Source: Georgenia subflava (GTDB lineage: Bacteria > Actinomycetota > Actinomycetes > Actinomycetales > Actinomycetaceae). Taken from it: a stretch of DNA of 64,000 nt. Numbering within the stretch: position 1 is the stretch's first letter; every line of letters begins with the position of its first letter. The notes under the pieces are model-generated. The model had not been told where the DNA came from. It was given only the letters and a program-made list of their open reading frames with translations, and did not search any database. Shown here piece by piece: positions 1-64,000 of this stretch. The stretch lies in NCBI RefSeq assembly GCF_009193155.1, contig NZ_VUKD01000003.1, forward strand, positions 62,001 through 126,000. The letters run 5' to 3'. A program made the position numbers and the translations under genes.

Positions 1-1848
1 GTCCGTCTCGGTGACCGCGCGGCCGTCCGGGTCGAGCATGATGCCGCGCTCGGCGGCCGGCACCTCCTCGGCGATGGCCGCCAGCAGGGCCGCATACGGG
101 GTGACCGGGGCGTCCGCGGCCGTCAGGACCTGGTTCATCAGGTGGTTCGGGCCCAGCAGCTCGGCCCCGGCGTCGACCTGCTCGGTGTCGAAGTTCGCCC
201 AGACCAGCCACGGCGTCTGGTACATCCCCTGACCGCCGTTGGCGGCCTTGACCTGCTCGGACCAGATCGCGGGGAAGTGGTCGCCGTAGTAGAGCACGAT
301 CGTGCGCTCGTCGAGCGCCTCGAGGTCGCCGACGAGATGCTCGAGCGCCTCGTCGCTGTAGCGCAGCCCGCGCAGGTACTGCTCGACGTTCCGGCGCTCG
401 AAGAACGACATCGCGCCGTCGACGCCGATCGGGTCGGCGTACTTGCCGGCGTACGGACGGTGGTTCTGCATCGTCACGACGTTGACGAACATCGGGTCCT
501 CGGACGTGCGCAGCTCGCCGAGGACGCGGTCGAACGTGACGGCGTCGGAGATGAACGGGTTGTTCTCCACCGGCTCGGTGCCGACCATGTCCCGCTCGAA
601 CGCCGCCCGGGTGAAGCCGAGGGTCGCGTAGACGTCGTCGCGCCGGTAGAAGTTGTGCTGGTAGGGGTGGATCGCGATCGCCTCGTGGGCCGCCCCGACC
701 GAGCGCAGGAACGAGGGGAAGCGTTCCTGGAACGGCACGAGCATCTGGTACGGGGTGTGCATCTGCGGCCGGAAGTGGTCGAGCGACATGCCGGTGAGCA
801 CCTCGAACTCGACGTTGGCCGTGCCGCCGCCGTAGTCCGAGCTCAGCATCGTGCCCGAGGTGGTCCGCTCCATGAGGGAGTGGATGAAGGGGATCGGGTC
901 CTCCTCGACCTCGAGGCCCCGCAGCCGTGTGGGGTCGGTCAGCGATTCGCTGAGGATGACGAGGACGTTCGTGTCGGTCAGGGCGCCGGTGCGGCCGGCG
1001 TTGGTCTCGGCGGCGACGGCCGCGTACTTCTCGCCGATCTCGGCCATCCGCGCCGCCGAGTACCCGGCCGGGGTCTCCATGGCCGTGCCGGGCATGTTGT
1101 AGAGCACGCCGGAGACGAACCCGTTCTCGGCGTAGTTCTCGACCTGGTTCCACCGCGCCCACGTCGCCTCCCCGCGGTCCCACAGGGCGCGCAGCGGGTT
1201 GCCGTCCTCGTTGAACGTCACCGCTCCGGCCAGCACGGCCGCGGCGACGGCGCCGCCCACCACGCGCGCGAGCGTCTCGGCACGCCGCTCGGACCACGGT
1301 CGGCGCCCACGACGGCGGCGGGCGCGCAGCGCGGCCGCGACGACGCCGGCCGCGAGGACGATCAGCCCGGCGAGGACGAGCGCCGGGTTGATGCCCAGCC
1401 CCTCGAGGAGCAGGGGCGCGTCGCGCAGGTGCTCGAGGTCGGTGGGGTAGAGCGGCTCGTTGCGCGCCAGCATCTTCTGGTAGTCGGCGAAGGCGATGAC
1501 CGCGGCGAGCGTCCCGACGACGACGGCCGCGACCCACAGCCGGCCCACCACCGCCTGGACCAGGCCGACGACCGCCCAGACGACGATCAGCTGCAGCGCG
1601 AGCAGGTCCGTCTGCCAGGTGCGGACCCGCTCCATCGGCTCCAGCCACGTGTCGGTCTGGACGTGGACCAGCTCGACGCCCATCGTGATGACCACCGCGA
1701 CGGCGAGGCTCAGGCACAGGGTGGGCACGGCGCGCACGACCAGGTCCGCCAGCCGGCCCGCCCGGCGGCGCGCACCAGGGTGCCTGCCCGAGAGGCGCAC
1801 CTGGGGTCGGCTCTCGACGGACTCTCGCGGTTCGGCGGTCTGGAGCAT
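1..1848 (-). CDS. LTA synthase family (phosphoglycerol transferase-like sulfatase), C-terminus cut by window edge
   Basis: Reading from an ATG at 1848 the frame stays open for 616 codons to the window edge. About four hydrophobic segments occupy residues 35-60, 85-135, 165-190 and 215-235, followed by an extracellular sulfatase-fold domain. That domain shows SESLTDP and GGGTANVEFEVLTG, the latter matching the segment with the catalytic threonine in LtaS enzymes, and later YYGDHFP, a metal-binding motif of the fold. Family members transfer glycerol phosphate or related groups to cell-envelope polymers outside the membrane. The exact polymer cannot be told. The stop codon lies outside the window. 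Confidence 0.88.
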   Translation of the reverse strand, partial: MLQTAEPRESVESRPQVRLSGRHPGARRRAGRLADLVVRAVPTLCLSLAVAVVITMGVELVHVQTDTWLEPMERVRTWQTDLLALQLIVVWAVVGLVQAVVGRLWVAAVVVGTLAAVIAFADYQKMLARNEPLYPTDLEHLRDAPLLLEGLGINPALVLAGLIVLAAGVVAAALRARRRRGRRPWSERRAETLARVVGGAVAAAVLAGAVTFNEDGNPLRALWDRGEATWARWNQVENYAENGFVSGVLYNMPGTAMETPAGYSAARMAEIGEKYAAVAAETNAGRTGALTDTNVLVILSESLTDPTRLRGLEVEEDPIPFIHSLMERTTSGTMLSSDYGGGTANVEFEVLTGMSLDHFRPQMHTPYQMLVPFQERFPSFLRSVGAAHEAIAIHPYQHNFYRRDDVYATLGFTRAAFERDMVGTEPVENNPFISDAVTFDRVLGELRTSEDPMFVNVVTMQNHRPYAGKYADPIGVDGAMSFFERRNVEQYLRGLRYSDEALEHLVGDLEALDERTIVLYYGDHFPAIWSEQVKAANGGQGMYQTPWLVWANFDTEQVDAGAELLGPNHLMNQVLTAADAPVTPYAALLAAIAEEVPAAERGIMLDPDGRAVTETD

Positions 1849-1987
1849 CGGGACCCTGCGTCGGTGCGTGGTGTGCGGGGACGCGCACACGCGGTGGCGT
1901 CGGTAAACGTTAGTCGAACCGCGCGTTAACACGGAATTGATTCCGGCGACCGGGCAGGGTCTCCACCCGCCCGCACCGGCCAGCGGA

Positions 1988-2009
1988 TCGAACAGTCGTT
2001 CGATATGCT
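1988..2009 (+). promoter_or_regulatory. SOS box (LexA operator) with overlapping -10 element for dnaE2
   Basis: TCGAACAGTCGTTCGA (1988-2003) is a perfect match to the actinobacterial LexA consensus TCGAAC-N4-GTTCGA. It is followed directly by TATGCT (2004-2009), a TAnnnT-type -10 element. The GTG of dnaE2 at 2016 sits about 7 bases beyond the -10, where transcription should begin, so the mRNA is probably leaderless. LexA binding here would block the polymerase. Confidence 0.9.
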
Positions 2010-2015
2010 GGTGGG

Positions 2016-5000
2016 GTGTCGGTCCCGTACGCCGAGCTGCACGCGCACTCGGCCTTCAGCTTCCTCGACGGCGCGAACCTCCCCGAGGACCTCGCCGTCG
2101 AGGCGGCCCGGCTGCGCCTGGACGCGCTGGCGCTGACCGACCACGACGGTCTCTACGGCGTGGTGCGCCTGGCCGAGGCGGCCCGCGCCCTCGCCCTGCC
2201 CACCGTCCTGGGGGCCGAGCTGAACCTCGGCACCGCCGGCCGGGCCGGGGCGCACGAGGGTCCCGGTGCGGTGCCGGGGATGAGCGGGCGTCCCGACCCC
2301 GACGGCACCCACCTGCTGGTGCTGGCCCGCGGCCCCGAGGGCTACCGGCGCCTCTCGCGCGCGATCGCCCAGGCCCACCTGTACTCCGGCACCAAGGGGT
2401 GGGCCGAGTACGACCTCGAGGACCTCGCCGCCCAGGCCGGCGGGGAGTGGCTGGTGCTCACCGGCTGCCGCAAGGGCGCCGTGCGCCAGGCGCTCGACGG
2501 CGCGGCCCCGGGCTCCGCCGTCGACCCGGGCAGAGCCGCCGCCCGCGCCGAGCTGGACCGGCTCACCGCCCTGTTCGGGCGGGACAACGTGGCCGTGGAG
2601 ATCACCGACACCGGCTCGCCCACGGACTCCGCCGTCGCCGACGCCCTGGCCGACCTGGCCGACGCCGCGCACCTGCCGCTGGTGGCCACCGGCGGGGTCC
2701 ACTGCGCCCGGCCCGCCGACCAGCGACTGGCCGACGTCCTCGCCGCCACCCGCGCCCGGGCGTCCCTGGAGGAGATCGACGGCTGGCTCCCCGTCGCACC
2801 GGCCCACCTGCGCTCCGGCGCCGAGATGGCCGCCCGGCACCACCGCCACCCCCGCGCCGTGCCCACGTCCGTGGCGCTCGCGGCCGAGTGCGCCTTCGAC
2901 CTGCAGCTCGTCGCCCCGAACCTGCCGCCGCACCCGGTCCCGCCCGGGCACACCGAGGCCACCTGGCTGCGCGAGCTGACCTACCGCGGCGCCGCCGAGC
3001 GCTACGGCCCGCGCGGGCACGTCCGCGGCGCCTACGAGATGATCGAGCACGAGCTGAAGATCATCACCGACCTGGACTTTCCCGGGTACTTCCTCATCGT
3101 CCACGAGATCGTCCAGTTCTGCCGCGACCGGCGGATCCTGTGCCAGGGGCGCGGCTCGGCGGCGAACTCCGCCGTCTGCTTCGCCCTGGGCATCACGGCC
3201 GTCGACGCCGTCCAGCACCGGCTGCTCTTCGAGCGTTTCCTCTCGCCCGGCCGCTCCGGCCCGCCGGACATCGACCTGGACATCGAGTCCGGGCGCCGCG
3301 AGGAGGTCATCCAGTTCGTCTACGGCCGCTACGGGCGCACCCACGCCGCCCAGGTCGCCAACGTCATCTCCTACCGGCCCCGCTCGGCCGTGCGCGACGC
3401 CGCCCGCGCCTTCGGCTACGACGTCGGTCAGCAGGACGCCTGGTCCAAGAGCATCGAGCGGTGGGGGAGCCTGCGCACCCCCGACGACGGCGGCGACGGC
3501 GCACCGGGCCGGGACGGGCCCGCCCCGGCGCCGGCGGACGACCTGGGCGGCATCCCCGAGCCGGTGCTGGACGTCGCCGAGCAGATGCTGCGCCTGCCGA
3601 GGCACCTGGGCATCCACTCCGGCGGCATGGTGCTGTGCGACCGTCCGGTCATCGAGGTGTGCCCGGTGGAGTGGGCGACGATGCCCGGGCGCACCGTGCT
3701 GCAGTGGGACAAGGACGACTGCGCCGACGCCGGCCTGGTCAAGTTCGACCTGCTCGGTCTGGGCATGCTCACCGCCCTGCGACTGGCCTTCGATGCGATC
3801 AACGCCGCGGCGCCGCCCGGCACCGCCGAGCTCGGTCTGCACTCGCTGCCGCAGGAGGACCCAGCGGTGTACGAGCTGCTGTGCGCGGCGGACACGGTCG
3901 GGGTCTTCCAGGTGGAGTCGCGCGCCCAGATGGCCACCCTCCCGCGGCTGCGGCCGAGCAACTTCTACGACATCGTCGTCGAGGTCGCCCTCATCCGCCC
4001 CGGCCCGATCCAGGGCGACTCGGTCAACCCCTACATCAACCGGCGCCTCGGCCGGGAGCCCGTCACCTACCTCCACCCGCTGCTCGAGCCGGCGCTGTCG
4101 AAGACCCTGGGGGTGCCGCTCTTCCAGGAGCAGCTCATGCAGATCGCCATGGACGTCGCCGGTTTCAGCCCGGCCGAGGCCGACCAGCTGCGCAAGGCCA
4201 TGGGGTCCAAGCGCTCCTCCGAGCGCATGGAGGCCCTGCACGGGCGGCTGCTGTCCGGGATGGCCGAGAAGGGCATCGACGAGGCGGTGGCCGAGCAGAT
4301 CTACGACAAGCTCAAGGCCTTCGCGGACTTCGGCTTCCCCGAGTCGCACTCCTTCTCGTTCGCCTACCTCGTCTACGCCAGCTCCTGGCTCAAGGTGCAC
4401 CACCCCGAGGCGTTCTACGCCGCCCTGCTGGCCGCCCAGCCGATGGGGTTCTACTCCCCGCAGTCACTGGTTGCCGACGCCCGCCGGCACGGGGTCGCGG
4501 TGCTGCGTGCGGACGTCAGCTCCTCCGCCGCCCAGGCCCGGGTCGAGCCCACGACGGCGGAGCGCCGCGCCGCCGCCACGGCCGGGCAGGTGGTCTCGCC
4601 CGACGTCGCCCGCCTGGTCCGTCCGCACCCGGACCTGGCCGTGCGGCTGGGGCTGGCGCCGGTGCGCGGGGTGGGGGAGAAGGTCGCCGAGCGGCTCGTG
4701 GCCGAGCGGGAGTCGGGCGGCCCGTTCGCCGACCTGCCCGACCTGGCCCGCCGGGTGGACCTGACGGCCGCCCAGCTCGAGGCCCTGGCCACCGCCGGGG
4801 CGCTGGGCTGCTTCGGGCTGGAGCGCCGGGAGGCGCTGTGGGCGGCCGGGGTGCTCGCCGGCGAGCACGGGAGCCGGCACGGGCATCGGCGCACCCGGGG
4901 CGCCGGTCGTGACTCGGCGTCACGGCACGGCCGGTCGGCGGACCACCCGCCCCTGGGGGCGTGGAAGGTGTCCCAGGGCGCCCGGGCCGTGGCCGTGCGC

Positions 5001-5501
5001 GAGTCGCCCGCGCAGGACGAGGGCGTCTGGTTCCAGCCGCCGCTGCCGCTGACCTCCGTCGGGGCCGAGTCCCCCGGTCTGCCGGCGATGGACCGGGTGG
5101 AGACCGCCGTCGCCGACGTGTGGGCCACCGGCGTCTCCCCGGACTCCTTCCCCACGCAGTTCCGCCGCGCGGACCTGGCCGCCGCCGGGGTCTGGACGGT
5201 GGCGGACCTGGCAGGCGCGGCCCCGGGTGCGAGGCTGCGGGTCGGCGGGGTGGTGACGCACCGGCAGTGCCCGGGCACGGCCGGCGGCGTGACCTTCCTG
5301 TCCCTGGAGGACGAGACCGGTCTGCTCAACGTGGTGTGCTCGGCCGGGGTGTGGGCGCGCTACCGGCAGGTCGCCCGCACCAGCGCCGCCCTCGTGGTGC
5401 GCGGCACCCTGGAGCGGGCCGACGGCGTGACGAACCTCGTCGCGGACCAGATCGAGGCGCTCAGCCTCAGGGTGCCGACGACCTCGCGCGACTTCCGCTG
5501 A
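2016..5501 (+). CDS. dnaE2: Error-prone DNA polymerase III alpha subunit DnaE2 (ImuC)
   Basis: The 1161-residue protein starts with a PHP domain (HAHSAFSF, DHDGLYG). The polymerase core carries the catalytic aspartates in PDIDLDIE (about residues 417-424) and the LGIHSGGMV and FGFPESHSFSF segments typical of C-family polymerases. An OB-fold lies near the C-terminus. DnaE2 does translesion synthesis with ImuA'/ImuB in damage-induced mutagenesis; neither partner is in this window. Length fits DnaE2, and it is neither PolC nor obviously the replicative DnaE1. The SOS box in front supports DNA-damage induction. The GTG start fits the promoter spacing. Confidence 0.95.
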   Translation: MSVPYAELHAHSAFSFLDGANLPEDLAVEAARLRLDALALTDHDGLYGVVRLAEAARALALPTVLGAELNLGTAGRAGAHEGPGAVPGMSGRPDPDGTHLLVLARGPEGYRRLSRAIAQAHLYSGTKGWAEYDLEDLAAQAGGEWLVLTGCRKGAVRQALDGAAPGSAVDPGRAAARAELDRLTALFGRDNVAVEITDTGSPTDSAVADALADLADAAHLPLVATGGVHCARPADQRLADVLAATRARASLEEIDGWLPVAPAHLRSGAEMAARHHRHPRAVPTSVALAAECAFDLQLVAPNLPPHPVPPGHTEATWLRELTYRGAAERYGPRGHVRGAYEMIEHELKIITDLDFPGYFLIVHEIVQFCRDRRILCQGRGSAANSAVCFALGITAVDAVQHRLLFERFLSPGRSGPPDIDLDIESGRREEVIQFVYGRYGRTHAAQVANVISYRPRSAVRDAARAFGYDVGQQDAWSKSIERWGSLRTPDDGGDGAPGRDGPAPAPADDLGGIPEPVLDVAEQMLRLPRHLGIHSGGMVLCDRPVIEVCPVEWATMPGRTVLQWDKDDCADAGLVKFDLLGLGMLTALRLAFDAINAAAPPGTAELGLHSLPQEDPAVYELLCAADTVGVFQVESRAQMATLPRLRPSNFYDIVVEVALIRPGPIQGDSVNPYINRRLGREPVTYLHPLLEPALSKTLGVPLFQEQLMQIAMDVAGFSPAEADQLRKAMGSKRSSERMEALHGRLLSGMAEKGIDEAVAEQIYDKLKAFADFGFPESHSFSFAYLVYASSWLKVHHPEAFYAALLAAQPMGFYSPQSLVADARRHGVAVLRADVSSSAAQARVEPTTAERRAAATAGQVVSPDVARLVRPHPDLAVRLGLAPVRGVGEKVAERLVAERESGGPFADLPDLARRVDLTAAQLEALATAGALGCFGLERREALWAAGVLAGEHGSRHGHRRTRGAGRDSASRHGRSADHPPLGAWKVSQGARAVAVRESPAQDEGVWFQPPLPLTSVGAESPGLPAMDRVETAVADVWATGVSPDSFPTQFRRADLAAAGVWTVADLAGAAPGARLRVGGVVTHRQCPGTAGGVTFLSLEDETGLLNVVCSAGVWARYRQVARTSAALVVRGTLERADGVTNLVADQIEALSLRVPTTSRDFR

Positions 5502-5604
5502 GGCGGCCGTGGCGTGCCGTGCCCAGTCACACGCCCGACACGACAACGGCCGCCGTGCCGGGCGACGACGACCTCGGCGCCCGAACCATCACGACAGCAT
5601 CCGC

Positions 5605-6591
5605 CTAGAGGAGCTCGGCGCGCAGCGTCTCCGGCGACTTCGGCGAGAGCAGGACCGGCGGCACGTCGAGGACCGTCACGGCACCCACCTGACCCCGGCG
5701 GTTGAGCCGGTGCACCGCCCGCGCGTACGCGACGAGCACGCTTGCGGTGAACTCCGGGTTGCTCTGCAGCTGCAGGCGGTACTCCACCACCTGGGCGTTG
5801 CCGGCGCCGGTGGTGCCGGAGCGGATGACGAAGCCGCCGTGCGGCATCGCGCCGTGGTCGCGCCCGAGCTCGGCGGCGCTGATGAAGTGCACCTCGGTGT
5901 CGTAGTCGGCGAAGTAGTGCGGCATCGTGACGATGGCCTGCTCCACCTCGGCGGCGTCGGCGCCGTCCGCGAGCACCACGTAGCACTCGCGCCGATGCTT
6001 CTCACGGGTGCTGAGCTCGGGGCGGCTGCCGCTGCGGACGGCGTCGACCGCGACGTCGGAGGGAACGGTGTACTGCACGCCGCCGGCCACGCCCGGCACG
6101 CGGCGGACCGCGTCGGAGTGGCCCTGGCTCAGGCCCTTGCCCCAGAACGTGTAGGTCTCCCCGTCCGGCAGCAGCGCCTCGCCGTAGAGCCGGTTGATCG
6201 AGAACATGCCGGGGTCCCAGCCGCCGGAGATCAGCGCCGTCGTCCCGGCCGCGCGGGCGGGCCCGTCCACCGCCTCGAAGTACTCGGGGATGCGGGCGTG
6301 GGTGTCGAAGCTGTCGACGGTGCTGAAGTGCGCCGCCAGCGCCGGACCCTGCTCGGGCAGGTCCTCCTTGGAGCCTCCGCACAGGATGAGCACGTCGATG
6401 TCGTCGCGCCGGTCGGTCAGACCGTCGACGGGCAGGACAGGCGTGCTCGCATCCGGCGCGTCGATGTCGGCGGGCGCACGGCGGGTGAAGATGCCGACGA
6501 GCTCCATGTCCGGGTTCTGCCAGAGGGCGAGGGCGACGCCGCGCCCCAGGTTGCCGTAGCCGACGATGCCGATGCGGATCTTCTCGCTCAC
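5605..6591 (-). CDS. ddh: meso-Diaminopimelate D-dehydrogenase
   Basis: The 328-residue protein has the N-terminal NADP-binding motif GIVGYGNLGRG. Family-specific segments include ISGGWDPGMFSINRL, TFWGKGLSQGHSDA and YFADYDTEVHFI. The enzyme makes meso-diaminopimelate from tetrahydrodipicolinate in one NADPH-dependent amination, giving lysine and the cell-wall diamino acid. I chose the GTG at 6591 because GGGAGG lies 7 bases upstream and the product then begins at the Rossmann fold; the open frame further upstream has no similar support. It is convergent with dnaE2 across a 100-base gap. Confidence 0.95.
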   Translation of the reverse strand: MSEKIRIGIVGYGNLGRGVALALWQNPDMELVGIFTRRAPADIDAPDASTPVLPVDGLTDRRDDIDVLILCGGSKEDLPEQGPALAAHFSTVDSFDTHARIPEYFEAVDGPARAAGTTALISGGWDPGMFSINRLYGEALLPDGETYTFWGKGLSQGHSDAVRRVPGVAGGVQYTVPSDVAVDAVRSGSRPELSTREKHRRECYVVLADGADAAEVEQAIVTMPHYFADYDTEVHFISAAELGRDHGAMPHGGFVIRSGTTGAGNAQVVEYRLQLQSNPEFTASVLVAYARAVHRLNRRGQVGAVTVLDVPPVLLSPKSPETLRAELL

Positions 6592-6662
6592 TGCCGTGCC
6601 TCCCACTTTGCGTGTGCCGTGCCTCTGGAACGGTAGCGGCAGGGCCCACCGGGTGCGGGCCG

Positions 6663-6899
6663 TGCCCACTGCTCGACCTGGCCGAGCGCAGCAGCGCGAT
6701 CGACGAGCCGTTCCGCGGCGAGGCGGACCTCTACGACGAGCGCGGGCTTCCCCGGTGATCCTCGACACCTCGGCGATCGTCGCCACGCCTCAACTAGGGT
6801 GACGGCTTCTCCTACGCCCTTGCCGCCACCGCGGGTGATGTCCTGCTGCACAAGGGCGACGACTTCCGGCACACGGATATCGAACCGGCAGTCTCCTGA
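6663..6899 (+). pseudogene. Decayed vapBC toxin-antitoxin pair (VapB tail, VapC head and VapC tail)
   Basis: Three fragments are readable. A VapB-like C-terminus ends YDERGLPR at a stop at 6756-6758. A VapC start (GTG at 6755, overlapping that stop) reads VILDTSAIVAT, the usual PIN-domain head with the first acidic residue, then stops. From 6798, in another frame, comes a PIN tail with GDGFSYALA and KGDDFRHTDI, ending at 6899. About 80 central residues of a typical 130-residue VapC are missing and the frame shifts, so no toxin can be made. The VapB N-terminus is also gone. Confidence 0.8.
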
Positions 6900-6953
6900 C
6901 GTCTGGGGTATCGGGGCCTAGCCTCGGGAAGGCAGGGCTGCGATCATGGCAGG

Positions 6954-7595
6954 GTGGCTGGAGATGTGTTTATCTCTTATGCGCGTGCAGACCAGCTTTA
7001 TGTCGGTCAATTTGTGACCGAATTGCGTGCCATCGACATCCCGGTCTGGTTCGACGACGATTTAGAACATGGGCGTCGTTGGGCAGAGGACTTGGAAGAG
7101 CGCATCAACGGCTGCGCCGCCTTCGTTGTCGTGATGTCGCCTGCCTCAGCGAGTTCGGACTGGGTGCAGAGAGAGATAGCTCAAGCGGAACTCCGGCACC
7201 GAGAGATCTTCCCGCTCCTTCTTGCGGGCGAGCGATTCTTTCGGCTGTCGGACCGAGAGTTCGAAGACGTGCGCAGCCGTGCAATGCCTTCGTCCACCTT
7301 GATTGACAATCTGAAACGCACTGTGCGGGACTTCCGGCCTTGGATCAAGTTGCTTTATTGCATCAACTGTCACCAGCAATTCTATCGCGACAATTCGGCG
7401 AACTGCTCGTATCATCCTTCCGACCCGACCAATGTTGGCAACACCGGGCCGAGGGAGGACTATCGGGAGGTATGGAAGTACCCGTGCTGCGGACAGGTCT
7501 TGCTGACGGCGATAGATGATAGTGGGAGCGATCTTCCCCCGCCCCGGTCGCCCGGTTGCGTGAACCGCGCTCATCAAGCTGGCAGGTGGACGTAA
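6954..7595 (+). CDS. TIR-domain protein with C-terminal CHORD-like zinc-binding domain
   Basis: The protein has 213 residues. Residues 1-105 form a TIR domain: VFISYARAD at the start, VWFDDD, then SSDWVQREI, where Glu74 sits at the usual catalytic place of TIR NADases. Residues 136-207 hold eight likely zinc ligands, C136, C139, C151, H154, C178, C179, C202 and H207, in the order C..C, CxYHP, W..CC, GC....H. This resembles the CHORD domain of eukaryotic RAR1/CHORDC1 proteins, but assignment is by eye. Bacterial TIR proteins often cleave NAD+ in phage defence; that role is inferred. GC is about 50-55% in two stretches counted, far below neighbours, suggesting transfer. No partner gene is adjacent. 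The GTG start has a weak ribosome site and a possible leaderless promoter (GATCAT, 6942-6947). Confidence 0.85.
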   Translation: MAGDVFISYARADQLYVGQFVTELRAIDIPVWFDDDLEHGRRWAEDLEERINGCAAFVVVMSPASASSDWVQREIAQAELRHREIFPLLLAGERFFRLSDREFEDVRSRAMPSSTLIDNLKRTVRDFRPWIKLLYCINCHQQFYRDNSANCSYHPSDPTNVGNTGPREDYREVWKYPCCGQVLLTAIDDSGSDLPPPRSPGCVNRAHQAGRWT

Positions 7596-7956
7596 GTTTC
7601 GGGCTTATACGCCGGCGCCGGTGAGGCCGGGTCGTTGACCTGAAAGCGCTCCTGACCTGCGACGATACGGATTGTCGAGATCCGCGTAGTCGCACTCCAG
7701 GGAGCACCTTCGAGGTGAACGTTACGGGATCTGTCCGCGTACCCATGTCGAAACGACGGCCTCTGGCGCGGTGGGCCAGGCCGGGCGGGGTCCTGCTGAC
7801 CGAACCATCGCCGTGCCGGGGCTCGGGTCACCGCTCTCGTCGGCGCTGGCCCGTGGCGCCATCCGCCCGCGGTTCATGACCTGCCAAGGTGATCACCGAC
7901 CTTGAGCAGTCGTTGCGGGCACGGGCCGGTCGGGGTCTCGGCCGGGCACGGGTCGG
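7596..7956. other. Intergenic stretch, no convincing gene
   Basis: The lower GC of the TIR gene continues to about 7740 and then returns to chromosomal level, so the right border of the acquired patch probably lies near there. A minus-strand open frame at 7574-7831 (85 codons) overlaps the TIR gene tail, lacks a recognisable domain and has no clear ribosome site. I do not call it a gene. The stretch ends in a short tandem repeat at 7917-7971. Confidence 0.5.
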
Positions 7957-7971
7957 TCAGGAGTCTCGGCC
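7917..7971. repeat. Tandem repeat, 27-28 bp x 2, crossing the stop codon of the LOG gene
   Basis: Units 7917-7943 and 7944-7971 both read GGGCACGGG..GGTC..G, end TCTCGGCC and differ at a few bases. A third GGGCAC starts at 7972. The stop codon of the minus-strand gene (7957-7959) lies inside the second unit, so the repeat has duplicated the coding 3' end into the flank. Confidence 0.75.
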
Positions 7972-9084
7972 GGGCACCCCGGCCCCTGTGGGGTCGGTGT
8001 CCAGGACCGCGACGGCGTCGTCGAGGGTGTCGACGAGGTGGATGTGCTCGCCCATGTCCCGGCCGGCGCCGAGCGCCTGCAGCACCGGCCAGACAGGCAC
8101 CGTCGTCGTCCAGTGCTCGTGGCCGACGAGGACCATCGGCGCCACGGCCGAGGTGTCCGCGTAGTAGTTCTCGCACGCGTCCTGGAAGATCTCCTGCACC
8201 GTGCCCGCGGCCCCCGGCAGGAAGACGATCCCGGCCGTGGCCAGGTGCAGGAGGATGTCCTCGCGGATCGCGTTCTTGAAGTACTTGGCGATGTCCGTGG
8301 CGAACGCGTTGGGCGGCTCGTGCCCGTAGTGCCACGTCGGGATACCGACCGAGCGGGCGCCGCCGGGCCAGCGGTCGAGGACGTCGAACGCGGCGCCGGC
8401 CCAGTCCTGCACCGACGGGACGAACCCCGGCACCGCGGCGAGGGTCTCGAGCGCCTCCTCCAGCACCGACGAGGGCCACGTGGACAGGTAGGCGCCGAGG
8501 TTGGCCGCCTCCATGGCACCGGGTCCGCCCCCGGTGGCCACTGTGAGCCCGGCCCCCGCGAGGCGGTGGGCCAGGTGCGCCGCGGCGGCGTAGGGCGCCG
8601 ACCCGCGGGCGAGGGCGTGCCCGCCCATGATGCCGACGAGGTTCCGCCCGCCGACGACGTCACGCAGGGCGTCGTCGATCGAGTGGTCGTGCAGCGCCTT
8701 GGCCAGGCTCCGGTCGAGGTCCGGCTCCTGCTGCGACCAGGCGTACACCCGCGCGTCCAGCGTGTCCTCGTAGCTCGTGGCCAGCCGGTCGTACAGCTCC
8801 TGAGGCGTGTACAGGCTCGCGCGGTACTGGTCCACCGGCACGTGGGGAACCTCCGGGAAGACCAGGGCGCCCCGGGCCCGCAGGCTCTGCTCGTCGCCGG
8901 CCTCGAGCGCGCAGCCGAGGAATAGGGCGCCGGTCGGGTCGAGCCGGCGGAGGACGTGCCCGCGCCCGCGCAGGTCGACGGACTGCACGTGCCAGCCGCT
9001 CATCTCCAGGGCGCCGTCGGCGATGCGCTCGTCGAACTCCGCCAGGGACTCGACCTCGACGGTCCGACCGCGCTCCTGCTTCAC
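7957..9084 (-). CDS. LOG-family Rossmann protein (putative nucleotide 5'-monophosphate phosphoribohydrolase-like)
   Basis: The protein has 375 residues from the GTG at 9084. Its second half carries GGGPGAMEAAN and PGAAGTVQEIF, close to the PGGxGTxxE and GGGxGxMG/E signatures of the LOG (lysine-decarboxylase-like) family. About 130 residues precede this domain, which is longer than single-domain LOG proteins. LOG enzymes remove ribose phosphate from cytokinin nucleotides; the substrate in bacteria like this is unknown. No strong ribosome site is visible, so the start is a best guess. A tandem repeat crosses its stop codon. Confidence 0.75.
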   Translation of the reverse strand: MKQERGRTVEVESLAEFDERIADGALEMSGWHVQSVDLRGRGHVLRRLDPTGALFLGCALEAGDEQSLRARGALVFPEVPHVPVDQYRASLYTPQELYDRLATSYEDTLDARVYAWSQQEPDLDRSLAKALHDHSIDDALRDVVGGRNLVGIMGGHALARGSAPYAAAAHLAHRLAGAGLTVATGGGPGAMEAANLGAYLSTWPSSVLEEALETLAAVPGFVPSVQDWAGAAFDVLDRWPGGARSVGIPTWHYGHEPPNAFATDIAKYFKNAIREDILLHLATAGIVFLPGAAGTVQEIFQDACENYYADTSAVAPMVLVGHEHWTTTVPVWPVLQALGAGRDMGEHIHLVDTLDDAVAVLDTDPTGAGVPGRDS

Positions 9085-9154
9085 ACCGGCGAACCTATGG
9101 CCACCGTCGCCGAGCCGCACCCCTCCGGGCGGGACACCCGGTCGACGGCCGGGC

Positions 9155-10540
9155 TCAACCGGCGCCGTTACCGGTGCCCGGGCCCGGCAGAGCGGCGCGG
9201 GACGGAGACTCGGTGGAGGACGCGGCGCGCCGCCCCGGTGGCAGCGTCTCCATCGGCGGGTCGACACTCCGGACCGCCGAGTACACCGCCCAGGTGACGG
9301 CGAGGACCGGGATCGCGATGATGGCGCCGAGCAGCCCACCGAGGAACGTGCCGGCAGTGACGCCGACGGCGACCACGACGGGGTGCAGGGACACCTGCTT
9401 GCCCATCACGAGCGGCTCGAGGATGTGCCCCTCGATCTGCCCGATCGCGGCGACGCCGATCGTCACGATGAGGGCAGCCAGCGGCCCGACCGCGGCCAGG
9501 GCGACGACGGCGGCGACGATCATCGCGGCGGGGGCGCCGATCAGCGGGATGAAGGCGCCGATGAAGACCAGCACCGACAGGGGGGCGGCGAGGGGCACGC
9601 CGACGATCGAGAGGAGGATGAACGCCATCACGCCGTCGGCGAGCGCCACGATCATCGTCCCGCGCGCGTAGCCGGAGAAGGTGTACCAGCCGGCCGTCGC
9701 CGCAGCATGGGTGCGCTCGCGGTTCTTCGCGGGCAGCTGGTTGAGGAACCACGTCCACATCGACCCGCCGCGCGCGAGGAAGAAGATCGTCAGGAACAGG
9801 CTCAGGGCGAGGACGGTGAACACCAGGGCGACCGCCCCGGCGTTGTTGAGGATCTGCCCGGCGAGGTCGGCGGCGTTCTCCTGGACGTACGCGGTGGCCT
9901 GGGCGACCGCCTCGTTGATCGCGTCGTTGATCTCGGCCTGCGTGAAGTGGAACGGCAGCGGACCGGTCTCGAAGAACTCCAGGATCGTGTCGATGCCGTT
10001 GGTGAAGCGGTCGGCCAGCGTCTCCCACTGCCCCGCGACGGAACGGATCACGTAGGTGAGCAGGCCGGCCACGACGGCGAACGAGCCCAGCAGGGCCAGC
10101 ACCGTGGCGAGCGGCCGCGGCATGTACTGCGACAGCCAGGTCACCATCGGGTCGAGCACGGAGGTGACCACCAGCGACAGGAAGACGGCGATGAAGACCA
10201 CCTGGATGCGGCTGGTCGCGAAGACCACCATGCCGACGACGATGACGATCCCGATGAGGAGCCAGGCGATCGTGCCGTACTTGCGGATCCATCGCGGCAC
10301 GCCGTCGGCGGGGGAGTCCACGTGGGCGACGCGCTCGGGCATCCGGCGGACGGTGAGCCGGCCCGCCACGGAGGGGCGGACGCTGCGCGGCGCGGCGCTG
10401 GGCGGCTGGTTCCCGGGCCCGAGCGCGGCCTGGGAGACGACCTGGTCGACCGAGGTCGGGTGCGAGGGCCGCACCTGACGCTGGACACGACGGCCCACCT
10501 GCCCCAGCAGGCGTCTGGACCGATCGCGCATGGCACTCAT
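9155..10540 (-). CDS. AI-2E family transporter-like membrane protein
   Basis: The protein has 461 residues from the ATG at 10540; a second in-frame ATG is at 10531. A polar, basic N-terminus of about 85 residues is followed by paired membrane segments (IAWLLIGIVIVVGMVVF), a soluble middle region, then a cluster of helices including FIGAFIPLIGAPAAMIVAA and the conserved IEGHILEPLVMGKQVSLHP motif. This arrangement is that of the TqsA/PerM family. Family members export autoinducer-2 or work as ion antiporters, and the cargo here is not predictable. The C-terminus is polar and variable. Confidence 0.88.
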   Translation of the reverse strand: MSAMRDRSRRLLGQVGRRVQRQVRPSHPTSVDQVVSQAALGPGNQPPSAAPRSVRPSVAGRLTVRRMPERVAHVDSPADGVPRWIRKYGTIAWLLIGIVIVVGMVVFATSRIQVVFIAVFLSLVVTSVLDPMVTWLSQYMPRPLATVLALLGSFAVVAGLLTYVIRSVAGQWETLADRFTNGIDTILEFFETGPLPFHFTQAEINDAINEAVAQATAYVQENAADLAGQILNNAGAVALVFTVLALSLFLTIFFLARGGSMWTWFLNQLPAKNRERTHAAATAGWYTFSGYARGTMIVALADGVMAFILLSIVGVPLAAPLSVLVFIGAFIPLIGAPAAMIVAAVVALAAVGPLAALIVTIGVAAIGQIEGHILEPLVMGKQVSLHPVVVAVGVTAGTFLGGLLGAIIAIPVLAVTWAVYSAVRSVDPPMETLPPGRRAASSTESPSRAALPGPGTGNGAG

Positions 10541-10568
10541 CGTGGCCAGTCTGCCCCAACGAGACCCG

Positions 10569-11561
10569 CTACACCGCCAGGCGCGACCAGATCCTTGCCT
10601 GGTCGAGCTCGGCGAGCGCACCCGTGCGGTCGCCCTGCTCGGCGGCGCGCCACAGGGCGGACTCCGCCGCACGCGCCATCGCCCACGCCGCGACCCGACC
10701 GGGGTCGAGACCGGCCGCCGCGCACACCACCCGGGTGCGTCCGCGCAGGAGCGCGACGGGGCTCTCCGCACGGAACGGCTCGGCCACCTGGCTCAGCAAC
10801 GGCCACGGGTCGAAGTCCGGGTCGCCGACCATCGGCTTGGGGTCGATGGCCACCCACGTACGCGTGCCGGTGGCGTCGTCGGCGACGAGGTTGCCCGGGT
10901 TGAGGTCGCCGTGGACGACGACGGTCGAGCGTGCCGTGGCGGGCAGCTCCTCCCACAGCTCGGCGGCAGCGGCGAGGAGCCCTGGGTCGGCGCCGAGGGC
11001 GGGGCCGTGGCGCTGGGAGCGCTCGCGGACCAGCTCCGCGGCGGTGGTGGCGCAGGTCGTCAGCGCGGTGACGGCCTGCGACAGCTCTGCGACCGGGGCG
11101 GCGTGCAGGCGCCCGAGCAGCTCGGCGGCGACGTCGAGACGTGCCTCCGGCCGCTGCTCGAGCAGCGGCCGGTCCTCCTCGAGCCCGTGCCCGGGACGGT
11201 GGCGCCGCAGGAGCAGGGTCCAGGCGTCGGCGTCGTGGTCGAGGAGCTCGGCGCCGCCGCGTCCGGACCACAGCGCCAGCGCGGTCGCCTCGTGGGCGGC
11301 CTCGGCGTGCGGGAAGACGATCTTGACGACGGCGTCCTCGCCGTGGCGGGTGCGCGCCGGCGCCGTCCAGGCGGCGACGCCGGACTCGAAGGGCTCGCCC
11401 AGGCGCAGGCCCCACCGGGTCCGCGCGCGGTCGACGAGCTCGGGGAGCCGCGCCAGCCAGGCGGGCCCGTCCGCGGTGGGCGACAGCTCGCGCCGCATCG
11501 CGTCCGGCACCTGCACGACGTCGGGCGAGCTCACCGGTCCGACGCGGCGTGGGTCAGCCAC
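10569..11561 (-). CDS. Aminoglycoside/hydroxyurea phosphotransferase family kinase (APH(6)-like)
   Basis: The 330-residue protein shows the kinase motifs VVHGDLNPGN (catalytic Asp, metal-binding Asn) and IDPKPMVGDPDFD, typical of the streptomycin 6-kinase/hydroxyurea-resistance family. It could inactivate an aminoglycoside, but many chromosomal members have no known substrate, so resistance should not be assumed. The first GTG (11561) overlaps the stop of the HAD gene by 8 bases, suggesting translational coupling. A GTG at 11534 is an alternative start that leaves a short gap. Confidence 0.85.
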   Translation of the reverse strand: MADPRRVGPVSSPDVVQVPDAMRRELSPTADGPAWLARLPELVDRARTRWGLRLGEPFESGVAAWTAPARTRHGEDAVVKIVFPHAEAAHEATALALWSGRGGAELLDHDADAWTLLLRRHRPGHGLEEDRPLLEQRPEARLDVAAELLGRLHAAPVAELSQAVTALTTCATTAAELVRERSQRHGPALGADPGLLAAAAELWEELPATARSTVVVHGDLNPGNLVADDATGTRTWVAIDPKPMVGDPDFDPWPLLSQVAEPFRAESPVALLRGRTRVVCAAAGLDPGRVAAWAMARAAESALWRAAEQGDRTGALAELDQARIWSRLAV

Positions 11562-12261
11562 GCACCACGCCGAGCACGGCGGCCAGCTCGGCGGCGTCGT
11601 GCACGACGCCGAAGGCGCCGACCTCCTCGCCGGGCCGGCTGTAGCCCCAGCGCACGAGCACGGCCGGGATGCCGTGCGTCGTCGCGCCGTCGACGTCGTG
11701 GTGCCGGTCGCCGACCATCACGGCCCGGGAGGTGTCGATCCCCGCAGCGGTCAGGCCGGCGAGGGCGTCTTCGACGATATCGGCCTTGGTGCTGCGCGAC
11801 TCGTCGGCCGTGGCGCCGGCGATGACGGTGAAGTACTGAGCCAGGCCGGCGTGCTCGAGGATCGGCACGGCCATGTGCCGCATCTTCGACGTCGCCAGCG
11901 CCAGCGGCATGCCGGCCGCGTGGAGCACGCGGATCAGCTCCGGCACGCCGGGGTAGAGGGAGACGTCGAGCATGCGCTCGGCGTAGATGGTCCGGTAGTG
12001 CTCGACGACGGCCTCGAGGTCTGTCTCGCTCACGCCGGCAAGCTCCAGCAGGCCGTCGCGGATCGGCGGGCCGACGTGGCGCAGCAGCTGCTCGGGCGTC
12101 TGGGCGGGGTAGCCGAAGGCGGCGAGCGACTCGGCGATGGCGCTGGTGATCGCCGGGGCGGAGTCGGTGATGGTGCCGTCCAGGTCGAGCAGGACGGCGG
12201 TGGGGCTGAGCTCGACCGGGGCACGGTCGGCGACGGGGGCGGCGCTCGTCAGGGGCGTCAC
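11554..12261 (-). CDS. HAD-superfamily hydrolase, phosphoglycolate phosphatase-like
   Basis: From the GTG at 12261 the product is 235 residues. It has HAD motif I (LLDLDGTITDS), motif II (ALATSKM) with a downstream lysine (STKADIVEDAL), and motif III-like VMVGDRHHDVDGA. The helical cap lies between motifs I and II, as in Gph/PGMB phosphatases. Motif I has DxDGT with Asp nucleophile and acid. The substrate is a small phosphorylated metabolite that cannot be named. It heads a two-gene unit with the APH-like kinase. GAGAGGA lies about 11 bases before the start. Confidence 0.88.
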   Translation of the reverse strand: MTPLTSAAPVADRAPVELSPTAVLLDLDGTITDSAPAITSAIAESLAAFGYPAQTPEQLLRHVGPPIRDGLLELAGVSETDLEAVVEHYRTIYAERMLDVSLYPGVPELIRVLHAAGMPLALATSKMRHMAVPILEHAGLAQYFTVIAGATADESRSTKADIVEDALAGLTAAGIDTSRAVMVGDRHHDVDGATTHGIPAVLVRWGYSRPGEEVGAFGVVHDAAELAAVLGVVRG

Positions 12262-12617
12262 GAAGAATCGGGTCCTCTCGGCACTGGATGGGTCTGGCAA
12301 CAGGCTAGGCCGTGACCCGCCCGAGAGGCCGTGAGGTCCACCACCGGCGGAACGTGGCATCGGCCACTCGGGTCGGGGACGTGCTGCCGGCCATGCCGGC
12401 CGACGCCCGTGCCGAGGTCCTTCCCTTCGTCCCGATGTCCTTCCCTTCGTCCCCACCGAGATCGTGGCGCGCACGGGGAGGCGCTCGATTCGCGCATGGG
12501 GAGGCGCTCGATACACGCACGGGAAGGCGCTCGATCACGCGTCGTGCTCGGGCACCGCCCGGCGCCACATGGCACGCTAGCCGCAGAGCACTTCGGGCAG
12601 AGAGGACAGGCACGCAC
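12262..12617. repeat. 356-bp gap with two tandem repeat arrays (18-20 bp x 2; 23 bp x 3)
   Basis: Between divergent genes. GTCCTTCCCTTCGTCCC occurs at 12417 and again at 12437. Then three head-to-tail 23-bp units occupy 12472-12494, 12495-12517 and 12518-12540, each built around GGGRAGGCGCTCGAT. The remainder looks like ordinary promoter-side DNA and shows no gene. AGAGAGGACAGG before 12618 is the ribosome site of the next gene. Confidence 0.8.
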
Positions 12618-13070
12618 ATGGGCAAGGTCGGGGCACTCATCAAGGTCGCGGCGGTCGCCGGGCCTACCATCGTGGAGCTGGTCCGGCGCTTCGGCCCGAC
12701 GCTCACGAAGCTGAAGAAGGAGAACCCCGAGGTCTTCGACGCCGTCGCCGCCCAGGTCCAGAAGCTCGCGCAGGCCCGCAAGAACAGCCGCGGGCCGGAG
12801 GGCATCCGCAAGCGGCTGAAGATCCTGCGCGACCAGGTCGCCTTCCTCTACTCCTCGGCTGACGACGCCGCCGAGCGCGACCGGGCCGACGGGTGGCGCG
12901 TGCAGCTCGACAGGCTCGAGGCCTCCCTGCCGGTGCTCGCGGCGATGGGCCGCAAGGCCGCCGCCAAGGAGACGGAGCACGTCAACCGGCGGATCGACGA
13001 GCTCTCCGAGGAGATCCTCAGCGCCTTCATCGACGAGAAGGAGGAGGACGCTCGCACGATCGAGCCGTGA
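12618..13070 (+). CDS. Conserved actinobacterial hypothetical protein, charged helical
   Basis: The 150-residue product starts at an ATG preceded by a good purine-rich site (AGAGAGGACAGG). It begins with a short hydrophobic stretch (residues 3-18), followed by long amphipathic helices rich in Lys, Glu and Arg (LTKLKKENPEVFDAV, ERDRADGWRVQLDRLEA) and an acidic tail. I do not recognise a domain. Codon usage is typical of the chromosome, which supports it being real. It lies 47 bases ahead of the mutarotase and may be co-transcribed. Confidence 0.75.
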   Translation: MGKVGALIKVAAVAGPTIVELVRRFGPTLTKLKKENPEVFDAVAAQVQKLAQARKNSRGPEGIRKRLKILRDQVAFLYSSADDAAERDRADGWRVQLDRLEASLPVLAAMGRKAAAKETEHVNRRIDELSEEILSAFIDEKEEDARTIEP

Positions 13071-13117
13071 TCCTGCACCGACGGGTGTCCCCGGCCCACC
13101 AGGTCTACCGTCGAACC

Positions 13118-14023
13118 ATGACGGAGAGCCTCATCGCGACCGACCTGCCTTCCACGGTGACCCTCGTCGACGGCGAGGGCGGCCTGTCCCGGCTGGACGT
13201 GTCCACCCCGGTCGCGACCGCGGAGGTGTACCTGCACGGGGCGCACCTCACCGCATGGACGCCAGCCGGCCAGGACCCGGTGATCTGGATGAGCAGCAAG
13301 AGCACCTTCGCTCCGGGCAAGGCGATCCGCGGCGGCGTGCCGATCTGCTTCCCCTGGTTCGGTGCCGGTCGCGAGCCCGGCATGTCGCCCGCCCACGGCT
13401 TCGGACGCCTGGCCGGCTGGACGCTCGTCGGCGCGGACGACGACGCCGGCGTCGTCACCCTCACGCTGCGCCTGACCGACGCCGACGTGACCGGCGTGCC
13501 GGGGGCGCAGGTCTGGCCGCACCCGTTCGAGGCGACGTACTCCATCACCCTCGGCAGCGAGCTCGGCCTCGCGCTGAGCGTGCGCAACACCGGCACCGAC
13601 GAGTACTCGTTCGAAGAGGCGCTGCACACCTACCTGCACGTCAAGGATGTCACCGGCGTCACGGTCGAGGGGCTCGACGGCGCCCGCTACGTCGACAAGG
13701 TGTCCGGCGCCGAGAGTCGCACCCAGGACGGGCCGGTGGTCTTCGCGGGGGAGACCGACCGGGTGTACCACTCCACCGGCACCGCCACGGTGGTCGACCC
13801 GGGCAGTGCGCGCACCATCACCGTCGCCAAGAGCTCCTCCGCCAACACCGTCGTGTGGAACCCGTGGACCGCCAAGGCCGCCGCCATGCCCGACTACGAC
13901 GACGCCGAGTGGCCCACGATGGTGTGCGTCGAGACCGCCAACGCGCTCGACGACGCGGTGACCCTGGCCGCGGGGGAGACGCACACCATGACGGCGCGCT
14001 ACGCCGTCGCCAACAAGGCCTGA
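13118..14023 (+). CDS. D-hexose-6-phosphate mutarotase (aldose 1-epimerase family)
   Basis: The 301-residue protein matches the YeaD-type mutarotases. It has GGVPICFPWFG near residue 70, SPAHGFGRLAGW with the substrate histidine, FEEALHTYLHV with a second conserved His, and VVWNPWTAKA near the end. It interconverts the alpha and beta anomers of hexose 6-phosphates in the cytoplasm. The ATG at 13118 gives the normal family length. The gene ends ahead of a repeat-rich gap and the furA promoter. Confidence 0.9.
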   Translation: MTESLIATDLPSTVTLVDGEGGLSRLDVSTPVATAEVYLHGAHLTAWTPAGQDPVIWMSSKSTFAPGKAIRGGVPICFPWFGAGREPGMSPAHGFGRLAGWTLVGADDDAGVVTLTLRLTDADVTGVPGAQVWPHPFEATYSITLGSELGLALSVRNTGTDEYSFEEALHTYLHVKDVTGVTVEGLDGARYVDKVSGAESRTQDGPVVFAGETDRVYHSTGTATVVDPGSARTITVAKSSSANTVVWNPWTAKAAAMPDYDDAEWPTMVCVETANALDDAVTLAAGETHTMTARYAVANKA

Positions 14024-14038
14024 CCGCCAGAACGTCCA

Positions 14039-14086
14039 CCACTCACTACCGACCACTCACCACCGACCACGCACCACCGACCACCC
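14039..14086. repeat. Tandem repeat, 14 bp x 3.4
   Basis: Units CCACTCACTACCGA (14039), CCACTCACCACCGA (14053) and CCACGCACCACCGA (14067) run head to tail directly after the mutarotase stop, with a partial fourth. The rest of the 349-base gap up to furA holds the hairpins and the promoter listed separately. Confidence 0.8.
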
Positions 14087-14118
14087 GGCGCCCTGCGCTC
14101 CCATCGCCCACCGAGCGA

Positions 14119-14162
14119 CACGAACCGCACCACTCTGCCGCCGCAGACCGGTGCGGTTCGTG
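14119..14162. terminator. Large inverted repeat, possible terminator after the mutarotase gene
   Basis: CACGAACCGCACC (14119-14131) pairs perfectly with GGTGCGGTTCGTG (14150-14162) across an 18-base loop. A second 10-bp inverted repeat follows, GTGCCACTCG at about 14161 against CGAGTGGCAC. There is no T-run, so it may be a processing or barrier structure rather than an intrinsic terminator. Confidence 0.45.
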
Positions 14163-14337
14163 CCACTCGGCACACCGTCGCCGGCGAGTGGCACCTTTGG
14201 CACCGCCGACGGGCCAGCGGACGACCAGTTCGTGCCACTCGGCGCGCCGGCTGCGGCGAGCCGAGAGGGCGCGTCGAGCTGGGGAGCCTGCACGGGCGGG
14301 GTGATCGGACGGAGGCCCGGACGAGCCTTTCCTAAAC

Positions 14338-14373
14338 TTGAACTGTTCCAGATTACTGGTTATAGTGACAACA
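14338..14373 (+). promoter_or_regulatory. furA-katA promoter, leaderless
   Basis: TTGAAC (14338-14343), 17 bases, then TATAGT (14361-14366): a near-ideal vegetative promoter in an AT-rich island. The furA ATG at 14373 falls at the expected transcription start, so the message is probably leaderless, as is known for furA in mycobacteria. Short inverted repeats (GAACTGTTC; CCAG-ATTA-CTGG) overlap the promoter and are candidate FurA autoregulation sites. Confidence 0.8.
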
Positions 14374-14813
14374 TGTCCGTTACCCACACCGAGCTCCTGC
14401 GCGAGGCGCAGCTCCGGGTGACGGCGCCGCGGCTGGCCGTGCTGGCCGAGGTCGCCGACCACCCGCACGCCGACGCCGAGAGCATCCGGGCCGCCGTGCG
14501 TGAGCGGCTCGGCACGGTCTCGACCCAGGCGGTCTACGACGTCCTGCACGCCCTGACCGGGGCCGGCCTGCTGCGCCGCATCGAGCCCGAAGGGTCGCCC
14601 GGCCGCTACGAGCTGCGGCGCGGCGACAACCACCACCACCTCGTCTGCCGCAGCTGCGGCACGGTCGCCGACGTCGCGTGCGCCGTCGGCCAGGCCCCGT
14701 GCCTGCACGCCAGCGAGGACCACGGCTTCGTCATCGAGACCGCCGAGGTCATCTACTGGGGCACCTGCCCCTCCTGCCTGTCCGGAACCGCATCACCGAA
14801 GGAGATCTCTTGA
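14373..14813 (+). CDS. furA: Fur-family regulator FurA, paired with catalase
   Basis: The 146-residue protein has an N-terminal winged helix ([33 protein letters not shown] recognition helix) and a metal-binding half with [13 protein letters not shown] and a second CPSC pair for structural zinc. In actinobacteria FurA represses katG/katA and itself, and oxidation relieves repression. The catalase start codon overlaps its stop (TTGA), consistent with that role. It is expected to act as a DNA-bound dimer. Confidence 0.92.
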
Positions 14814-16330
14814 GCGAGACCAACGGCTACCAGCCGGCCTCCACCACCCAGTTCGGCGCCCCCGCCGGCTCGGACCGCAACTCCCTGAGCGTCGGGAGCA
14901 ACGGACCGCTGCTGCTGCACGACGTCCACCTCGTCGAGACCCTCGCCAGCTTCAACCGCGAGCGCGTGCCGGAGCGCAACCCGCACGCCAAGGGCGCCGG
15001 GGCGTTCGGCACCTTCGAGACCACCGAGGACGTCTCCCGCTTCACCAAGGCGGCGCTGTTCCAGCAGGGCGCGAAGACGGACATGCTCGCCCGGTTCTCC
15101 ACCGTCGCCGGCGAGCAGGGCTCGCCCGACACCTGGCGCGACGTCCGCGGGTTCTCGCTGAAGTTCTACACGACCGAGGGCAACTACGACCTCGTCGGCA
15201 ACAACACCCCGGTGTTCTTCCTGCGCGACCCGATGAAGTTCCCGCACTTCATCCGGTCCCAGAAGCGGCTGCCCGCCTCCGGCGTGCGCGACAACAACAT
15301 GCAGTGGGACTTCTGGACGCAGAACCCGGAGTCGGCCCACCAGGTCACCTACGTCATGGGTCAGCGTGGACTGCCCAAGTCCTGGCGCCACATGAACGGC
15401 TACGGCTCGCACACCTACATGTGGGTCAACGCCGCCGGCGAGAAGTTCTGGGTCAAGTACCACTTCCACACCGAGCAGGGCATGGAGTTCCTCAGCAACG
15501 AGGAGGCCGAGCGGCTCGCCGGGTCCGACGCCGAGTACCACCGTCGCGACCTGTTCGACTCCATCAAGGCCGGCGACTTCCCGAGCTGGACCCTCTCGGT
15601 CCAGGTCATGCCCTACGAGGACGCCAAGACCTACCGGTTCAACCCCTTCGACCTCACCAAGGTGTGGCCGCACGCCGACTACCCGCTGATCAAGGTCGGC
15701 ACGATGACCCTGAACCGCAACCCGGAGAACTTCTTCGCCGAGATCGAGCAGGCCGCGTTCGCGCCGTCGAACACCGTGCCCGGCATCGGCGTCTCCCCGG
15801 ACAAGATGCTGCTCGGCCGCGTCTTCGCGTACGCCGACGCCCAGCGCGCCCGTATCGGCACCAACTACCAGCAGCTCCCGGTCAACAAGCCGATCGTCCC
15901 CGTCAAGTCCTACACGTTCGACGGGAACATGACGTTCGAGCACTCCGGCGACGCCCCGGTCTACGCGCCGAACTCCTACGACCGCCCCTGGTCGGACGAG
16001 ACCGGCCGGGTCGACGACGGCTGGGAGGCCGACGGCGAGATGGTGCGCAGCGCCTACGCCCTGCACGCCGAGGACGACGACTTCGGCCAGCCGGGCACCC
16101 TGGTGCGCGAGGTCTTCGACGACGCCCAGCGTGACCAGCTCGTCGAGACCGTCTCCGGCTCGCTGCTCGGCGGCGTCGAGGGCGTCGTCCTGCAGAACGC
16201 CTTCCGGTACTGGAAGGCCGTCGACCAGTCCATCGGCGAGCGCATCGAGCTGGCCTACTACGCCGCCAAGGGCGACCCCCAGGTCGGCATGGACAACGAG
16301 CTCGTCGAGGAGACGGTCAGCACCCGCTGA
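14810..16330 (+). CDS. katA: Monofunctional heme catalase
   Basis: The 506-residue small-subunit catalase degrades hydrogen peroxide. It has the distal histidine in [16 protein letters not shown] (about residue 59), the active-site asparagine in [12 protein letters not shown] and the proximal heme tyrosine in [14 protein letters not shown]. The start is the TTG at 14810: AAGGAG lies 6-7 bases upstream and the TTG overlaps the furA stop, so translation is coupled. It should be derepressed under peroxide stress. Confidence 0.95.
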
Positions 16331-16349
16331 CCCACCGACCTCGCCGGCC

Positions 16350-16379
16350 GGCCCGGGACCGTCCCCACGGTCCCGGGCC
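16350..16379 (+). terminator. Strong hairpin after katA
   Basis: GGCCCGGGACCGT pairs perfectly with ACGGTCCCGGGCC around a four-C loop, 20 bases after the katA stop. No T-tract follows. A partial second copy of the right arm and flank (GGTCCGGGCCGTCGTCGTCTCG) lies about 30 bases further on, showing a local duplication. Confidence 0.7.
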
Positions 16380-16518
16380 GTCGTCGTCTCGGAACGTCCC
16401 CGCGGTCCGGGCCGTCGTCGTCTCGAGGACTGTTGCCTCGCGGACGCGTTGGTGGTCGGATACCGGTGACCGATCCACCGACCGCGGCGGGCGCAGGCTC
16501 GCCGGTGAGGAGCGAAGC

Positions 16519-16914
16519 ATGTCCCGTGTGGTGCACTTCGAGATCCAGGCCGACGACGTCGAGCGCGCCAAGGCCTTCTACGCCGCGGCGTTCGGGTGGA
16601 CGTTCGAGGACTACACCCAGTTCACCGGCTCGCCGTACTGGGGCGTCGTCACCGGCCCCAAGGAGGAGCTCGGCATCGACGGTGGGCTGCTCCCGCGCCC
16701 CGTCGCGGCGCCCGCGCCCGAGCAGGGCACGAACGCGTTCGTGTGCACGATGCAGGTCGAGGACTACGACGCCACCGAGCAGAAGATCCTCGACGCCGGC
16801 GGTCAGGTCGCCCTGCCCAAGTACGCCCTCCCGGGCATGGCGTGGCAGGGCTACTACCTCGACACCGAGGGCAACACCATCGGCATCCACCAGCCCGACA
16901 CCGCGGCGGCCTGA
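16519..16914 (+). CDS. VOC-family (glyoxalase/dioxygenase fold) protein
   Basis: The 131-residue protein starts MSRVVHFEIQADDVERAKAFY, the usual first beta-alpha module. The second module ends YYLDTEGNTIGIHQPD, whose pattern is typical of predicted 'PhnB/glyoxalase-like' enzymes. Metal ligands are plausible at His7 and Glu/His near the end. The substrate is unknown. GAGGAGCG precedes the ATG. The stop is 5 bases before the enoyl-CoA hydratase start, so the two form an operon. Confidence 0.88.
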   Translation: MSRVVHFEIQADDVERAKAFYAAAFGWTFEDYTQFTGSPYWGVVTGPKEELGIDGGLLPRPVAAPAPEQGTNAFVCTMQVEDYDATEQKILDAGGQVALPKYALPGMAWQGYYLDTEGNTIGIHQPDTAAA

Positions 16915-16919
16915 ACGTC

Positions 16920-17711
16920 GTGACCGACGGAGCGGGCGCCGTGCCGGTCGTCACGTACGTGGTCGACGGCGGCGTCGCCACCATCACCCTGGACTCGCCG
17001 GCCAACCGCAACGCGCTCTCCGCCGTCGTGCGTCGTCAGCTGGGCGAGCACCTCGCCGCGGCGACGGCGGACGAGGCGGTGCGCGTCGTCGTCCTCACGC
17101 ACACGGGGCCCGCGTTCTGCGCCGGGGCAGATCTCAAGGAGTCGCGCGGGGCGTCGCCGGTCGACCAGGGCGTCGCCGACCTTCCGGGCCTGCTGCTGGC
17201 CGTCATGAGCTGCCCGAAGCCGGTGCTGGCCCGGATCGCCGGCGCGGCGCGGGCAGGCGGCACCGGACTCATGGCCGCCTGCGACATCGTCGTCGCGGCC
17301 GACGACGTGACGTTCGCCTTCCCCGAGGTCCGGCTCGGGCTCGTGCCCGCGGTCATCTCGGTCCCGCTGCGCCGGCGGATGCCGGCTCAGCCGATGCGTG
17401 CCCTCTTCCTCTCCGGGGAGGCGTTCGACGCCGAGCGAGCCGCGGCGCTCGGGCTCGTCGATGCCGCCGTGCCGATCACCCGGCTCGACGACGAGGTCGA
17501 TCGGTGGGTCACCATGCTGCTCCACGGCGCGCCCCGTGCTCTCGCGGCCACCAAGGCGGTCCTCGCCGAGCCGAGCGAGGAGCTCGCCGCCGAGCTCGAC
17601 GTCCTCGGCCGCCTGTCCGCAGCCCACTTCTCCTCCGCGGAGGGGCAGGAGGGGCTCGAGGCGTTCGCCGAGAAGCGAGCGCCGGTGTGGACCGCACGCC
17701 CCACCCGGTAG
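16920..17711 (+). CDS. Enoyl-CoA hydratase/isomerase family protein
   Basis: The 263-residue crotonase has LDSPANRNALS, FCAGADLKE (oxyanion-hole turn) and GGTGLMAACDIVVAADDVTFAFPEVRLGL with a glutamate at the catalytic place (PEVRLGL). It acts on an acyl-CoA. Because a leucine-degradation operon starts 2 kb downstream it may serve as the methylglutaconyl-CoA hydratase that the operon lacks, but this is inference. The GTG start follows the VOC stop by 5 bases. Confidence 0.9.
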   Translation: MTDGAGAVPVVTYVVDGGVATITLDSPANRNALSAVVRRQLGEHLAAATADEAVRVVVLTHTGPAFCAGADLKESRGASPVDQGVADLPGLLLAVMSCPKPVLARIAGAARAGGTGLMAACDIVVAADDVTFAFPEVRLGLVPAVISVPLRRRMPAQPMRALFLSGEAFDAERAAALGLVDAAVPITRLDDEVDRWVTMLLHGAPRALAATKAVLAEPSEELAAELDVLGRLSAAHFSSAEGQEGLEAFAEKRAPVWTARPTR

Positions 17712-17745
17712 TACTGCACGAAGGTGTCGCGCGCACTGGCCCCGA

Positions 17746-19017
17746 TCAGGGCAGGTGGGCCTCCAGGAGGTCCGCCGCCGTCCTGGCGCCGCCGAGGGAG
17801 CGCAGCTCGGCACCGAGCCGTGCCGCGGTCGCCCGGTACCCCGGGTCGGCGGCGATCCTGCGGTAGGCGTCGGCGATCGCGGCTGCGCGCGGCGTCCCTG
17901 TGCGCAGGTTGACACCGGCGCCGTGCCACCCGATGCGAGCGGCGATCTCGGGCTTGTCGAGGTCGCCGCCGGCGACGACCAGCGGGATGTCGTGCCGCAA
18001 TGCCTGCAGCACCCCGCCGTAGCCACCGTTCGTGATCATCACGGACGTGCGCGGAAGCAGCTCCGGGTACGGCACCATCGCCGCGGCGCGGGCGTTCGCA
18101 GGCAGCTGTCCCGGCGGCTCCGTACGGTGACCGAGGCCGACCACGACCAGCACGTCTTCCTGGGCCAGGGCCTCCAGGGTGGGCATGATCAGGTCCCGCG
18201 GGTCCACGTTCGCAGTGCCCTGCGTCACGTGAACGATCGGCACGGTCGCATCCGCCACCTCCTGCCACCACTCGGGCAGCTCGGCGGGTGGCGCCGCCGC
18301 ACCGTCGTCGGTGAGGTCCCCGACGAACCGGATGTGCCCCGGCAGGTCGTTGCGGGGATAGTCCAGGCCCGGCGAACCCGCCGCGACGACGAGCTGCGGG
18401 GAGTACCACATCGTCGCGAAGGTCTCCCGGTCGGTCGACAGCCCGACCTGCCGACGGGTGCGCTGGTACGCGCGTGTCAGCACCGCGGTGCCGACACCGG
18501 AGGCGGCGCCGAGCGCCCCGTCCCGTACCTTGCCCAGCACCCCGCGCCCCGGGGTGAGGCCGAGCCCCGTCGGCGGGATGCCCCTCCCGGGCAACCACAC
18601 CGCGATCGGGGACACGGACGCCCAGCGCGAGTCCCGCTGCTCGGCCACGAACCGGGTGCCCAGGGCCATGGGGTCCCCGGCGATCAGGTCCCACGGTTGC
18701 TTCTCGTAGGCGGCGTCGAGGTCGGTGCGCTGCGCCGGTGCGGTGCCGAGGAACAGGTCCTGCAGGTTCACCAGCACCTGCCGGAAGCCCTTTCGCTCCT
18801 GCATGCGCGGGAACGTGGCGGCGTAGTCCCGCTCGTCGAAGTCCGGCGCCACCTGCCAGGGCACGCCCCGGGCACCCACCTCCTCGAACATCTCGAGGTA
18901 CGACCGCCCCGTGTACACCCGCACGTCGTGCCCGCGCCGGACGAGCTCGGCCGCGACGCTGCGGATCGGGCGGGCGTGCCCGGCGAACGGCATCGCCGTC
19001 ATCATGATCGAGGCCAT
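17746..19017 (-). CDS. UDP-glycosyltransferase-like protein (GT1, MGT type)
   Basis: The 423-residue protein has the GT-B fold of macrolide/UGT-type enzymes. The N-terminal domain begins MTAMPFAGHARPIRSVAAEL. The C-terminal sugar-nucleotide domain contains VHVTQGTANV and MVPYPELLPRTSVMITNGGYGGVLQAL, in which the usual donor-site His of HxGxGT is replaced (TNGGYGG). It may glycosylate small hydrophobic compounds. It follows the TetR gene by 57 bases on the same strand and may share its promoter. Confidence 0.85.
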   Translation of the reverse strand: MASIMMTAMPFAGHARPIRSVAAELVRRGHDVRVYTGRSYLEMFEEVGARGVPWQVAPDFDERDYAATFPRMQERKGFRQVLVNLQDLFLGTAPAQRTDLDAAYEKQPWDLIAGDPMALGTRFVAEQRDSRWASVSPIAVWLPGRGIPPTGLGLTPGRGVLGKVRDGALGAASGVGTAVLTRAYQRTRRQVGLSTDRETFATMWYSPQLVVAAGSPGLDYPRNDLPGHIRFVGDLTDDGAAAPPAELPEWWQEVADATVPIVHVTQGTANVDPRDLIMPTLEALAQEDVLVVVGLGHRTEPPGQLPANARAAAMVPYPELLPRTSVMITNGGYGGVLQALRHDIPLVVAGGDLDKPEIAARIGWHGAGVNLRTGTPRAAAIADAYRRIAADPGYRATAARLGAELRSLGGARTAADLLEAHLP

Positions 19018-19074
19018 GGTCCATGATGCCCACCGGCCCGGCGGCTGGGCATGTGAGGGCCGGCAGGGCCCCTC

Positions 19075-19698
19075 TCAGCCCCGCAGCCGCCGGCCGTCCG
19101 GTGCGACGGCGCCGACCTCGCCGTCCAGAGTGCGGAGCGAGGCGAGCGCCATCGAGGTCAGCAGCCCCCGCATCTGGGTCCGGTCGAGCCGGGCGCTGTG
19201 GGGGGTGGAGTTGATCAGCCCGAACGTCGCGTGGGCCGCGGCGCGCGCCCGCTCGGCGCCGAGCGCGGGGGAGCGGCGGCGCACGACGTCGACCCACGTC
19301 TCCACGTAGTCGTGCTGGAGGCGGCGGACCCGTCGTCGCGCGGGCTCGGCGAGCCGGTCGAGGTCGCGAGACTGGATCGTGATGAGGGCCGGGTGGTCGA
19401 GGGCGAAGCTCACGTGCCAGTCGACGAGGGCGGCCAGCGCCTCGTCGGGGTCGGCGGCGGCCGAAACCCGCGCCGTGCCCTCGCGCAGCAGCTCCTCCGA
19501 GATGCCGACGAGCAGCTCGGCCAGGATCGCCTCCTTGCTCGCGAAGTGCCGGTACAGGCCGGGGCCGGAGATCCCGACGGCGGAGCCGATGTCACCGACC
19601 GACACGCCGCCGAACCCGGCCCGGGCGAACAGGTCCGCCGCGGCGGCGAGGATCTGCTCGCGCCGCGGGGGCTTGCCGTCCCGTGCTGGCACGGGCAC
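19075..19698 (-). CDS. TetR/AcrR-family regulator of the leucine-degradation locus
   Basis: The 207-residue protein has an N-terminal helix-turn-helix (REQILAAAADLFARAGFGGVSVGDIGSAVGISGPGLYRHF) and a helical ligand-binding half of the kind found in fatty-acyl/branched-chain CoA regulators. The GTG at 19698 is taken as the start because it gives a standard TetR N-terminus; another GTG lies at 19692. A perfect palindrome sits 16 bases upstream, between this gene and the carboxylase operon, so it probably represses both directions and releases on an acyl-CoA. Confidence 0.88.
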   Translation of the reverse strand: MPVPARDGKPPRREQILAAAADLFARAGFGGVSVGDIGSAVGISGPGLYRHFASKEAILAELLVGISEELLREGTARVSAAADPDEALAALVDWHVSFALDHPALITIQSRDLDRLAEPARRRVRRLQHDYVETWVDVVRRRSPALGAERARAAAHATFGLINSTPHSARLDRTQMRGLLTSMALASLRTLDGEVGAVAPDGRRLRG

Positions 19699-19713
19699 GA
19701 TGGTACTCGCCGA

Positions 19714-19729
19714 GTTAACGATCGTTAAC
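19714..19729. promoter_or_regulatory. Palindromic operator for the TetR regulator
   Basis: GTTAACGATCGTTAAC is a perfect 16-base palindrome in the 63-base gap between the divergent TetR and carboxylase genes. Its AT-rich half-sites stand out from the surroundings. Its place is right for an autoregulated TetR operator covering both promoters. Confidence 0.8.
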
Positions 19730-19761
19730 CGCAGCCGAACCTCACCGCGGAGGGAGCGCCG

Positions 19762-21336
19762 ATGGCACAGCCCGGCACGGGCGAGGGCGGTCTGGCGGGC
19801 CTGGCGCACGAGCTGCGGGACCGCCTCGCCGTCGCGCGCCGCGGCGGCAGCGAGAAGGCGCGCGCGAAGCACCTCGGCCGGGGCAAGCTCCTCGTGCGTG
19901 ACCGTGTGGACCGGCTGCTGGACCCCGGATCACCGTTCCTCGAGCTGTCACCGCTCGCGGCCACCGGCATGTACGACGACGCCGTCCCCGCCGCCGGGAT
20001 CGTCACCGGGGTCGGGCGGGTCGCCGGCCGGGAGTGCGTCGTCGTCGCCAACGACGCCACCGTCAAGGGCGGCACCTACTACCCGGTCACCGTCAAGAAG
20101 CACCTGCGCGCCCAGGAGATCGCCCTCGCCAACCGGCTGCCCTGCCTGTACCTCGTCGACTCCGGCGGCGCCTACCTGCCACTGCAGGACGAGGTCTTCC
20201 CCGACCGCGACCACTTCGGCCGCATCTTCTTCAACCAGGCGACCCTCTCCGCCCGCGGCATCCCCCAGCTCGCCGCGGTCATGGGCTCGTGCACAGCCGG
20301 CGGCGCCTACGTCCCGGCCATGTCGGACGAGTCGGTCATCGTGCGCAACCAGGGCACGATCTTCCTCGGCGGCCCGCCCCTGGTGAAGGCCGCCACCGGC
20401 GAGGTCGTCAGCGCCGAGGAGCTCGGCGGCGGGGAGGTGCACGCGCGCCGCTCCGGCGTCGTCGACCATCTGGCCGACGACGACGCCCATGCGCTGGCCA
20501 TCCTCCGCGGAGTGGTCGGCACCCTCGAACGACGGACCGAGCCGTCGCTCCGCCAGGAACCGTCCGAGGAGCCGCACGAGGACCCGGCGGGTCTCTACGA
20601 CGTCGTGCCCACCGACCCACGCACCGGCTACGACGTCCACGACGTCATCCGCCGCATCGTCGACGCCTCGCGCTTCCACGAGTTCAAGGCCCTCTACGGC
20701 GAGACCCTCGTCTGCGGCTTCGCGCGCCTGTGGGGGTACCCGGTCGGCATCGTGGCCAACAACGGGGTCCTCTTCAGCGAGTCGGCCCTCAAGGGGGCGC
20801 ACTTCGTCGAGCTGTGCGACCAGCGCGGGGTGCCCCTGGTGTTCCTGCAGAACATCTCCGGGTTCATGGTCGGCCGCGACTACGAGAACGCAGGCATCGC
20901 CAGGGACGGCGCCAAACTGGTCACCGCCGTCTCGACCGCCGTCGTCCCGAAGCTCACGGTCGTTATTGGTGGTTCCTTCGGCGCCGGGAACTACGGCATG
21001 GCCGGCCGCGCCTACGACCCCCGGTTCCTGTGGATGTGGCCCAACGCCCGCATCTCCGTCATGGGGGGCGAGCAGGCCGCCGCCGTGCTGGCCACCGTGC
21101 GTCGCGACGGCATCGAGGCCGACGGCGGGACGTGGTCCGCCGAGGACGAGGAGGCCTTCAAGAACCCGATCCGCGAGCAGTACGAGCGGCAGGGCTCGCC
21201 CTACTACTCCACCGCGCGCCTGTGGGACGACGGCGTCATCGACCCGGTCGACACCCGCCGCGTGCTCGGCCTCGCACTGGCCGCAGCCGCCAACGCCCCC
21301 GTGCCCGAGCCGGTGCCGGCTCTGTTCCGGATGTGA
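19762..21336 (+). CDS. Methylcrotonyl-CoA carboxylase, carboxyltransferase (beta) subunit
   Basis: The 524-residue protein carries the two crotonase-like halves of acyl-CoA carboxyltransferases. The segments [25 protein letters not shown] and [16 protein letters not shown] are characteristic of methylcrotonyl-CoA rather than propionyl-CoA carboxylases, as is [19 protein letters not shown]. It moves carboxylate from biotin to 3-methylcrotonyl-CoA in leucine breakdown. GGAGGGAG precedes the ATG. The biotin-bearing subunit overlaps its stop by four bases (GTGA). Confidence 0.93.
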
Positions 21337-23285
21337 CGGCAGTGTTCACCACCCTCCTGGTAGCCAACCGCGGCGAGATCGCCCTGCGGATCATCCGGGC
21401 CGCCCGCGGTGCCGGGCTGCGCACCGTCGCCGTCTACTCCGACGCCGACCGCGACGCACCGCACGTGCGCGCCGCCGACGTCGCGGCCCGGCTCGGTCCC
21501 GCCCCGGCCGAGGAGTCCTACCTCTCCGTCCGCGCGATCCTCGACGCCGCCCGCCGCACCGGCGCGGAGGCGGTCCACCCCGGGTACGGGTTCCTCTCGG
21601 AGAACGCCGCGTTCGCCCGGGCGTGCGAGGACGCCGGACTGGTCTTCGTCGGCCCGCCGTCCGCCGTCGTGGAGACCATGGGGCGCAAGGACGCCGCCCG
21701 GCGGATCGCGCTCGCCGCCGGCGTCCCCGTCGTGCCCGCCGTCGAGGGCGCCGACGACGCCACGCTCGCCGCGGCGGCGACGGCCGAGATCGGCCTCCCG
21801 GTGCTCGTCAAGGCCGCCGCCGGCGGTGGCGGGAAGGGCATGCGCGTGGTCCGCGAGGAGTCCGCCCTGCCCGCCGCGCTCGCCGCCGCCCGGCGCGAGT
21901 CCGCCGCCGCCTTCGGTGACGACACCCTGCTCGTCGAGCGCTACGTCGAGCGCGGCCGGCACATCGAGGTCCAGGTCCTCGCCGACACCCACGGCTCCGT
22001 CGTGCACCTGCACGAGCGCGACTGCTCGGTCCAGCGCCGCCACCAGAAGGTCGTCGAGGAGGCACCCGCCCGCGCGATCAGCCCGGCGGTGCGCGCACTC
22101 GTCACCGACGGTGCGGTCCGTCTCGCGCGCGAGGTCGGCTACGTCGGCGCCGGCACCGTGGAGTTCCTCGTGGCAGGGGAGGAGGCGTGGCTCCTCGAGA
22201 TGAACACCCGCCTCCAGGTCGAGCACCCGGTGACCGAGGCCGTCACCGGGCTCGACCTCGTCGCGCTGCAGCTGGCGGTCGCGCAGGGCGATCCGCTGCC
22301 GATCACCCAGGCGGACGTGCGGGTCTCCGGTCACGCGATCGAGGCGCGCGTCTATGCCGAGGATCCGGCCCAGGGCTTCCTGCCCCAGGCAGGTACCGCC
22401 GTCACGGTGCGCTGGCCCACCCGCGCCCGGGTCGACGCGGCGCTCGAGGACGGCCAGACGGTGGGCACCTGGTACGACCCGCTGCTCGCCAAGATCATCA
22501 CGCACGGCCCCACCCGTGAGGCCGCCCGCGCGGCCATGGTCGCCGCCCTCGACGACACCGCCGTCCTCGGCCTGACGACCAACACCGGGTTCCTGCGCCG
22601 GCTCGTCGACTCGGCCGAGTACCGCGACGCCACGATCGACACCGCCTGGCTCGACCGCACACCCGGCGCGTTCCCGCCGCCACCGGCCGAGCTGCCGCTG
22701 CTGGCCGCGGCGTTCGCGCTCGCCCGGGCCGGCACCGACCAGCCGGACCATCCGTTCGGAACCGTTGACGGCTGGCGGCTCGGCGGCCCGCCGGCACCGG
22801 TCGTCGTCGCGCTCGAGCACGCGGGCGAGCGGCACACCGCGCACGTGCATCTGGACGGCGTGATCCGGGTCGGCGAGAAGGCATGGACGCTCCGCGAGAC
22901 CGCCTCCCGGCCGGGGGAGACGGCCCTGGAGATCGACGCGATGGTGCACCGGTTCGTGATCCGTACCGGCGGCGCGGGGGCCGTCGTCGCGCACCACGGG
23001 GAGTCGTACACCTTCACCGTCCCCGACCGGCTGGGTGCCGATCATGCGGTCGTCTCGGACGGGCTGGTGACCGCACCGATGCCCGGGCTCGTCCGCGACG
23101 TCGGCGTGCGGCCGGGTCAACCTGTCAGCGCCGGCGACGTCCTCGGGGTGCTCGAGGCGATGAAGATGGAGACCGCCCTGACCGCCCCGCACGACGGCGT
23201 CGTCGAGACCGTGCAGGTCAGTGCCGGCGACCAGGTGGCCCTCGGCCAGCCGCTCTTCGGCATCGCCGCGCGGGAGGAGGCCTGA
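21333..23285 (+). CDS. Methylcrotonyl-CoA carboxylase, biotin carboxylase/BCCP (alpha) subunit
   Basis: The 650-residue protein starts [18 protein letters not shown] (biotin carboxylase). It shows the glycine-rich ATP loop [11 protein letters not shown], catalytic [14 protein letters not shown], a linker region, and a C-terminal biotinyl domain with [11 protein letters not shown], whose Lys carries biotin. It carboxylates biotin with ATP and bicarbonate for the beta subunit. GTG at 21333 overlaps the beta-subunit stop. Confidence 0.93.
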
Positions 23286-24226
23286 TGCTCGCTCCCACGA
23301 CGGTGCCGATGCCTGGACTGCCCGAGCGGGTCCGCATCTACGAGGTGGGCCCGCGTGACGGGCTGCAGAACGAGGCCGCCGTCGTGCCGGTCGCAGTCAA
23401 GGCGGAGCTGGTCACCCGGCTCGTCGGTGCCGGGCTGCGCACCGTGGAGGTCACCAGCTTCGTCCGCCCAGACCTGGTGCCCCAGCTCGCCGACGCGGAA
23501 GAGCTCTGGGCGGGTCTCGCGCGCTCGCCGGGCGTGCGCTACCCCGTCCTCGTGCCGAACGTGCGTGGCCTCGACCGGGCGCTCGCCGCCGGCGTGGAGG
23601 AGATCGCCGTGTTCGGCTCGGCGACCGAGTCGTTCGCGCAGCGCAACCTCGGCCGCAGCGTCGAGGAGTCCCTCACGATGTTCGCCCCGGTGGTGGCGAC
23701 CGCACGTGAGCACGGGGTGCCGGTGCGTGCCTATCTGTCGATGTGCTTCGGCGACCCCTGGGAGGGCGAGGTCCCGCCCGAGCGGGTCGCCGACGTCGCC
23801 GCCCGCCTCATGGCGCTCGGCTGCACCGAGCTCTCCCTCGGCGACACCATCGGCGTCGCCACCGCCGGGCACGTGCAGGCGCTGCTCGACGCGCTGGCGG
23901 AGGTCGGCCTCGGCGTCGAGCGGCTCGCTGTGCACTTCCACGACACCTACGGCCAGGCGCTGGCCAACACCCTCGCCGCGCTGCAGCGCGGCATCACCAC
24001 CGTCGACGCCGCAGCGGGTGGGCTCGGCGGATGCCCGTTCGCCCGCAGCGCCTCCGGGAACCTCGCCACCGAGGACCTGGTGTGGTTCTTGCACGGGCTC
24101 GGCATCGACACGGGCGTCGACCTGCCCGCCCTGGTCGCCACCAGCACGTGGCTCGCGGCCCACCTCGGCCGCCCCAGCCCCTCGCGCGCCGTCCGGGCGC
24201 TCGCCCACCAGCCGTCACCGTCGTAG
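23285..24226 (+). CDS. Hydroxymethylglutaryl-CoA lyase
   Basis: The 313-residue TIM-barrel enzyme has YEVGPRDGLQNE at the first strand, TSFVRPDLVPQLADA, HFHDTYGQALAN (metal histidines) and the active-site loop GGCPFARSASGNLATEDLVW with the catalytic Cys. These are diagnostic for HMG-CoA lyase, which makes acetoacetate and acetyl-CoA at the end of leucine degradation. Its ATG overlaps the alpha-subunit stop by one base (TGATG). Confidence 0.93.
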   Translation: MLAPTTVPMPGLPERVRIYEVGPRDGLQNEAAVVPVAVKAELVTRLVGAGLRTVEVTSFVRPDLVPQLADAEELWAGLARSPGVRYPVLVPNVRGLDRALAAGVEEIAVFGSATESFAQRNLGRSVEESLTMFAPVVATAREHGVPVRAYLSMCFGDPWEGEVPPERVADVAARLMALGCTELSLGDTIGVATAGHVQALLDALAEVGLGVERLAVHFHDTYGQALANTLAALQRGITTVDAAAGGLGGCPFARSASGNLATEDLVWFLHGLGIDTGVDLPALVATSTWLAAHLGRPSPSRAVRALAHQPSPS

Positions 24227-24250
24227 CCACCCCGCACAGGAGGAGACCAG

Positions 24251-25423
24251 ATGCGCACCGCCTTCACCGACTTGGTCGGCGTCGACCATCCGCTCGCCGG
24301 GTTCAACCGCTCACCGGCGGTCGTCGTCGAGGTCTCGCGCGCCGGTGGTCTCGGGGTGCTCGGAGCGACGATGTACACGCCGGAGGAGCTCGACGCACAG
24401 CTGGGCTGGATCGAGGAACAGCTGCAGGGCCGGCCCTACGGCGTCGACCTGCTCGTCCCGGCCGCCGTGACGCACACCGCCACGGAGGAGCTCGTCGCCG
24501 GCCTGCGCGAGCAGATCCCCCGGGAGCACTGGCGGTTCGTCGAGGGCCTCATGACCAAGTACGGCATCCCGCCGCTGTCCGAGGGCGACGTCCTGGACCG
24601 CACCGGCCGGATCGACGCGAGCCTCGAGACCAACACGGACGAACGGCTCGTGACGGGCCTGCTCGACGTCACGTTCTCGCACCGGCCCGCGCTGGTCGCC
24701 AGCGCGCTCGGTACCCCGCCCCCCGCGATGCTCGAGCGGGCACGTGCCCACGGGGTGCCGGTCGCGGCACTCGTGGGCAAGCGGTCGCACGCCGAGCGTC
24801 AGCTCGCCGCCGGGGTGGACCTTCTCGTCGCGCAGGGCACCGAGGGCGGCGGGCACACCGGCAGCGTCGCCACCATGGTGCTCACCCCGGAGGTCGCCGA
24901 GATCGCCGGGCCGGTGCCGGTGCTGGCGGCCGGCGGCATCGCCACGGGCCGCCAGCTCGCGGCCGCGCTCGCGCTGGGTGCCGCGGGCGGGTGGGCCGGG
25001 TCGGTGTGGCTCTCCAGCGTCGAGGACCTGGCGAGCGACGCGATCAAGAGCAAGCTCCTCGCCGCCGGCAGCTCCGACACCGTCATCTCCACCACCCGCA
25101 CCGGCAAGGCCGCCCGGCAGCTGCGCAGTGCCTGGATCGACGAGTGGGACGCTCCCGGGGCGCCCGCGACGCTGCCGCTGCCGCTGCAGCCCATGCTCGT
25201 GCGCGAGGCCTGGGAGCGTATCGACGTCGCGGCCGGTCGTGGTGACCCGGCCGCGCAGGAGCTCGAGTCCTTCTTCGTCGGGCAGGTCGTGGGGAGCTTC
25301 CGCCAGCTGCGCCCGACCGCCGAGATCGTCCGCGACATCGTCGAGGGCTGCGAGCTCCGCCTGCGGGAGCTGACCACCCTCGTCGCCCCCGGGCAACCGG
25401 TCCCGGGACGGGCGGACCCCTGA
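24251..25423 (+). CDS. Nitronate monooxygenase family flavoprotein
   Basis: The 390-residue protein has the FMN TIM-barrel pattern of the 2-nitropropane dioxygenase family: FNRSPAVVVEVSRAGGLGVLG near the start, AQGTEGGGHTGSV with the active-site His, and VLAAGGIATGRQLAAALALGA binding phosphate. Such enzymes oxidise alkyl nitronates; some homologues have other redox roles. It is the last gene of the carboxylase/lyase operon (24 bases after the lyase) with AGGAGGAGA before the ATG. Its role in leucine breakdown is unclear. Confidence 0.9.
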   Translation: MRTAFTDLVGVDHPLAGFNRSPAVVVEVSRAGGLGVLGATMYTPEELDAQLGWIEEQLQGRPYGVDLLVPAAVTHTATEELVAGLREQIPREHWRFVEGLMTKYGIPPLSEGDVLDRTGRIDASLETNTDERLVTGLLDVTFSHRPALVASALGTPPPAMLERARAHGVPVAALVGKRSHAERQLAAGVDLLVAQGTEGGGHTGSVATMVLTPEVAEIAGPVPVLAAGGIATGRQLAAALALGAAGGWAGSVWLSSVEDLASDAIKSKLLAAGSSDTVISTTRTGKAARQLRSAWIDEWDAPGAPATLPLPLQPMLVREAWERIDVAAGRGDPAAQELESFFVGQVVGSFRQLRPTAEIVRDIVEGCELRLRELTTLVAPGQPVPGRADP

Positions 25424-25443
25424 CCGAACGGGGTCAGGGGTCC
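25414..25443. terminator. Terminator hairpin overlapping the nitronate monooxygenase stop codon
   Basis: GGACCCCTGACC pairs perfectly with GGTCAGGGGTCC across six bases. The stop codon (25421-25423) is inside the left arm. It lies between convergent genes and could stop transcription from both sides. Confidence 0.75.
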
Positions 25444-25466
25444 GTCTGCGCTGCCGGCCCGCCGGG

Positions 25467-26300
25467 CTAGAACTTCGCGAGCAGGCCCGCGTCCACGGGC
25501 ACCGAGATGCCGGTGACGAACCGCGACTCCTCCGACGCCAGCCACAGCACCGCGTTGCTCACGTCCTCCGGCTCCACCCACGCCGTCGGCAGCAGGGCAA
25601 GACCGCCGAACACCCGGGCGACGTCGTCGGGGGTGGGGTTCTCGACGTCGGGGATGTAGGCCTTGAGGAGGCGCTCGTTCATGGCCATCTCGGTGTTGAC
25701 CATGCCCGGGTTGACCGTGTTGACCCGGATACTGTGCTGCCCGAGCTCGTTCGCGAGCGTCCCCATCAGCCCCTGGAGGCCGTGCTTGGACGCGGTGTAG
25801 TGCGCCTGGTTCGGGGCACCGATGAGCCCGGCGGTCGAGCTGATGATGACGACCGAGCCGCCCCGCCCTCGCTCGATCATCCCCGGCACGACGGCCTTGA
25901 CCGCGTGCCAGGCACCGACGAGGTTGACGGAGAGGATGTCCTGCCACTGCTGGTCGGTCAGGTCCAGGGCGGGCGTCTGGTTCGAGATGCCCGCGTTGGA
26001 GACGAGGACGTCGATGCCGCCGAGCTCCGCGACGCCGTCGGCCACGGCTGTCTCGAGAGCCGCCTGGTCCCGCACGTCGGCGGTCCTCGCCACGATCCGG
26101 CGTCCCTCTGCCTCCACGAGCGCGACCGTCTCGGCCAGGTCCTCTGGCGTGCCCTGCCGGTAGTCGATGCTCGGCTCGTCCCGTGCCAGGTCGACCGCGA
26201 TGATGTCGGCGCCTTCCTGGGCCAGGCGGACGGCGTGCGCCCGCCCCATGCCTCGTGCGGCGCCCGTGATGAAGGCGACCTTGCCGTCGAGTCGTGCCAT
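25467..26300 (-). CDS. Mycofactocin-coupled SDR-family oxidoreductase
   Basis: The 277-residue SDR has TGAARGMGRAHAVRLAQEGADIIAVD at the nucleotide site, SNAGIS, and the Ser-Tyr-Lys set in IISSTAGLIG...HYTASKHGLQG. The ARGMGR(A/S)H variant and the long insert after DL are typical of mycofactocin-dependent dehydrogenases, which hold their NAD(H) tightly and recycle it through mycofactocin. No mft genes are in the window. AGAGG lies 9 bases before the ATG. A palindromic operator is upstream. Confidence 0.88.
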   Translation of the reverse strand: MARLDGKVAFITGAARGMGRAHAVRLAQEGADIIAVDLARDEPSIDYRQGTPEDLAETVALVEAEGRRIVARTADVRDQAALETAVADGVAELGGIDVLVSNAGISNQTPALDLTDQQWQDILSVNLVGAWHAVKAVVPGMIERGRGGSVVIISSTAGLIGAPNQAHYTASKHGLQGLMGTLANELGQHSIRVNTVNPGMVNTEMAMNERLLKAYIPDVENPTPDDVARVFGGLALLPTAWVEPEDVSNAVLWLASEESRFVTGISVPVDAGLLAKF

Positions 26301-26346
26301 TCTCGGTACCTCTTTCCCGTTGCGCGGGCCCGACTGCCCGCGGTCG

Positions 26347-26361
26347 TGAACACTGTGTTCA
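26347..26361. promoter_or_regulatory. Palindromic operator candidate upstream of the SDR gene
   Basis: TGAACACTGTGTTCA is a perfect 7+1+7 palindrome 47 bases upstream of the SDR start. It lies in the most AT-rich part of the gap, where the promoter should be. It resembles TetR or GntR-type sites. The cognate regulator is not evident nearby. Confidence 0.6.
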
Positions 26362-26639
26362 GGTCAAACGTCATAACGGGCGGAACTAATCCGTAATCGC
26401 ACGATCGACGCCCGTGAGCTCGTCGACCGGCGGAGCAGGGGGCCTGTCCGACCGCCGGTACACCGGTGGACGCTCAGCCGTTCCCGCCCCGGCCCGGTGA
26501 GGGGCAGGTGACGCCGGCGGCACCGCGGGACGACCGTCCCCAGCCGTAGCCGCGAGATCCGGTGAGGGCGGCCCGTGGTCGCCTTCACCGGCGGCCCGCC
26601 GGTCACCTTGCCCCCCGGTGGGCCGGGATCGGCGACACC
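26362..26639. other. Rest of the 339-bp gap between the SDR and response-regulator genes
   Basis: Apart from the palindrome and AT-rich promoter-like DNA up to about 26400, this stretch is GC-rich. It shows no convincing gene, hairpin or repeat. A minus-strand open frame at 26364-26606 has no ribosome site or recognisable features. Confidence 0.5.
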
Positions 26640-27287
26640 TCACCGGGTGAGGTGGTGGAGGACGGCCAGGACGCGCCGGTGGTCGTCGTCGCTCGGCGGC
26701 AGCCCGAGGGCGTCGTAGATGTGCGAGGTGTGCTGCACCACCGCCTTCTCGGAGAGGGTGAGGTGGCGGGCGATCCAGGAGTTGCTGCGTCCCTGCGCCA
26801 TCAGCTCCAGCACCTCGCGCTGTCGGGCGGTGAGGCGCTGGACGTCGGTGTCGTCGCGGCGTGCCCGGGCCACCAGGAGGGCGACGACCTCGGGGTCGAG
26901 CACGGTTCCGCCGGCGCGCACGCGTTCCAGGTCCGCGCAGAAGGTGTCGATGTCGGCGATGCGCTGCTTGAGGAGGTAGCCGATCCCTGCGGGGCGCGCC
27001 GCGAGCAGCTCGGTGACGTAGCGGCGCTGCACGTACTGGGACAGCACGACGATCGCGGTCTCGGGATGCGTGCGCTGGATCGACATGGCCGCCACCAGGC
27101 CCTCGTCGGCGTAGCGCGGGGGCATCCGGATGTCGGTGACGACCAGGTCCGGGCGGTGCTCGTCGGTCAGCGCCAGCAGCCCGGCGGCGTCCTCGGCCGC
27201 CGCCACGACGTCGTGGCCGGCGTGGTCGAGGACGAGCTGCAGGCCCTGGCGCAGCAGGGTCTCGTCCTCGCCGATCACGACGCGCAC
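26640..27287 (-). CDS. NarL/FixJ-type response regulator
   Basis: The 215-residue protein has a receiver domain (GEDETLL acidic pocket, VVTDIRMPP with the phospho-acceptor Asp at about residue 53, Lys in YLLKQRI) and a C-terminal LuxR-type helix-turn-helix (LTARQREVLELMAQGRSNSWIARHL..EKAVVQH). It is phosphorylated by the adjacent kinase and binds DNA as a dimer. The GTG at 27287 overlaps the kinase 3' end by 13 bases, so the pair is one transcript. Targets are unknown. Confidence 0.93.
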   Translation of the reverse strand: MRVVIGEDETLLRQGLQLVLDHAGHDVVAAAEDAAGLLALTDEHRPDLVVTDIRMPPRYADEGLVAAMSIQRTHPETAIVVLSQYVQRRYVTELLAARPAGIGYLLKQRIADIDTFCADLERVRAGGTVLDPEVVALLVARARRDDTDVQRLTARQREVLELMAQGRSNSWIARHLTLSEKAVVQHTSHIYDALGLPPSDDDHRRVLAVLHHLTR

Positions 27288-29032
27288 GGCAGCTCCGCCG
27301 ACAGCCGGGTGCCCCGCCCCGGCGGGCTGTCGAGCCGGAGCTCGCCGCCCAGCACGTCCACCCGGTCGGCCAGGCCGCGCAGACCCAGCCCGTGGCCGGG
27401 GTGCGCACCCCCGACGCCGTCGTCGCCGACCTCGACCTCGAGCCGGCCGTCGTTCACCGCGAGGCGGACCCACAGCTGGTTGGCCCTGGCGTGCCTGACG
27501 GCGTTGGCGAGGGCCTCGGTGAGGATGAAGTAGGCGGTGCTCTCGACCGCGGGGGGCACCGTCCGTTCGGTGACGTCCAGCTCGAGGTGGGTGGGCAGCG
27601 GGAGCCGGTCGACCAGGTCCTCGGTGGCGGCCGACAGACCTCGCTCGAGCAGCGGCGCGGGCATCACCCCGTGCACGAACCGGCGCACCTCGCCGGCGGC
27701 GTCGTCGATGCCCGTCCGCAGCCTGGTGGCCGCCTCGACGGTCGACGGCGTCGCGGCCGGGTCGGCGGCGATGCGCTGGGCGTCCAGCGCCAGCACGACC
27801 AGCTGGGCCTGGACGCCGTCGTGCAGGTCCTGCGCGATCTGGCGACGCTCCCGGTCACCGGCCTCGACCAGCCGCTCGCGCGACTCCCGCAGCGCACGCT
27901 CGCTCGAGCGCAGCTGGGCGGTGAGCCGCTCTCTGTCCACGGCCAGGGCGACCACCCGGCCGGCCGCGCGGACCGGCTCGGGATCGGCGAGGAGAGTGGC
28001 GTCGTAGATGATCGCACCCACGCGGCGCTGCTCCACGCGTACCTCGACGGCCGCCCGCTCCCCGCCGACAAGCGGCAGGCGGACCGGGTGACCATCGGCG
28101 TCGACGTACCTCTGCTCGTCGGGGACCCAGAAGGCCACCAGCAGGGTCGGGTCGCCGAGCGTGCGGGCGAGTGCCTCGGTGAGCGTGGTGCGCGCCGTAC
28201 CGGTGCCGCCGAGCCACGCGCCGAGCTCCTCGACCTCACCGGTGCGAGCGAACCCGCCGCGGAGCAGACCGAGGCAGAACGCCAGCGGCACGCCGCCGAT
28301 GACGGCGAGCTGCGTCGCGCCGACCGCTTCCGGCGAGAGGCCGAGCACCGGCCGGACCAGGTTGGCGCTGACGGGGATGAACAGCACCGCCACAACGCCG
28401 TAGGTGTAGAGCGGCGCGAGAACCCGTCTGCGCGGCAGGTCGGCGCCGCGCAGCCGGTGCACCAGGATCACTGTGGTGACCACCATGACGACGGCGCCAA
28501 CTGCCGCCTGGACGACAGTGCCGGCGGCGGCGAGCGCCGGGCGGTCGGCGACTGCCAGCAGGTGGTAGGGCGGAGGCGCCGGCGCGAACAGGTACTGCGG
28601 CGCCTGCAGCACCAGGGAGACGGTGTAGCCGGCGATCACCGTCCAGCGCGAGACACGGCTCCGGATCCGTCCGGACGGGAAGGCGTGCAGCAGGTGCACC
28701 ATCACCGCCAGGATCACGGTGGCGCCCACGGTGCCGGCGGCGACCAGCACCGGGAGCGCGGTGAGCGCGAGACCGGCGTTCAGCACGGAGAGGCAACCGA
28801 CCACCATGATCGCGCCGAGCTGGTTGCTGGGCCGCCACCACCAGGCCAGGATCCCGGCCCCGAGGTAGATGCCGGCGACGAGCACGAACAGGCTCGTCTC
28901 CCACGGCAGCTCGGCCGGACCGAGTCCCAGCGCGAGCTCGAGGGCGGCGGCCAGCGCCACGGCCGCAACGAGCAGCACCAGTGCGCGGTGCGTCGAACGG
29001 GCCGCGGTGGGAGTCACCGGCGAGCCGGCCAT
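27275..29032 (-). CDS. Membrane sensor histidine kinase (HisKA_3 type)
   Basis: The 585-residue kinase has an N-terminal block of about eight hydrophobic segments (residues 15-270) with short loops, then a degenerate GAF-like region and a short coiled helix. The dimerisation domain follows with RERRQIAQDLHDGVQ, whose His is phosphorylated, and an ATPase domain (TEALANAVRHA N-box, GDDGVGG, GLGLRGLADRV). The many helices suggest sensing within or at the membrane. Start at the ATG 29032; a GTG at 29047 is possible. A tiny gene starts divergently 160 bases away. Confidence 0.92.
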   Translation of the reverse strand: MAGSPVTPTAARSTHRALVLLVAAVALAAALELALGLGPAELPWETSLFVLVAGIYLGAGILAWWWRPSNQLGAIMVVGCLSVLNAGLALTALPVLVAAGTVGATVILAVMVHLLHAFPSGRIRSRVSRWTVIAGYTVSLVLQAPQYLFAPAPPPYHLLAVADRPALAAAGTVVQAAVGAVVMVVTTVILVHRLRGADLPRRRVLAPLYTYGVVAVLFIPVSANLVRPVLGLSPEAVGATQLAVIGGVPLAFCLGLLRGGFARTGEVEELGAWLGGTGTARTTLTEALARTLGDPTLLVAFWVPDEQRYVDADGHPVRLPLVGGERAAVEVRVEQRRVGAIIYDATLLADPEPVRAAGRVVALAVDRERLTAQLRSSERALRESRERLVEAGDRERRQIAQDLHDGVQAQLVVLALDAQRIAADPAATPSTVEAATRLRTGIDDAAGEVRRFVHGVMPAPLLERGLSAATEDLVDRLPLPTHLELDVTERTVPPAVESTAYFILTEALANAVRHARANQLWVRLAVNDGRLEVEVGDDGVGGAHPGHGLGLRGLADRVDVLGGELRLDSPPGRGTRLSAELPCAS

Positions 29033-29194
29033 GCTTGAGCCTGGCACGGTGCGGCACGCTGCGCACGTGACCTGGGTCGGGGACGCAGAGGCGACCTGGG
29101 TCTATTCCGCCCGGGATGTCGCCGGCCAAGACTGTCGGTGACCAGCCTGGGCGACCCGAGCTCCGGTCGCGGGCAGACCCGAGGAGGACTCCCG

Positions 29195-29401
29195 ATGAAC
29201 GCGACGATGAGCGCGTCCCAACCACTGGCCGGTGCACCGAGCCGCGGAACGTCCCGGGCCCTGCTCGCGGCCACGCTCCGGCGGGCCATGGCCAGGCGCC
29301 GGCGGCCTCACGCCCCGGTCGTCCCCATGACGCTGAACGCGCCCCAGCAGTTCGGCAACAGCTTCCGCTACCCGGACGGGACCTGGTACCACGGCGAGTG
29401 A
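29195..29401 (+). CDS. Small hypothetical protein (68 aa) with strong ribosome site
   Basis: The ATG at 29195 follows GAGGAGG at ideal spacing, the best ribosome site in the region, and the frame ends 16 bases before a hairpin. The product has a Ser/Ala/Arg-rich, basic first half (ATLRRAMARRRR) and a short aromatic tail with QQFGNSFRYPDGTWYHG. I recognise no family. It is divergent from the sensor kinase, so it could be a target or part of its signalling, or a peptide product. It has no hydrophobic signal segment. Confidence 0.6.
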   Translation: MNATMSASQPLAGAPSRGTSRALLAATLRRAMARRRRPHAPVVPMTLNAPQQFGNSFRYPDGTWYHGE

Positions 29402-29417
29402 CCCAGGGACGAGAAGG

Positions 29418-29448
29418 GCTCCGTACCGTGGGTCCCCGGGTACGGAGC
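29418..29448. terminator. Hairpin after the small gene
   Basis: GCTCCGTACC pairs perfectly with GGTACGGAGC across an 11-base loop. On the minus strand it is followed by CCTTCTCG. Its core resembles the tRNA-Leu terminator at 30945-30979 and the copy at 29476-29509, so it may be a third member of the same repeat. Confidence 0.65.
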
Positions 29449-29466
29449 GTTGATGTAGGGCGCGGC

Positions 29467-29540
29467 CACGAAAGAGGCTCCGCACCCTGGTTTCCCTAGG
29501 TACGGAGCCGTTCCCGTCGCTGTCTCGACGAGTATCCGGA
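29467..29540 (-). repeat. Distal copy of the tRNA-Leu 3' tail plus terminator
   Basis: These 74 bases align with 30936-31010 at roughly 85% identity with one gap. They span the last bases of the tRNA acceptor stem (TCCGGA), the spacer GACAGCGACG and the terminator hairpin (29476-29486 with 29499-29509, then TCTTTCG on the minus strand). No tRNA body is present here. The copy lies just beyond the toxin gene. Confidence 0.75.
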
Positions 29541-29587
29541 AGGCCCAGCCACTACCGGAACGCGTCCTGGACCTGTGATGTCCCGGC

Positions 29588-30262
29588 TCAAGGTGCGCGC
29601 GTGAGGACGTCGACCTTCATAAAAGCGCACAGGTCGACCAGCCAGTCTCGGTCCGGGCCGGTGGTGAAGACGCGGCCGTAGTCGGGCACCACCCGCAGGT
29701 CGTCACCATGCACCCGGTCCCCGAAGAGCACGTACGCGCGGTCGGTGTTGCACCGCGCCGACATCCACACCACCCCGTCGAACCCGGCGGCGTGCGCGGC
29801 CTCGCCCCACGCGACCGTGGTGCCGTAGGTGCTCGCCGGCGAGGAGGTCAGCTGTGCGGGCTCGACGCCGAGGCGGCGCAGACCCACCCCGTGGAATGCG
29901 GCGAGGCGCAGCTCACGCGTGGTGTCCAGCGCGGCGACCACCGTACGTTCGTACTGCTCCGGCATCAGCCGACCGCCGAAGAGCGGCACGTCGTGCAGCA
30001 GTGACTCGCACACCGCAGCGATCTCGGTCTGCGCGGCGTAGAGCACGGCGATCGTCGGGTCGCCGAAGAAGGAGAACCTGTGCGGGCCGCCGTAGCCGGG
30101 GTTGAAGGTGGTCGCGTGCCGGTCCGGTGCGGCGGAGAAGCTACGGAACAGCCGAGAGCCGGCAGGCAGCACCTCGATGAGCGGCTCGAACGGGTGGGGC
30201 GGGGGCGGTATGGCCACCTCGAACCGCGCCGGGTCCGGCGTGGGTGGGGAAGAGTCGCTCAC
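29588..30262 (-). CDS. RES-domain toxin (NAD+-depleting type)
   Basis: The 224-residue protein has the RES domain pattern: LFRSFSAAPDRHATTFNPG, RFSFFGDPTIAVLYAAQTEIAAVCESLLHDV, then TYGTTVAWGEAAHAAGFDGVVWMSAR. The conserved Arg, Tyr and Glu of the fold are present. RES toxins degrade NAD+ (by hydrolysis or phosphorolysis) when the Xre partner is lost. The GTG at 30262 overlaps the antitoxin stop by four bases, antitoxin first, the standard order for this system. Confidence 0.88.
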   Translation of the reverse strand: MSDSSPPTPDPARFEVAIPPPPHPFEPLIEVLPAGSRLFRSFSAAPDRHATTFNPGYGGPHRFSFFGDPTIAVLYAAQTEIAAVCESLLHDVPLFGGRLMPEQYERTVVAALDTTRELRLAAFHGVGLRRLGVEPAQLTSSPASTYGTTVAWGEAAHAAGFDGVVWMSARCNTDRAYVLFGDRVHGDDLRVVPDYGRVFTTGPDRDWLVDLCAFMKVDVLTRAP

Positions 30263-30789
30263 CACCGCGGCGCCATCGCCGAGCGGGCCGCGTCGATCAC
30301 CGAGCGGGGCTCCTGATGCAGCGAGTCCACAGGCCGGCCGCCTCCGGGCATCCAGCCCGAGGGGGAGCACAGCCACAAGACGACAGACTCATCGCTCCAG
30401 TCGTGCTGGCGCGCGATGCCGACAAGCTCGGAGATGCTCGGGACGAGCGCGGCGTCGAGCTGGAACCCGGGGTAGCGGTATGCCCCGCCGCGCCTCACAC
30501 CGAGCAGGCGTCCGGCCTTCCGCTGGGCAGACGCCCAGGTGCGGTTGCTGCCGTAGCCCATGTGCTCGGCCGCCTCGGTGCTGGTCAGCAGGCCGAACTC
30601 CTGCCCGATCTGGCGCCAGACGTTCTCGGTCGCCTGGGCTGCCCGGGCCAGCTGGGGTGAGACGGAGGTCGCCGCCGCGGCCATCGCGGGGGAGAGGGAT
30701 GAGAGGCCCAGGGCGGAGTCGCGCGCCCACGTGCGGAACAGCTCGGTGACCCGGTCGCCCGGGCGTTCGACCTCGGGAGCAGTCATCAT
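30259..30789 (-). CDS. Xre/MbcA-type antitoxin of the RES toxin
   Basis: The 176-residue protein has a helix-turn-helix-like core (LLTSTEAAEHMGYGSNRTWASAQRKAGRLLGVRRGGAYRYPGFQLD) and a C-terminal helical region (VVLWLCSPSGWMPGGGRPVD), where the SPSGW..GGGRPVD segment is the DUF2384 motif that binds RES toxins. AGGAGG lies 5 bases before the ATG at 30789. A direct repeat CTTAC-GATT-CTTAC (30809-30822) in the AT-rich promoter is a candidate autoregulation site. Confidence 0.88.
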   Translation of the reverse strand: MMTAPEVERPGDRVTELFRTWARDSALGLSSLSPAMAAAATSVSPQLARAAQATENVWRQIGQEFGLLTSTEAAEHMGYGSNRTWASAQRKAGRLLGVRRGGAYRYPGFQLDAALVPSISELVGIARQHDWSDESVVLWLCSPSGWMPGGGRPVDSLHQEPRSVIDAARSAMAPRW

Positions 30790-30935
30790 CGCCACCTCCT
30801 TGAGCGTCCTTACGATTCTTACCGTACCCCAAGGTCGTCAGGAGCGTGACTGGGCAAGCAGTCGAAGTGCGCCGGGGCCGGGGGGGTGTGGACGCGTCCG
30901 GCCAAGACACGGGCGTCGAGGGGAGGCGGACGCGA

Positions 30936-31010
30936 CACGAAAAAGGCCCCACACCCAGGTTTCCCCGGGGTGCGGAGCCGTTCTCGTCGCTGTCTCAACG
31001 AGTGTCCGGA
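30936..31010 (-). repeat. Proximal copy of the tRNA-Leu 3' tail plus terminator
   Basis: This 75-base segment begins at the 3' end of the intact tRNA-Leu and contains its terminator. With the copy at 29467-29540 it brackets the RES-Xre pair as a direct repeat, like the att sites of tRNA-borne islands. Confidence 0.75.
30945..30979 (-). terminator. Rho-independent terminator of tRNA-Leu
   Basis: Read on the minus strand, GGCTCCGCACC folds with GGTGTGGGGCC (two weak pairs) and TTTTTCG follows. It starts 24 bases after the tRNA 3' end. This is one of the few hairpins in the window with a true U-run. Confidence 0.85.
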
Positions 31011-31088
31011 GGGGGACTTGAACCCCCACGCCCGATAAAGGGCACTAGCACCTCAAGCTAGCGCGTCTGCCTATTCCGCCACCCGGAC
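31003..31088 (-). tRNA. tRNA-Leu (anticodon GAG)
   Basis: The 86-base sequence folds as a class II tRNA. The acceptor arms are GTCCGGG and TCCGGAC with discriminator A, the anticodon arm GCTAGC-TTGAGGT-GCTAG gives GAG, there is a long variable arm around GCCCTTTATCGGGC, and the T arm is GGGGGTTCAAGTCCCCC. It reads CUC/CUU leucine codons. CCA is not encoded. Confidence 0.95.
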
Positions 31089-31238
31089 AGGTGGTGCTCC
31101 GCCGCGCCGACGGGGCCCGAGGACCTCGTCCGCCCGCCTGGGCAACGCCGTAAAAGATAGCACGGGCAGGCACGCACGTTCGAACCGCGGACCGCGCCAC
31201 GACGGCGTTCGTGACGGACACCACAGCGGCGTCGGGCG

Positions 31239-32099
31239 TCAGAAGACGGGCTTGCCGCCGGTCACGCCGAGAACGGTGCCGGAGACGTACGACGCCTCGT
31301 CGCTCGCGAGGTACACGAACGCCGTCGCCACCTCGATCGGCTGGCCCGGCCGGCCCAGCGGCGCGTTCATGCCGAAGTCCTTCACGCTCGGCTTCGTCGC
31401 GGGCTGCAGCGGCGTCCAGATCGGCCCCGGGGCCACCGCGTTGACCCGGATGCCCTTCGGTCCCAGCTCAGCGGCGAGGTTCACCGTGGCGTTGTTGATC
31501 GCCGCCTTCGTCGACGCGTAGTCGAGCAGCGTCTCCGACGGCTCGTAGGCCTGGATCGAGGAGCAGTTGATGACGGACGACCCCTCCTTCAGATGGGGCA
31601 GCAGCGCCTTCGTCAGGAAGAAGATGGAGAAGATGTTCGTCTCGAACGTCTGGCGAACCTGCTCCTCGGAGATCTTCTCCAGCCCGTCCTGCGCCATCTG
31701 GTACCCGGCGTTGTTGACGAGGATGTCCACACCGCCCAGACCCTCGACGGCGGCCTTCGCCAGGTCGATGTTGGCCTGCTCGGTGCGCTGGTCGGTCGGG
31801 CACAGCACGCACGTGCGGCCCGCGGCCTCGACCTGCTTCCTCGTCTCCTCCGCGTCGTCCTGCTCCTGCGGGAGGTAGGCGATCGCGACGTCGGCGCCCT
31901 CCTTGGCGAACGCGATCGCCGTCGCCCGGCCGATCCCGGAGTCGCCGCCGGTGACCAGGGCCTTCTTGCCCACCAGCCGCTCCCGGCCGGTGTAGCTCGT
32001 CTCGCCGTGGTCCGGGACGGGCTTCAGCTCGTCGGTCCGGCCCGGCCACTCCTGCTGCTGCTCGGGAAGGTTCTTCACTGCCTCGGTGTCGACGTCCAT
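31239..32099 (-). CDS. SDR-family oxidoreductase (YhdF/YghA general-stress type)
   Basis: The 286-residue protein has a 40-residue N-terminal extension (PEQQQEWPGRTDELKPVPDHG) typical of the stress-linked glucose-dehydrogenase-like SDRs. Then comes VTGGDSGIGRATAIAFAKEGADVAIAY, NNAGYQ, and the catalytic set in NCSSIQAYEP...DYASTKAAI. It reduces or oxidises an unknown carbonyl or alcohol with NAD(P). The ATG at 32099 is the start that gives the family N-terminus. Confidence 0.9.
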   Translation of the reverse strand: MDVDTEAVKNLPEQQQEWPGRTDELKPVPDHGETSYTGRERLVGKKALVTGGDSGIGRATAIAFAKEGADVAIAYLPQEQDDAEETRKQVEAAGRTCVLCPTDQRTEQANIDLAKAAVEGLGGVDILVNNAGYQMAQDGLEKISEEQVRQTFETNIFSIFFLTKALLPHLKEGSSVINCSSIQAYEPSETLLDYASTKAAINNATVNLAAELGPKGIRVNAVAPGPIWTPLQPATKPSVKDFGMNAPLGRPGQPIEVATAFVYLASDEASYVSGTVLGVTGGKPVF

Positions 32100-32180
32100 G
32101 GCACCAGCGTGCGGGAGGTCGGTGTCCGCCGCACGTCGGCGGCACGGACACACGGGTGGCAGGCGCTACGGTCGGGGACC

Positions 32181-33269
32181 ATGGACCGCTTCGCCCTGCG
32201 CTCGCCCGACGGCACCCTGCTGCTCACCGCCCCGACCGCCGACGACGTCGACCGGATCGCCGAGCTCTGCGCCGAGCCGGACATCCAGCGCTGGACCACC
32301 GTGCCGAGCCCGTACACGAGGGGCGACGCCGAAGGTTTCGTCGAGCACGTCGTCGGCCCGAACTGGGAGCAGGGCTCACCGACCTGGGCGATCCGCACGG
32401 TCGCCGACGGGCACGAGCGTCTCGTCGGGATGATCGGGCTCGACGGCGTCGAGCACGGCAAGGGCGACCTCGGCTACTGGCTCGCCGACGAAGCGCGCGG
32501 CAACGGGATCATGCACACCGCCGTCGGCCTGGTGCTCGACGCGGCATTCGGCCGGCTCGGCCTCGGCGTCGTCCAGTGGCGCGCGGACCTCGGCAACTGG
32601 CCGTCCTGGCGGGTCGTGTGGCGGCACGGGTTCCGCAAGGAGGGCACCGTCCGCGCCCTGAACCTCTCCCGCGGGGAGTGGAAGGACGGCTGGATCGGCA
32701 CCCTGCGCCGCGAGGACGCCCGCGAGCCGGTCTCCCCCTGGGACGGTCCCGAGACCCAGTCGAGTCGGGCTGGCGACACCGCACCGGCTGCACCCGTGCC
32801 GCCGTCGTCGCGCGACCCCGAGGCGCTGGTCCGTCAGTTCCACGACACCTACGCACTGCCCGTCGTGGCTGACGCGCCGAGCGTCGACCGCGACCGGGTG
32901 CACATGCGCATGGCACTTGTCGCCGAGGAGACGGCCGAGCTCGTCGAGGCGGTCTACGGCGAGGCGGCCGGCGCCGAGATGTCCGCCGCGTTCACCCGTG
33001 CCGTCGCGGCCGACGACGGCACCCGGGACACCGTCGAGGCCGCCGACGCCCTGGGCGACCTCACGTATGTCGTGTACGGCATGGCGCTCGAGTGCGGCAT
33101 CCCGCTCGACGACGTCCTCGCCGAGATCCAGGCGTCGAACCTGTCGAAGCTCGGGGCGGACGGCAAGCCGATCTACCGGGAGGACGGCAAGGTCCTCAAG
33201 GGGCCGGGCTTCTTCCCGCCGGACATCGCCCGCGTCCTCGCCCGGCACGGGTACCGGCCGCGCGGCTGA
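32181..33269 (+). CDS. Fused GNAT acetyltransferase and MazG-like nucleotide pyrophosphohydrolase
   Basis: The 362-residue protein has two domains. Residues 1-180 are a RimJ/RimL-type GNAT fold (LTAPTADDVDRIAELC, GDLGYWLADEARGNGIMHTAVGLVLDAAF, ADLGNWPSWRVVWRHGFRKEG). A Pro/Ala/Ser-rich linker covers about 185-215. Residues 215-362 form an all-alpha NTP pyrophosphohydrolase with metal ligands in VAEETAELVEAVYGE and VEAADALGDLTYVV, ending KGPGFFPPDIARVL. The frame is continuous across the joint. These are normally separate proteins. Confidence 0.88.
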   Translation: MDRFALRSPDGTLLLTAPTADDVDRIAELCAEPDIQRWTTVPSPYTRGDAEGFVEHVVGPNWEQGSPTWAIRTVADGHERLVGMIGLDGVEHGKGDLGYWLADEARGNGIMHTAVGLVLDAAFGRLGLGVVQWRADLGNWPSWRVVWRHGFRKEGTVRALNLSRGEWKDGWIGTLRREDAREPVSPWDGPETQSSRAGDTAPAAPVPPSSRDPEALVRQFHDTYALPVVADAPSVDRDRVHMRMALVAEETAELVEAVYGEAAGAEMSAAFTRAVAADDGTRDTVEAADALGDLTYVVYGMALECGIPLDDVLAEIQASNLSKLGADGKPIYREDGKVLKGPGFFPPDIARVLARHGYRPRG

Positions 33270-33304
33270 CCCCGTCCCGGTCGGCCCACGGCACAATGAC
33301 CGGC

Positions 33305-35425
33305 ATGTCTGACGCGACGGCCACGGCCGCACCTGAGCAGCTCGACCCGGCCAACCCCTTCGCCGCCCCGTCGGGGCTGCCCTACGGGCTGCCCGACTTC
33401 GTCGCCGTGCGCACCGAGCACCTCGCGCCGGCGATCGCGGCCGGCATGGCGGCCCAGCGCGCCGAGTGGGAGGCGGTCGCCACCGACGACGCGGTGCCGG
33501 ACGTCGTCAACACCCTCGAAGCCCTCGAGCGGTCCGGCGAGCTGCTGGGCCGGGTGCTCGTCGTCTTCCACACCCTCGCCGGCTCGGTCGGTGGCGACGA
33601 GATCCACGCCATCGAGTCCGAGGTGGCGCCCCGGCTCGCCGCCCACCACGACGCGTTCTGGCTCGACCGCCGCATCTTCAACCGGCTGGAGTCGCTCGCC
33701 GGCGCCACAGCACTGCTCGACCTGGACGCCGAGACCGCGTGGCTGCTCGCGCAGTACCGCAAGAACTTCGTCCGGGCCGGCATCCGACTCGAGGACGCCG
33801 AGATGGAGCGCCTGCGTGAGCTGAACTCCCGCCTCGTCACCCTGGAGACGGAGTTCTCCCAGCGGGTCGTCAAGGCGATGGAGGCCGGCGCGGTGGAGGT
33901 CGACGACCCCGCCCGCCTCGCCGGGCTCGACGAGGGCACGCTCGCCGCCCTGGCCCGCAGCGCAGCCGACCGCGACGCGGGTGCCGACCACCTCGTCACG
34001 CTGGTGCTGCCCACCCAGCAGCCCCTGCTGGCCCGGGCCGACGACCGCGAGCTGCGCGCCGAGCTGCTCGCCGCCTCCGAGGCGCGCGGCACCGGCGTCG
34101 ACGCCGCCTCCGACACGCGCGCCACCCTCCTGGAGATCGCCCGGCTGCGTGCCGAGCGCGCGCAGCTCCTCGGCTACGAGCACCACGCCGCCTACGTCGC
34201 CGAGGACGGCACCGCGGCCACCACCGACGCGATCAACGAGATGCTCGCCCGCCTCGCCGCACCCGCCGCCCGCAACGCCGAGCGCGAGGCCGACGAGCTC
34301 CGGGCGATGCTCGAGGCGGACCCGGCCGTGCCCGCCGGCACGGAGCTGAGCGCCGCTGACTGGTCCTACTACGCCGAGCGGCTGCGCAAGGAGCGCTACA
34401 GCGTCGACGACGCCGTGCTGCGGCCCTACCTCGAGCTCGACAGGTTGCTCACCGACGGAGTGTTCTTCGCCGCCACCGCCCTGTACGGCATCACCTTCCA
34501 CGAGCGGGACGACCTCGCCGGATACGCCGACGGCGTCCGGGTGTGGGAGGTGACGGAGGAGGACGGCAGCGGCCTGGGGCTCTTCGTCGGCGACTTCTAC
34601 GCCCGCGCCGGCAAGCGCGGCGGCGCCTGGATGCACCACCTCGTCGACCAGTCCCACCTGCTCGACCGGCGTCCGGTCGTCGTCAACAACCTCAACATCA
34701 CCCCGCCGCCCGCGGGCGAGCCGACGCTCCTCACCTGGGACGAGGTCCGCACCTGCTTCCACGAGTTCGGGCACGCGCTGCACGGGCTGTTCTCCGACGT
34801 CCGCTACCCGACCTTGTCGGGCACCTCGGTGCCGCGCGACTTCGTGGAGTACCCCTCCCAGGTCAACGAGATGTGGATGGCCAACCCGGCCGTCGTGTCC
34901 CGCTTCGCCCGCCACCACGTCACCGGCGAGCCGCTGCCGGCCGAGCTTCTCGACCAGGTGCTGGCCGTCGCGGGCTACGGCGAGGGCTTCGCCACCACCG
35001 AGTACCTCGGCGCCGCACTCCTCGACCAGGCCTGGCACCAGGTCCGGCCCGAGCGGGTCCCGACCGCCGTCGAAGAGGTCCAGGCCTTCGAGTCCGAGGC
35101 TCTCGTCCGGGCGCGCGTCGCCGTGGACCTCGTGCCCCCGCGCTACCGGTCCACCTACTTCAACCACACCTTCGGCGGCGGCTACGACGCCGGGTACTAC
35201 TCCTACATCTGGTCCGAGGTGCTCGACGCCGACACCGTCGAGTGGTTCACCGGCGACGGTGCCGAGAACGGCGACGGCGGCCTCAACCGGCGGGCCGGCC
35301 AGCGCTTCCGGGAGACGCTCCTCTCCCGCGGGTTCTCCCAGGACCCGCTCGCGTCCTTCCGGGAGCTGCGCGGCCGCGACTCGCGCATCGACCCGCTGCT
35401 GGTGCGTCGGGGGCTCACCGACTGA
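33305..35425 (+). CDS. M3-family metallopeptidase (peptidyl-dipeptidase Dcp-like)
   Basis: The 706-residue protein has the zinc motif in FHEFGHALHG, with downstream SQVNEMWMANP holding the third ligand (Glu), as in thimet/Dcp peptidases. The first half is the all-helical lid (ELNSRLVTLETEFSQRV). The tail FNHTFGGGYDAGYYSYIWSEVLDAD contains the substrate-binding tyrosines. It degrades short peptides in the cytoplasm. ATG at 33296 is an equally possible start, three codons earlier. Confidence 0.93.
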   Translation: MSDATATAAPEQLDPANPFAAPSGLPYGLPDFVAVRTEHLAPAIAAGMAAQRAEWEAVATDDAVPDVVNTLEALERSGELLGRVLVVFHTLAGSVGGDEIHAIESEVAPRLAAHHDAFWLDRRIFNRLESLAGATALLDLDAETAWLLAQYRKNFVRAGIRLEDAEMERLRELNSRLVTLETEFSQRVVKAMEAGAVEVDDPARLAGLDEGTLAALARSAADRDAGADHLVTLVLPTQQPLLARADDRELRAELLAASEARGTGVDAASDTRATLLEIARLRAERAQLLGYEHHAAYVAEDGTAATTDAINEMLARLAAPAARNAEREADELRAMLEADPAVPAGTELSAADWSYYAERLRKERYSVDDAVLRPYLELDRLLTDGVFFAATALYGITFHERDDLAGYADGVRVWEVTEEDGSGLGLFVGDFYARAGKRGGAWMHHLVDQSHLLDRRPVVVNNLNITPPPAGEPTLLTWDEVRTCFHEFGHALHGLFSDVRYPTLSGTSVPRDFVEYPSQVNEMWMANPAVVSRFARHHVTGEPLPAELLDQVLAVAGYGEGFATTEYLGAALLDQAWHQVRPERVPTAVEEVQAFESEALVRARVAVDLVPPRYRSTYFNHTFGGGYDAGYYSYIWSEVLDADTVEWFTGDGAENGDGGLNRRAGQRFRETLLSRGFSQDPLASFRELRGRDSRIDPLLVRRGLTD

Positions 35426-35473
35426 GCCGTCCGGCCGGGTCGGCAGCCGCGCCGGCGCAGGTAGCCTGCAGGC

Positions 35474-36820
35474 ATGACGAGCCCCACCCCCGGACCCGAC
35501 GCCGCCGTGAGCGCACTGCGCCCCGAGGACGAGGTCGTCGCCATCTGCCGCGACCTCATCCGCATCGACACCTCCAACTACGGCGACGGATCCGGGCCGG
35601 GGGAGCGGGCCGCCGCGGAGAAGGTGATGGAGCTGCTCACCGAGGTCGGCTGGGACCCCGAGCTCGTCGAGTCCGCGCCCGGCCGCGCCAGCGTCCTCCT
35701 GCGCATCCCGGGCACCGACCCGACCCGGCCGGCGCTGGTGCTCCACGGGCACACCGACGTCGTCCCCGCCGCCGCCGACGACTGGACGGTCGACCCGTTC
35801 GCCGCCGAGGTGCGCGACGGCATGATCTGGGGCCGCGGCGCCGTCGACATGAAGGACATGGACGCGATGATGCTCGCCGTCGTGCGGGACATGGGCCGCA
35901 CCGGCTGGCGCCCGCCGCGCGACCTCGTCGTCGCGTTCCTGGCCGACGAGGAGGCCGGCGGCGTCATGGGCTCGCACTGGCTCGTCGACCACCGGCCCGA
36001 GGTCTTCGAGGGCGCCACCGAGGCCGTCAGCGAGGTCGGCGGCTACTCAGTGGAGATCGATGGCCGCCGCGTCTACCTGCTGCAGACCGCCGAGAAGGGC
36101 CTCGCGTGGTTGCGTCTCGTCGCCGACGGCCGCGCCGGGCACGGCTCCCAGGTCAACACCGAGAACGCCATCACCCGGCTCGCCGAGGCCGTGCACCGCA
36201 TCGGCGCCCACTCCTGGCCCCTGCACCTGACCGGCACGGTGCGTCAGCTCCTCTCCGGCGTCGCCGACCTCACCGGCACCACCTTCGACCCCGAGGACCC
36301 GGACGGCATCGACCGCCTCGTCGCGGCACTGGGCCCGGCCAGGAAGTTCGTCGGCGCCACCCTGCGCACCGGCGCGAACCCCACCCAGCTCGGCGCCGGC
36401 TACAAGGCCAACGTCATCCCCGGCCAGGCCACCGCCAGCATCGACGTCCGCACGATCCCGGGCGACGAGCCGCAGGTGATGGAGACGCTCGCCGAGCTCG
36501 CCGGACCGCACGTGCGCATCGAGCGGATCCATTCCGACGTCGGGCTCGAGGTGCCGTTCGAGGGCGACCTCGTCGACGCCATGGTCGCGGCCATCGACGC
36601 CGAGGACCCGGGCGCCACCGTGCTGCCCTACATGCTCTCCGGCGGCACCGACAACAAGGCCCTGTCCCGTCTGGGCATCACCGGCTACGGCTTCGCGCCG
36701 CTGCGACTGCCCGCCGAGCTCGACTTCGCCGGCATGTTCCACGGCGTCGATGAGCGGGTGCCCACCGACGCGCTCGAGTTCGGCTGCCGGGTGCTCGAGC
36801 GGATGCTGCGCACCTGCTGA
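35474..36820 (+). CDS. M20/M25/M40-family metallopeptidase
   Basis: The 448-residue protein has the dinuclear zinc motifs of the family: LVLHGHTDVVPA, then WGRGAVDMKDMDAMML with bridging Asp, FLADEEAGGVMGSHWL with catalytic Glu-Glu, and a C-terminal His in MFHGVDERVP. The dimerisation domain lies between. It resembles actinobacterial dipeptidase/deacylase relatives of succinyl-diaminopimelate desuccinylase; the substrate is not known. It follows the M3 peptidase by 48 bases. Confidence 0.92.
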   Translation: MTSPTPGPDAAVSALRPEDEVVAICRDLIRIDTSNYGDGSGPGERAAAEKVMELLTEVGWDPELVESAPGRASVLLRIPGTDPTRPALVLHGHTDVVPAAADDWTVDPFAAEVRDGMIWGRGAVDMKDMDAMMLAVVRDMGRTGWRPPRDLVVAFLADEEAGGVMGSHWLVDHRPEVFEGATEAVSEVGGYSVEIDGRRVYLLQTAEKGLAWLRLVADGRAGHGSQVNTENAITRLAEAVHRIGAHSWPLHLTGTVRQLLSGVADLTGTTFDPEDPDGIDRLVAALGPARKFVGATLRTGANPTQLGAGYKANVIPGQATASIDVRTIPGDEPQVMETLAELAGPHVRIERIHSDVGLEVPFEGDLVDAMVAAIDAEDPGATVLPYMLSGGTDNKALSRLGITGYGFAPLRLPAELDFAGMFHGVDERVPTDALEFGCRVLERMLRTC

Positions 36821-36983
36821 CCCAGCCAGGCAGCCGGCCGCGCCCTCGACCCGCGCTCGAGAGCGGGTGGTCGCGGTGGTCGTCGTCATCGCCTTGGTCG
36901 TGGCCCAGCGCGGTACCGCGGGCCGTCGCCGACGCGCGGCACCCGCGGCACGTCGCCCAGCGCGGTATCCGCGGGGCCCCTAC

Positions 36984-37226
36984 CTACAGGGTGCTGGGGA
37001 CCTTCATCGCCCTGCGGCGCAGCCACACCCGCCGGGTGCCCCCGAGATAGATGCGGGTGCGCGCGAGCTCCCACCGGCCGTACTCGGCCTCGTCGGTCAG
37101 GAGCTTGCGCACGTCGCCTCGACTCACGGTGCCCGGCAGGGTCACCGTGCGGTACTCGTAGTACGCGGCACCGGCGCCCACCCGCTGGCTCGCGGTCGCA
37201 TCCTCGGTCTTCCTCGGCATCGCCAT
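36984..37226 (-). CDS. DUF5703-family small protein
   Basis: The 80-residue product matches a small actinobacterial family: YYEYRTVTLPGTVSRGDVRKLLTDEAEYGRWELARTR, then a beta-rich basic end RRVWLRRRAMKV. The role is unknown. GAGGGAG sits just before the ATG at 37226. The gap on its downstream side holds a direct repeat of CCCAGCGCGGTA at 36904 and 36956. Confidence 0.8.
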   Translation of the reverse strand: MAMPRKTEDATASQRVGAGAAYYEYRTVTLPGTVSRGDVRKLLTDEAEYGRWELARTRIYLGGTRRVWLRRRAMKVPSTL

Positions 37227-37322
37227 ATGCTCCCTCGCATCGCCCACATCGGGAAAATTCGGTGCATCCGCGCAGGTCAGGGGCGGGGTGTGTCACCCCT
37301 GCGGGGACGCTAGGCTCATGCC

Positions 37323-37592
37323 ATGGCTAACGACCCGCGGGCTGCGCTCGACCGACTCATCGCTGCGTTCGAGGCACACTACGACGCTGTCGTCGCCTCA
37401 CAGGACAGCGACTCACCGGCCGTGGTGGCAGCAGCGAACACCCTCATGGACGCCTTCGACACCTACGACGACGCCCTGTTCACCGGCTACGGGGTCGACA
37501 CGCCCTTCGACATCTACTCGGACGACGACGAAGAAGAAGACGACGACGAGGACTACGAGGACGAGGACGACGAGGAGTTCGAAGAGGTCTGA
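37323..37592 (+). CDS. Small acidic conserved protein
   Basis: The 89-residue protein has a helical N-terminal half (LDRLIAAFEAHYDAVVASQD, VVAAANTLMDAFDTYDDALF). It ends in an extremely acidic tail in which most of the last 22 residues are Asp or Glu. Homologues with the same helical part occur near the same genes in related actinobacteria. It may bind basic partners; no function is known. A 22-bp tandem repeat starts in its last codons. Confidence 0.7.
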   Translation: MANDPRAALDRLIAAFEAHYDAVVASQDSDSPAVVAAANTLMDAFDTYDDALFTGYGVDTPFDIYSDDDEEEDDDEDYEDEDDEEFEEV

Positions 37593-37649
37593 GGCCACAC
37601 CCGGCGAGGCCTGTGGCCACATCCGGCGAGGCCTGAGGCCATACCGGGC
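37584..37649. repeat. Tandem repeat, 22 bp x 3, starting inside the acidic-protein gene
   Basis: Units at 37584, 37606 and 37628 read GAGGYCTGWGGCCAYAYCSGGC. The first includes the last Glu-Val codons and stop of the preceding gene. The following two are non-coding copies of it. Confidence 0.8.
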
Positions 37650-37666
37650 CGGGCGGCCGGGGGCGT

Positions 37667-38641
37667 TCAGAAGCGTTCGGGGTAGCCCAGCTCCGGCGCG
37701 GTGACCTCGTCGAGCACGGCACGGATCGGGTCGGGCAGCTCCAGGTCGGCCGCCGCCAGGACACCGTGCAGCTGACCGGCGCTGCGCGCACCGGCGACGG
37801 CGCAGCTCACCCCGGGTGCGTCGCGCACCCAGGCGAGCGCCACCTCGAGCGGCGTGCGGCCCAGCCCGTTGGCCGCCGTCGTGACGGCCTCGACCACGCC
37901 GTGCGAGCGGTCGTTGAGGTAGGGCTCGACGAACCCCCTCAGGTGCGGGGAGGCTGCCCGCGAGCTCGCGGGCACGGTGGCCCGGTACTTGCCGGTCAGC
38001 ACCCCGCGTCCGAGCGGGGACCAGGCCAGCACACCGGCGCCCAACGCCTCGGCGGCCGGCAGCAGCTCACGCTCGACGCCGCGCTGGAGGAGGGAGTACT
38101 CGACCTCCACCGCGGCCAGGCCGGGTCCGCCGTCGGACAGGAGGGTCGCCGCCTGGGCGGTGGTCCAGGCCGGGTAGTTCGACAGGCCCACGTAGCGGGT
38201 TCGGCCGGTGCGCACGGCGTGGTCGAGGGCGTCGAGGGTCTCGGCCAGCGGAGTGGCAAGGTCAGGCGTCTGAACCAGCCACAGGTCGAGGTGGTCGGTA
38301 CCGAGGCGGCCGAGCGTGGCGTCCAGGGTGTCGAGCAGGGAGCCGCGCGAGGCGTCGACCACGCCGGCGCCGTCGGGGGTGCGCCTCGTGCGCACCCCGG
38401 CCTTGGAGACCAGCACCATGTCCTCGCGGTCGACCGAGCCGTCGAGCAGGTGCCCGATGACCCGCTCGGACTCGCCGTCGCCGTAGGAGGCGGCGGTGTC
38501 GACGAGGTTCCCGCCGGCCTCGAGAAAGGCCTCGAGCTGCTCGCCGGCGTCGTGCTCGTCGGTGTCACGGCCCCACGTCATGGTGCCGAGCCCGAGGCTG
38601 GACACAGTCAGACCCGTCCGGCCGACCCTGCGCTGCTGCAT
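37667..38641 (-). CDS. Aldo/keto reductase
   Basis: The 324-residue protein shows the AKR pattern: VSSLGLGTMTWG, NLVDTAASYGDGESERVIG with catalytic Asp and Tyr, VLVSKAGVR with catalytic Lys, LDLWLVQTPD in place of the usual WxxHxPD, so the histidine is replaced by Gln, and NADPH-binding VAGARSAGQL near the end. It reduces aldehydes or ketones, substrate unknown. ATG at 38641; an in-frame GTG lies three codons earlier. Confidence 0.9.
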   Translation of the reverse strand: MQQRRVGRTGLTVSSLGLGTMTWGRDTDEHDAGEQLEAFLEAGGNLVDTAASYGDGESERVIGHLLDGSVDREDMVLVSKAGVRTRRTPDGAGVVDASRGSLLDTLDATLGRLGTDHLDLWLVQTPDLATPLAETLDALDHAVRTGRTRYVGLSNYPAWTTAQAATLLSDGGPGLAAVEVEYSLLQRGVERELLPAAEALGAGVLAWSPLGRGVLTGKYRATVPASSRAASPHLRGFVEPYLNDRSHGVVEAVTTAANGLGRTPLEVALAWVRDAPGVSCAVAGARSAGQLHGVLAAADLELPDPIRAVLDEVTAPELGYPERF

Positions 38642-38828
38642 GTCCGTCACGTTAGCGGGCGCGCGCCGGCCGACGCCCCGTGGTCCAGCGGCGCGGCGGC
38701 CGGTCCGTGCGGACGTCCTGCGCCGCGAGCGGCCACCGGCGTCACATCCCTGGGTCGGACGTGAGGCGCCCCACGGTCCGCCCGTGGGGTGACGACCGGC
38801 CCGGGCCGGTGCCCTATCGTTTCCGACC

Positions 38829-39713
38829 GTGACATGGTGGGAAGCAATCATCCTGGGGCTCGTGCAGGGCCTGACCGAGTTCCTCCCGATCTCCTCGAGC
38901 GCACACCTGAGGATCGCCGGGGAGCTGCTGCCGAGCGGCGCCGACCCCGGCGCCGCGTTCACCGCCATCACCCAGATCGGCACCGAGACCGCCGTCGTCA
39001 TCTACTTCCGGCGCGAGATCTGGAACATCATCAAGGCCTGGGTCGGCGCGCTGCCGGTCGGACCGTGGAAGAACACGGTGCCCCGCAGCGACCCCGACGC
39101 CCGTCTGGGCTGGTTCGTCATCCTCGGGTCGATCCCCATCGGTGTGCTCGGGCTGCTCTTCGAGGACGCGATCGACCACTCGCTGCGGAACCTGTTCATC
39201 ACCGCCGCGATGCTCGCGATCTTCGGCCTGCTCCTCGGCTGGGCCGACAAGACCTCGCGGCGCACCAAGACCCTCGACCACATGTCCACGCGCGACGCCG
39301 TCTACTTCGGTCTCGCCCAGGCCCTGGCGCTCGTGCCGGGCGTCTCCCGCTCCGGCGGCACCATCACCGCCGGGCTGCTCATGGGCTACACCCGTGAGGC
39401 CGCGGCGCGGTACGCCTTCCTCCTCGCGATCCCGGCGGTGATGATCTCCGGGTTCTACAAGCTCTTCACCGACGTCGTCTTCGGTGAGCCCGCCGAGGGC
39501 GTCGTCGACGTGCCCGGCGTCCTCATCGTCGTCGCCACCGTCGTGGCGTTCGTCGTGGGCTACGCCGCCGTGGCCTGGTTCCTCAGGTTCGTCTCCACGA
39601 ACAGCTACGCGCCGTTCGTCGTCTACCGCATCGTGCTCGCCGTCGCCGTCGTCGCGATGATCCTCGCCGGGATCATCGACGCCGTGCCCGCCGGCGAGAC
39701 AACCGCGGCGTAG
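38829..39713 (+). CDS. uppP: Undecaprenyl-diphosphatase
   Basis: The 294-residue integral membrane protein has [18 protein letters not shown], with the catalytic Glu-rich motif, and [15 protein letters not shown], the two hallmarks of UppP/BacA. Several hydrophobic segments follow. It recycles undecaprenyl diphosphate to the monophosphate carrier lipid for peptidoglycan synthesis on the outer face of the membrane. Overproduction of this family gives bacitracin resistance. GTG start. mshC follows after 76 bases. Confidence 0.95.
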
Positions 39714-39789
39714 GGGCGCCGGGCCGGGTGTGGCGGAGGCCTCGCGGACCGACGCGTTGCGGACCTTCACCGCCGGTTAGAGTCACGGT

Positions 39790-41067
39790 GTGCGTTCCTG
39801 GCCCACCCCGTCCGTCCCCGCCCTGCCCGGGCACGGCCCTGCCGTGCACCTGCACGACACCGCGGCGGACACCCTGAGCCCCACCCGGGACGCGGCGGCG
39901 CGGGCCACCCTCTACGTCTGCGGGATCACGCCCTACGACGCCACCCACCTTGGGCACGCCAACACCTACGTCGCCTTCGACCTCCTCCTGCGCGCGTGGC
40001 GCGACGCCGGCCGGGACGTGACGTACGTCCAGAACGTCACCGACGTCGACGACCCGCTCCTCGAGCGGGCGAACGAGACCGGCGTGGACTGGCGCGAGCT
40101 CGCCGAGAGCCAGACGGACCTGTTCCGGTCGGACATGGAGGCCCTGCGGGTCGTGCCGCCGGACCACTACATCGGCGCGGTCGACGCCATCCCGCTGGTC
40201 GTCGACGCCGTCGAGGACATGCTCGCCGCCGGCACGGCCTACCGGGTGCCGGTGCCCGACGGCCCGGGCGGGAAGGACCGCGAGCTCGGAGACGTCTACG
40301 CCGACCTGAGCACCGACCCGTTCTTCGGCGCCGGCGCCCACCTCGAGCGCGAGGCCATGCTGGAGGTCTTCGCCGAGAACGGCGGCGACCCGGAGCGGCC
40401 CGGCAAGCGTCACCCGCTCGACCCGCTGCTGTGGCGCCGCACCCGCACGGGCGAGCCGGACTGGGACGGCCGGTCGCTCGGCAGCGGCCGGCCGGGCTGG
40501 CACATCGAGTGCTCCTGCATCGCCCACGAGTACCTCGGCCCCCTCGTGGAGGTCCAGGGCGGCGGCCGGGACCTGGTCTTCCCGCACCACGAGATGAGCG
40601 AGTCGCACCTGCGCGCCATCACGGGCACCCCGGCGCCGGTGCTCCTGCACAGCCACGGCGGCATGGTCGGCTACGACGGCGAGAAGATGAGCAAGTCGCT
40701 CGGCAACCTCGTGCTCGTCTCGCGGCTCGTCGAGGCCGGCACCGACCCGATGGCGGTGCGCCTGGTGCTGCTGGGCCACCACTACCGCTCCGACTGGGAG
40801 TACAGCGACGCCCACCTCGAGGCCGCCGCCGACCGGCTGCAGACCTGGCGCCAGGCCGTCGCGCTGCCCGCCGGGCCCGACGCCGAGCCGGTCCTCGAGC
40901 GGGTGCGCGCGGCGCTCGCCGACGACCTGGACGCACCGGCCGCCCTCGCGGCCGTGGACACGTGGGCCGAGCAGGCTCTCGCGGGCGTCGACGATGCCGA
41001 CCGCGTGCCCGGTGCGCCGGCCCTGGTCCGAGACACCGTGGACGCCTTGCTCGGCGTCGCGCTCTGA
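39790..41067 (+). CDS. mshC: Cysteine:GlcN-Ins ligase (mycothiol synthesis)
   Basis: The 425-residue protein is a class I synthetase relative of CysRS. It has the HIGH-like motif in [12 protein letters not shown], zinc cysteines in YVCGITPYD and [11 protein letters not shown], and [10 protein letters not shown]. It lacks the anticodon-binding end of true CysRS. The N-terminus, which runs to the first fold with [12 protein letters not shown], matches MshC. It joins cysteine to glucosaminyl-inositol with ATP, the third step to mycothiol. GTG start at 39790. Confidence 0.95.
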
Positions 41068-41186
41068 CCTGGGCCCGGGTCGAACCACCTGCGGCGTCGG
41101 AGGCCCGGTCAGACGGGGACCCTCTCCGCCGCGACGGCGGTGGCACGGGAAGCGAACGTCGTCGGCTGCGGCAGCGGTGAGCTCAG

Positions 41187-41891
41187 TCAGACCGTGATCA
41201 TCGCGGCGGCGGCGGTGGTCAGGATCGCCTGGGCGTCGCCGAGCACGGGACGGCCGTGCCCGAAGCAGGCGATCTCGGCCGGCAGCGCCGTCAGCGCCCG
41301 GAACGACTCCGCCGCCGCCTCGCCGTCGAGGTTGAAGACGCCACGCATGATGACGCCGTCGTGCTCGGCGACGGTGTCGCCGGTGAACAGGACGCGGGGA
41401 CGGTCGAGGTAGAGCGCCACGCTGCCGTCGGTGTGCCCCGGCGTGGAGACGACTGTGGCGCCGCCAGCGATGTCCAGGACGTCGCCGTCGCGGACCACGG
41501 TGTCGACTCGACAGGCCGGGGCGGGCTCGAGGTCACCAGCCACCCGCGCGTGCAGGGCGCGCTCCGCGTCGCTGAAGCTGGGCGGGGGACCGGGGCGGTC
41601 GCCGCGGATGATGGGGGCGTCGCTCTCGTGGGCGATGATCTCGACGCCGCCCCAGCCGGCGACCTCCGCGGCGCCGCCGGCGTGGTCGTCGTGGAAGTGG
41701 GTCAGCACGAGCCGTCGGACGTCGGATCGCTCCACCCCGATCTCGTCGAGGGCACGGAGCAGGTCCGCCCCGGATCCGACCGGGCCGGCGTCCACGAGCG
41801 TGACGCCGTCCGGGTCGCGCCACAGGTAGGCGGGCCAGCCGCCGAGGGTGAGGAGGAAGAGGTCAGGGTTCAGCTGTTCGGCGATCATCAC
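41187..41891 (-). CDS. Metallo-beta-lactamase-fold hydrolase
   Basis: The 234-residue protein has the metal motif THFHDDHAGGA, a later His in STPGHTDGSVAL, the bridging Asp in LFTGDTVAEHDG, and FGHGRPVL. This is the full ligand set of a dinuclear MBL enzyme. It is probably a thioesterase or glyoxalase II-like hydrolase. In an organism with mycothiol a mycothiol ester is possible, but this is a guess. GTG at 41891 or the following ATG at 41888 can start it. Confidence 0.88.
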   Translation of the reverse strand: MMIAEQLNPDLFLLTLGGWPAYLWRDPDGVTLVDAGPVGSGADLLRALDEIGVERSDVRRLVLTHFHDDHAGGAAEVAGWGGVEIIAHESDAPIIRGDRPGPPPSFSDAERALHARVAGDLEPAPACRVDTVVRDGDVLDIAGGATVVSTPGHTDGSVALYLDRPRVLFTGDTVAEHDGVIMRGVFNLDGEAAAESFRALTALPAEIACFGHGRPVLGDAQAILTTAAAAMITV

Positions 41892-41934
41892 GTCATCTTT
41901 TCGTGACGGGTAGGTCGGCCGGCAACCGAAATCC

Positions 41935-42906
41935 TCAGAGCCCTCCCGGGCCGGGTCCGCTGCCGCCCTTGTCGCCGCGGATGTCCCGACGACGCAGGTA
42001 GCGCTCGAACTCGCGCGCGATGGCCTCGCCGGTGGCCTCGGGCAGCTCGGCGGTGTCCTTGGCCTCCTCGAGCTGGTGGATGTACTCCGCCACGTCCGGG
42101 TCCTGCCCGGCCAGCTCGTCGACCCCGGCCTGCCAGGCGCGGGCGTCCTCGGGCAGGTCGCCCACCGGCAGCGGCTCGCCGACCAGCTCCTCGAGCCGGA
42201 CCATGAGCCCGAGCGTGGCCTTCGGCGACGGTGGCTGGGCGACGTAGTGCGGCACCGCGGCCCACACGCTCAGGGTGTGCATACCGCGCTCGGCCGCGAG
42301 GTGGGTGAGCACGCCGGTGATGCCCGACGGCCCCTCGTAGTCGGAGCCCTCGACGCCGAGGAGCGCCTGGACCTGCGGGTCGTTCGAGCTCGTCTGGACC
42401 GGGATGGGACGTGAGTGCGGCACGTCGGCGAGCAGCGCGCCGACCCCTACCACAGTGCCCACGCCGAGCCCCTTCGCGACCTCGAGGATCTCCTCGCAGT
42501 AGTCGCGCCAGCGGAAGGACGGCTCGACGCCCTGGACGAGCACCACCTTGCGGCCGGAGATCGGTGTGCTGGCCACCGAGATGGTCGTGCTCGGCCAGGT
42601 CAGGTCCCGCTTGCCGTCCGCGTCGACGCCGACTACGGGCCGGTTGACCTGGAAGTCGTGGTAGTCCTGCGGGTCGAGCTCGTGGACCACCTCGGCCTCC
42701 CAGGCGTCCGCGATGAGCTCGAGGGAGTGCGTGGAGGCGCCGCCGGCGTCGTTCCAGCCCTCGAACGCCGCCAGCAGCAGGGCAGGTGGCAGCTCCTTGC
42801 CCGGCTCCGGCGAGTCCTCCCGGGACGCCGCGCCCAGAGGCTCCTCGACGGTCTCGGGCGGAGTCTCCTCCGGGCGATCGGTGCTGCCGGGGTCCGTGCT
42901 CGTCAT
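41935..42906 (-). CDS. PAC2-family protein (proteasome assembly chaperone-like)
   Basis: The 323-residue protein has a disordered acidic N-terminus (about 40 residues). The PAC2 fold follows: LLLAAFEGWNDAGGASTHSLELI, RPVVGVDADGKRDLTWPSTTI, VVGVGALLADVPHSRPIPV, and LGLMVRLEELVG. In actinobacteria these proteins are conserved near mshC and the pup genes; their function is unproven. It is divergent from the HAD gene, 31 bases apart. Confidence 0.9.
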   Translation of the reverse strand: MTSTDPGSTDRPEETPPETVEEPLGAASREDSPEPGKELPPALLLAAFEGWNDAGGASTHSLELIADAWEAEVVHELDPQDYHDFQVNRPVVGVDADGKRDLTWPSTTISVASTPISGRKVVLVQGVEPSFRWRDYCEEILEVAKGLGVGTVVGVGALLADVPHSRPIPVQTSSNDPQVQALLGVEGSDYEGPSGITGVLTHLAAERGMHTLSVWAAVPHYVAQPPSPKATLGLMVRLEELVGEPLPVGDLPEDARAWQAGVDELAGQDPDVAEYIHQLEEAKDTAELPEATGEAIAREFERYLRRRDIRGDKGGSGPGPGGL

Positions 42907-42937
42907 GGACCCACAGTAGGGTGGATATGGTCGGCGG

Positions 42938-43642
42938 GTGATCAGCCACTCTCTTCCGGATGCCGTCCTGTGGGACATGGACGGCACCCTCGTCGACACC
43001 GAGCCCTACTGGATGGCCGCCGAGACCGCCGTCGTCTCCCGCCACGGCGGTACGTGGACGCACGAGCAGGGTCTGCAGCTGGTGGGCAACGACCTGCTGA
43101 CCTCGGCCCGGATCATCCAGGAGCAGACCGGTATCCCCGGTGCGCCCGAGGCGCTGGTGACGGAGATCCTTGGCGGGGTGGTGTCCCGCGTGCTCGAGCA
43201 CGGTGCGCCGTGGCGCCCGGGCGCCCTGCGACTGCTGGCGGCCCTGCGCGGGGCGGGGGTGCCCTGCGCCCTGGTCACCATGTCCTACGCCGCCCTCGCC
43301 GACGCCGTCGTGCAGGCCGCGCCGACCGGCTCGTTCGAGGCGGTGGTCACCGGTGATCAGGTCACCCTGGGCAAGCCGCACCCCGAGGCCTACCTCACGG
43401 CCGCCGAGCGGCTCGGCGTCGATGTGACCCGGTGCGTGGCGATCGAGGACTCCACGGTCGGCGTCACCGCCGCGCTGGCGTCCGGCGCGCGCACCGTCGC
43501 CGTGCCGATGATGGTCCCGGTCCCGGCCCGGGACACGTTGTCGCGACTGCGTTCCCTCGAGCACGCCGACGTCGAGCTGCTGAGCCGGGTGCTGGCCGGC
43601 GAGGTCGTGGACGAGCTCGAGCCCAGCCACAGCCGGCACTGA
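42938..43642 (+). CDS. HAD-family phosphatase (beta-phosphoglucomutase-like subfamily)
   Basis: The 234-residue protein has VLWDMDGTLVDTEPYW (motif I with both aspartates), LVTMSYAA (motif II Thr/Ser), GKPHPEAYLTAAERLGV (motif III Lys) and IEDSTVGVTAALASGA (motif IV). The helical cap makes it a class I HAD of the YniC/beta-PGM type. The substrate is not known. Its stop abuts the convergent nuclease gene with no gap. Confidence 0.9.
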   Translation: MISHSLPDAVLWDMDGTLVDTEPYWMAAETAVVSRHGGTWTHEQGLQLVGNDLLTSARIIQEQTGIPGAPEALVTEILGGVVSRVLEHGAPWRPGALRLLAALRGAGVPCALVTMSYAALADAVVQAAPTGSFEAVVTGDQVTLGKPHPEAYLTAAERLGVDVTRCVAIEDSTVGVTAALASGARTVAVPMMVPVPARDTLSRLRSLEHADVELLSRVLAGEVVDELEPSHSRH

Positions 43643-44713
43643 CTACTGCGGCGCCGCTCGCGCGGTGAGCAGGTGCTCGACGCCCTCGGGCGGCATCGGC
43701 GGGACCTCGCCACCGAACTTCGGGCACAGGGACTGGAAGCTGCACCAGTCGCACAGGCGGGACACGCGCGGCTGGAAGTCGCCGGTGGCGGCCGCCGCCG
43801 AGATGGTCTCCCACAGCCGGTCGAGGTGCTTCTCCAGCGCCACCAGCTCCGCCTCGACGGGGTCGTGGGTCAGGGTGCGGCCGTTGCCCAGGTACACCAG
43901 CTGCAGCCGCGCTGGGACCGTGCCGTTCAGCCGCCACAGCATGAGCGCGTAGAAGCGCATCTGGAAGAGCGCCTCGTCCTGGAAGCGGGGGTTGGGGGCC
44001 TTGCCCGTCTTGTAGTCGACCACCCGGACGGCGCCGTTCGGGGCGACGTCGAGGCGGTCGACGAACCCGCGCAGCAGCACCCCGGAGGCCAGCTCGGTCT
44101 CGACGAGCATCTCGCGCTCGGCCGGTTCCAGACGCTGCGGGTTCTCCATGCGGAAGTACTGGGTGAGCAGGCTGCGCGCCTGGGCCAGCCACGCACCCAG
44201 GTCCTCGGGCCCCGCGAACATGCTCACGACGTCGGGCCGCTCGGCCTGCAGCCGGCTCCACTCCGGATCGAGCAGGGACTGGGCCGCCTCCTCGGTGCGG
44301 CCGGCGGCCGGCAGGTCGAAGAGGCGCTCGAGCACGGCGTGCACGAGCGAGCCCTTGACCGCCGCGGCCGACGGTGGCTCCGGCAGGCGGTCCACCGCCC
44401 GGAAGCGGAACAGCAGCGGGCACTGCTGGAAGTCCTTGGCGCGCGAGGGGGACAGGGCGGCGCGGCGTCGTCCGTGCGGGGAACCTTCCGGCGTCGACGC
44501 CGCCTCCTCGGGGGTGGCCGCGTCCGGCGTCAGCGGCTCGAGGGGGACCGTGCCGAGGGACAGCCCGCCCAGAGCTGGAGTCGTTGCGTCGACCGCCGTC
44601 GTCACCTCGGCTCCCGTAGCCATGTCGGCAGCCGGTGCCGCATCGGCCGCGGGTGCCGTATCGAGCGCGGCGCCGGGGCCCGTCATGGTGTCGAGGTCGG
44701 TCGTCTGCGTCAT
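43643..44713 (-). CDS. RecB-family nuclease (PD-(D/E)XK, Fe-S cluster)
   Basis: The 356-residue protein has an Ala/Thr-rich N-terminus (about 85 residues), then LSPSRAKDFQQCPLLFRFRAVDRL, GSLVHAVLERLF, GFVDRLDVAPNGAVRVVDYKTGKAP with the nuclease Asp and Lys, and CDWCSFQSLCP. Cys98, 321, 324 and 330 (counted from the ATG at 44713) should hold a 4Fe-4S cluster as in AddB/Cas4. A family next to trmI in actinobacteria; it probably works in DNA repair. A GTG at 44743 is an alternative start. Confidence 0.88.
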   Translation of the reverse strand: MTQTTDLDTMTGPGAALDTAPAADAAPAADMATGAEVTTAVDATTPALGGLSLGTVPLEPLTPDAATPEEAASTPEGSPHGRRRAALSPSRAKDFQQCPLLFRFRAVDRLPEPPSAAAVKGSLVHAVLERLFDLPAAGRTEEAAQSLLDPEWSRLQAERPDVVSMFAGPEDLGAWLAQARSLLTQYFRMENPQRLEPAEREMLVETELASGVLLRGFVDRLDVAPNGAVRVVDYKTGKAPNPRFQDEALFQMRFYALMLWRLNGTVPARLQLVYLGNGRTLTHDPVEAELVALEKHLDRLWETISAAAATGDFQPRVSRLCDWCSFQSLCPKFGGEVPPMPPEGVEHLLTARAAPQ

Positions 44714-44775
44714 GCTGCTCACGTTAACCTCGCCCGCCGACACCGGCGGTCAACCGCGCCACACCTGTGCATGAT

Positions 44776-44894
44776 GCGGAACCTCGGGTGCATCGCCACG
44801 GCGGGCAACGCCGCGGAACCGCGGGCGAATGCGTCGCCACGGCGGGGCGACGCCGCAGAACCTCGACGGGTTCGTCGCCGCGGCGGGCGACGTC
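44776..44894. repeat. Degenerate tandem repeat, about 37-42 bp x 3
   Basis: Units at 44776, 44813 and 44855 share GCRGAACC, then a GC-rich middle and TCGCCRCGGCGGG..ACG. Units differ in length by up to five bases. It fills most of the gap between the nuclease and the DHFR-like gene. Confidence 0.7.
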
Positions 44895-44966
44895 GCCGAG
44901 TGCCCCCGTTGCTCCATGAGGGTGGGCGTCGGCGACGGCGTCCGCTCGAGCCGTGTCGGCGGCTGA

Positions 44967-45563
44967 CTACGCCTGGTGCACCGGGTAGCGCAGGTGGGTG
45001 ACGCCGTTGCCCGGGACAACTGTGGGGCTGCCGAGGGCGGCCGGCGTCCGAGCGAGGTTGTCGAAGAGCCGGATGCCGGAGCCGAGAAGCACCGCCGCGA
45101 TGTCGACGTGGATCTCGTCCAGGAGGCCGGCGTCGAGGCACTGCCGAATGGTGTCCGCCCCGTGGACGCCGACGGACTTCCCACCGGCGGCGGCTCTCGC
45201 CCGCGCTACCGCGTCCTCGATGCCTTCGGTGACGAAGTGGACGGTCGAGCCGGGACGCGGCCAGCCGTCGGGGACGTGGTGGGTGAGGACGAATGCTGGT
45301 CCCCAGGCGTGGTTCCCGCCCCAGCCCTGGGCGACGTCGAAAGTGCGTCGACCCGTCAGCACCGCGCCGAGCTCGGACCACAGTCCTCGAAGGTGCTCGG
45401 CGCTTGACTCGGACACCCTGAACGTCATCGGGTCCGACCCTCCGGTGTGGACCTCGACATCCCCCGAGGTGAAGTACCAGTCGAACACCTCGGCCACGCC
45501 GTCGTCGGTGTCTGCGACGTAGCCGTCGAGCGACATGGACATGATTGCGACGACGTTCGTCAT
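44967..45563 (-). CDS. Dihydrofolate reductase-like (RibD C-terminal) protein
   Basis: The 198-residue protein has MSMSLDGYVADTDDGV at the first strand and LTGRRTFDVAQGWGG, followed by VHGADTIRQCLDAGLLDEIHVDIAAVLLGSG, typical of the DHFR-like reductases found beside YciI/ECF genes. The fold binds NADPH, but the substrate is unlikely to be folate. It is divergent from the YciI-sigma pair, which suggests a functional group of three. Confidence 0.88.
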   Translation of the reverse strand: MTNVVAIMSMSLDGYVADTDDGVAEVFDWYFTSGDVEVHTGGSDPMTFRVSESSAEHLRGLWSELGAVLTGRRTFDVAQGWGGNHAWGPAFVLTHHVPDGWPRPGSTVHFVTEGIEDAVARARAAAGGKSVGVHGADTIRQCLDAGLLDEIHVDIAAVLLGSGIRLFDNLARTPAALGSPTVVPGNGVTHLRYPVHQA

Positions 45564-45613
45564 CCGATGCTCCTCAGCTCCGGGCGGTCCCGATGACCGC
45601 CATCTACCCCCAC

Positions 45614-45681
45614 CACGAACCGCATCCGGACGATCCGACAAATGCCTCGACCCACGAACCGCCTCCGGACGACCCGCCAAA
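45614..45681. repeat. Direct repeat, 29 bp x 2 (39-bp period)
   Basis: CACGAACCGCATCCGGACG.. at 45614-45642 and CACGAACCGCCTCCGGACG.. at 45653-45681 differ at about three positions. They lie upstream of both divergent genes, where promoters should be. Confidence 0.7.
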
Positions 45682-45743
45682 CCCGGGCGGTCCGATGACT
45701 GCCCATGTCCCGGCAGCAGGCGTGAGGATCACCAGGAGCTTGG

Positions 45744-45767
45744 TGTCGGATCCGGGCAGCGGCGTTC
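45744..45767 (+). promoter_or_regulatory. Possible ECF42-type promoter before the YciI gene
   Basis: TGTCGG (45744-45749) and CGTTC (45763-45767) are spaced like ECF -35 and -10 elements about 55 bases before the YciI start. ECF42 sigma factors are reported to read TGTCGA-type -35 sites ahead of their DGPF genes. The match is partial. Confidence 0.35.
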
Positions 45768-45822
45768 GTAGCAGGAGTGAGAGGCTCCTCACCAGGGCCG
45801 AACCCAAGGAGATGAACGACAG

Positions 45823-46146
45823 ATGCAATACCTGGTTTCCGTGATCGACGACACGGCCGGCCTCGCGACCCCGGACGAGATGGAGGCCATCAACGCCTTC
45901 AACGACAGGCTCGAGGCGGACGGCCACTGGGTCTTCGCCGGTGGCCTCGCGGCGCCCAGCTCGGCCACCGTCATCGACAACCGCGGCGAGGAGGCGATCG
46001 TCACCGACGGTCCCTTCCTGGAGTCGAAGGAGCACCTCGCCGGCTTCTGGATCCTCGAGGCGGCAGACCTCGACGTCGCCCTCAAGCTCGCTGCCGAGGG
46101 GTCGAAGGCCTGCAACCGGAAGATCGAGGTGCGACCGTTCCGGTGA
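45823..46146 (+). CDS. YciI/DGPF-domain protein
   Basis: The 107-residue protein has the family motif TDGPFLESKEHLAGFWILEAADLDVAL, which gives the DGPF name, and a ferredoxin-like fold. Function is unknown. Proteins of this kind are consistently paired with ECF42 sigma factors, and here the sigma gene starts in the stop codon (GTGA). AAGGAG lies 11 bases before the ATG, rather far. Confidence 0.9.
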   Translation: MQYLVSVIDDTAGLATPDEMEAINAFNDRLEADGHWVFAGGLAAPSSATVIDNRGEEAIVTDGPFLESKEHLAGFWILEAADLDVALKLAAEGSKACNRKIEVRPFR

Positions 46147-47372
46147 AGGTCGACGTCCAAGAGACGATCACACGGGTCCACCACGAGGAGTGGCACCGGG
46201 TGGTCGCCTCACTGACCAGGCGTTTCGGTGACCTGGACATAGCCGAGGAGGCCGCTGCCGAGGCGTTCGCGACCGCCGTCCAGCGGTGGCCGGCCGACGG
46301 CGTGCCTCCCAACCCCGGCGCCTGGCTGACCACCACTGCCAACCGCAAGGCCATCGACCGCATCCGGCGCGAGAACAAGCGCGACGGCAAGCAGAGAGAG
46401 GCTCAGCTGCTGCACGACGACGAACCGCCGGAGCCTCTCGGCGCGATCGCCGACGAGCGGCTCCGGCTGATCTTCATCTGCTGCCACCCGGCGCTCGCGA
46501 TGGAGACCCGCGTGGCGTTGACGCTGCGCATGGTCGGTGGGCTGACGGTGCCCGAGATCGCCCGCGCCTTCATGGTGACGGAGGCCGCCATGGGGCAGCG
46601 GATCACGCGCGCGAAGGCGAAGATCAGGGCCGCTCGCATCCCTTATCGGGTGCCGTCCGCGGAGGAGCTCCCCGCACGGATCTCCGGCGTGCTCGCCGTC
46701 CTGTTCCTCGTCTTCAACGAGGGCTACATGGCGACCGGCCCCGACACGGATCCCGTGCGTCAGGAGCTGACCACCGAGGCGATCCGGCTCGCTCGGCTGA
46801 TCCGTGCCCAGCTGCCGGAGGACGGTGAGGCTGCCGGGCTGCTGGCACTGATGCTCCTCACCGAGGCCCGCCGCACCGCCCGGGTATCGGCGAGCGGCGA
46901 GCTGGTCACGCTCGGCGAGCAGGATCGTGGGACCTGGGACACGGAGCTGGTCGCCGAGGGGCACCAGCTGGTGCGCGAGCGGCTGGCCGCCCACGTGGCG
47001 CCGGGGCGGTACCAGATCCTCGCCGCGATCAGCGCCGTCCACACCTCCGTCCGCGACGCACGTGACACGGACTGGTCGCAGGTCCTCGCCCTGTACGACC
47101 AGCTGGTCCGCCTCGACCCCTCGCCGGTCGTCGCCCTCAACCGGGCCGTCGCGGTCGCCGAGCTCGACGGCCCGGAGCCGGCCCTGGCGGCCGTCGACGA
47201 GCTCGCGGACGAGCTGGCCGGCTATCACGCCTACCACGCGACGCGCGCCGACCTGCTGCGCCGCCTGGGCCGCGGCACGAGCTCGCGCGCGGCGTACGAC
47301 AGGGCCATCGAGCTGGCGGGCAACACCGCCGAGATCGCCTACCTGACGCGCCGCCGCGACCAGCTGGGGTAG
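46143..47372 (+). CDS. ECF sigma factor of the ECF42 group (with long C-terminal TPR-like extension)
   Basis: The 409-residue protein has sigma region 2 (HHEEWHRVVASLTRRFGDLDIAEEAAAEAFATAVQRWP, AWLTTTANRKAIDRIRR) and region 4 (GGLTVPEIARAFMVTEAAMGQRITRAKAKIR). About 230 further residues (VLFLVFNEGYMATG.. DPSPVVALNRAVAVAEL.. RADLLRRLGR) follow, the C-terminal extension that defines ECF42. No anti-sigma factor is nearby; the extension is thought to control activity in this group. It probably transcribes the YciI gene and itself. Confidence 0.9.
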   Translation: MKVDVQETITRVHHEEWHRVVASLTRRFGDLDIAEEAAAEAFATAVQRWPADGVPPNPGAWLTTTANRKAIDRIRRENKRDGKQREAQLLHDDEPPEPLGAIADERLRLIFICCHPALAMETRVALTLRMVGGLTVPEIARAFMVTEAAMGQRITRAKAKIRAARIPYRVPSAEELPARISGVLAVLFLVFNEGYMATGPDTDPVRQELTTEAIRLARLIRAQLPEDGEAAGLLALMLLTEARRTARVSASGELVTLGEQDRGTWDTELVAEGHQLVRERLAAHVAPGRYQILAAISAVHTSVRDARDTDWSQVLALYDQLVRLDPSPVVALNRAVAVAELDGPEPALAAVDELADELAGYHAYHATRADLLRRLGRGTSSRAAYDRAIELAGNTAEIAYLTRRRDQLG

Positions 47373-47424
47373 CGCCCGCACAGGGCGGGGCCGGGTCGAC
47401 GCCTGCCCCGCATAGGCTGGGACG

Positions 47425-48582
47425 ATGAGCCAAGCCACCGACCGGCCCCGCCTGGGCATGCGAACCTCCTCGGGCTGGGTGATCGGCCGGGTCGGCGGCG
47501 TCCCGGTCGTGCTCGCGCCGTCGTGGCTGCTCATCGCCGCCGTGCTGGTGCTGCTGTACTACCCGGTCGTCTCCAGCTATGTGCCGCGCGCCCCGACCGG
47601 CACGGTCGTGCTCACCACGCTGGCGTTCGTCGTCATGCTCTTCGTCTCGGTGCTCGTCCACGAGCTCGCGCACGGACTCACCGCCGCACCGCTCGGCGCC
47701 CGCGCACGCGAGTACGTCGTGACCTTCTGGGGCGGCCACACCGCCTTCGACCGGGAGCTGCCGGGGCCTGGTTCCTCGGCCCTCGTCTCGATCGCCGGCC
47801 CGGCCGCCAACGCCGCCCTGGCGGGCCTCGCCTGGCTCGTGCTCGAGACGGTCGGCCTGGACCGGCTCGACATCACCGCCTGGCTCGTGCTGTTCGCTGC
47901 CGTGATCGCCAACGGCATCGTCGCCGCGTTCAACCTCCTGCCCGGGCTGCCGCTCGACGGCGGCCGGGTCCTGGAGTCGCTCGTCTGGAAGATCACCGGC
48001 GACCGGGCCCGCGGCACGGTGGTCGCCGCCTGGGGTGGCCGCGTCGTCGTCATCGGCGTGCTGCTCTGGTTCCTCGTGGTGCCGATGCTGCGGGGCGGCC
48101 GTCCGGACCTGACCAGCGTGATCTGGGTGGTCCTGCTCGGCTCCTTCCTCTGGGCCGGCGCCAGCCAGGCGCTGCGCGGCGCCGGCATGCAGCGCGCCGC
48201 GGCCGCCGTCGACCTGCGCTCGCTGGCCGTGCCGACCGTCGTGCTGGACGCCACCGCCTCCCTCGCGGCGGCCGACACGGTCCTCTCCGGCGGCGGGGCC
48301 GCCGTCGTGCTCGTCCATGCCGGCCGGCCCGTGGCCATGCTCGATCCCTCCGCCGTCGCCGCCGTGCCGCCCGAGCACCGGGCCACCACCTCGCTCGGGT
48401 CCGTCGCCCGCACCCTGGCGCCCGAGCAGGTCGTCGCGCCGCTGACCGGCCCGTCCGCCGTCGCCGCGGTGGCCAAGGCCCAGCGTCACGGACCGGCCGT
48501 GGTGCTGCACGACGGCGTCCAGGTGCTCGGCGTCGTCGAGGTGGCGGCGGTGGCGCGCGCCATGGGGATCCGCGGAACGTAG
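47425..48582 (+). CDS. Site-2 protease (M50) family membrane metallopeptidase with CBS-like tail
   Basis: The 385-residue protein has about six membrane segments, the zinc motif VSVLVHELAHGLTA in one and the third ligand in NLLPGLPLDGGRVLES. The last 140 residues resemble a pair of CBS modules (VVLDATASLAAADTVLSGG, VVLHDGVQVLGVVEVAAVAR), as in the SpoIVFB/Rip3 type. It may cleave membrane-bound regulators. In many actinobacteria it stands before trmI, 11 bases here. Confidence 0.9.
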   Translation: MSQATDRPRLGMRTSSGWVIGRVGGVPVVLAPSWLLIAAVLVLLYYPVVSSYVPRAPTGTVVLTTLAFVVMLFVSVLVHELAHGLTAAPLGARAREYVVTFWGGHTAFDRELPGPGSSALVSIAGPAANAALAGLAWLVLETVGLDRLDITAWLVLFAAVIANGIVAAFNLLPGLPLDGGRVLESLVWKITGDRARGTVVAAWGGRVVVIGVLLWFLVVPMLRGGRPDLTSVIWVVLLGSFLWAGASQALRGAGMQRAAAAVDLRSLAVPTVVLDATASLAAADTVLSGGGAAVVLVHAGRPVAMLDPSAVAAVPPEHRATTSLGSVARTLAPEQVVAPLTGPSAVAAVAKAQRHGPAVVLHDGVQVLGVVEVAAVARAMGIRGT

Positions 48583-48593
48583 ACTCGCCCGTC

Positions 48594-49844
48594 GTGACCA
48601 GCGAGCCCGACGCCCAGCCAACCGCCGAGACCGACGCCACCGACGCCGTGACCTCACCCGCCGACGACGCTCCCGACGCGGCGACCGACCTTCCCGGCGG
48701 CCCCGCCCGGCGGCGCGGACCGCTCCGGGCGGGGGAGCGGGTGCAGCTCACCGACACCAAGGGCCGCCTGCACACCATCCTGCTCACCACGGACGGCTAC
48801 TTCCAGAGCCAGCGCGGCTCCTTCCGGCACACCGAGCTCATCGGCAAGCCCGAGGGCACCGTGCTGACCACCGCCACGGGGCACCAGCTCCTCGCCCTGC
48901 GCCCGCTGCTCAGCGACTACGTGCTCTCGATGCCGCGCGGCGCCGCCGTCGTCTACCCCAAGGACGCCGGCCAGATCGTGCAGATGGGCGACATCTACCC
49001 CGGCGCCCGCGTCGTCGAGGCCGGCGTCGGCTCCGGGGCGCTGAGCATGAGCCTGCTCTCCGCGATCGGGGAGCGCGGCCGCCTGCTCTCGGTCGAGCGC
49101 CGCGAGGACTTCGCCGAGATCGCCGTCGGCAACGTCGAGTCCTGGTTCGGCGGAACGCACCCGGCGTGGGACGTGCGCGTCGGCGACCTCGCGGACGTGC
49201 TGCCCGGCGCCGTCGAGCCCGGCACGGTCGACCGCATGGTCCTCGACATGCTCGCCCCCTGGGAGAACCTCGAGGTCGCCGCGGACGCCCTGGTCCCCGG
49301 CGGCGTGCTCGTGGCCTACGTCGCCACCGCCACCCAGCTGAGCCGCTTCGCCGAGGACGTGCGGGCCACCGAGTGCTTCACCGAGCCGCACGCGTGGGAG
49401 TCGATGGTGCGCACCTGGCACCTCGAAGGGCTGTCCGTGCGCCCGGACCACCGGATGATCGCCCACACCGGCTTCCTGGTCACCACCCGGCGCCTCGCCC
49501 CCGGCAACACCCCGCCACAGCGCACCCGCCGTCCCGCGAAGGGGGCGTACCCGGCCGACGGCGACTGGTCGCCCGAGGACGTCGGCGAGCGGGTCATCTC
49601 GGACAAGAAGGTCCGCCGGGTCCGTCGCGACATCGCCCGCCGCGCCGAGATCGAGGAGAGCGGCATGGCCAGCCGGCCGGGCTCGCGGCCGTCGGGCACG
49701 GGCGCCCCGGTCACGCCGTCCTCGTCCGGCCCGTCCGCCCCGCCGGACGTGCCGACGGGCGGCGCGGGCGCACCGGTCGCGCCTTCACCCGCGAACGCCC
49801 CGACGGCGGTGACGCCGGCGAGCCCCGACGTCGCGGGACCGTGA
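48594..49844 (+). CDS. trmI: tRNA (adenine-58-N1)-methyltransferase
   Basis: The 416-residue protein has a variable N-terminus (about 40 residues), an N-terminal beta domain (RGSFRHTELIGKPEG), then the SAM-binding EAGVGSGALSMSLLSAIGERG and LDMLAPWE (motif IV). The length up to GFLVTTRRLAPG equals TrmI, and a Pro/Ala-rich tail of about 100 residues is extra. It methylates A58 in the T-loop of tRNAs as a tetramer. It keeps its usual place ahead of the pup locus. Confidence 0.93.
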   Translation: MTSEPDAQPTAETDATDAVTSPADDAPDAATDLPGGPARRRGPLRAGERVQLTDTKGRLHTILLTTDGYFQSQRGSFRHTELIGKPEGTVLTTATGHQLLALRPLLSDYVLSMPRGAAVVYPKDAGQIVQMGDIYPGARVVEAGVGSGALSMSLLSAIGERGRLLSVERREDFAEIAVGNVESWFGGTHPAWDVRVGDLADVLPGAVEPGTVDRMVLDMLAPWENLEVAADALVPGGVLVAYVATATQLSRFAEDVRATECFTEPHAWESMVRTWHLEGLSVRPDHRMIAHTGFLVTTRRLAPGNTPPQRTRRPAKGAYPADGDWSPEDVGERVISDKKVRRVRRDIARRAEIEESGMASRPGSRPSGTGAPVTPSSSGPSAPPDVPTGGAGAPVAPSPANAPTAVTPASPDVAGP

Positions 49845-49848
49845 CGGC

Positions 49849-50364
49849 GTGACCGAACCGACGGCGCCGACCGTGACGCTGCGCCCCCTTCTCGTGCGCG
49901 ATGCCGACGTCATCGGGTCCTGGGCCGCCGACCCCCAGTTCTGCCGCGAGGCGGACTGGACCGTGGGCCTGTCCGTCGAGCGGCATGTGGACTTCTGGGA
50001 GCACGTCGCCCGGACGCCGCCCGCAGGCCTGATCCGCCTTGCCGCGGTCGTCGAGGCCGAGCTCGTGGGCTACGTCGACCTGCACGGTGACGAGCCGGGG
50101 CGTCGTGAGCTCGGGTTCACCGTCGGTGGTCGCGAGCGTTGGGGACGTGGGCTCGGTGTCCGCGTGGCTGCTGCCGGCCTGTCCTGGGGATTTCGTGAGC
50201 TCGGCCTCGACGAGGTCTGGGCGGAGGCGTACGACGCCAACGAACGCTCGGTCCGCATCCTTCGACGCCTCGGCATGCGGGAGACGGGCCGGGGAGATGC
50301 GGGGACGTACCTCGACCGCCCGACGTACTACCGCCAGTTCACGATCACGGCGTCCGACCGGTAG
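49849..50364 (+). CDS. GNAT-family N-acetyltransferase (RimJ/RimL-like)
   Basis: The 171-residue protein has VTLRPLLVRDADVIGSWAADPQF, the acetyl-CoA loop GRERWGRGLGVRVAAAGLSWGF, and DANERSVRILRRLGMRETGRG. The target is unknown. GTG start 4 bases after the trmI stop. In mycobacteria and relatives different small genes occupy this place. Confidence 0.88.
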   Translation: MTEPTAPTVTLRPLLVRDADVIGSWAADPQFCREADWTVGLSVERHVDFWEHVARTPPAGLIRLAAVVEAELVGYVDLHGDEPGRRELGFTVGGRERWGRGLGVRVAAAGLSWGFRELGLDEVWAEAYDANERSVRILRRLGMRETGRGDAGTYLDRPTYYRQFTITASDR

Positions 50365-50401
50365 GGCGCCCGGACCGGGCGAGACACGAACAGCGCCGAT
50401 G

Positions 50402-50458
50402 GCGCTGAAACCCGCTGCCCGCGCTGAAACCTGCGGCTCGCGCCGAAACCTGCGGTCC
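50402..50458. repeat. Tandem repeat, 19 bp x 3
   Basis: Units GCGCTGAAACCCGCTGCCC (50402), GCGCTGAAACCTGCGGCTC (50421) and GCGCCGAAACCTGCGGTCC (50440) are followed by a decayed fourth. They lie in the 294-base gap before arc, which otherwise shows only a promoter-size region and GAGGAAGGG as ribosome site. Confidence 0.8.
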
Positions 50459-50658
50459 GCGCCGGCACACCTGCGGGCGCGACTGCAGGTGTCGGGAGGG
50501 AACAGCAGGTGTGACGCGATGGGCGAGGCGCAGCCAGGACGCCGCACCGTGCGGGCCGGCCACGAGCTCGCTGTCCTGAGAGCACCGTCACGTGGACGCC
50601 CCCGGTGCGCCGTCGGCGGTGCGGCATAGGCTGGATCGGTACCGAGGAAGGGACCGTC

Positions 50659-52479
50659 ATGGCAGAGGCCGACCGTTTCAGCGAGGCACGCGCACGCGAG
50701 CTCGAGCAGCAGGCCATCTCGCTGGCGAGCAAGAACGAACGGCTCGCCCAGGCGCTCGACACCGCCCGTCAGCGGCTCGTGCAGCTGCAGGACCAGCTCG
50801 ACTCCGTCTCCCAGCCGCCCGGCTCCTACGGCACCTTCCTCGCCGGCCACCTCGAGGAGCGCGAGGCCGACGTCTTCGTCGGCGGGCGCAAGATGCGCGT
50901 CGCCGTCTCCGCCGCGGTGCCGCTGGGGGCCCTGCGCCCGGGGCAGGAGGTGCGGCTCAACGAGCAGCTCCTGGTGGTCGGCGCCGGCACCTTCGAGACC
51001 ACCGGCGAGATCGTCACCGTCAAGGAGGTCCTCGACGGCGACCGCGTCCTCGTCCTCGCCCGCAGCGACGACGAGCGCGTCATGCGCCTGGCCGGTCCGC
51101 TGCTGAACACCAACGTGCGCGTGGGCGACGCCCTGACGGCGGACATGCGCACCGGCTTCGTCTCCGAGCGGGTCGTGCGCTCGGAGGTCGAAGAGCTGCT
51201 GCTCGAGGAGATCCCGGACACCGACTACTCCGACATCGGTGGCCTGGGCCCACAGATCGAGCAGATCCGCGACACCGTCGAGCTGCCGTTCCTGCACCCC
51301 GAGCTCTACCGCGAGCACGGCCTCAAGCCGCCCAAGGGGGTGCTGCTCTACGGCCCGCCCGGGTGCGGCAAGACGCTCATCGCCAAGGCGGTGGCCACCT
51401 CGCTGGCCACCACCGCCGAGGCCCGGCGCACCGAGCGCGGCGAGCGGGTCGCGCACGCGGGCGTCCGTGAGCCTGTCGGCCACGAGGCGCTCGGCCACGA
51501 GCCGGGGGCGCGCGAGGCGGGCGAGGGGTCGCCGCGCAGCTACTTCCTCAACATCAAGGGCCCCGAGCTGCTCAACAAGTACGTCGGCGAGACCGAGCGG
51601 CAGATCCGGGTGATCTTCGCCCGCGCCCGCGAGAAGGCCGCCCGCGGGATCCCCGTGGTGATCTTCTTCGACGAGATGGAGTCGCTGTTCCGCACGCGTG
51701 GCACCGGCGTCTCGTCCGACGTCGAGACCACGATCGTGCCCCAGCTGCTCAGCGAGATCGACGGCGTCGAGAAGCTCGAGAACGTCATCGTCATCGGTGC
51801 GTCCAACCGCGAGGACATGATCGACCCGGCCATCCTGCGCCCGGGCCGCCTCGACGTGAAGATCAAGATCGAGCGGCCCGACGTCGATGGCGCCAGGGAG
51901 ATCTTCGCCAAGTACCTCACCACCGAGCTGCCGCTGCACGCCGACGAGCTCGCCCGCCACGACGGCGACCCGGCCGCGACGGTGGACGCGATGATCGACA
52001 CCGTCGTCGGCGCCCTGTACGACGACGGCCCGGAGAACGAGTTCCTCGAGGTCACCTACGCGGGCGGCGACAAGGAGGTCCTGCACTTCAAGGACTTCGC
52101 GTCCGGCGCGATGATCGCGAACATCGTGGACCGCGCGAAGAAGCGGGCCATCAAGGACCTGCTCGCCTCCGGCGGGCGCGGGCTGCGCACCGAGCACCTC
52201 CTCGGCGCGCTCGCCGCCGAGATGCGCGAGAACGAGGACCTGCCGAACACCACCAACCCGGACGACTGGGCCCGGGTCAGCGGCAAGAAGGGCGAGCGGA
52301 TCACCTACCTGCGAACCCTGAGCACCGGCCGCGCCGACCCGTCCGCCGCCGGCGTCCGCGCGCCGGCCACCGGGCACAACGGGTCCGTGCCTGCCGGGGA
52401 GCCGGTCACCTCCGGGCCCGGCCGCGCGATCGACGCCGAGGGCATCGAGACCATCACGCCCGCCGCGGGCTACCTGTGA
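50659..52479 (+). CDS. arc: Proteasome-associated AAA ATPase ARC (Mpa)
   Basis: The 606-residue protein has an N-terminal coiled coil (residues 4-50) that binds Pup, tandem OB domains (70-170), and an AAA module with Walker A GPPGCGKT (232-239), Walker B IFFDEME (335-341) and arginine finger region [17 protein letters not shown]. It ends AGYL with a penultimate Tyr, like the GQYL docking tail that opens the 20S core. A low-complexity insertion of about 20-25 extra residues lies at 251-294. It unfolds pupylated proteins. Dop starts 13 bases after its stop. Confidence 0.95.
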
Positions 52480-52492
52480 GCGGGAGGATCGC

Positions 52493-54115
52493 GTGAGCGT
52501 GCACCGCCCCATGGGCATCGAGACCGAGTACGGGCTCATCGAGCCCGGCAACCCCGACGCGAACCCGATGGTGCTGTCGGCCCACGTCGTCGCCGCCTAC
52601 GCCGCCAACCCCGGCAGTGCCGGTCGCGGCGGGCACGTGCGTTGGGACTACGCCGGCGAGGACCCGCTCGCCGACGCGCGCGGCTTCCGCCTCGACCGTG
52701 CCGCCGCGCACCCCTCCCAGCTCACCGACGACCCCGCGCACCCGGCCCCGCCCGCCGAGGACGACGGCGTCCGGACCACAAGCGTGCGCCGGCCCAGCGC
52801 CGCCGAGCTCGCCCTCCCCACGGCGAACAACGCCGTGCTGAGCAACGGGGCGCGGCTGTACGTCGACCACGCCCACCCCGAGTACTCCAGCCCCGAGGTC
52901 ACCAACCCCCTCGACGCGGTGCGCTGGGACCGGGCCGGTGAGATGGTCATGCGCGGCGCGATGGACGCCCTGCACGCCACCAGCGCGCTGCCGGACGTGG
53001 TGCTGTACAAGAACAACGTCGACGGCAAGGGCGCGGCCTACGGCACCCACGAGAACTACCTCGTGCGCCGCGAGGTCGACTTCGGCGACATCATCCGCTA
53101 CCTCACGCCGTTCTTCGTCACCCGCCCGATCTTCTGCGGCGCCGGCCGGGTGGGGCTGGGGCAGCGCAGCCAGGTCCCGGGCTTCCAGATGTCTCAGCGC
53201 GCCGACTACGTCGAGAACGACGTGGGCCTGGAGACCACCTTCAACCGGCCCATCATCAACACCCGCGACGAGCCGCACGCCGACGCCTCCGCGTTCCGGC
53301 GGCTGCACGTCATCGGCGGCGACGCGAACCTCTTCGACGTCTCCACCTACCTGAAGATGGGCACCACCTCGCTGGTGCTGTGGCTGCTGGAGAACGACGC
53401 CGTACCGATGGCCCTGGACGCGCTGATGGTCGCCAACCCGGTGGGGGAGACCTGGGAGGTCAGCCACGACACCACGCTGACGCACCGGCTGACCCTCAGC
53501 GACGGGCGTGAGATGACCGCGCTGGAGATCCAGCGCGAGTACCTCGAGGTCGTCGCGGACGCCGTGCACCAGGCGGCGCCTGCCGGTGGGGTCGACGTCG
53601 CCACCGCCGACGTGCTCGAGCGGTGGGCCGGCGTGCTCGACAGGCTCTCCACGGACCCGGCCAGCGCGGCCGCCGAGGTGGAGTGGGTCGCCAAGCTGAG
53701 CCTGCTGGACCGGATGCGCGAGCGCGAGCAGCTGCCCTGGGACCACCCCAAGCTGCGCGCGCTGGACCTGCAGTGGGCCGACCTGCGTCCCGAGCGCTCG
53801 ATCGTCGGGCGGCTCGCGGCGGCCGGGCGGGTCGAGCGGCTCGTGCCCGACCACGACGTCGCGACCGCCGAGCACACCCCGCCGGCCGACACCCGCGCCT
53901 GGTTCCGCGGTCAGGTCGTCTCGCGCTACCCGGGCCAGGTCGCCGGTGCGAGCTGGGAGTCAGTGGTGCTGGACGTGCCGGGCAACGAGCACCTCGTGCG
54001 CGTGCCGATGCCCGACCCGCTGCGCGGCACCCGCGAGCACGTCGGGGCACTGCTCGAGCGCTCGGACACCGCCGCCGAGCTGCTCGCGAACCTCACCGCG
54101 CCACCGGCGTCCTAA
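52493..54115 (+). CDS. dop: Pup deamidase/depupylase Dop
   Basis: The 540-residue glutamine-synthetase-like protein has MGIETEYGLIEPGNPDANP, with the catalytic base Asp region. The Dop-loop segment (residues about 42-90, Gly/Pro/Asp-rich) distinguishes Dop from PafA. NGARLYVDHAHPEYSSPE, HENYLVRREV and NTRDEPHADASAFRRLHVI complete the ATP and Pup groove. It deamidates the C-terminal Gln of Pup and removes Pup from substrates. Start at GTG 52493 with GGGAGGA upstream. Confidence 0.95.
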   Translation: MSVHRPMGIETEYGLIEPGNPDANPMVLSAHVVAAYAANPGSAGRGGHVRWDYAGEDPLADARGFRLDRAAAHPSQLTDDPAHPAPPAEDDGVRTTSVRRPSAAELALPTANNAVLSNGARLYVDHAHPEYSSPEVTNPLDAVRWDRAGEMVMRGAMDALHATSALPDVVLYKNNVDGKGAAYGTHENYLVRREVDFGDIIRYLTPFFVTRPIFCGAGRVGLGQRSQVPGFQMSQRADYVENDVGLETTFNRPIINTRDEPHADASAFRRLHVIGGDANLFDVSTYLKMGTTSLVLWLLENDAVPMALDALMVANPVGETWEVSHDTTLTHRLTLSDGREMTALEIQREYLEVVADAVHQAAPAGGVDVATADVLERWAGVLDRLSTDPASAAAEVEWVAKLSLLDRMREREQLPWDHPKLRALDLQWADLRPERSIVGRLAAAGRVERLVPDHDVATAEHTPPADTRAWFRGQVVSRYPGQVAGASWESVVLDVPGNEHLVRVPMPDPLRGTREHVGALLERSDTAAELLANLTAPPAS

Positions 54116-54153
54116 GATCGGATCACTACCCCCTTCGAGGAGGGACACAGAAC

Positions 54154-54345
54154 ATGGCAGAGCAGGAACAGCGCCGGACCACCCGCCGCGACGACCCGGG
54201 CCCCGAGCCGATCGACCCGCCCGTCGCCGCCGCCGCGCAGGCACGCACCCAGGAGGTCGACAGCCTCCTCGACGAGATCGACTCCGTGCTGGAGGCCAAC
54301 GCCGAGTCCTTCGTGCAGGGCTTCGTGCAGAAGGGCGGCCAGTGA
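54154..54345 (+). CDS. pup: Prokaryotic ubiquitin-like protein Pup
   Basis: The 63-residue protein has a disordered, charged first half and the conserved helix VDSLLDEIDSVLEANAESFVQGFVQKGGQ at the end. It finishes GGQ, so Dop must convert Gln to Glu before ligation. AGGAGGG lies before the ATG at 54154. PafA starts in its stop codon (GTGA). Confidence 0.95.
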   Translation: MAEQEQRRTTRRDDPGPEPIDPPVAAAAQARTQEVDSLLDEIDSVLEANAESFVQGFVQKGGQ

Positions 54346-55796
54346 CCGCCAGGCGGATCTTCGGGGTCGAGACCGAGTACGGCATCACCTGCGCCCCGCC
54401 CACCGGGCGGGGCGCAGCCGCGAGCGGGGCCGTCCAGGACGGTGACTCCCACAGGACTGCGGCCGACGGCGACGGCTCCGCCGTCGTGACCGCGGACGAC
54501 GCCGCCCGCTACCTGTTCCGCAAGGTCGTGCAGTGGGGGCGCTCGTCGAACGTCTTCCTGCGCAACGGCGCCCGTCTCTACCTCGACGTCGGCTCGCACC
54601 CGGAGTACGCCTCCGCGGAGTGCGACGACGTCCACCAGCTCGTGGTCAACGACCGTGCCGGGGAGATGATCCTCGACGAGATGACCGAGGACGCCAACGA
54701 CCTCCTCTTCGAGGAGGGCGTGCCCGGCACGATCCACCTGTTCAAGAACAACGTGGACTCCGCCGGGAACTCCTTCGGCTGCCACGAGAACTACCTCGTC
54801 CGCCGTCGCCGGGACTTCCAGGCCATGGGCGAGGCGCTCGTCCCGTTCTTCATCACCCGCCAGGTGCTCACCGGTGCCGGGCACATCCGCGTCCGGCCGG
54901 GCGGGCGGGCCGCCTACGCCTTCTCGCAGCGCGCGGACCAGATGTGGGACGCGATGAGCTCGGCCACCACCCGGTCGCGCCCCATCATCAACACCCGCGA
55001 CGAGCCGCACGCCGACGCCGACCTCTACCGGCGCATGCACGTCATCGTGGGCGACTCCTCGGTGGCCGAGACCACCACGATGCTCAAGGTCGGCATGACC
55101 GACCTCCTGCTCGGCATGCTCGAGGACGGTGCCAAGGTCCGCGACCTGGCGCTCGCCGAACCGATGCGTGCCATCCGGGAGATCTCGCACGACACCACCG
55201 CGAAGGTTCCGGTCGAGCTGGCCAGCGGCCGGCGCATGAGCGCCCTGGACATGCAGGAGGAGTTCTACTCCCGCGTCACCGGCTACCTCGACGACCACGG
55301 GCACACGGCCGAGCTGAGCGGAGTCCAGCGGCGGGTGCTGGAGCTGTGGGAGCGGGGGCTGCGCGCGCTGCGGAGCGAGGACCCGACCCTGGTGGACACC
55401 GAGCTCGACTGGGCCGTCAAGGCCCGGCTCATCGAGAGGTACCGCGCCAAGCACACCCTCGCCCTGGACGACCCGCGGGTCGCGCGGCTCTCGCTGGCGT
55501 ACCACGACATCTCCCCGCGCCGTGGCCTGGCCACCACGCTGGCGCAGCGCGGCCTGATGGCCCGGATCACCACCGACGAGGAGGTGGCCGACGCCGTCTC
55601 GACCCCGCCGTCGACCACCCGGGCGAAGCTGCGGGGCGACTTCGTCGCGGCCGCCCAGGACCGCCGTCGGGACATCACCGTGGACTGGGTGCACCTGAAG
55701 ATCAACGACGCCGCCCAGCGCACGGCCGTCCTCAAGGACCCCTTCTCCCCGGTGGACGAGCGCGTCGACGCACTCATAGCGGCGCTCGAGGTCTGA
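54342..55796 (+). CDS. pafA: Pup--protein ligase PafA
   Basis: The 484-residue protein has FGVETEYGITC at the start, NGARLYLDVGSHPEYASAE with the catalytic base Asp, HENYLVRRRRDF, and NTRDEPHADADLYRRMHVIVGDSS. WVHLKINDAAQRTAVLKDPF belongs to the C-terminal Pup-binding domain. It joins the C-terminal Glu of Pup to lysines. An N-terminal insertion (about residues 18-54) is some 24 residues longer than in the mycobacterial enzyme. The gene directly follows pup with no prcB or prcA between. Confidence 0.95.
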   Translation: MTARRIFGVETEYGITCAPPTGRGAAASGAVQDGDSHRTAADGDGSAVVTADDAARYLFRKVVQWGRSSNVFLRNGARLYLDVGSHPEYASAECDDVHQLVVNDRAGEMILDEMTEDANDLLFEEGVPGTIHLFKNNVDSAGNSFGCHENYLVRRRRDFQAMGEALVPFFITRQVLTGAGHIRVRPGGRAAYAFSQRADQMWDAMSSATTRSRPIINTRDEPHADADLYRRMHVIVGDSSVAETTTMLKVGMTDLLLGMLEDGAKVRDLALAEPMRAIREISHDTTAKVPVELASGRRMSALDMQEEFYSRVTGYLDDHGHTAELSGVQRRVLELWERGLRALRSEDPTLVDTELDWAVKARLIERYRAKHTLALDDPRVARLSLAYHDISPRRGLATTLAQRGLMARITTDEEVADAVSTPPSTTRAKLRGDFVAAAQDRRRDITVDWVHLKINDAAQRTAVLKDPFSPVDERVDALIAALEV

Positions 55797-55896
55797 GCGT
55801 GGCCGGGCCGGGCACCGGTCCCGACGCCGGCGCCGGTCCGGGCACGCACGTGGGCGGGTACGCCGGACTGGTCGCCGGGCGACGTAGGCTTCCCGC

Positions 55897-56856
55897 GTGG
55901 AGCAGTACCGAGAGCGCACGCGCCGCGCGTGGGGCAGGAGCCGACGACGGATCGCCGCCGCCGTCGCCGCGCTGACGGTCGCGGCCGCTGTCGCGGCCTG
56001 CACGGAGGACCCCGTGCGCAACGAGGAGACCCGCGAGGACATCACGGTCTCCGGCAGCTTCGGGTCCGTGCCGGTCGTGACGTTCGACCCGCCGCTGCCG
56101 CTGCAGGAGTCCGAGGTCGAGACCCTCATCGAGGGCGACGGGCGCCGGCTCGCGTCCGGCGAGCCCGTGCTGCTGACGCTGACCCCCTACGACGGCGACG
56201 ACGGTGAGCTGGTCGAGGATCGTGAGATCGGCGTGGCCCGCACGCTGATGCTCACCCCCGAGGACGTCGGCGAGGACCTGTACCCGGTGCTCTCCGGCTC
56301 CACGGAGGGCAGCCGGCTGCTCGTGCGCCAGCCCGTGGTGGAGAACGGCGAGGAGCGGATGCTCGTCCTGGTCATCGACGTGCGCTACACCCGGGCACGG
56401 GGCGAGCCGGTCGAGCCCCCCGAGGGCCTGCCGACCGTGACCCTGGCCGACGACGGCGCGCCGAGCATCACCGTGCCGGACACCGATCCGCCCGACGAGC
56501 TGGTGATCGCCCCGCTGATCCGGGGTGAGGGCGCCCAGGTGCGACCGGGGCAGGACGTCACCGTGCAGTACACCGGTGTGGAGTGGGACTCCGGCGAGCC
56601 CTACGACTCGACGTGGGAGACCGGCAAGGTCCCGCAGACGGTCAACATCGACGAGACGATCGACGGGCTGCGCACCGGGCTGGTGGACCAGCAGATCGGC
56701 TCCCAGGTGCTGCTGGTCATCCCGCCGGGCCTTGCGCACGGCACTGACACGCTCGTGCTCGTGGTGGACATCCTCGCGGCCTCCGGCGGCGACGAGGACT
56801 CCGTGGTCGGCGGCGCGGGAACCGCGGACTCGGGTGACGAGTCCGCTCAAGGCTGA
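55897..56856 (+). CDS. FKBP-type peptidyl-prolyl isomerase lipoprotein
   Basis: The 319-residue protein has a basic start, a hydrophobic stretch and a lipobox ending VAAC (Cys35), so it is probably lipid-anchored outside. An N-terminal half of unclear fold precedes an FKBP domain (about 210-300) with VTVQYTGVEWDSGEPYDSTWE and GSQVLLVIPPGLAHG. Several active-site residues of FKBP are kept (YTG, IPP). It often follows pafA in actinobacteria. GTG start 100 bases after pafA. Confidence 0.9.
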   Translation: MEQYRERTRRAWGRSRRRIAAAVAALTVAAAVAACTEDPVRNEETREDITVSGSFGSVPVVTFDPPLPLQESEVETLIEGDGRRLASGEPVLLTLTPYDGDDGELVEDREIGVARTLMLTPEDVGEDLYPVLSGSTEGSRLLVRQPVVENGEERMLVLVIDVRYTRARGEPVEPPEGLPTVTLADDGAPSITVPDTDPPDELVIAPLIRGEGAQVRPGQDVTVQYTGVEWDSGEPYDSTWETGKVPQTVNIDETIDGLRTGLVDQQIGSQVLLVIPPGLAHGTDTLVLVVDILAASGGDEDSVVGGAGTADSGDESAQG

Positions 56857-56952
56857 GGAGCCCACCCGGGGGAGGGCCCCGCCCAGGGGTGAGGAGCCAG
56901 CCCGTCGAGCGGACGGTCGAGGCCCCGCCCGGTCGATGTGCGGGGGGCGTCG

Positions 56953-57753
56953 TCACCCCGAGAAGAACGTGGTCAGCTCCGCAGCGACGCGTTGCGGAGC
57001 GGTGTCGACACCCTCGTGGCCCACGCCGTCGAGCGTGACCACGGTGGAGTCGGACAGCGTGCCCGTGAGCCGTTCGGTGATGGTGCCGGCCCAGCCGGGG
57101 CTGTCGCCGCCGAGAAGGAGCAGGACGGGCTGCGGCACGCTGTCGGCGATCCGGTCGAGGTCTACCGCGGTCAGTGCCTCCGCCTCGCGGGGAAGGGTTG
57201 CGGCGACGACCTCGAGCGCGTCCGCGGCGACCGACGTGTCGCGCATGGCAGCAACCGTCTGCGGGCTCAGGCCGATGACCTCGATGAGGAAGCTGGCCAT
57301 CGCACGGCCGGGCTGCCCGCCGGCCACCATCGCGGTCGCCCTTTCCACCCACTGCCGGGGGACCGTCTCGGGTCCCGGAGGCTCGTAGAGGGCGATCCGC
57401 CGAAACGGTGCGCCGGCGGCAGCAGCACCGAGAACGCACACTGCACCGATGCTGTGCCCGAAGGCGTCGACGGGGCCGCCGTGGCGTTCGGCGAGGTCGC
57501 GGGCCACGACGGCCACGTCCTGGAGCTCGGAGGTGAGGGAGTACTGATCTCCGTCGCCGCTTCGGCCCCTTCCTCGGCGGTCCATCGCCGACACGGCGTG
57601 GTGGAGCGTCAAGAACTGCCAGAGGTGGTGCCAGCGCGTCGAGCTGGTCATCCCTCCGTGCACGAGAAGCAACGGTGGCCCCGCTCCGGCCGAGACGGTC
57701 CAGATCGGTGTGCCGTCAGCGCTCTCGATCGTCCGTTCCTTGCCATCGATCAT
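56953..57753 (-). CDS. Alpha/beta-hydrolase
   Basis: The 266-residue protein has [14 protein letters not shown] (oxyanion hole), DRRGRGRSG, the nucleophile elbow FGHSIGAV with catalytic Ser, [11 protein letters not shown] near the acid, and [10 protein letters not shown] with catalytic His. The substrate is unknown. It lies convergent to the FKBP gene and ends a short two-gene set with the uridine-kinase-like gene, 25 bases behind it. Confidence 0.9.
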
Positions 57754-57778
57754 GTGTTTCCCCCGGGGGGTGACGCCG

Positions 57779-58501
57779 CTAGCCGGTGCGGACCACCAGA
57801 TCTGCTCTGGTGCGGGCGTCGCGTGCCTCGAGCAGCGCCTGCTCCTGCGCCCGCCAGTCCTCCCACCGGTCCGCCCAGCTCTCGGCGTCGCGTGCCATCG
57901 CACGCTCGCGGCGCACCGTCTCGGGGGCGTCGAGCCAGACCAGGAGGTCGACGAACGGCGCACAGACGGCCGAGCCCGCGCCGCAGCCCTCGACGACGAG
58001 CACGCGGGGGAGCGGGGCGCCGGCGGCCGGTACCTCGAGGGGTCCGTCCACCTGGCCGGCGTGCCAGTCGTAGCGCCGCACCCGACCGGGGATGCCGCGG
58101 GAGAGCGGCTCGAGCACCCCGGCGGCCACGACGCCGAGCCCGACGGCGAGGCCGTGCCACCCGCGGTAGGTCTCCTCGAGCGCGAGGACGGCGACGGCGC
58201 CCGGGGCGTCGAGGTCCGGGAGCCCGCGGAGCTGGGCGGCGGTGTCCGCGGCGAGGTCGGACTTGCCCGCCCCGGAGCGCCCGTCGATGCCGAGCACGAG
58301 CGGCCCGCGGCGGTCGTGGCCTGCCAGGGCGGTGCGCACGAGACCGCAGACGGTGTCCACGACCGCGGTACGGTCGGCGACGTCCGTGCCGTCCTCGCGA
58401 CCGGCGCCGGCGGGGCGAGCTGAACCCTCGGTGCCGTACGGACCGTCGGTTCCGTCCGTGCGGCCGCCCGGCACCGTCGACTCCGGTTCGTGGACCGTCA
58501 T
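57779..58501 (-). CDS. Uridine kinase-like P-loop protein
   Basis: The 240-residue protein has Walker [14 protein letters not shown] and later [11 protein letters not shown] and [25 protein letters not shown], the pattern of the (uridine/pantothenate kinase-like) P-loop kinases. The first 45 residues are disordered and Gly/Asp-rich. It probably phosphorylates a small nucleoside-like compound, but the usual uridine kinase sugar site is not clear. Confidence 0.78.
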
Positions 58502-58572
58502 CCTCGCGACGGTACTCCGCAGCTAACCTGATCGGCAGTGGATCCGGTGGGACGGCTGGTGGAGGAGCAACG

Positions 58573-59343
58573 ATGAGTGTCTCGGTGCGGGTGATTCCCT
58601 GTCTCGACGTCGCCGACGGGCGCGTCGTCAAGGGCGTGAACTTCCAGGGGCTGCGCGACGCCGGCGACCCCGTCGAGCTGGCCCGCACCTACGACCGCGA
58701 GGGCGCCGACGAGGTGACGTTCCTGGACGTCTCCGCCTCCGCCGAGGCACGGGCGACCACCATGGAGGTCGTCGCCCGCACCGCCGAGGAGATCTTCGTG
58801 CCCCTGACCGTCGGCGGCGGCGTCCGTTCGGTGGCCGACGTCGACCGCCTGCTCAAGGCAGGTGCGGACAAGGTGGGCGTCAACACCGCCGCGATCGCGC
58901 GGCCCGAGCTGATCAGCGAGATCGCCGAGCGGTTCGGCAGCCAGGTCCTCGTGCTCTCGGTCGACGCCCGCCGGTGCACCGGTGACACCCGGACCGAGTC
59001 CGGCTACGAGGTCACGACCCACGGCGGACGCCGCGGCACGGGCATCGACGCCGTCGAGTGGGCCGTCCGCGGCGCCGACCTCGGGGCGGGGGAGATCCTG
59101 CTCAACTCGATGGACGCCGACGGCACCACAGCAGGGTTCGACCTGCAGATGCTCGACGACGTCCGCTCTCAGGTCCGGATCCCGCTCATCGCCTCGGGCG
59201 GTGCCGGCACGGCCGAGCACTTCACCGAGGCGGCGCAGCACGGCGCCGACGCCGTCCTCGCCGCGTCGGTGTTCCACTTCCGGACGCTGACGGTCGCTCA
59301 GGTCAAGGAGCACATGCGCCTGGCCGGGATCCCGGTGCGGTAG
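58573..59343 (+). CDS. hisF: Imidazole glycerol phosphate synthase cyclase subunit HisF
   Basis: The 256-residue TIM barrel has [19 protein letters not shown] with catalytic Asp, [37 protein letters not shown] with the second Asp replaced into the same strand, and [12 protein letters not shown]. It makes IGP and AICAR from PRFAR with HisH ammonia in histidine synthesis. No other his gene is nearby. GGAGGAG precedes the ATG. A 25-bp tandem array begins in its last codons. Confidence 0.95.
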
Positions 59344-59448
59344 TCCCGGCCGGATCCCGGTGCGGTGGTCCCGGCCGGAGCCCGGTGCGGTAGTCCCGGC
59401 CGGAGCCCGGTGCGGTGGTCCCGGCCGGGATCCAGCTGCGGTAGTCCC
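59322..59448. repeat. Tandem array, 25-26 bp x 5, starting inside hisF
   Basis: Units at 59322, 59348, 59373, 59398 and 59423 read GGCCGGAKCCCGGTGCGGTRG then TCCC. The first unit encodes the last residues AGIPVR and the TAG stop. The others are non-coding, alternating TGG and TAG at that place. The array fills the gap to the convergent FG-GAP gene. Confidence 0.88.
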
Positions 59449-59460
59449 CGTCGGTCTCCG

Positions 59461-60747
59461 CTACCCCGTGTAGACGTCGACCACCATCCGCACGGGATTC
59501 TCCAGCCACTCGACGTGGTACGGGCGGACCCGGTCGAGCCCGATGCCGAAGTCGCTGACACCTTCGAAACCGCCGAGGGCCCGCGCCTCGCGGAGCGCGC
59601 GGAAGTCCTCCGGCAGGACCCGGCGGGGTCCGGAGAACGGCGGCCGGTCCGCCGGCTCACCGGTGTCCCAGGCACCGAAGACGATGTGGATGAAGGCACC
59701 GCCCTCGAACGAGGGCTGGACGGACTCGCCGGTCTCCTCGTTCCGGATCAGGTCCACGTACTGTGCCGTCCAGCCGGGGATCTCACCCGGGCCACGGAAC
59801 TCGAGGACGACCCGGTCGAAGCACCCGTGCTCGCTGACGCGCATCGAGGCGCCCGTGACCGTGCTGAGGTCCGCGAAGGGGTTGGTCCCGGACGTCTGGT
59901 CCGCCGTCGTCCCGACGGGCTGGCAGCTGCCGCGCCGGACCCCGAGGGTGTCGACGGCGTCGGCGTTCCAGTCCCCGGCGAACACGGCGTCGCCGGCGCG
60001 TCCGTAGACCGCCTCCCGGTCGGCCGCGCCGCCGCCCAGGGCGTCCTTGAAGAGGTACAGGCTGCCGCGCCGGACCGCCAGCGAGTCGTCACCGTCGCCG
60101 TCCCAGTCTCCGACCACCACCTCGTCGGAGACCCGCCCGTACGGAACGAGTTGGTCGGCGGGACCGCCGCTCAGGCTGTTCTTGACGTGGTAGACGTTGC
60201 CGCGACGTACGGCCAGCGTGTCCACCCCGTCGCCGTCCCAGTCGCCCACGAGGACGACGTCGTCGGCCCGCCCGTAGGGCACGAGCCGGTCGGCCGGCCC
60301 GCCGCTGAGGCTGTTCTTGATGTGGTAGACGTTGCCACGGCGGACCGCGAGCGTGTCGTCTCCGTCGCCGTCCCAGTCGCCGACCAGCACGACGTCCGAG
60401 GCGCGTCCGTACACCACCGCGGCGTCCGCGTCGCCGCCCGCCAGGGCGTTGCGCAGGAAGTACTGGCTCTGCCTGCGCACCGCCAGGGAGTCGACGCCGT
60501 CGCCGTTCCAGTCCCCGACGTAGGCACGGTCGCTCGACCGGCCGTAGAGGAAGTGGTGGTTGGCCGGCCCGGCGAGCGCGTCGTTGAGGAAGTACTCGCT
60601 GCCCGATCCGCCGATCTCGTCACCCTTGGCGTGGGCGGTGCCGGTGATGCCGACGACGCCGAGGAGGGCGGCGACGCCGAGCGTGAGGAACCTCAGGACC
60701 ATCGTGTTTCGTGCCGCGAAGGGGTTCCTTCGCGCCGAGCGCTTCAT
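59461..60747 (-). CDS. Secreted FG-GAP/VCBS-repeat protein with C-terminal AMIN-like domain
   Basis: The 428-residue protein has a signal peptide (hydrophobic residues 17-38, AHA at 38-40). Five to six repeats of about 52 residues follow, each with VGDWDGDGxDxLAVRRG and a SLSGGPAD..YGR turn; the D-x-D-x-D pattern binds calcium and suits a beta-propeller. Residues from about 290 (HGCFDRVVLEFRG.. FGAWDTGEP..) look like an AMIN-like domain that may bind cell-wall polymer. Ligand unknown. GAGGG precedes the ATG at 60747. Confidence 0.85.
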   Translation of the reverse strand: MKRSARRNPFAARNTMVLRFLTLGVAALLGVVGITGTAHAKGDEIGGSGSEYFLNDALAGPANHHFLYGRSSDRAYVGDWNGDGVDSLAVRRQSQYFLRNALAGGDADAAVVYGRASDVVLVGDWDGDGDDTLAVRRGNVYHIKNSLSGGPADRLVPYGRADDVVLVGDWDGDGVDTLAVRRGNVYHVKNSLSGGPADQLVPYGRVSDEVVVGDWDGDGDDSLAVRRGSLYLFKDALGGGAADREAVYGRAGDAVFAGDWNADAVDTLGVRRGSCQPVGTTADQTSGTNPFADLSTVTGASMRVSEHGCFDRVVLEFRGPGEIPGWTAQYVDLIRNEETGESVQPSFEGGAFIHIVFGAWDTGEPADRPPFSGPRRVLPEDFRALREARALGGFEGVSDFGIGLDRVRPYHVEWLENPVRMVVDVYTG

Positions 60748-60941
60748 CGCGCACCCTCTCTCTCGAGCAGGCCCGCGCGCCCCGAACGGCAGAGGGGCCC
60801 ACGCGATCAACGGTAGATCCGCGAACGCCCCGTGCACCAGAGTTGCCGCCGGTCTCTCTCGCGCGGCGGGCATTCTCGACGGTCCGGCGGCAGCCCGCTC
60901 GAAGCCGGGCGGGGCGAGGTGGTCCCTGGCCTCGGTGGTGG

Positions 60942-61604
60942 TCAGGGGGCCGACGAGCCGGCCGGAGTCACCGGGAAGTCGTCCTCGAAACGCCGCAGCG
61001 TCTCCGGGGCGCCGACGACGTCGACGTCGGCCGCGGCCCGACGGCCGGCGGAGTGCAGCGCGAGCTCGACCGGATCGCCGACGACCACCACGGCGTCGTG
61101 CGCCTTCTTCACGACCTTCCGGGGACCGCCCGGCACGGCGAAGACCACCCCGACGGGGCTCGAGCGGTAGCCGAGCCTCGCCATCGTCGGCACCTGCTCC
61201 CAGATCGCACGGACCAGATCGGTCGGCAGCACCCGCGGCTCGGCCGGGTCGCTGCCGGCTCGCCGCACGTCCTCGTGGTGGATCACGTACTCGAGCAGGT
61301 GCGCGCGGTCGCCGGCCCAGCGCATCGGCGACCGGGGTGACAGGCCCGCCGCGAACCGCTCGACGAGAGCGAGGTAGCCGTCCTCGGTCCGGGCCTCCTC
61401 CACCAGCCGGGTCAGGTAGCGCTCGCTCCCCGGTTCCCGGTGCGAGAGCTTGTCCACGGCGTCGTGCAGCGGGCTGTGCTCACGCTGCACCAGGTGCGCG
61501 GCGAGGTGCCGCACGGTCCAGCCCTCGCATAGGGTCGGCGCGTCGGGGTCGGCGTCGCGCAACGTCTCCGCCAGCGCTTGGCGTTCGAGCTCCATCCAGG
61601 CCAT
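60942..61604 (-). CDS. TIGR03085-family metal-binding protein (DinB/mycothiol maleylpyruvate isomerase-like)
   Basis: The 220-residue protein has MELERQALAETLRDADPDAPTLCEGWTVRHLAAHLVQRE, the first helix pair of the DinB/MDMPI fold with a metal His. RAHLLEYVIHHEDVRRAG supplies further histidines. Such proteins belong to a mycothiol-dependent or metal-dependent transferase group; the reaction is unknown. GGAGGGG lies before the ATG at 61604. Confidence 0.85.
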   Translation of the reverse strand: MAWMELERQALAETLRDADPDAPTLCEGWTVRHLAAHLVQREHSPLHDAVDKLSHREPGSERYLTRLVEEARTEDGYLALVERFAAGLSPRSPMRWAGDRAHLLEYVIHHEDVRRAGSDPAEPRVLPTDLVRAIWEQVPTMARLGYRSSPVGVVFAVPGGPRKVVKKAHDAVVVVGDPVELALHSAGRRAAADVDVVGAPETLRRFEDDFPVTPAGSSAP

Positions 61605-61920
61605 GACCCCTCCACTGCTCACGGTGCGTCCGGTCGGGTGCACCTCGTCCCCACGGTGCCACGTCACGGCGGGTTCGGCTGCCGGGGGGCCGGTCGGGGG
61701 AGCGGCCGGCCCGGGCTGTTCCCGCAGCCGCCCCGGCCCGTGCTGCACGCGCAGCCGCCCCGGCCCGTGTTGCTCCTGCAGCCGCCCCGGGCCGGCCTGC
61801 TCCCGCAGCCGCCCCGGCCCGTGCTGCTCCCGCAGCCGCCCCGCCCTGGCGTGGCCTCGTGTGGGAAGATCGGGGTGCCGGATCTCCCGGACCACCTCCT
61901 CGCCCTGGAAGGACCCAGCT
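61605..61920. repeat. 316-bp gap with 27-bp tandem array (x 5, 61707-61841)
   Basis: Divergent-gene gap. Units of CGGCCCGTGCTGCTCCCGCAG.. start at 61707, 61734, 61761, 61788 and 61815; spacing is exactly 27 between CAGCCGCCCC cores. Because 27 is a multiple of three both strands stay open and give false repeats of nine residues. AAGGA at the right end is the ribosome site of the ABC gene. Confidence 0.85.
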
Positions 61921-63876
61921 GTGCCTGTCCCCGCGCCCGAGGCCGCGCCGACGCCCTCGCGCGGCGCCGACGGCCGACGGCCGTACACCCTCGCCGGTGG
62001 CACGCTGCGGCGCAGCCTCGCCCTGCTCGGCCGCGGCATCGCCGACTCGCCGCGCACGTCGACGATCGCCATCATCGCCTCCGCGGTGTACGGCGTCGGC
62101 ACCGTCGCCTCGGGCTGGCTGCTCGGGCAGATCACCGACTCCGTCATCGCCCCCGCCGTCGCCGAGGGCACGGTGAGCCCCTCGCAGGCGTGGCGTGCGG
62201 GCGCCGTGCTGCTCGTCGTCGGCCTCGTCACCGCCGCCGGCGTGGCGCTGCGACGCATCTACGCCGGCTGGGCGGCGTACGAGATCCAGGCCGTGCACCG
62301 CCTGCGCGTGACCCGTCAGTACCTGCGGCTGCCGATGAGCTGGCACCGTCGCCACCCCACGGGCCAGCTCCTCTCGAACGCCAACGCCGACGCGGAAGCC
62401 GCCTCCGGGGTATTCGTGCCCCTGCCGTTCGCGCTGGGCGTGGCCGTCATGATGGTCGTCGCCTCCGCCGCGATGTTCCTGGCCGACCCCCTGCTCGGTG
62501 CCATCGGCGTGACGGTCCTGCCGCTGATCGTCATCGCGAACGCCTTCTTCCGACGGCGGATGTCCCCGGCCGTCACCCGGTCCCAGCGCCTCCGTGCCGA
62601 GGTCTCCGACGTCGCGCACGAGAGCTTCGAGGCCGCCCTGCTCGTGAAGTCCCTCGGCACCGCCGACGTCGAGACCGAGCGTTTCGCCGCCTCCACCGAG
62701 GAGCTGCGGGACGCCAACGTGAACATGGGCCGCATCCGGGCGGTCTTCGACCCGGTCATCGAGCTCCTCCCGTCGGCGGCCACCCTCGCGGTGATCGCCG
62801 TCGGGGCCTGGCGGGTGCGGACCGGCGCGGCTGTCACCGGCGACGTCGTCACCGTGGCCTACCTGCTCACCGTCATGACCATGCCGATCCGCTCGATCGG
62901 CTTCGTGCTGGGCGAGCTGCCCCGCTCGCTGGTCGGTCACGACCGCATCGCCCGCGTCGTCGACGCGACCGGCGCCCTCACCACCGGTCCCGTCGGCCTC
63001 GACGGCACCGAGGGCCTCGACGTGCGCGTCGAGGACGTCACCTTCACCGTCCCAGCCCGGCTCGCCGTCGGGCCGGAGGGCGCGGCCGCCGGACGCCCCG
63101 GGGAGCAGCCGGGGACCGTCGACCTCCTCCGCGGCGTCTCGATGCACGTCGCACCCGGTCGGACCGTCGCCCTCGTCGGTCCCACCGGCGCCGGGAAGTC
63201 CACCCTGGCCGCGCTGGTGGCCCGGCTCATGGACCCCACCCACGGCCGGGTCCTCCTCGACGGACACGACGCCAGCGAGATCGACGCAGAGGGGCGCACC
63301 CGTGCGGTGGCCCTCGTCAGCCAGTCGACCTTCGTCTTCGACGACACCGTGCGGGGCAACATCACCCTGGACGACTCCGGCCGCTTCGACGACGACCAGG
63401 TCTGGGCCGCCCTGCGCACCGCCCGCGGCGAGGGGTTCGTCCGGGCCCTGCCCGACGGCCTCGACACCGTCGTCGGCGAGCGCGGCGCGACCCTCTCCGG
63501 CGGGCAGCGTCAGCGCCTGGCCATCGCCCGTGCCCTCGTCCGCCGGCCCCGGCTGCTGATCCTCGACGACGCGACCTCCGCCGTCGACCCGGTCGTGGAG
63601 CAGCAGATCCTCGCCGGCCTCGGCGCCACCGGGGCGGGAGGGCCCACCGTCCTGCTCGTGGCCTACCGGACCTCGACCATCGCCCTGGCCGACGAGGTCG
63701 TCCACCTCGACGCCGGCCGGGTGGCGGGCGTCGGCACCCACGAGGACCTCACCGTCCGCGACCCGGGCTACAACGAGCTCGTCACCGCCTACGCCGTCCG
63801 CACCGCCGAGCGCGAGGCCGCGAGGGACGCGGGGCGAGAGGCCCACCGGGCCGCCGCCGGGGAGGGACGACGATGA
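61921..63876 (+). CDS. ABC exporter subunit with degenerate nucleotide site
   Basis: The 651-residue protein has an N-terminal membrane domain of six helices (about 45-350) and an ATPase domain with Walker A GPTGAGKST, signature LSGGQRQR and Walker B LLILDDATSAVD. The catalytic Glu after Walker B is Asp, and the H-loop His is Tyr (VAYRTST). Such changes mark one half of a heterodimeric exporter. The second half starts in the stop codon (ATGA). GTG start with AAGGA upstream. Cargo unknown. Confidence 0.9.
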   Translation: MPVPAPEAAPTPSRGADGRRPYTLAGGTLRRSLALLGRGIADSPRTSTIAIIASAVYGVGTVASGWLLGQITDSVIAPAVAEGTVSPSQAWRAGAVLLVVGLVTAAGVALRRIYAGWAAYEIQAVHRLRVTRQYLRLPMSWHRRHPTGQLLSNANADAEAASGVFVPLPFALGVAVMMVVASAAMFLADPLLGAIGVTVLPLIVIANAFFRRRMSPAVTRSQRLRAEVSDVAHESFEAALLVKSLGTADVETERFAASTEELRDANVNMGRIRAVFDPVIELLPSAATLAVIAVGAWRVRTGAAVTGDVVTVAYLLTVMTMPIRSIGFVLGELPRSLVGHDRIARVVDATGALTTGPVGLDGTEGLDVRVEDVTFTVPARLAVGPEGAAAGRPGEQPGTVDLLRGVSMHVAPGRTVALVGPTGAGKSTLAALVARLMDPTHGRVLLDGHDASEIDAEGRTRAVALVSQSTFVFDDTVRGNITLDDSGRFDDDQVWAALRTARGEGFVRALPDGLDTVVGERGATLSGGQRQRLAIARALVRRPRLLILDDATSAVDPVVEQQILAGLGATGAGGPTVLLVAYRTSTIALADEVVHLDAGRVAGVGTHEDLTVRDPGYNELVTAYAVRTAEREAARDAGREAHRAAAGEGRR

Positions 63877-64000
63877 GCTCGCAGATCTCCTCGGCCAGCG
63901 AGCTCGGGGTCGTGGCCACCGTGCGGCGCGGGCTCCAGCTCTCGCCCGCGATGGTCGAGGGCATCCGCGTCACGCTGCTCCTGGCCGCCGTCGCCACCAT
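63873..64000 (+). CDS. Second ABC exporter subunit, N-terminal fragment at window edge
   Basis: ATG at 63873 overlaps the stop of the first exporter subunit and GGAGGGACG lies upstream. Only about 42 residues are visible (SPAMVEGIRVTLLLAAVAT, the first membrane helix). The overlap and the degenerate first subunit predict a canonical ATPase half here. Confidence 0.7.
   Translation, partial: MSSQISSASELGVVATVRRGLQLSPAMVEGIRVTLLLAAVAT

What the first reader, a model, noticed from the sequence alone, without database searches (positions are those of the whole stretch)
6954..7595. TIR domain joined to a CHORD-like zinc domain in a bacterium
Seen: eight Cys/His in the spacing C-x2-C, C-x2-H-P, C-C, C-x4-H after a complete TIR domain with a likely catalytic Glu74. 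Established: eukaryotic CHORD domains (RAR1, CHORDC1) bind two zinc ions through six Cys and two His in the order C..C, CxYHPG, WxCC, GC..G.H; RAR1 supports plant NLR immune receptors; bacterial TIRs often destroy NAD+ in phage defence. Inference: the gene, alone and low-GC, may be a single-gene defence protein in which a CHORD-like domain senses a trigger or recruits a partner.
Basis: partly seen in the sequence, partly recalled or inferred. Interest (0 to 1): 0.72.

Follow-up and report, generated by a model that had tools for sequence, protein, structure and literature searches.

The report
Bacterial TIR protein with CHORD-like tail
A probably horizontally acquired bacterial gene encodes a TIR immune-type domain joined to a tail whose eight cysteine and histidine residues follow the order seen in the CHORD zinc domain of plant and animal immune chaperones, but no relative of the tail was found, so true kinship with CHORD is unproven.

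Summary
Window 6954-7595 (+) encodes 213 residues: a TIR domain (Pfam TIR_2, E 5.2e-21) with Glu74 at the conserved catalytic position, then a tail with Cys136, Cys139, Cys151, His154, Cys178, Cys179, Cys202, His207. That is the order of the eight zinc ligands of RAR1 CHORD-II; three of seven spacings agree, four differ. Similarity to CHORD exceeds shuffles but is weak: 1 of 2000 shuffles reached the tail's CHORD-profile score, 11 of 2000 with Cys/His fixed. Pfam's CHORD model did not match, a PDB sequence search returned neither solved CHORD, and both structure predictions failed (mean pLDDT 38.5 and 33.4). No tail relative was accepted from phages, plasmids, viral contigs, species genomes (pattern scans) or sampled Actinomycetota, so ligand conservation is untestable. 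The gene is GC-poor (57.3%; window 72.9%), absent as a whole from the 8 congeners searched, and lies between a vapC-like remnant and a transposase-element-like remnant recognisable from 23 bases after its stop. No Hsp90, CHORD's partner, was found in the genome. Best reading: a foreign, single-gene TIR effector (probably NAD-consuming, phage defence) with a two-zinc sensor or docking tail. CHORD homology is plausible, not shown.

The parts
6954..7595 (+). TIR plus CHORD-like-tail gene, 213 aa, GTG start
   Evidence: GC 57.3% against 72.9% for the window; GC3 0.63 (first 330 bases) and 0.69 (tail) against 0.97, 0.89 and 0.98 for three window ORFs
6966..7274 (+). TIR domain, residues 5-107
   Evidence: Pfam TIR_2 E 5.2e-21, TIR E 3.4e-7; best PDB TIR E 4.2e-4
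7173..7175 (+). codon of Glu74, at the conserved position of the TIR NADase catalytic Glu
   Evidence: alignments to chains 5teb_A and 3h16_A; the catalytic role is recalled from the family, not tested
7341..7592 (+). CHORD-like tail, residues 130-213
   Evidence: eight ligands in CHORD order; no Pfam, NCBIfam or PHROGs family at E 10
7359..7370 (+). Cys136 and Cys139 codons (C-x2-C; C-x4-C in CHORD)
7404..7415 (+). Cys151 to His154 codons, C-S-Y-H, followed by P
7485..7490 (+). Cys178-Cys179 codons (W-x3-C-C; W-x-C-C in the two solved CHORDs)
7557..7574 (+). Cys202 to His207 codons (G-C-x4-H)
6726..6899 (+). remnant resembling a VapC-type toxin gene without its middle, directly upstream
   Evidence: 6798-6896 matches 153 plasmid records, best 67.7% identity; of the 8 rows listed 3 are annotated VapC and 5 carry no annotation there; 6726-6784 is up to 88% identical to DNA of other genomes of the order; reading the 5' piece as a vapC start is by eye; neither piece has a Pfam match at E 1
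7618..7891 (+). truncated remnant resembling the 5' end of a DDE transposase element
   Evidence: 7643-7891 is 70% identical to three places in genome G062; the 493-codon frame at one of them is DDE_Tnp_1_4, E 7.3e-81; alignment reaches back to 7618; the window piece itself has no Pfam match at E 0.01

Best explanation
A horizontally acquired, stand-alone TIR effector. The N-terminal TIR is probably an NAD+-consuming or NAD-signal-making enzyme using Glu74. The C-terminal 80 residues fold around two zinc ions in a cross-braced, CHORD-like way: by analogy with RAR1, Cys136/Cys139/Cys151/His207 hold one zinc and His154/Cys178/Cys179/Cys202 the other. The tail senses or docks onto a trigger and brings TIR domains together, which switches on the enzyme and kills or halts the infected cell. 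Shown: the ORF, the TIR domain, Glu74's position, the ligand order, atypical composition, absence as a whole from the congeners searched, mobile-element-like surroundings. Inferred: zinc binding, two-zinc topology, enzyme activity, the trigger, the defence role and the horizontal origin.
For: TIR_2 E 5.2e-21 with Glu74 aligned. Matches of the TIR part to PADLOC defence models, best E 2.3e-13. Ligand order equal to that of RAR1 CHORD-II in PMC2935968. Alignment to CHORDs above shuffles. Low GC confined to the gene: 57.3% against 69.4% and 69.6% in the flanks. The whole protein is in 1 of 9 genomes of the genus, its own. Flanked by a vapC-like remnant and a transposase-element-like remnant.
Against: No homologue of the tail, so no conservation evidence. 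The CHORD similarity is weak. Both structure models are unusable. None of nine nearby ORFs matches a PADLOC model, so no defence neighbourhood or partner. The stop lies 23 bases before recognisable element sequence, so the protein may be cut short.
Confidence: 0.42

Rival explanations
1. The tail is a zinc domain of another origin (treble clef, zinc ribbon or RING-like cross-brace) that reached a CHORD-like ligand order by convergence; the protein still works as a TIR effector with a zinc sensor or docking tail.
For: Four of seven ligand spacings differ, with 9 and 7 extra residues in the two longer loops. With Cys/His fixed, 11 of 2000 shuffles still score as well against a CHORD profile, and one other ORF of 4162, in L062, scores higher than this gene's ORF. 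Pfam CHORD does not match. PMC2935968 calls the CHORD structure reminiscent of the RING finger (legend seen).
Against: Shared non-ligand residues (Q and F after the second Cys, N before the third, H-P, W before C-C) and 2 of 3000 fixed-ligand shuffles for the summed score at 7/1, 5 of 3000 at 11/1. No other zinc family came up in Pfam at E 10.
Confidence: 0.33
2. The gene is a stranded, possibly C-terminally cut remnant on mobile-element debris with no present function.
For: It sits between a broken vapC-like gene and a truncated transposase-like element whose recognisable sequence starts 23 bases after the stop, at a place where genus synteny is broken. The one promoter-like site found in 6600-8000 is inside the gene, and no terminator-like site was found.
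Against: The ORF is intact, the TIR match is nearly complete, and all eight ligands and Glu74 are in one frame; low GC is confined to the gene.
Confidence: 0.17
3. A TIR signal-maker of Thoeris kind that feeds a separate effector elsewhere in the genome, the tail being the phage sensor.
For: Pfam ThsB_TIR matches at E 4.3e-5, just above its cut-off (24.3 against 21.2 bits); several PADLOC ThsB models match weakly.
Against: TIR_2 fits far better; no PADLOC match, ThsA included, in nine nearby ORFs. The genome as a whole was not searched for ThsA.
Confidence: 0.08

Closest known systems
CHORD domain of RAR1 / CHORDC1 (Pfam PF04968; PDB 2XCM, 2YRT)
   Same: Order of the eight ligands C, C, C, H, C-C, C, H; spacings C-x2-H, C-C and C-x4-H; H-P after the third Cys; W shortly before C-C; as in CHORDC1 also C-x-Y-H-P and G-C.
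   Different: First pair C-x2-C not C-x4-C; loops of 11, 23 and 22 residues instead of 13, 14 and 15; no FHD motif; single, not paired; fused to a TIR; in a bacterium in which no Hsp90 was found; not detected by the Pfam model.
Bacterial TIR effectors of phage defence (e.g. TIR-SAVED of CBASS, Thoeris ThsB)
   Same: TIR domain with the conserved Glu; matches to PADLOC models over the TIR part, best SAVED_TIR E 2.3e-13.
   Different: None of the 15 listed models matches beyond residue 94; no PADLOC match in nine nearby ORFs.
Plant TIR-NLR / RAR1 immunity
   Same: Uses TIR domains and, in a separate protein, CHORD domains (passages of PMC5776081 and PMC2935968).
   Different: There CHORD works with Hsp90 and SGT1 in a protein apart from the NLR; here TIR and tail are one chain and Hsp90 was not found.

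Membership tests
TIR domain (Pfam TIR_2) | profile match above the curated cut-off | tested here: met
   75.8 bits against 28, residues 5-107
TIR domain (Pfam TIR_2) | conserved Glu of the catalytic TIRs | tested here: met
   Glu74 aligned with a Glu of chains 5teb_A and 3h16_A
TIR domain (Pfam TIR_2) | NAD+ hydrolysis or cyclisation (a feature of catalytic TIRs only) | not testable with these tools
   needs an enzyme assay
CHORD (Pfam PF04968) | profile match above the curated cut-off | tested here: not met
   no match at E 10 in the own genome; no Pfam family for the tail at E 10, HMMER filters on; 0 of 396 Actinomycetota genomes, the own one included, at E 0.01
CHORD (Pfam PF04968) | eight zinc ligands in the order C, C, C, H, C, C, C, H | tested here: met
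CHORD (Pfam PF04968) | ligand spacing 4-13-2-14-0-15-4 of RAR1 CHORD-II | tested here: not met
   2-11-2-23-0-22-4; three of seven equal; strict pattern does not match the tail
CHORD (Pfam PF04968) | two-zinc fold with the reported ligand pairing | tested here: inconclusive
   models at mean pLDDT 38.5 (tail) and 33.4 (whole), no use
CHORD (Pfam PF04968) | tandem pair in one protein, as stated for the plant and animal proteins identified in PMC2935968 | tested here: not met
   one set of ligands in 213 aa (passage)
CHORD (Pfam PF04968) | binding of Hsp90 | tested here: inconclusive
   no Pfam HSP90 match at E 0.001 in the own genome (98.74% complete), while 5 of 14 control genomes match; binding itself is not testable here
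Known anti-phage systems (PADLOC) | match over most of a model, with the system's partners | tested here: not met
   only TIR-part matches, mostly to longer models; nine nearby ORFs without a PADLOC match

The most novel reading that the evidence does not exclude
A true CHORD-fold domain exists in bacteria and is fused to a TIR enzyme, so the TIR and CHORD parts that work in separate proteins of plant NLR immunity occur in one bacterial defence protein. This would suggest either a prokaryotic source of CHORD or a transfer from a eukaryote.
Probability: 0.2. Interest if true: 0.75.

Novelty: new variant of a known kind. Interest (0 to 1): 0.42.

Why it matters
If the tail has the CHORD fold, CHORD is not limited to eukaryotes and can sit next to a TIR in a genome where no Hsp90 was found, which would offer a simple one-protein system for asking what CHORD does to TIR signalling. 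If it is convergent, it is still an undescribed zinc-type tail on a bacterial TIR, as far as the searches went: eight literature searches listed no paper that appears to describe one; only listings and abstract openings were seen, plus passages of three papers.

Tried and rejected
Homologue searches of the tail. tblastn of plasmids at E 10 gave 1 record at E 3, which covers 45% of the query and lies just before an annotated gene. Phages at E 10: 3 records, best E about 1, two of them inside an RNA ligase gene. Sampled genomes with the tail at E 0.1: 42 of 296 genomes of the class, the own one included; at E 0.01: 5 of 297 of the order, the own one included. Only the best places became loci (15 of 48, all 5). 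A ligand-pattern script over all 92 loci found the pattern only in stretches of the own gene (one search had done so for the first 36). The other 33 places were not read and are taken as noise from their scores.

One phylum-sample match of the whole protein spanned residues 58-155 (G010, E 7.5e-5); its 585-codon frame has no such Cys/His pattern and it was dropped.

Viral contigs: five scans. Four gave no relative. One search gave one, L037, a 57-codon frame with no C-C or later ligands, dropped as chance. Genome contigs: two scans, 62 and 86 pattern stretches, none confirmed. These scans need a match to a short peptide pattern plus tblastn E 1e-3, so distant relatives would be missed. No eukaryotic sequence collection was at hand apart from PDB.

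A weak PDB match of the tail to an apical complex lysine methyltransferase (E 0.58) does not align the Cys ligands and was rejected. Structure prediction of tail and whole protein failed, so no fold search was run. A tail plus CHORD profile (A1) matched 1 of 394 class genomes at E 0.01, the own one, which is in the profile by construction. One row of the GC3 table (12560-13070) was out of frame and is not used. A search of plasmids with a minus-strand ORF overlapping the gene's 3' end found nothing.

Full report
What is there. Window 6954-7595 (+) is an open frame of 213 codons from a GTG. Residues 5-107 are a TIR domain: Pfam TIR_2 E 5.2e-21, TIR E 3.4e-7, ThsB_TIR E 4.3e-5. PDB TIRs match at E 4.2e-4 and weaker, and Glu74 falls on a Glu in the alignments to RPP1 (5teb_A) and a bacterial TIR (3h16_A). 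That this Glu is catalytic in NADase TIRs is recalled knowledge. PADLOC matches are limited to the TIR part, best a SAVED-TIR model at E 2.3e-13.

The tail. Residues 130-213 hold Cys136, Cys139, Cys151, His154, Cys178, Cys179, Cys202 and His207; His140 is the only other Cys or His in that stretch. In RAR1 CHORD-II one zinc is held by His181, Cys196, Cys197 and Cys213 and the other by Cys159, Cys164, Cys178 and His218 (PMC2935968, passage). The order is the same. The spacing is 2, 11, 2, 23, 0, 22, 4 in the tail and 4, 13, 2, 14, 0, 15, 4 in RAR1, so three of seven intervals agree. Residues shared with both solved CHORDs besides ligands are the Q and F after the second Cys, an N before the third Cys, the P after the first His and a W before C-C. 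The alignment does not align the first Cys or that W; the pairwise alignments do.

Is it CHORD? Local alignment scores of the tail against 2YRT and 2XCM, summed, were reached by 0 of 3000 full shuffles and 2 of 3000 shuffles with Cys and His fixed at gap cost 7/1, and by 1 and 5 of 3000 at 11/1. Taken singly with Cys and His fixed, 2YRT was reached by 24 (7/1) and 14 (11/1) and 2XCM by 3 and 48 of 3000. A profile of the two CHORDs gives the tail 7.6 bits (9.1 for the whole frame, E 0.78); 1 of 2000 full shuffles and 11 of 2000 fixed-ligand shuffles reach 7.6 (80 and 3 shuffles were not scored), and among 4162 distinct ORFs of the window and fetched loci one, in L062, scores higher than this gene's at 10.0 bits. 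BLASTP against 2YRT gives E 0.003 for that single comparison, over the first part of the tail. On the other side, Pfam's CHORD model finds nothing in the genome at E 10, the tail has no family in Pfam, NCBIfam or PHROGs at E 10 (HMMER's filters drop most weak matches), and a phmmer search of PDB at E 10 returns neither CHORD. All these comparisons were made after CHORD had been proposed from the same residues, so the shuffle counts flatter the idea. I read this as a real CHORD-like ligand layout with modest extra sequence support, short of proof of homology.

Relatives. Elsewhere the protein matches by its TIR part: 26 of 396 genomes of the phylum at E 0.001, the own genome included, and 19 of 72,556 plasmid records with none covering 80% of the query; no phage record at E 0.01. 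One match (G010) spans residues 58-155 but its frame lacks the ligand pattern. In the genus the whole protein is in 1 of 9 genomes, its own; two congeners have other TIRs. The tail has no accepted relative in any search (the single L037 match was dropped). No CHORD match was found in 396 Actinomycetota genomes at E 0.01 (one of 14 controls, Thermotoga maritima, gave a match below the cut-off), and no Hsp90 in the own genome.

Setting. The gene has 57.3% GC, the 314 bases upstream 69.4% and 405 bases downstream 69.6%, the window 72.9%; none of 1268 same-length slices is as GC-poor. GC at third positions is 0.63 (first 330 bases) and 0.69 (tail) against 0.97, 0.89 and 0.98 in three ORFs of the window. 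On the left lies a diaminopimelate dehydrogenase gene (DAPDH_C E 1.4e-74; conserved DNA to about 6632), then a vapC-like remnant: 6798-6896 matches 153 plasmid records, best 67.7% identity, VapC where the listed rows are annotated. On the right 7643-7891 is 70% identical to three places in genome G062; two of these were read and carry a 493-codon frame, one tested and a DDE transposase. The alignment reaches back to 7618, so the element's end may touch the TIR gene's 3' end. Then comes a LOG/SLOG-type gene (LDcluster4 E 1.9e-7; conserved DNA from about 8001). Five of eight congeners keep good matches to both flanking genes: in two they lie on one contig about 1.6 and 2.4 million bases apart, in three on different contigs. 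The eleven stretches fetched around these genes share with the first 20 kb of the window only the gene in question, in matches of at least 150 bases, apart from one 390-base match in L066. Nine ORFs between 2016 and 16330 match no PADLOC model at E 0.001. So the gene sits in a rearranged, mobile-element-marked spot, typical of acquired defence genes and also of genes being lost.

Mechanism. Most likely the tail is a two-zinc sensor or docking module and the TIR an NAD-consuming or signal-making enzyme switched on when TIRs come together. The enzyme step rests on the TIR family and Glu74, the zinc step on the ligands, and the trigger is unknown. Canonical CHORD action through Hsp90 is not expected here because no Hsp90 was found.

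Literature. Searches for CHORD with TIR and bacteria (seven papers listed), CHORD-like with TIR (none), RAR1 and CHORD with prokaryote terms (11 listed, two), CHORD with bacterial genomes and horizontal transfer (none), TIR with zinc ribbon, NADase and defence (15 of 36 listed), TIR with zinc finger and antiphage (none) and CHORD with TIR, fusion and zinc (two) listed no paper that appears to report a bacterial CHORD or a TIR-CHORD fusion. I saw listings and abstract openings, and passages of PMC7075850 (a TIR survey, in whose main text 'zinc' does not occur and the shown 'chord' passages are chordates), PMC5776081 and PMC2935968. The library lacks most subscription papers, so this is weak evidence of absence.

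Verdict. Filed as a new variant of bacterial TIR effectors with a CHORD-like, not proven CHORD, tail.

Noticed in passing
window 6726-6899: Remnant resembling a VapC-type toxin gene whose middle is missing, with what reads by eye as a VapB-like end just before it.
   Followed up: partly
window 7618-7891: Truncated remnant resembling the 5' end of a DDE transposase element, recognisable from 23 bases after the TIR gene's stop; three related places occur in genome G062, of which two were read and have a 493-codon frame.
   Followed up: partly
window 5605-9097: Synteny break: diaminopimelate dehydrogenase and LOG-type gene, neighbours here, are 1.6 and 2.4 million bases apart in two congeners and on different contigs in three more.
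   Followed up: partly
L040 1501-1764 (G000 contig C6): A second TIR gene in the same genome (350-codon open frame) without a Cys-rich tail.
   Followed up: no
L091 2916-6918 (Streptomyces clavuligerus plasmid): Two adjacent TIR genes followed by an SPFH-domain gene, a possible multi-gene TIR system.
   Followed up: no
L090 1-6570 (Chlorohelix plasmid): Swt1-type HEPN gene, TIR gene and serine/threonine kinase gene in a row.
   Followed up: no
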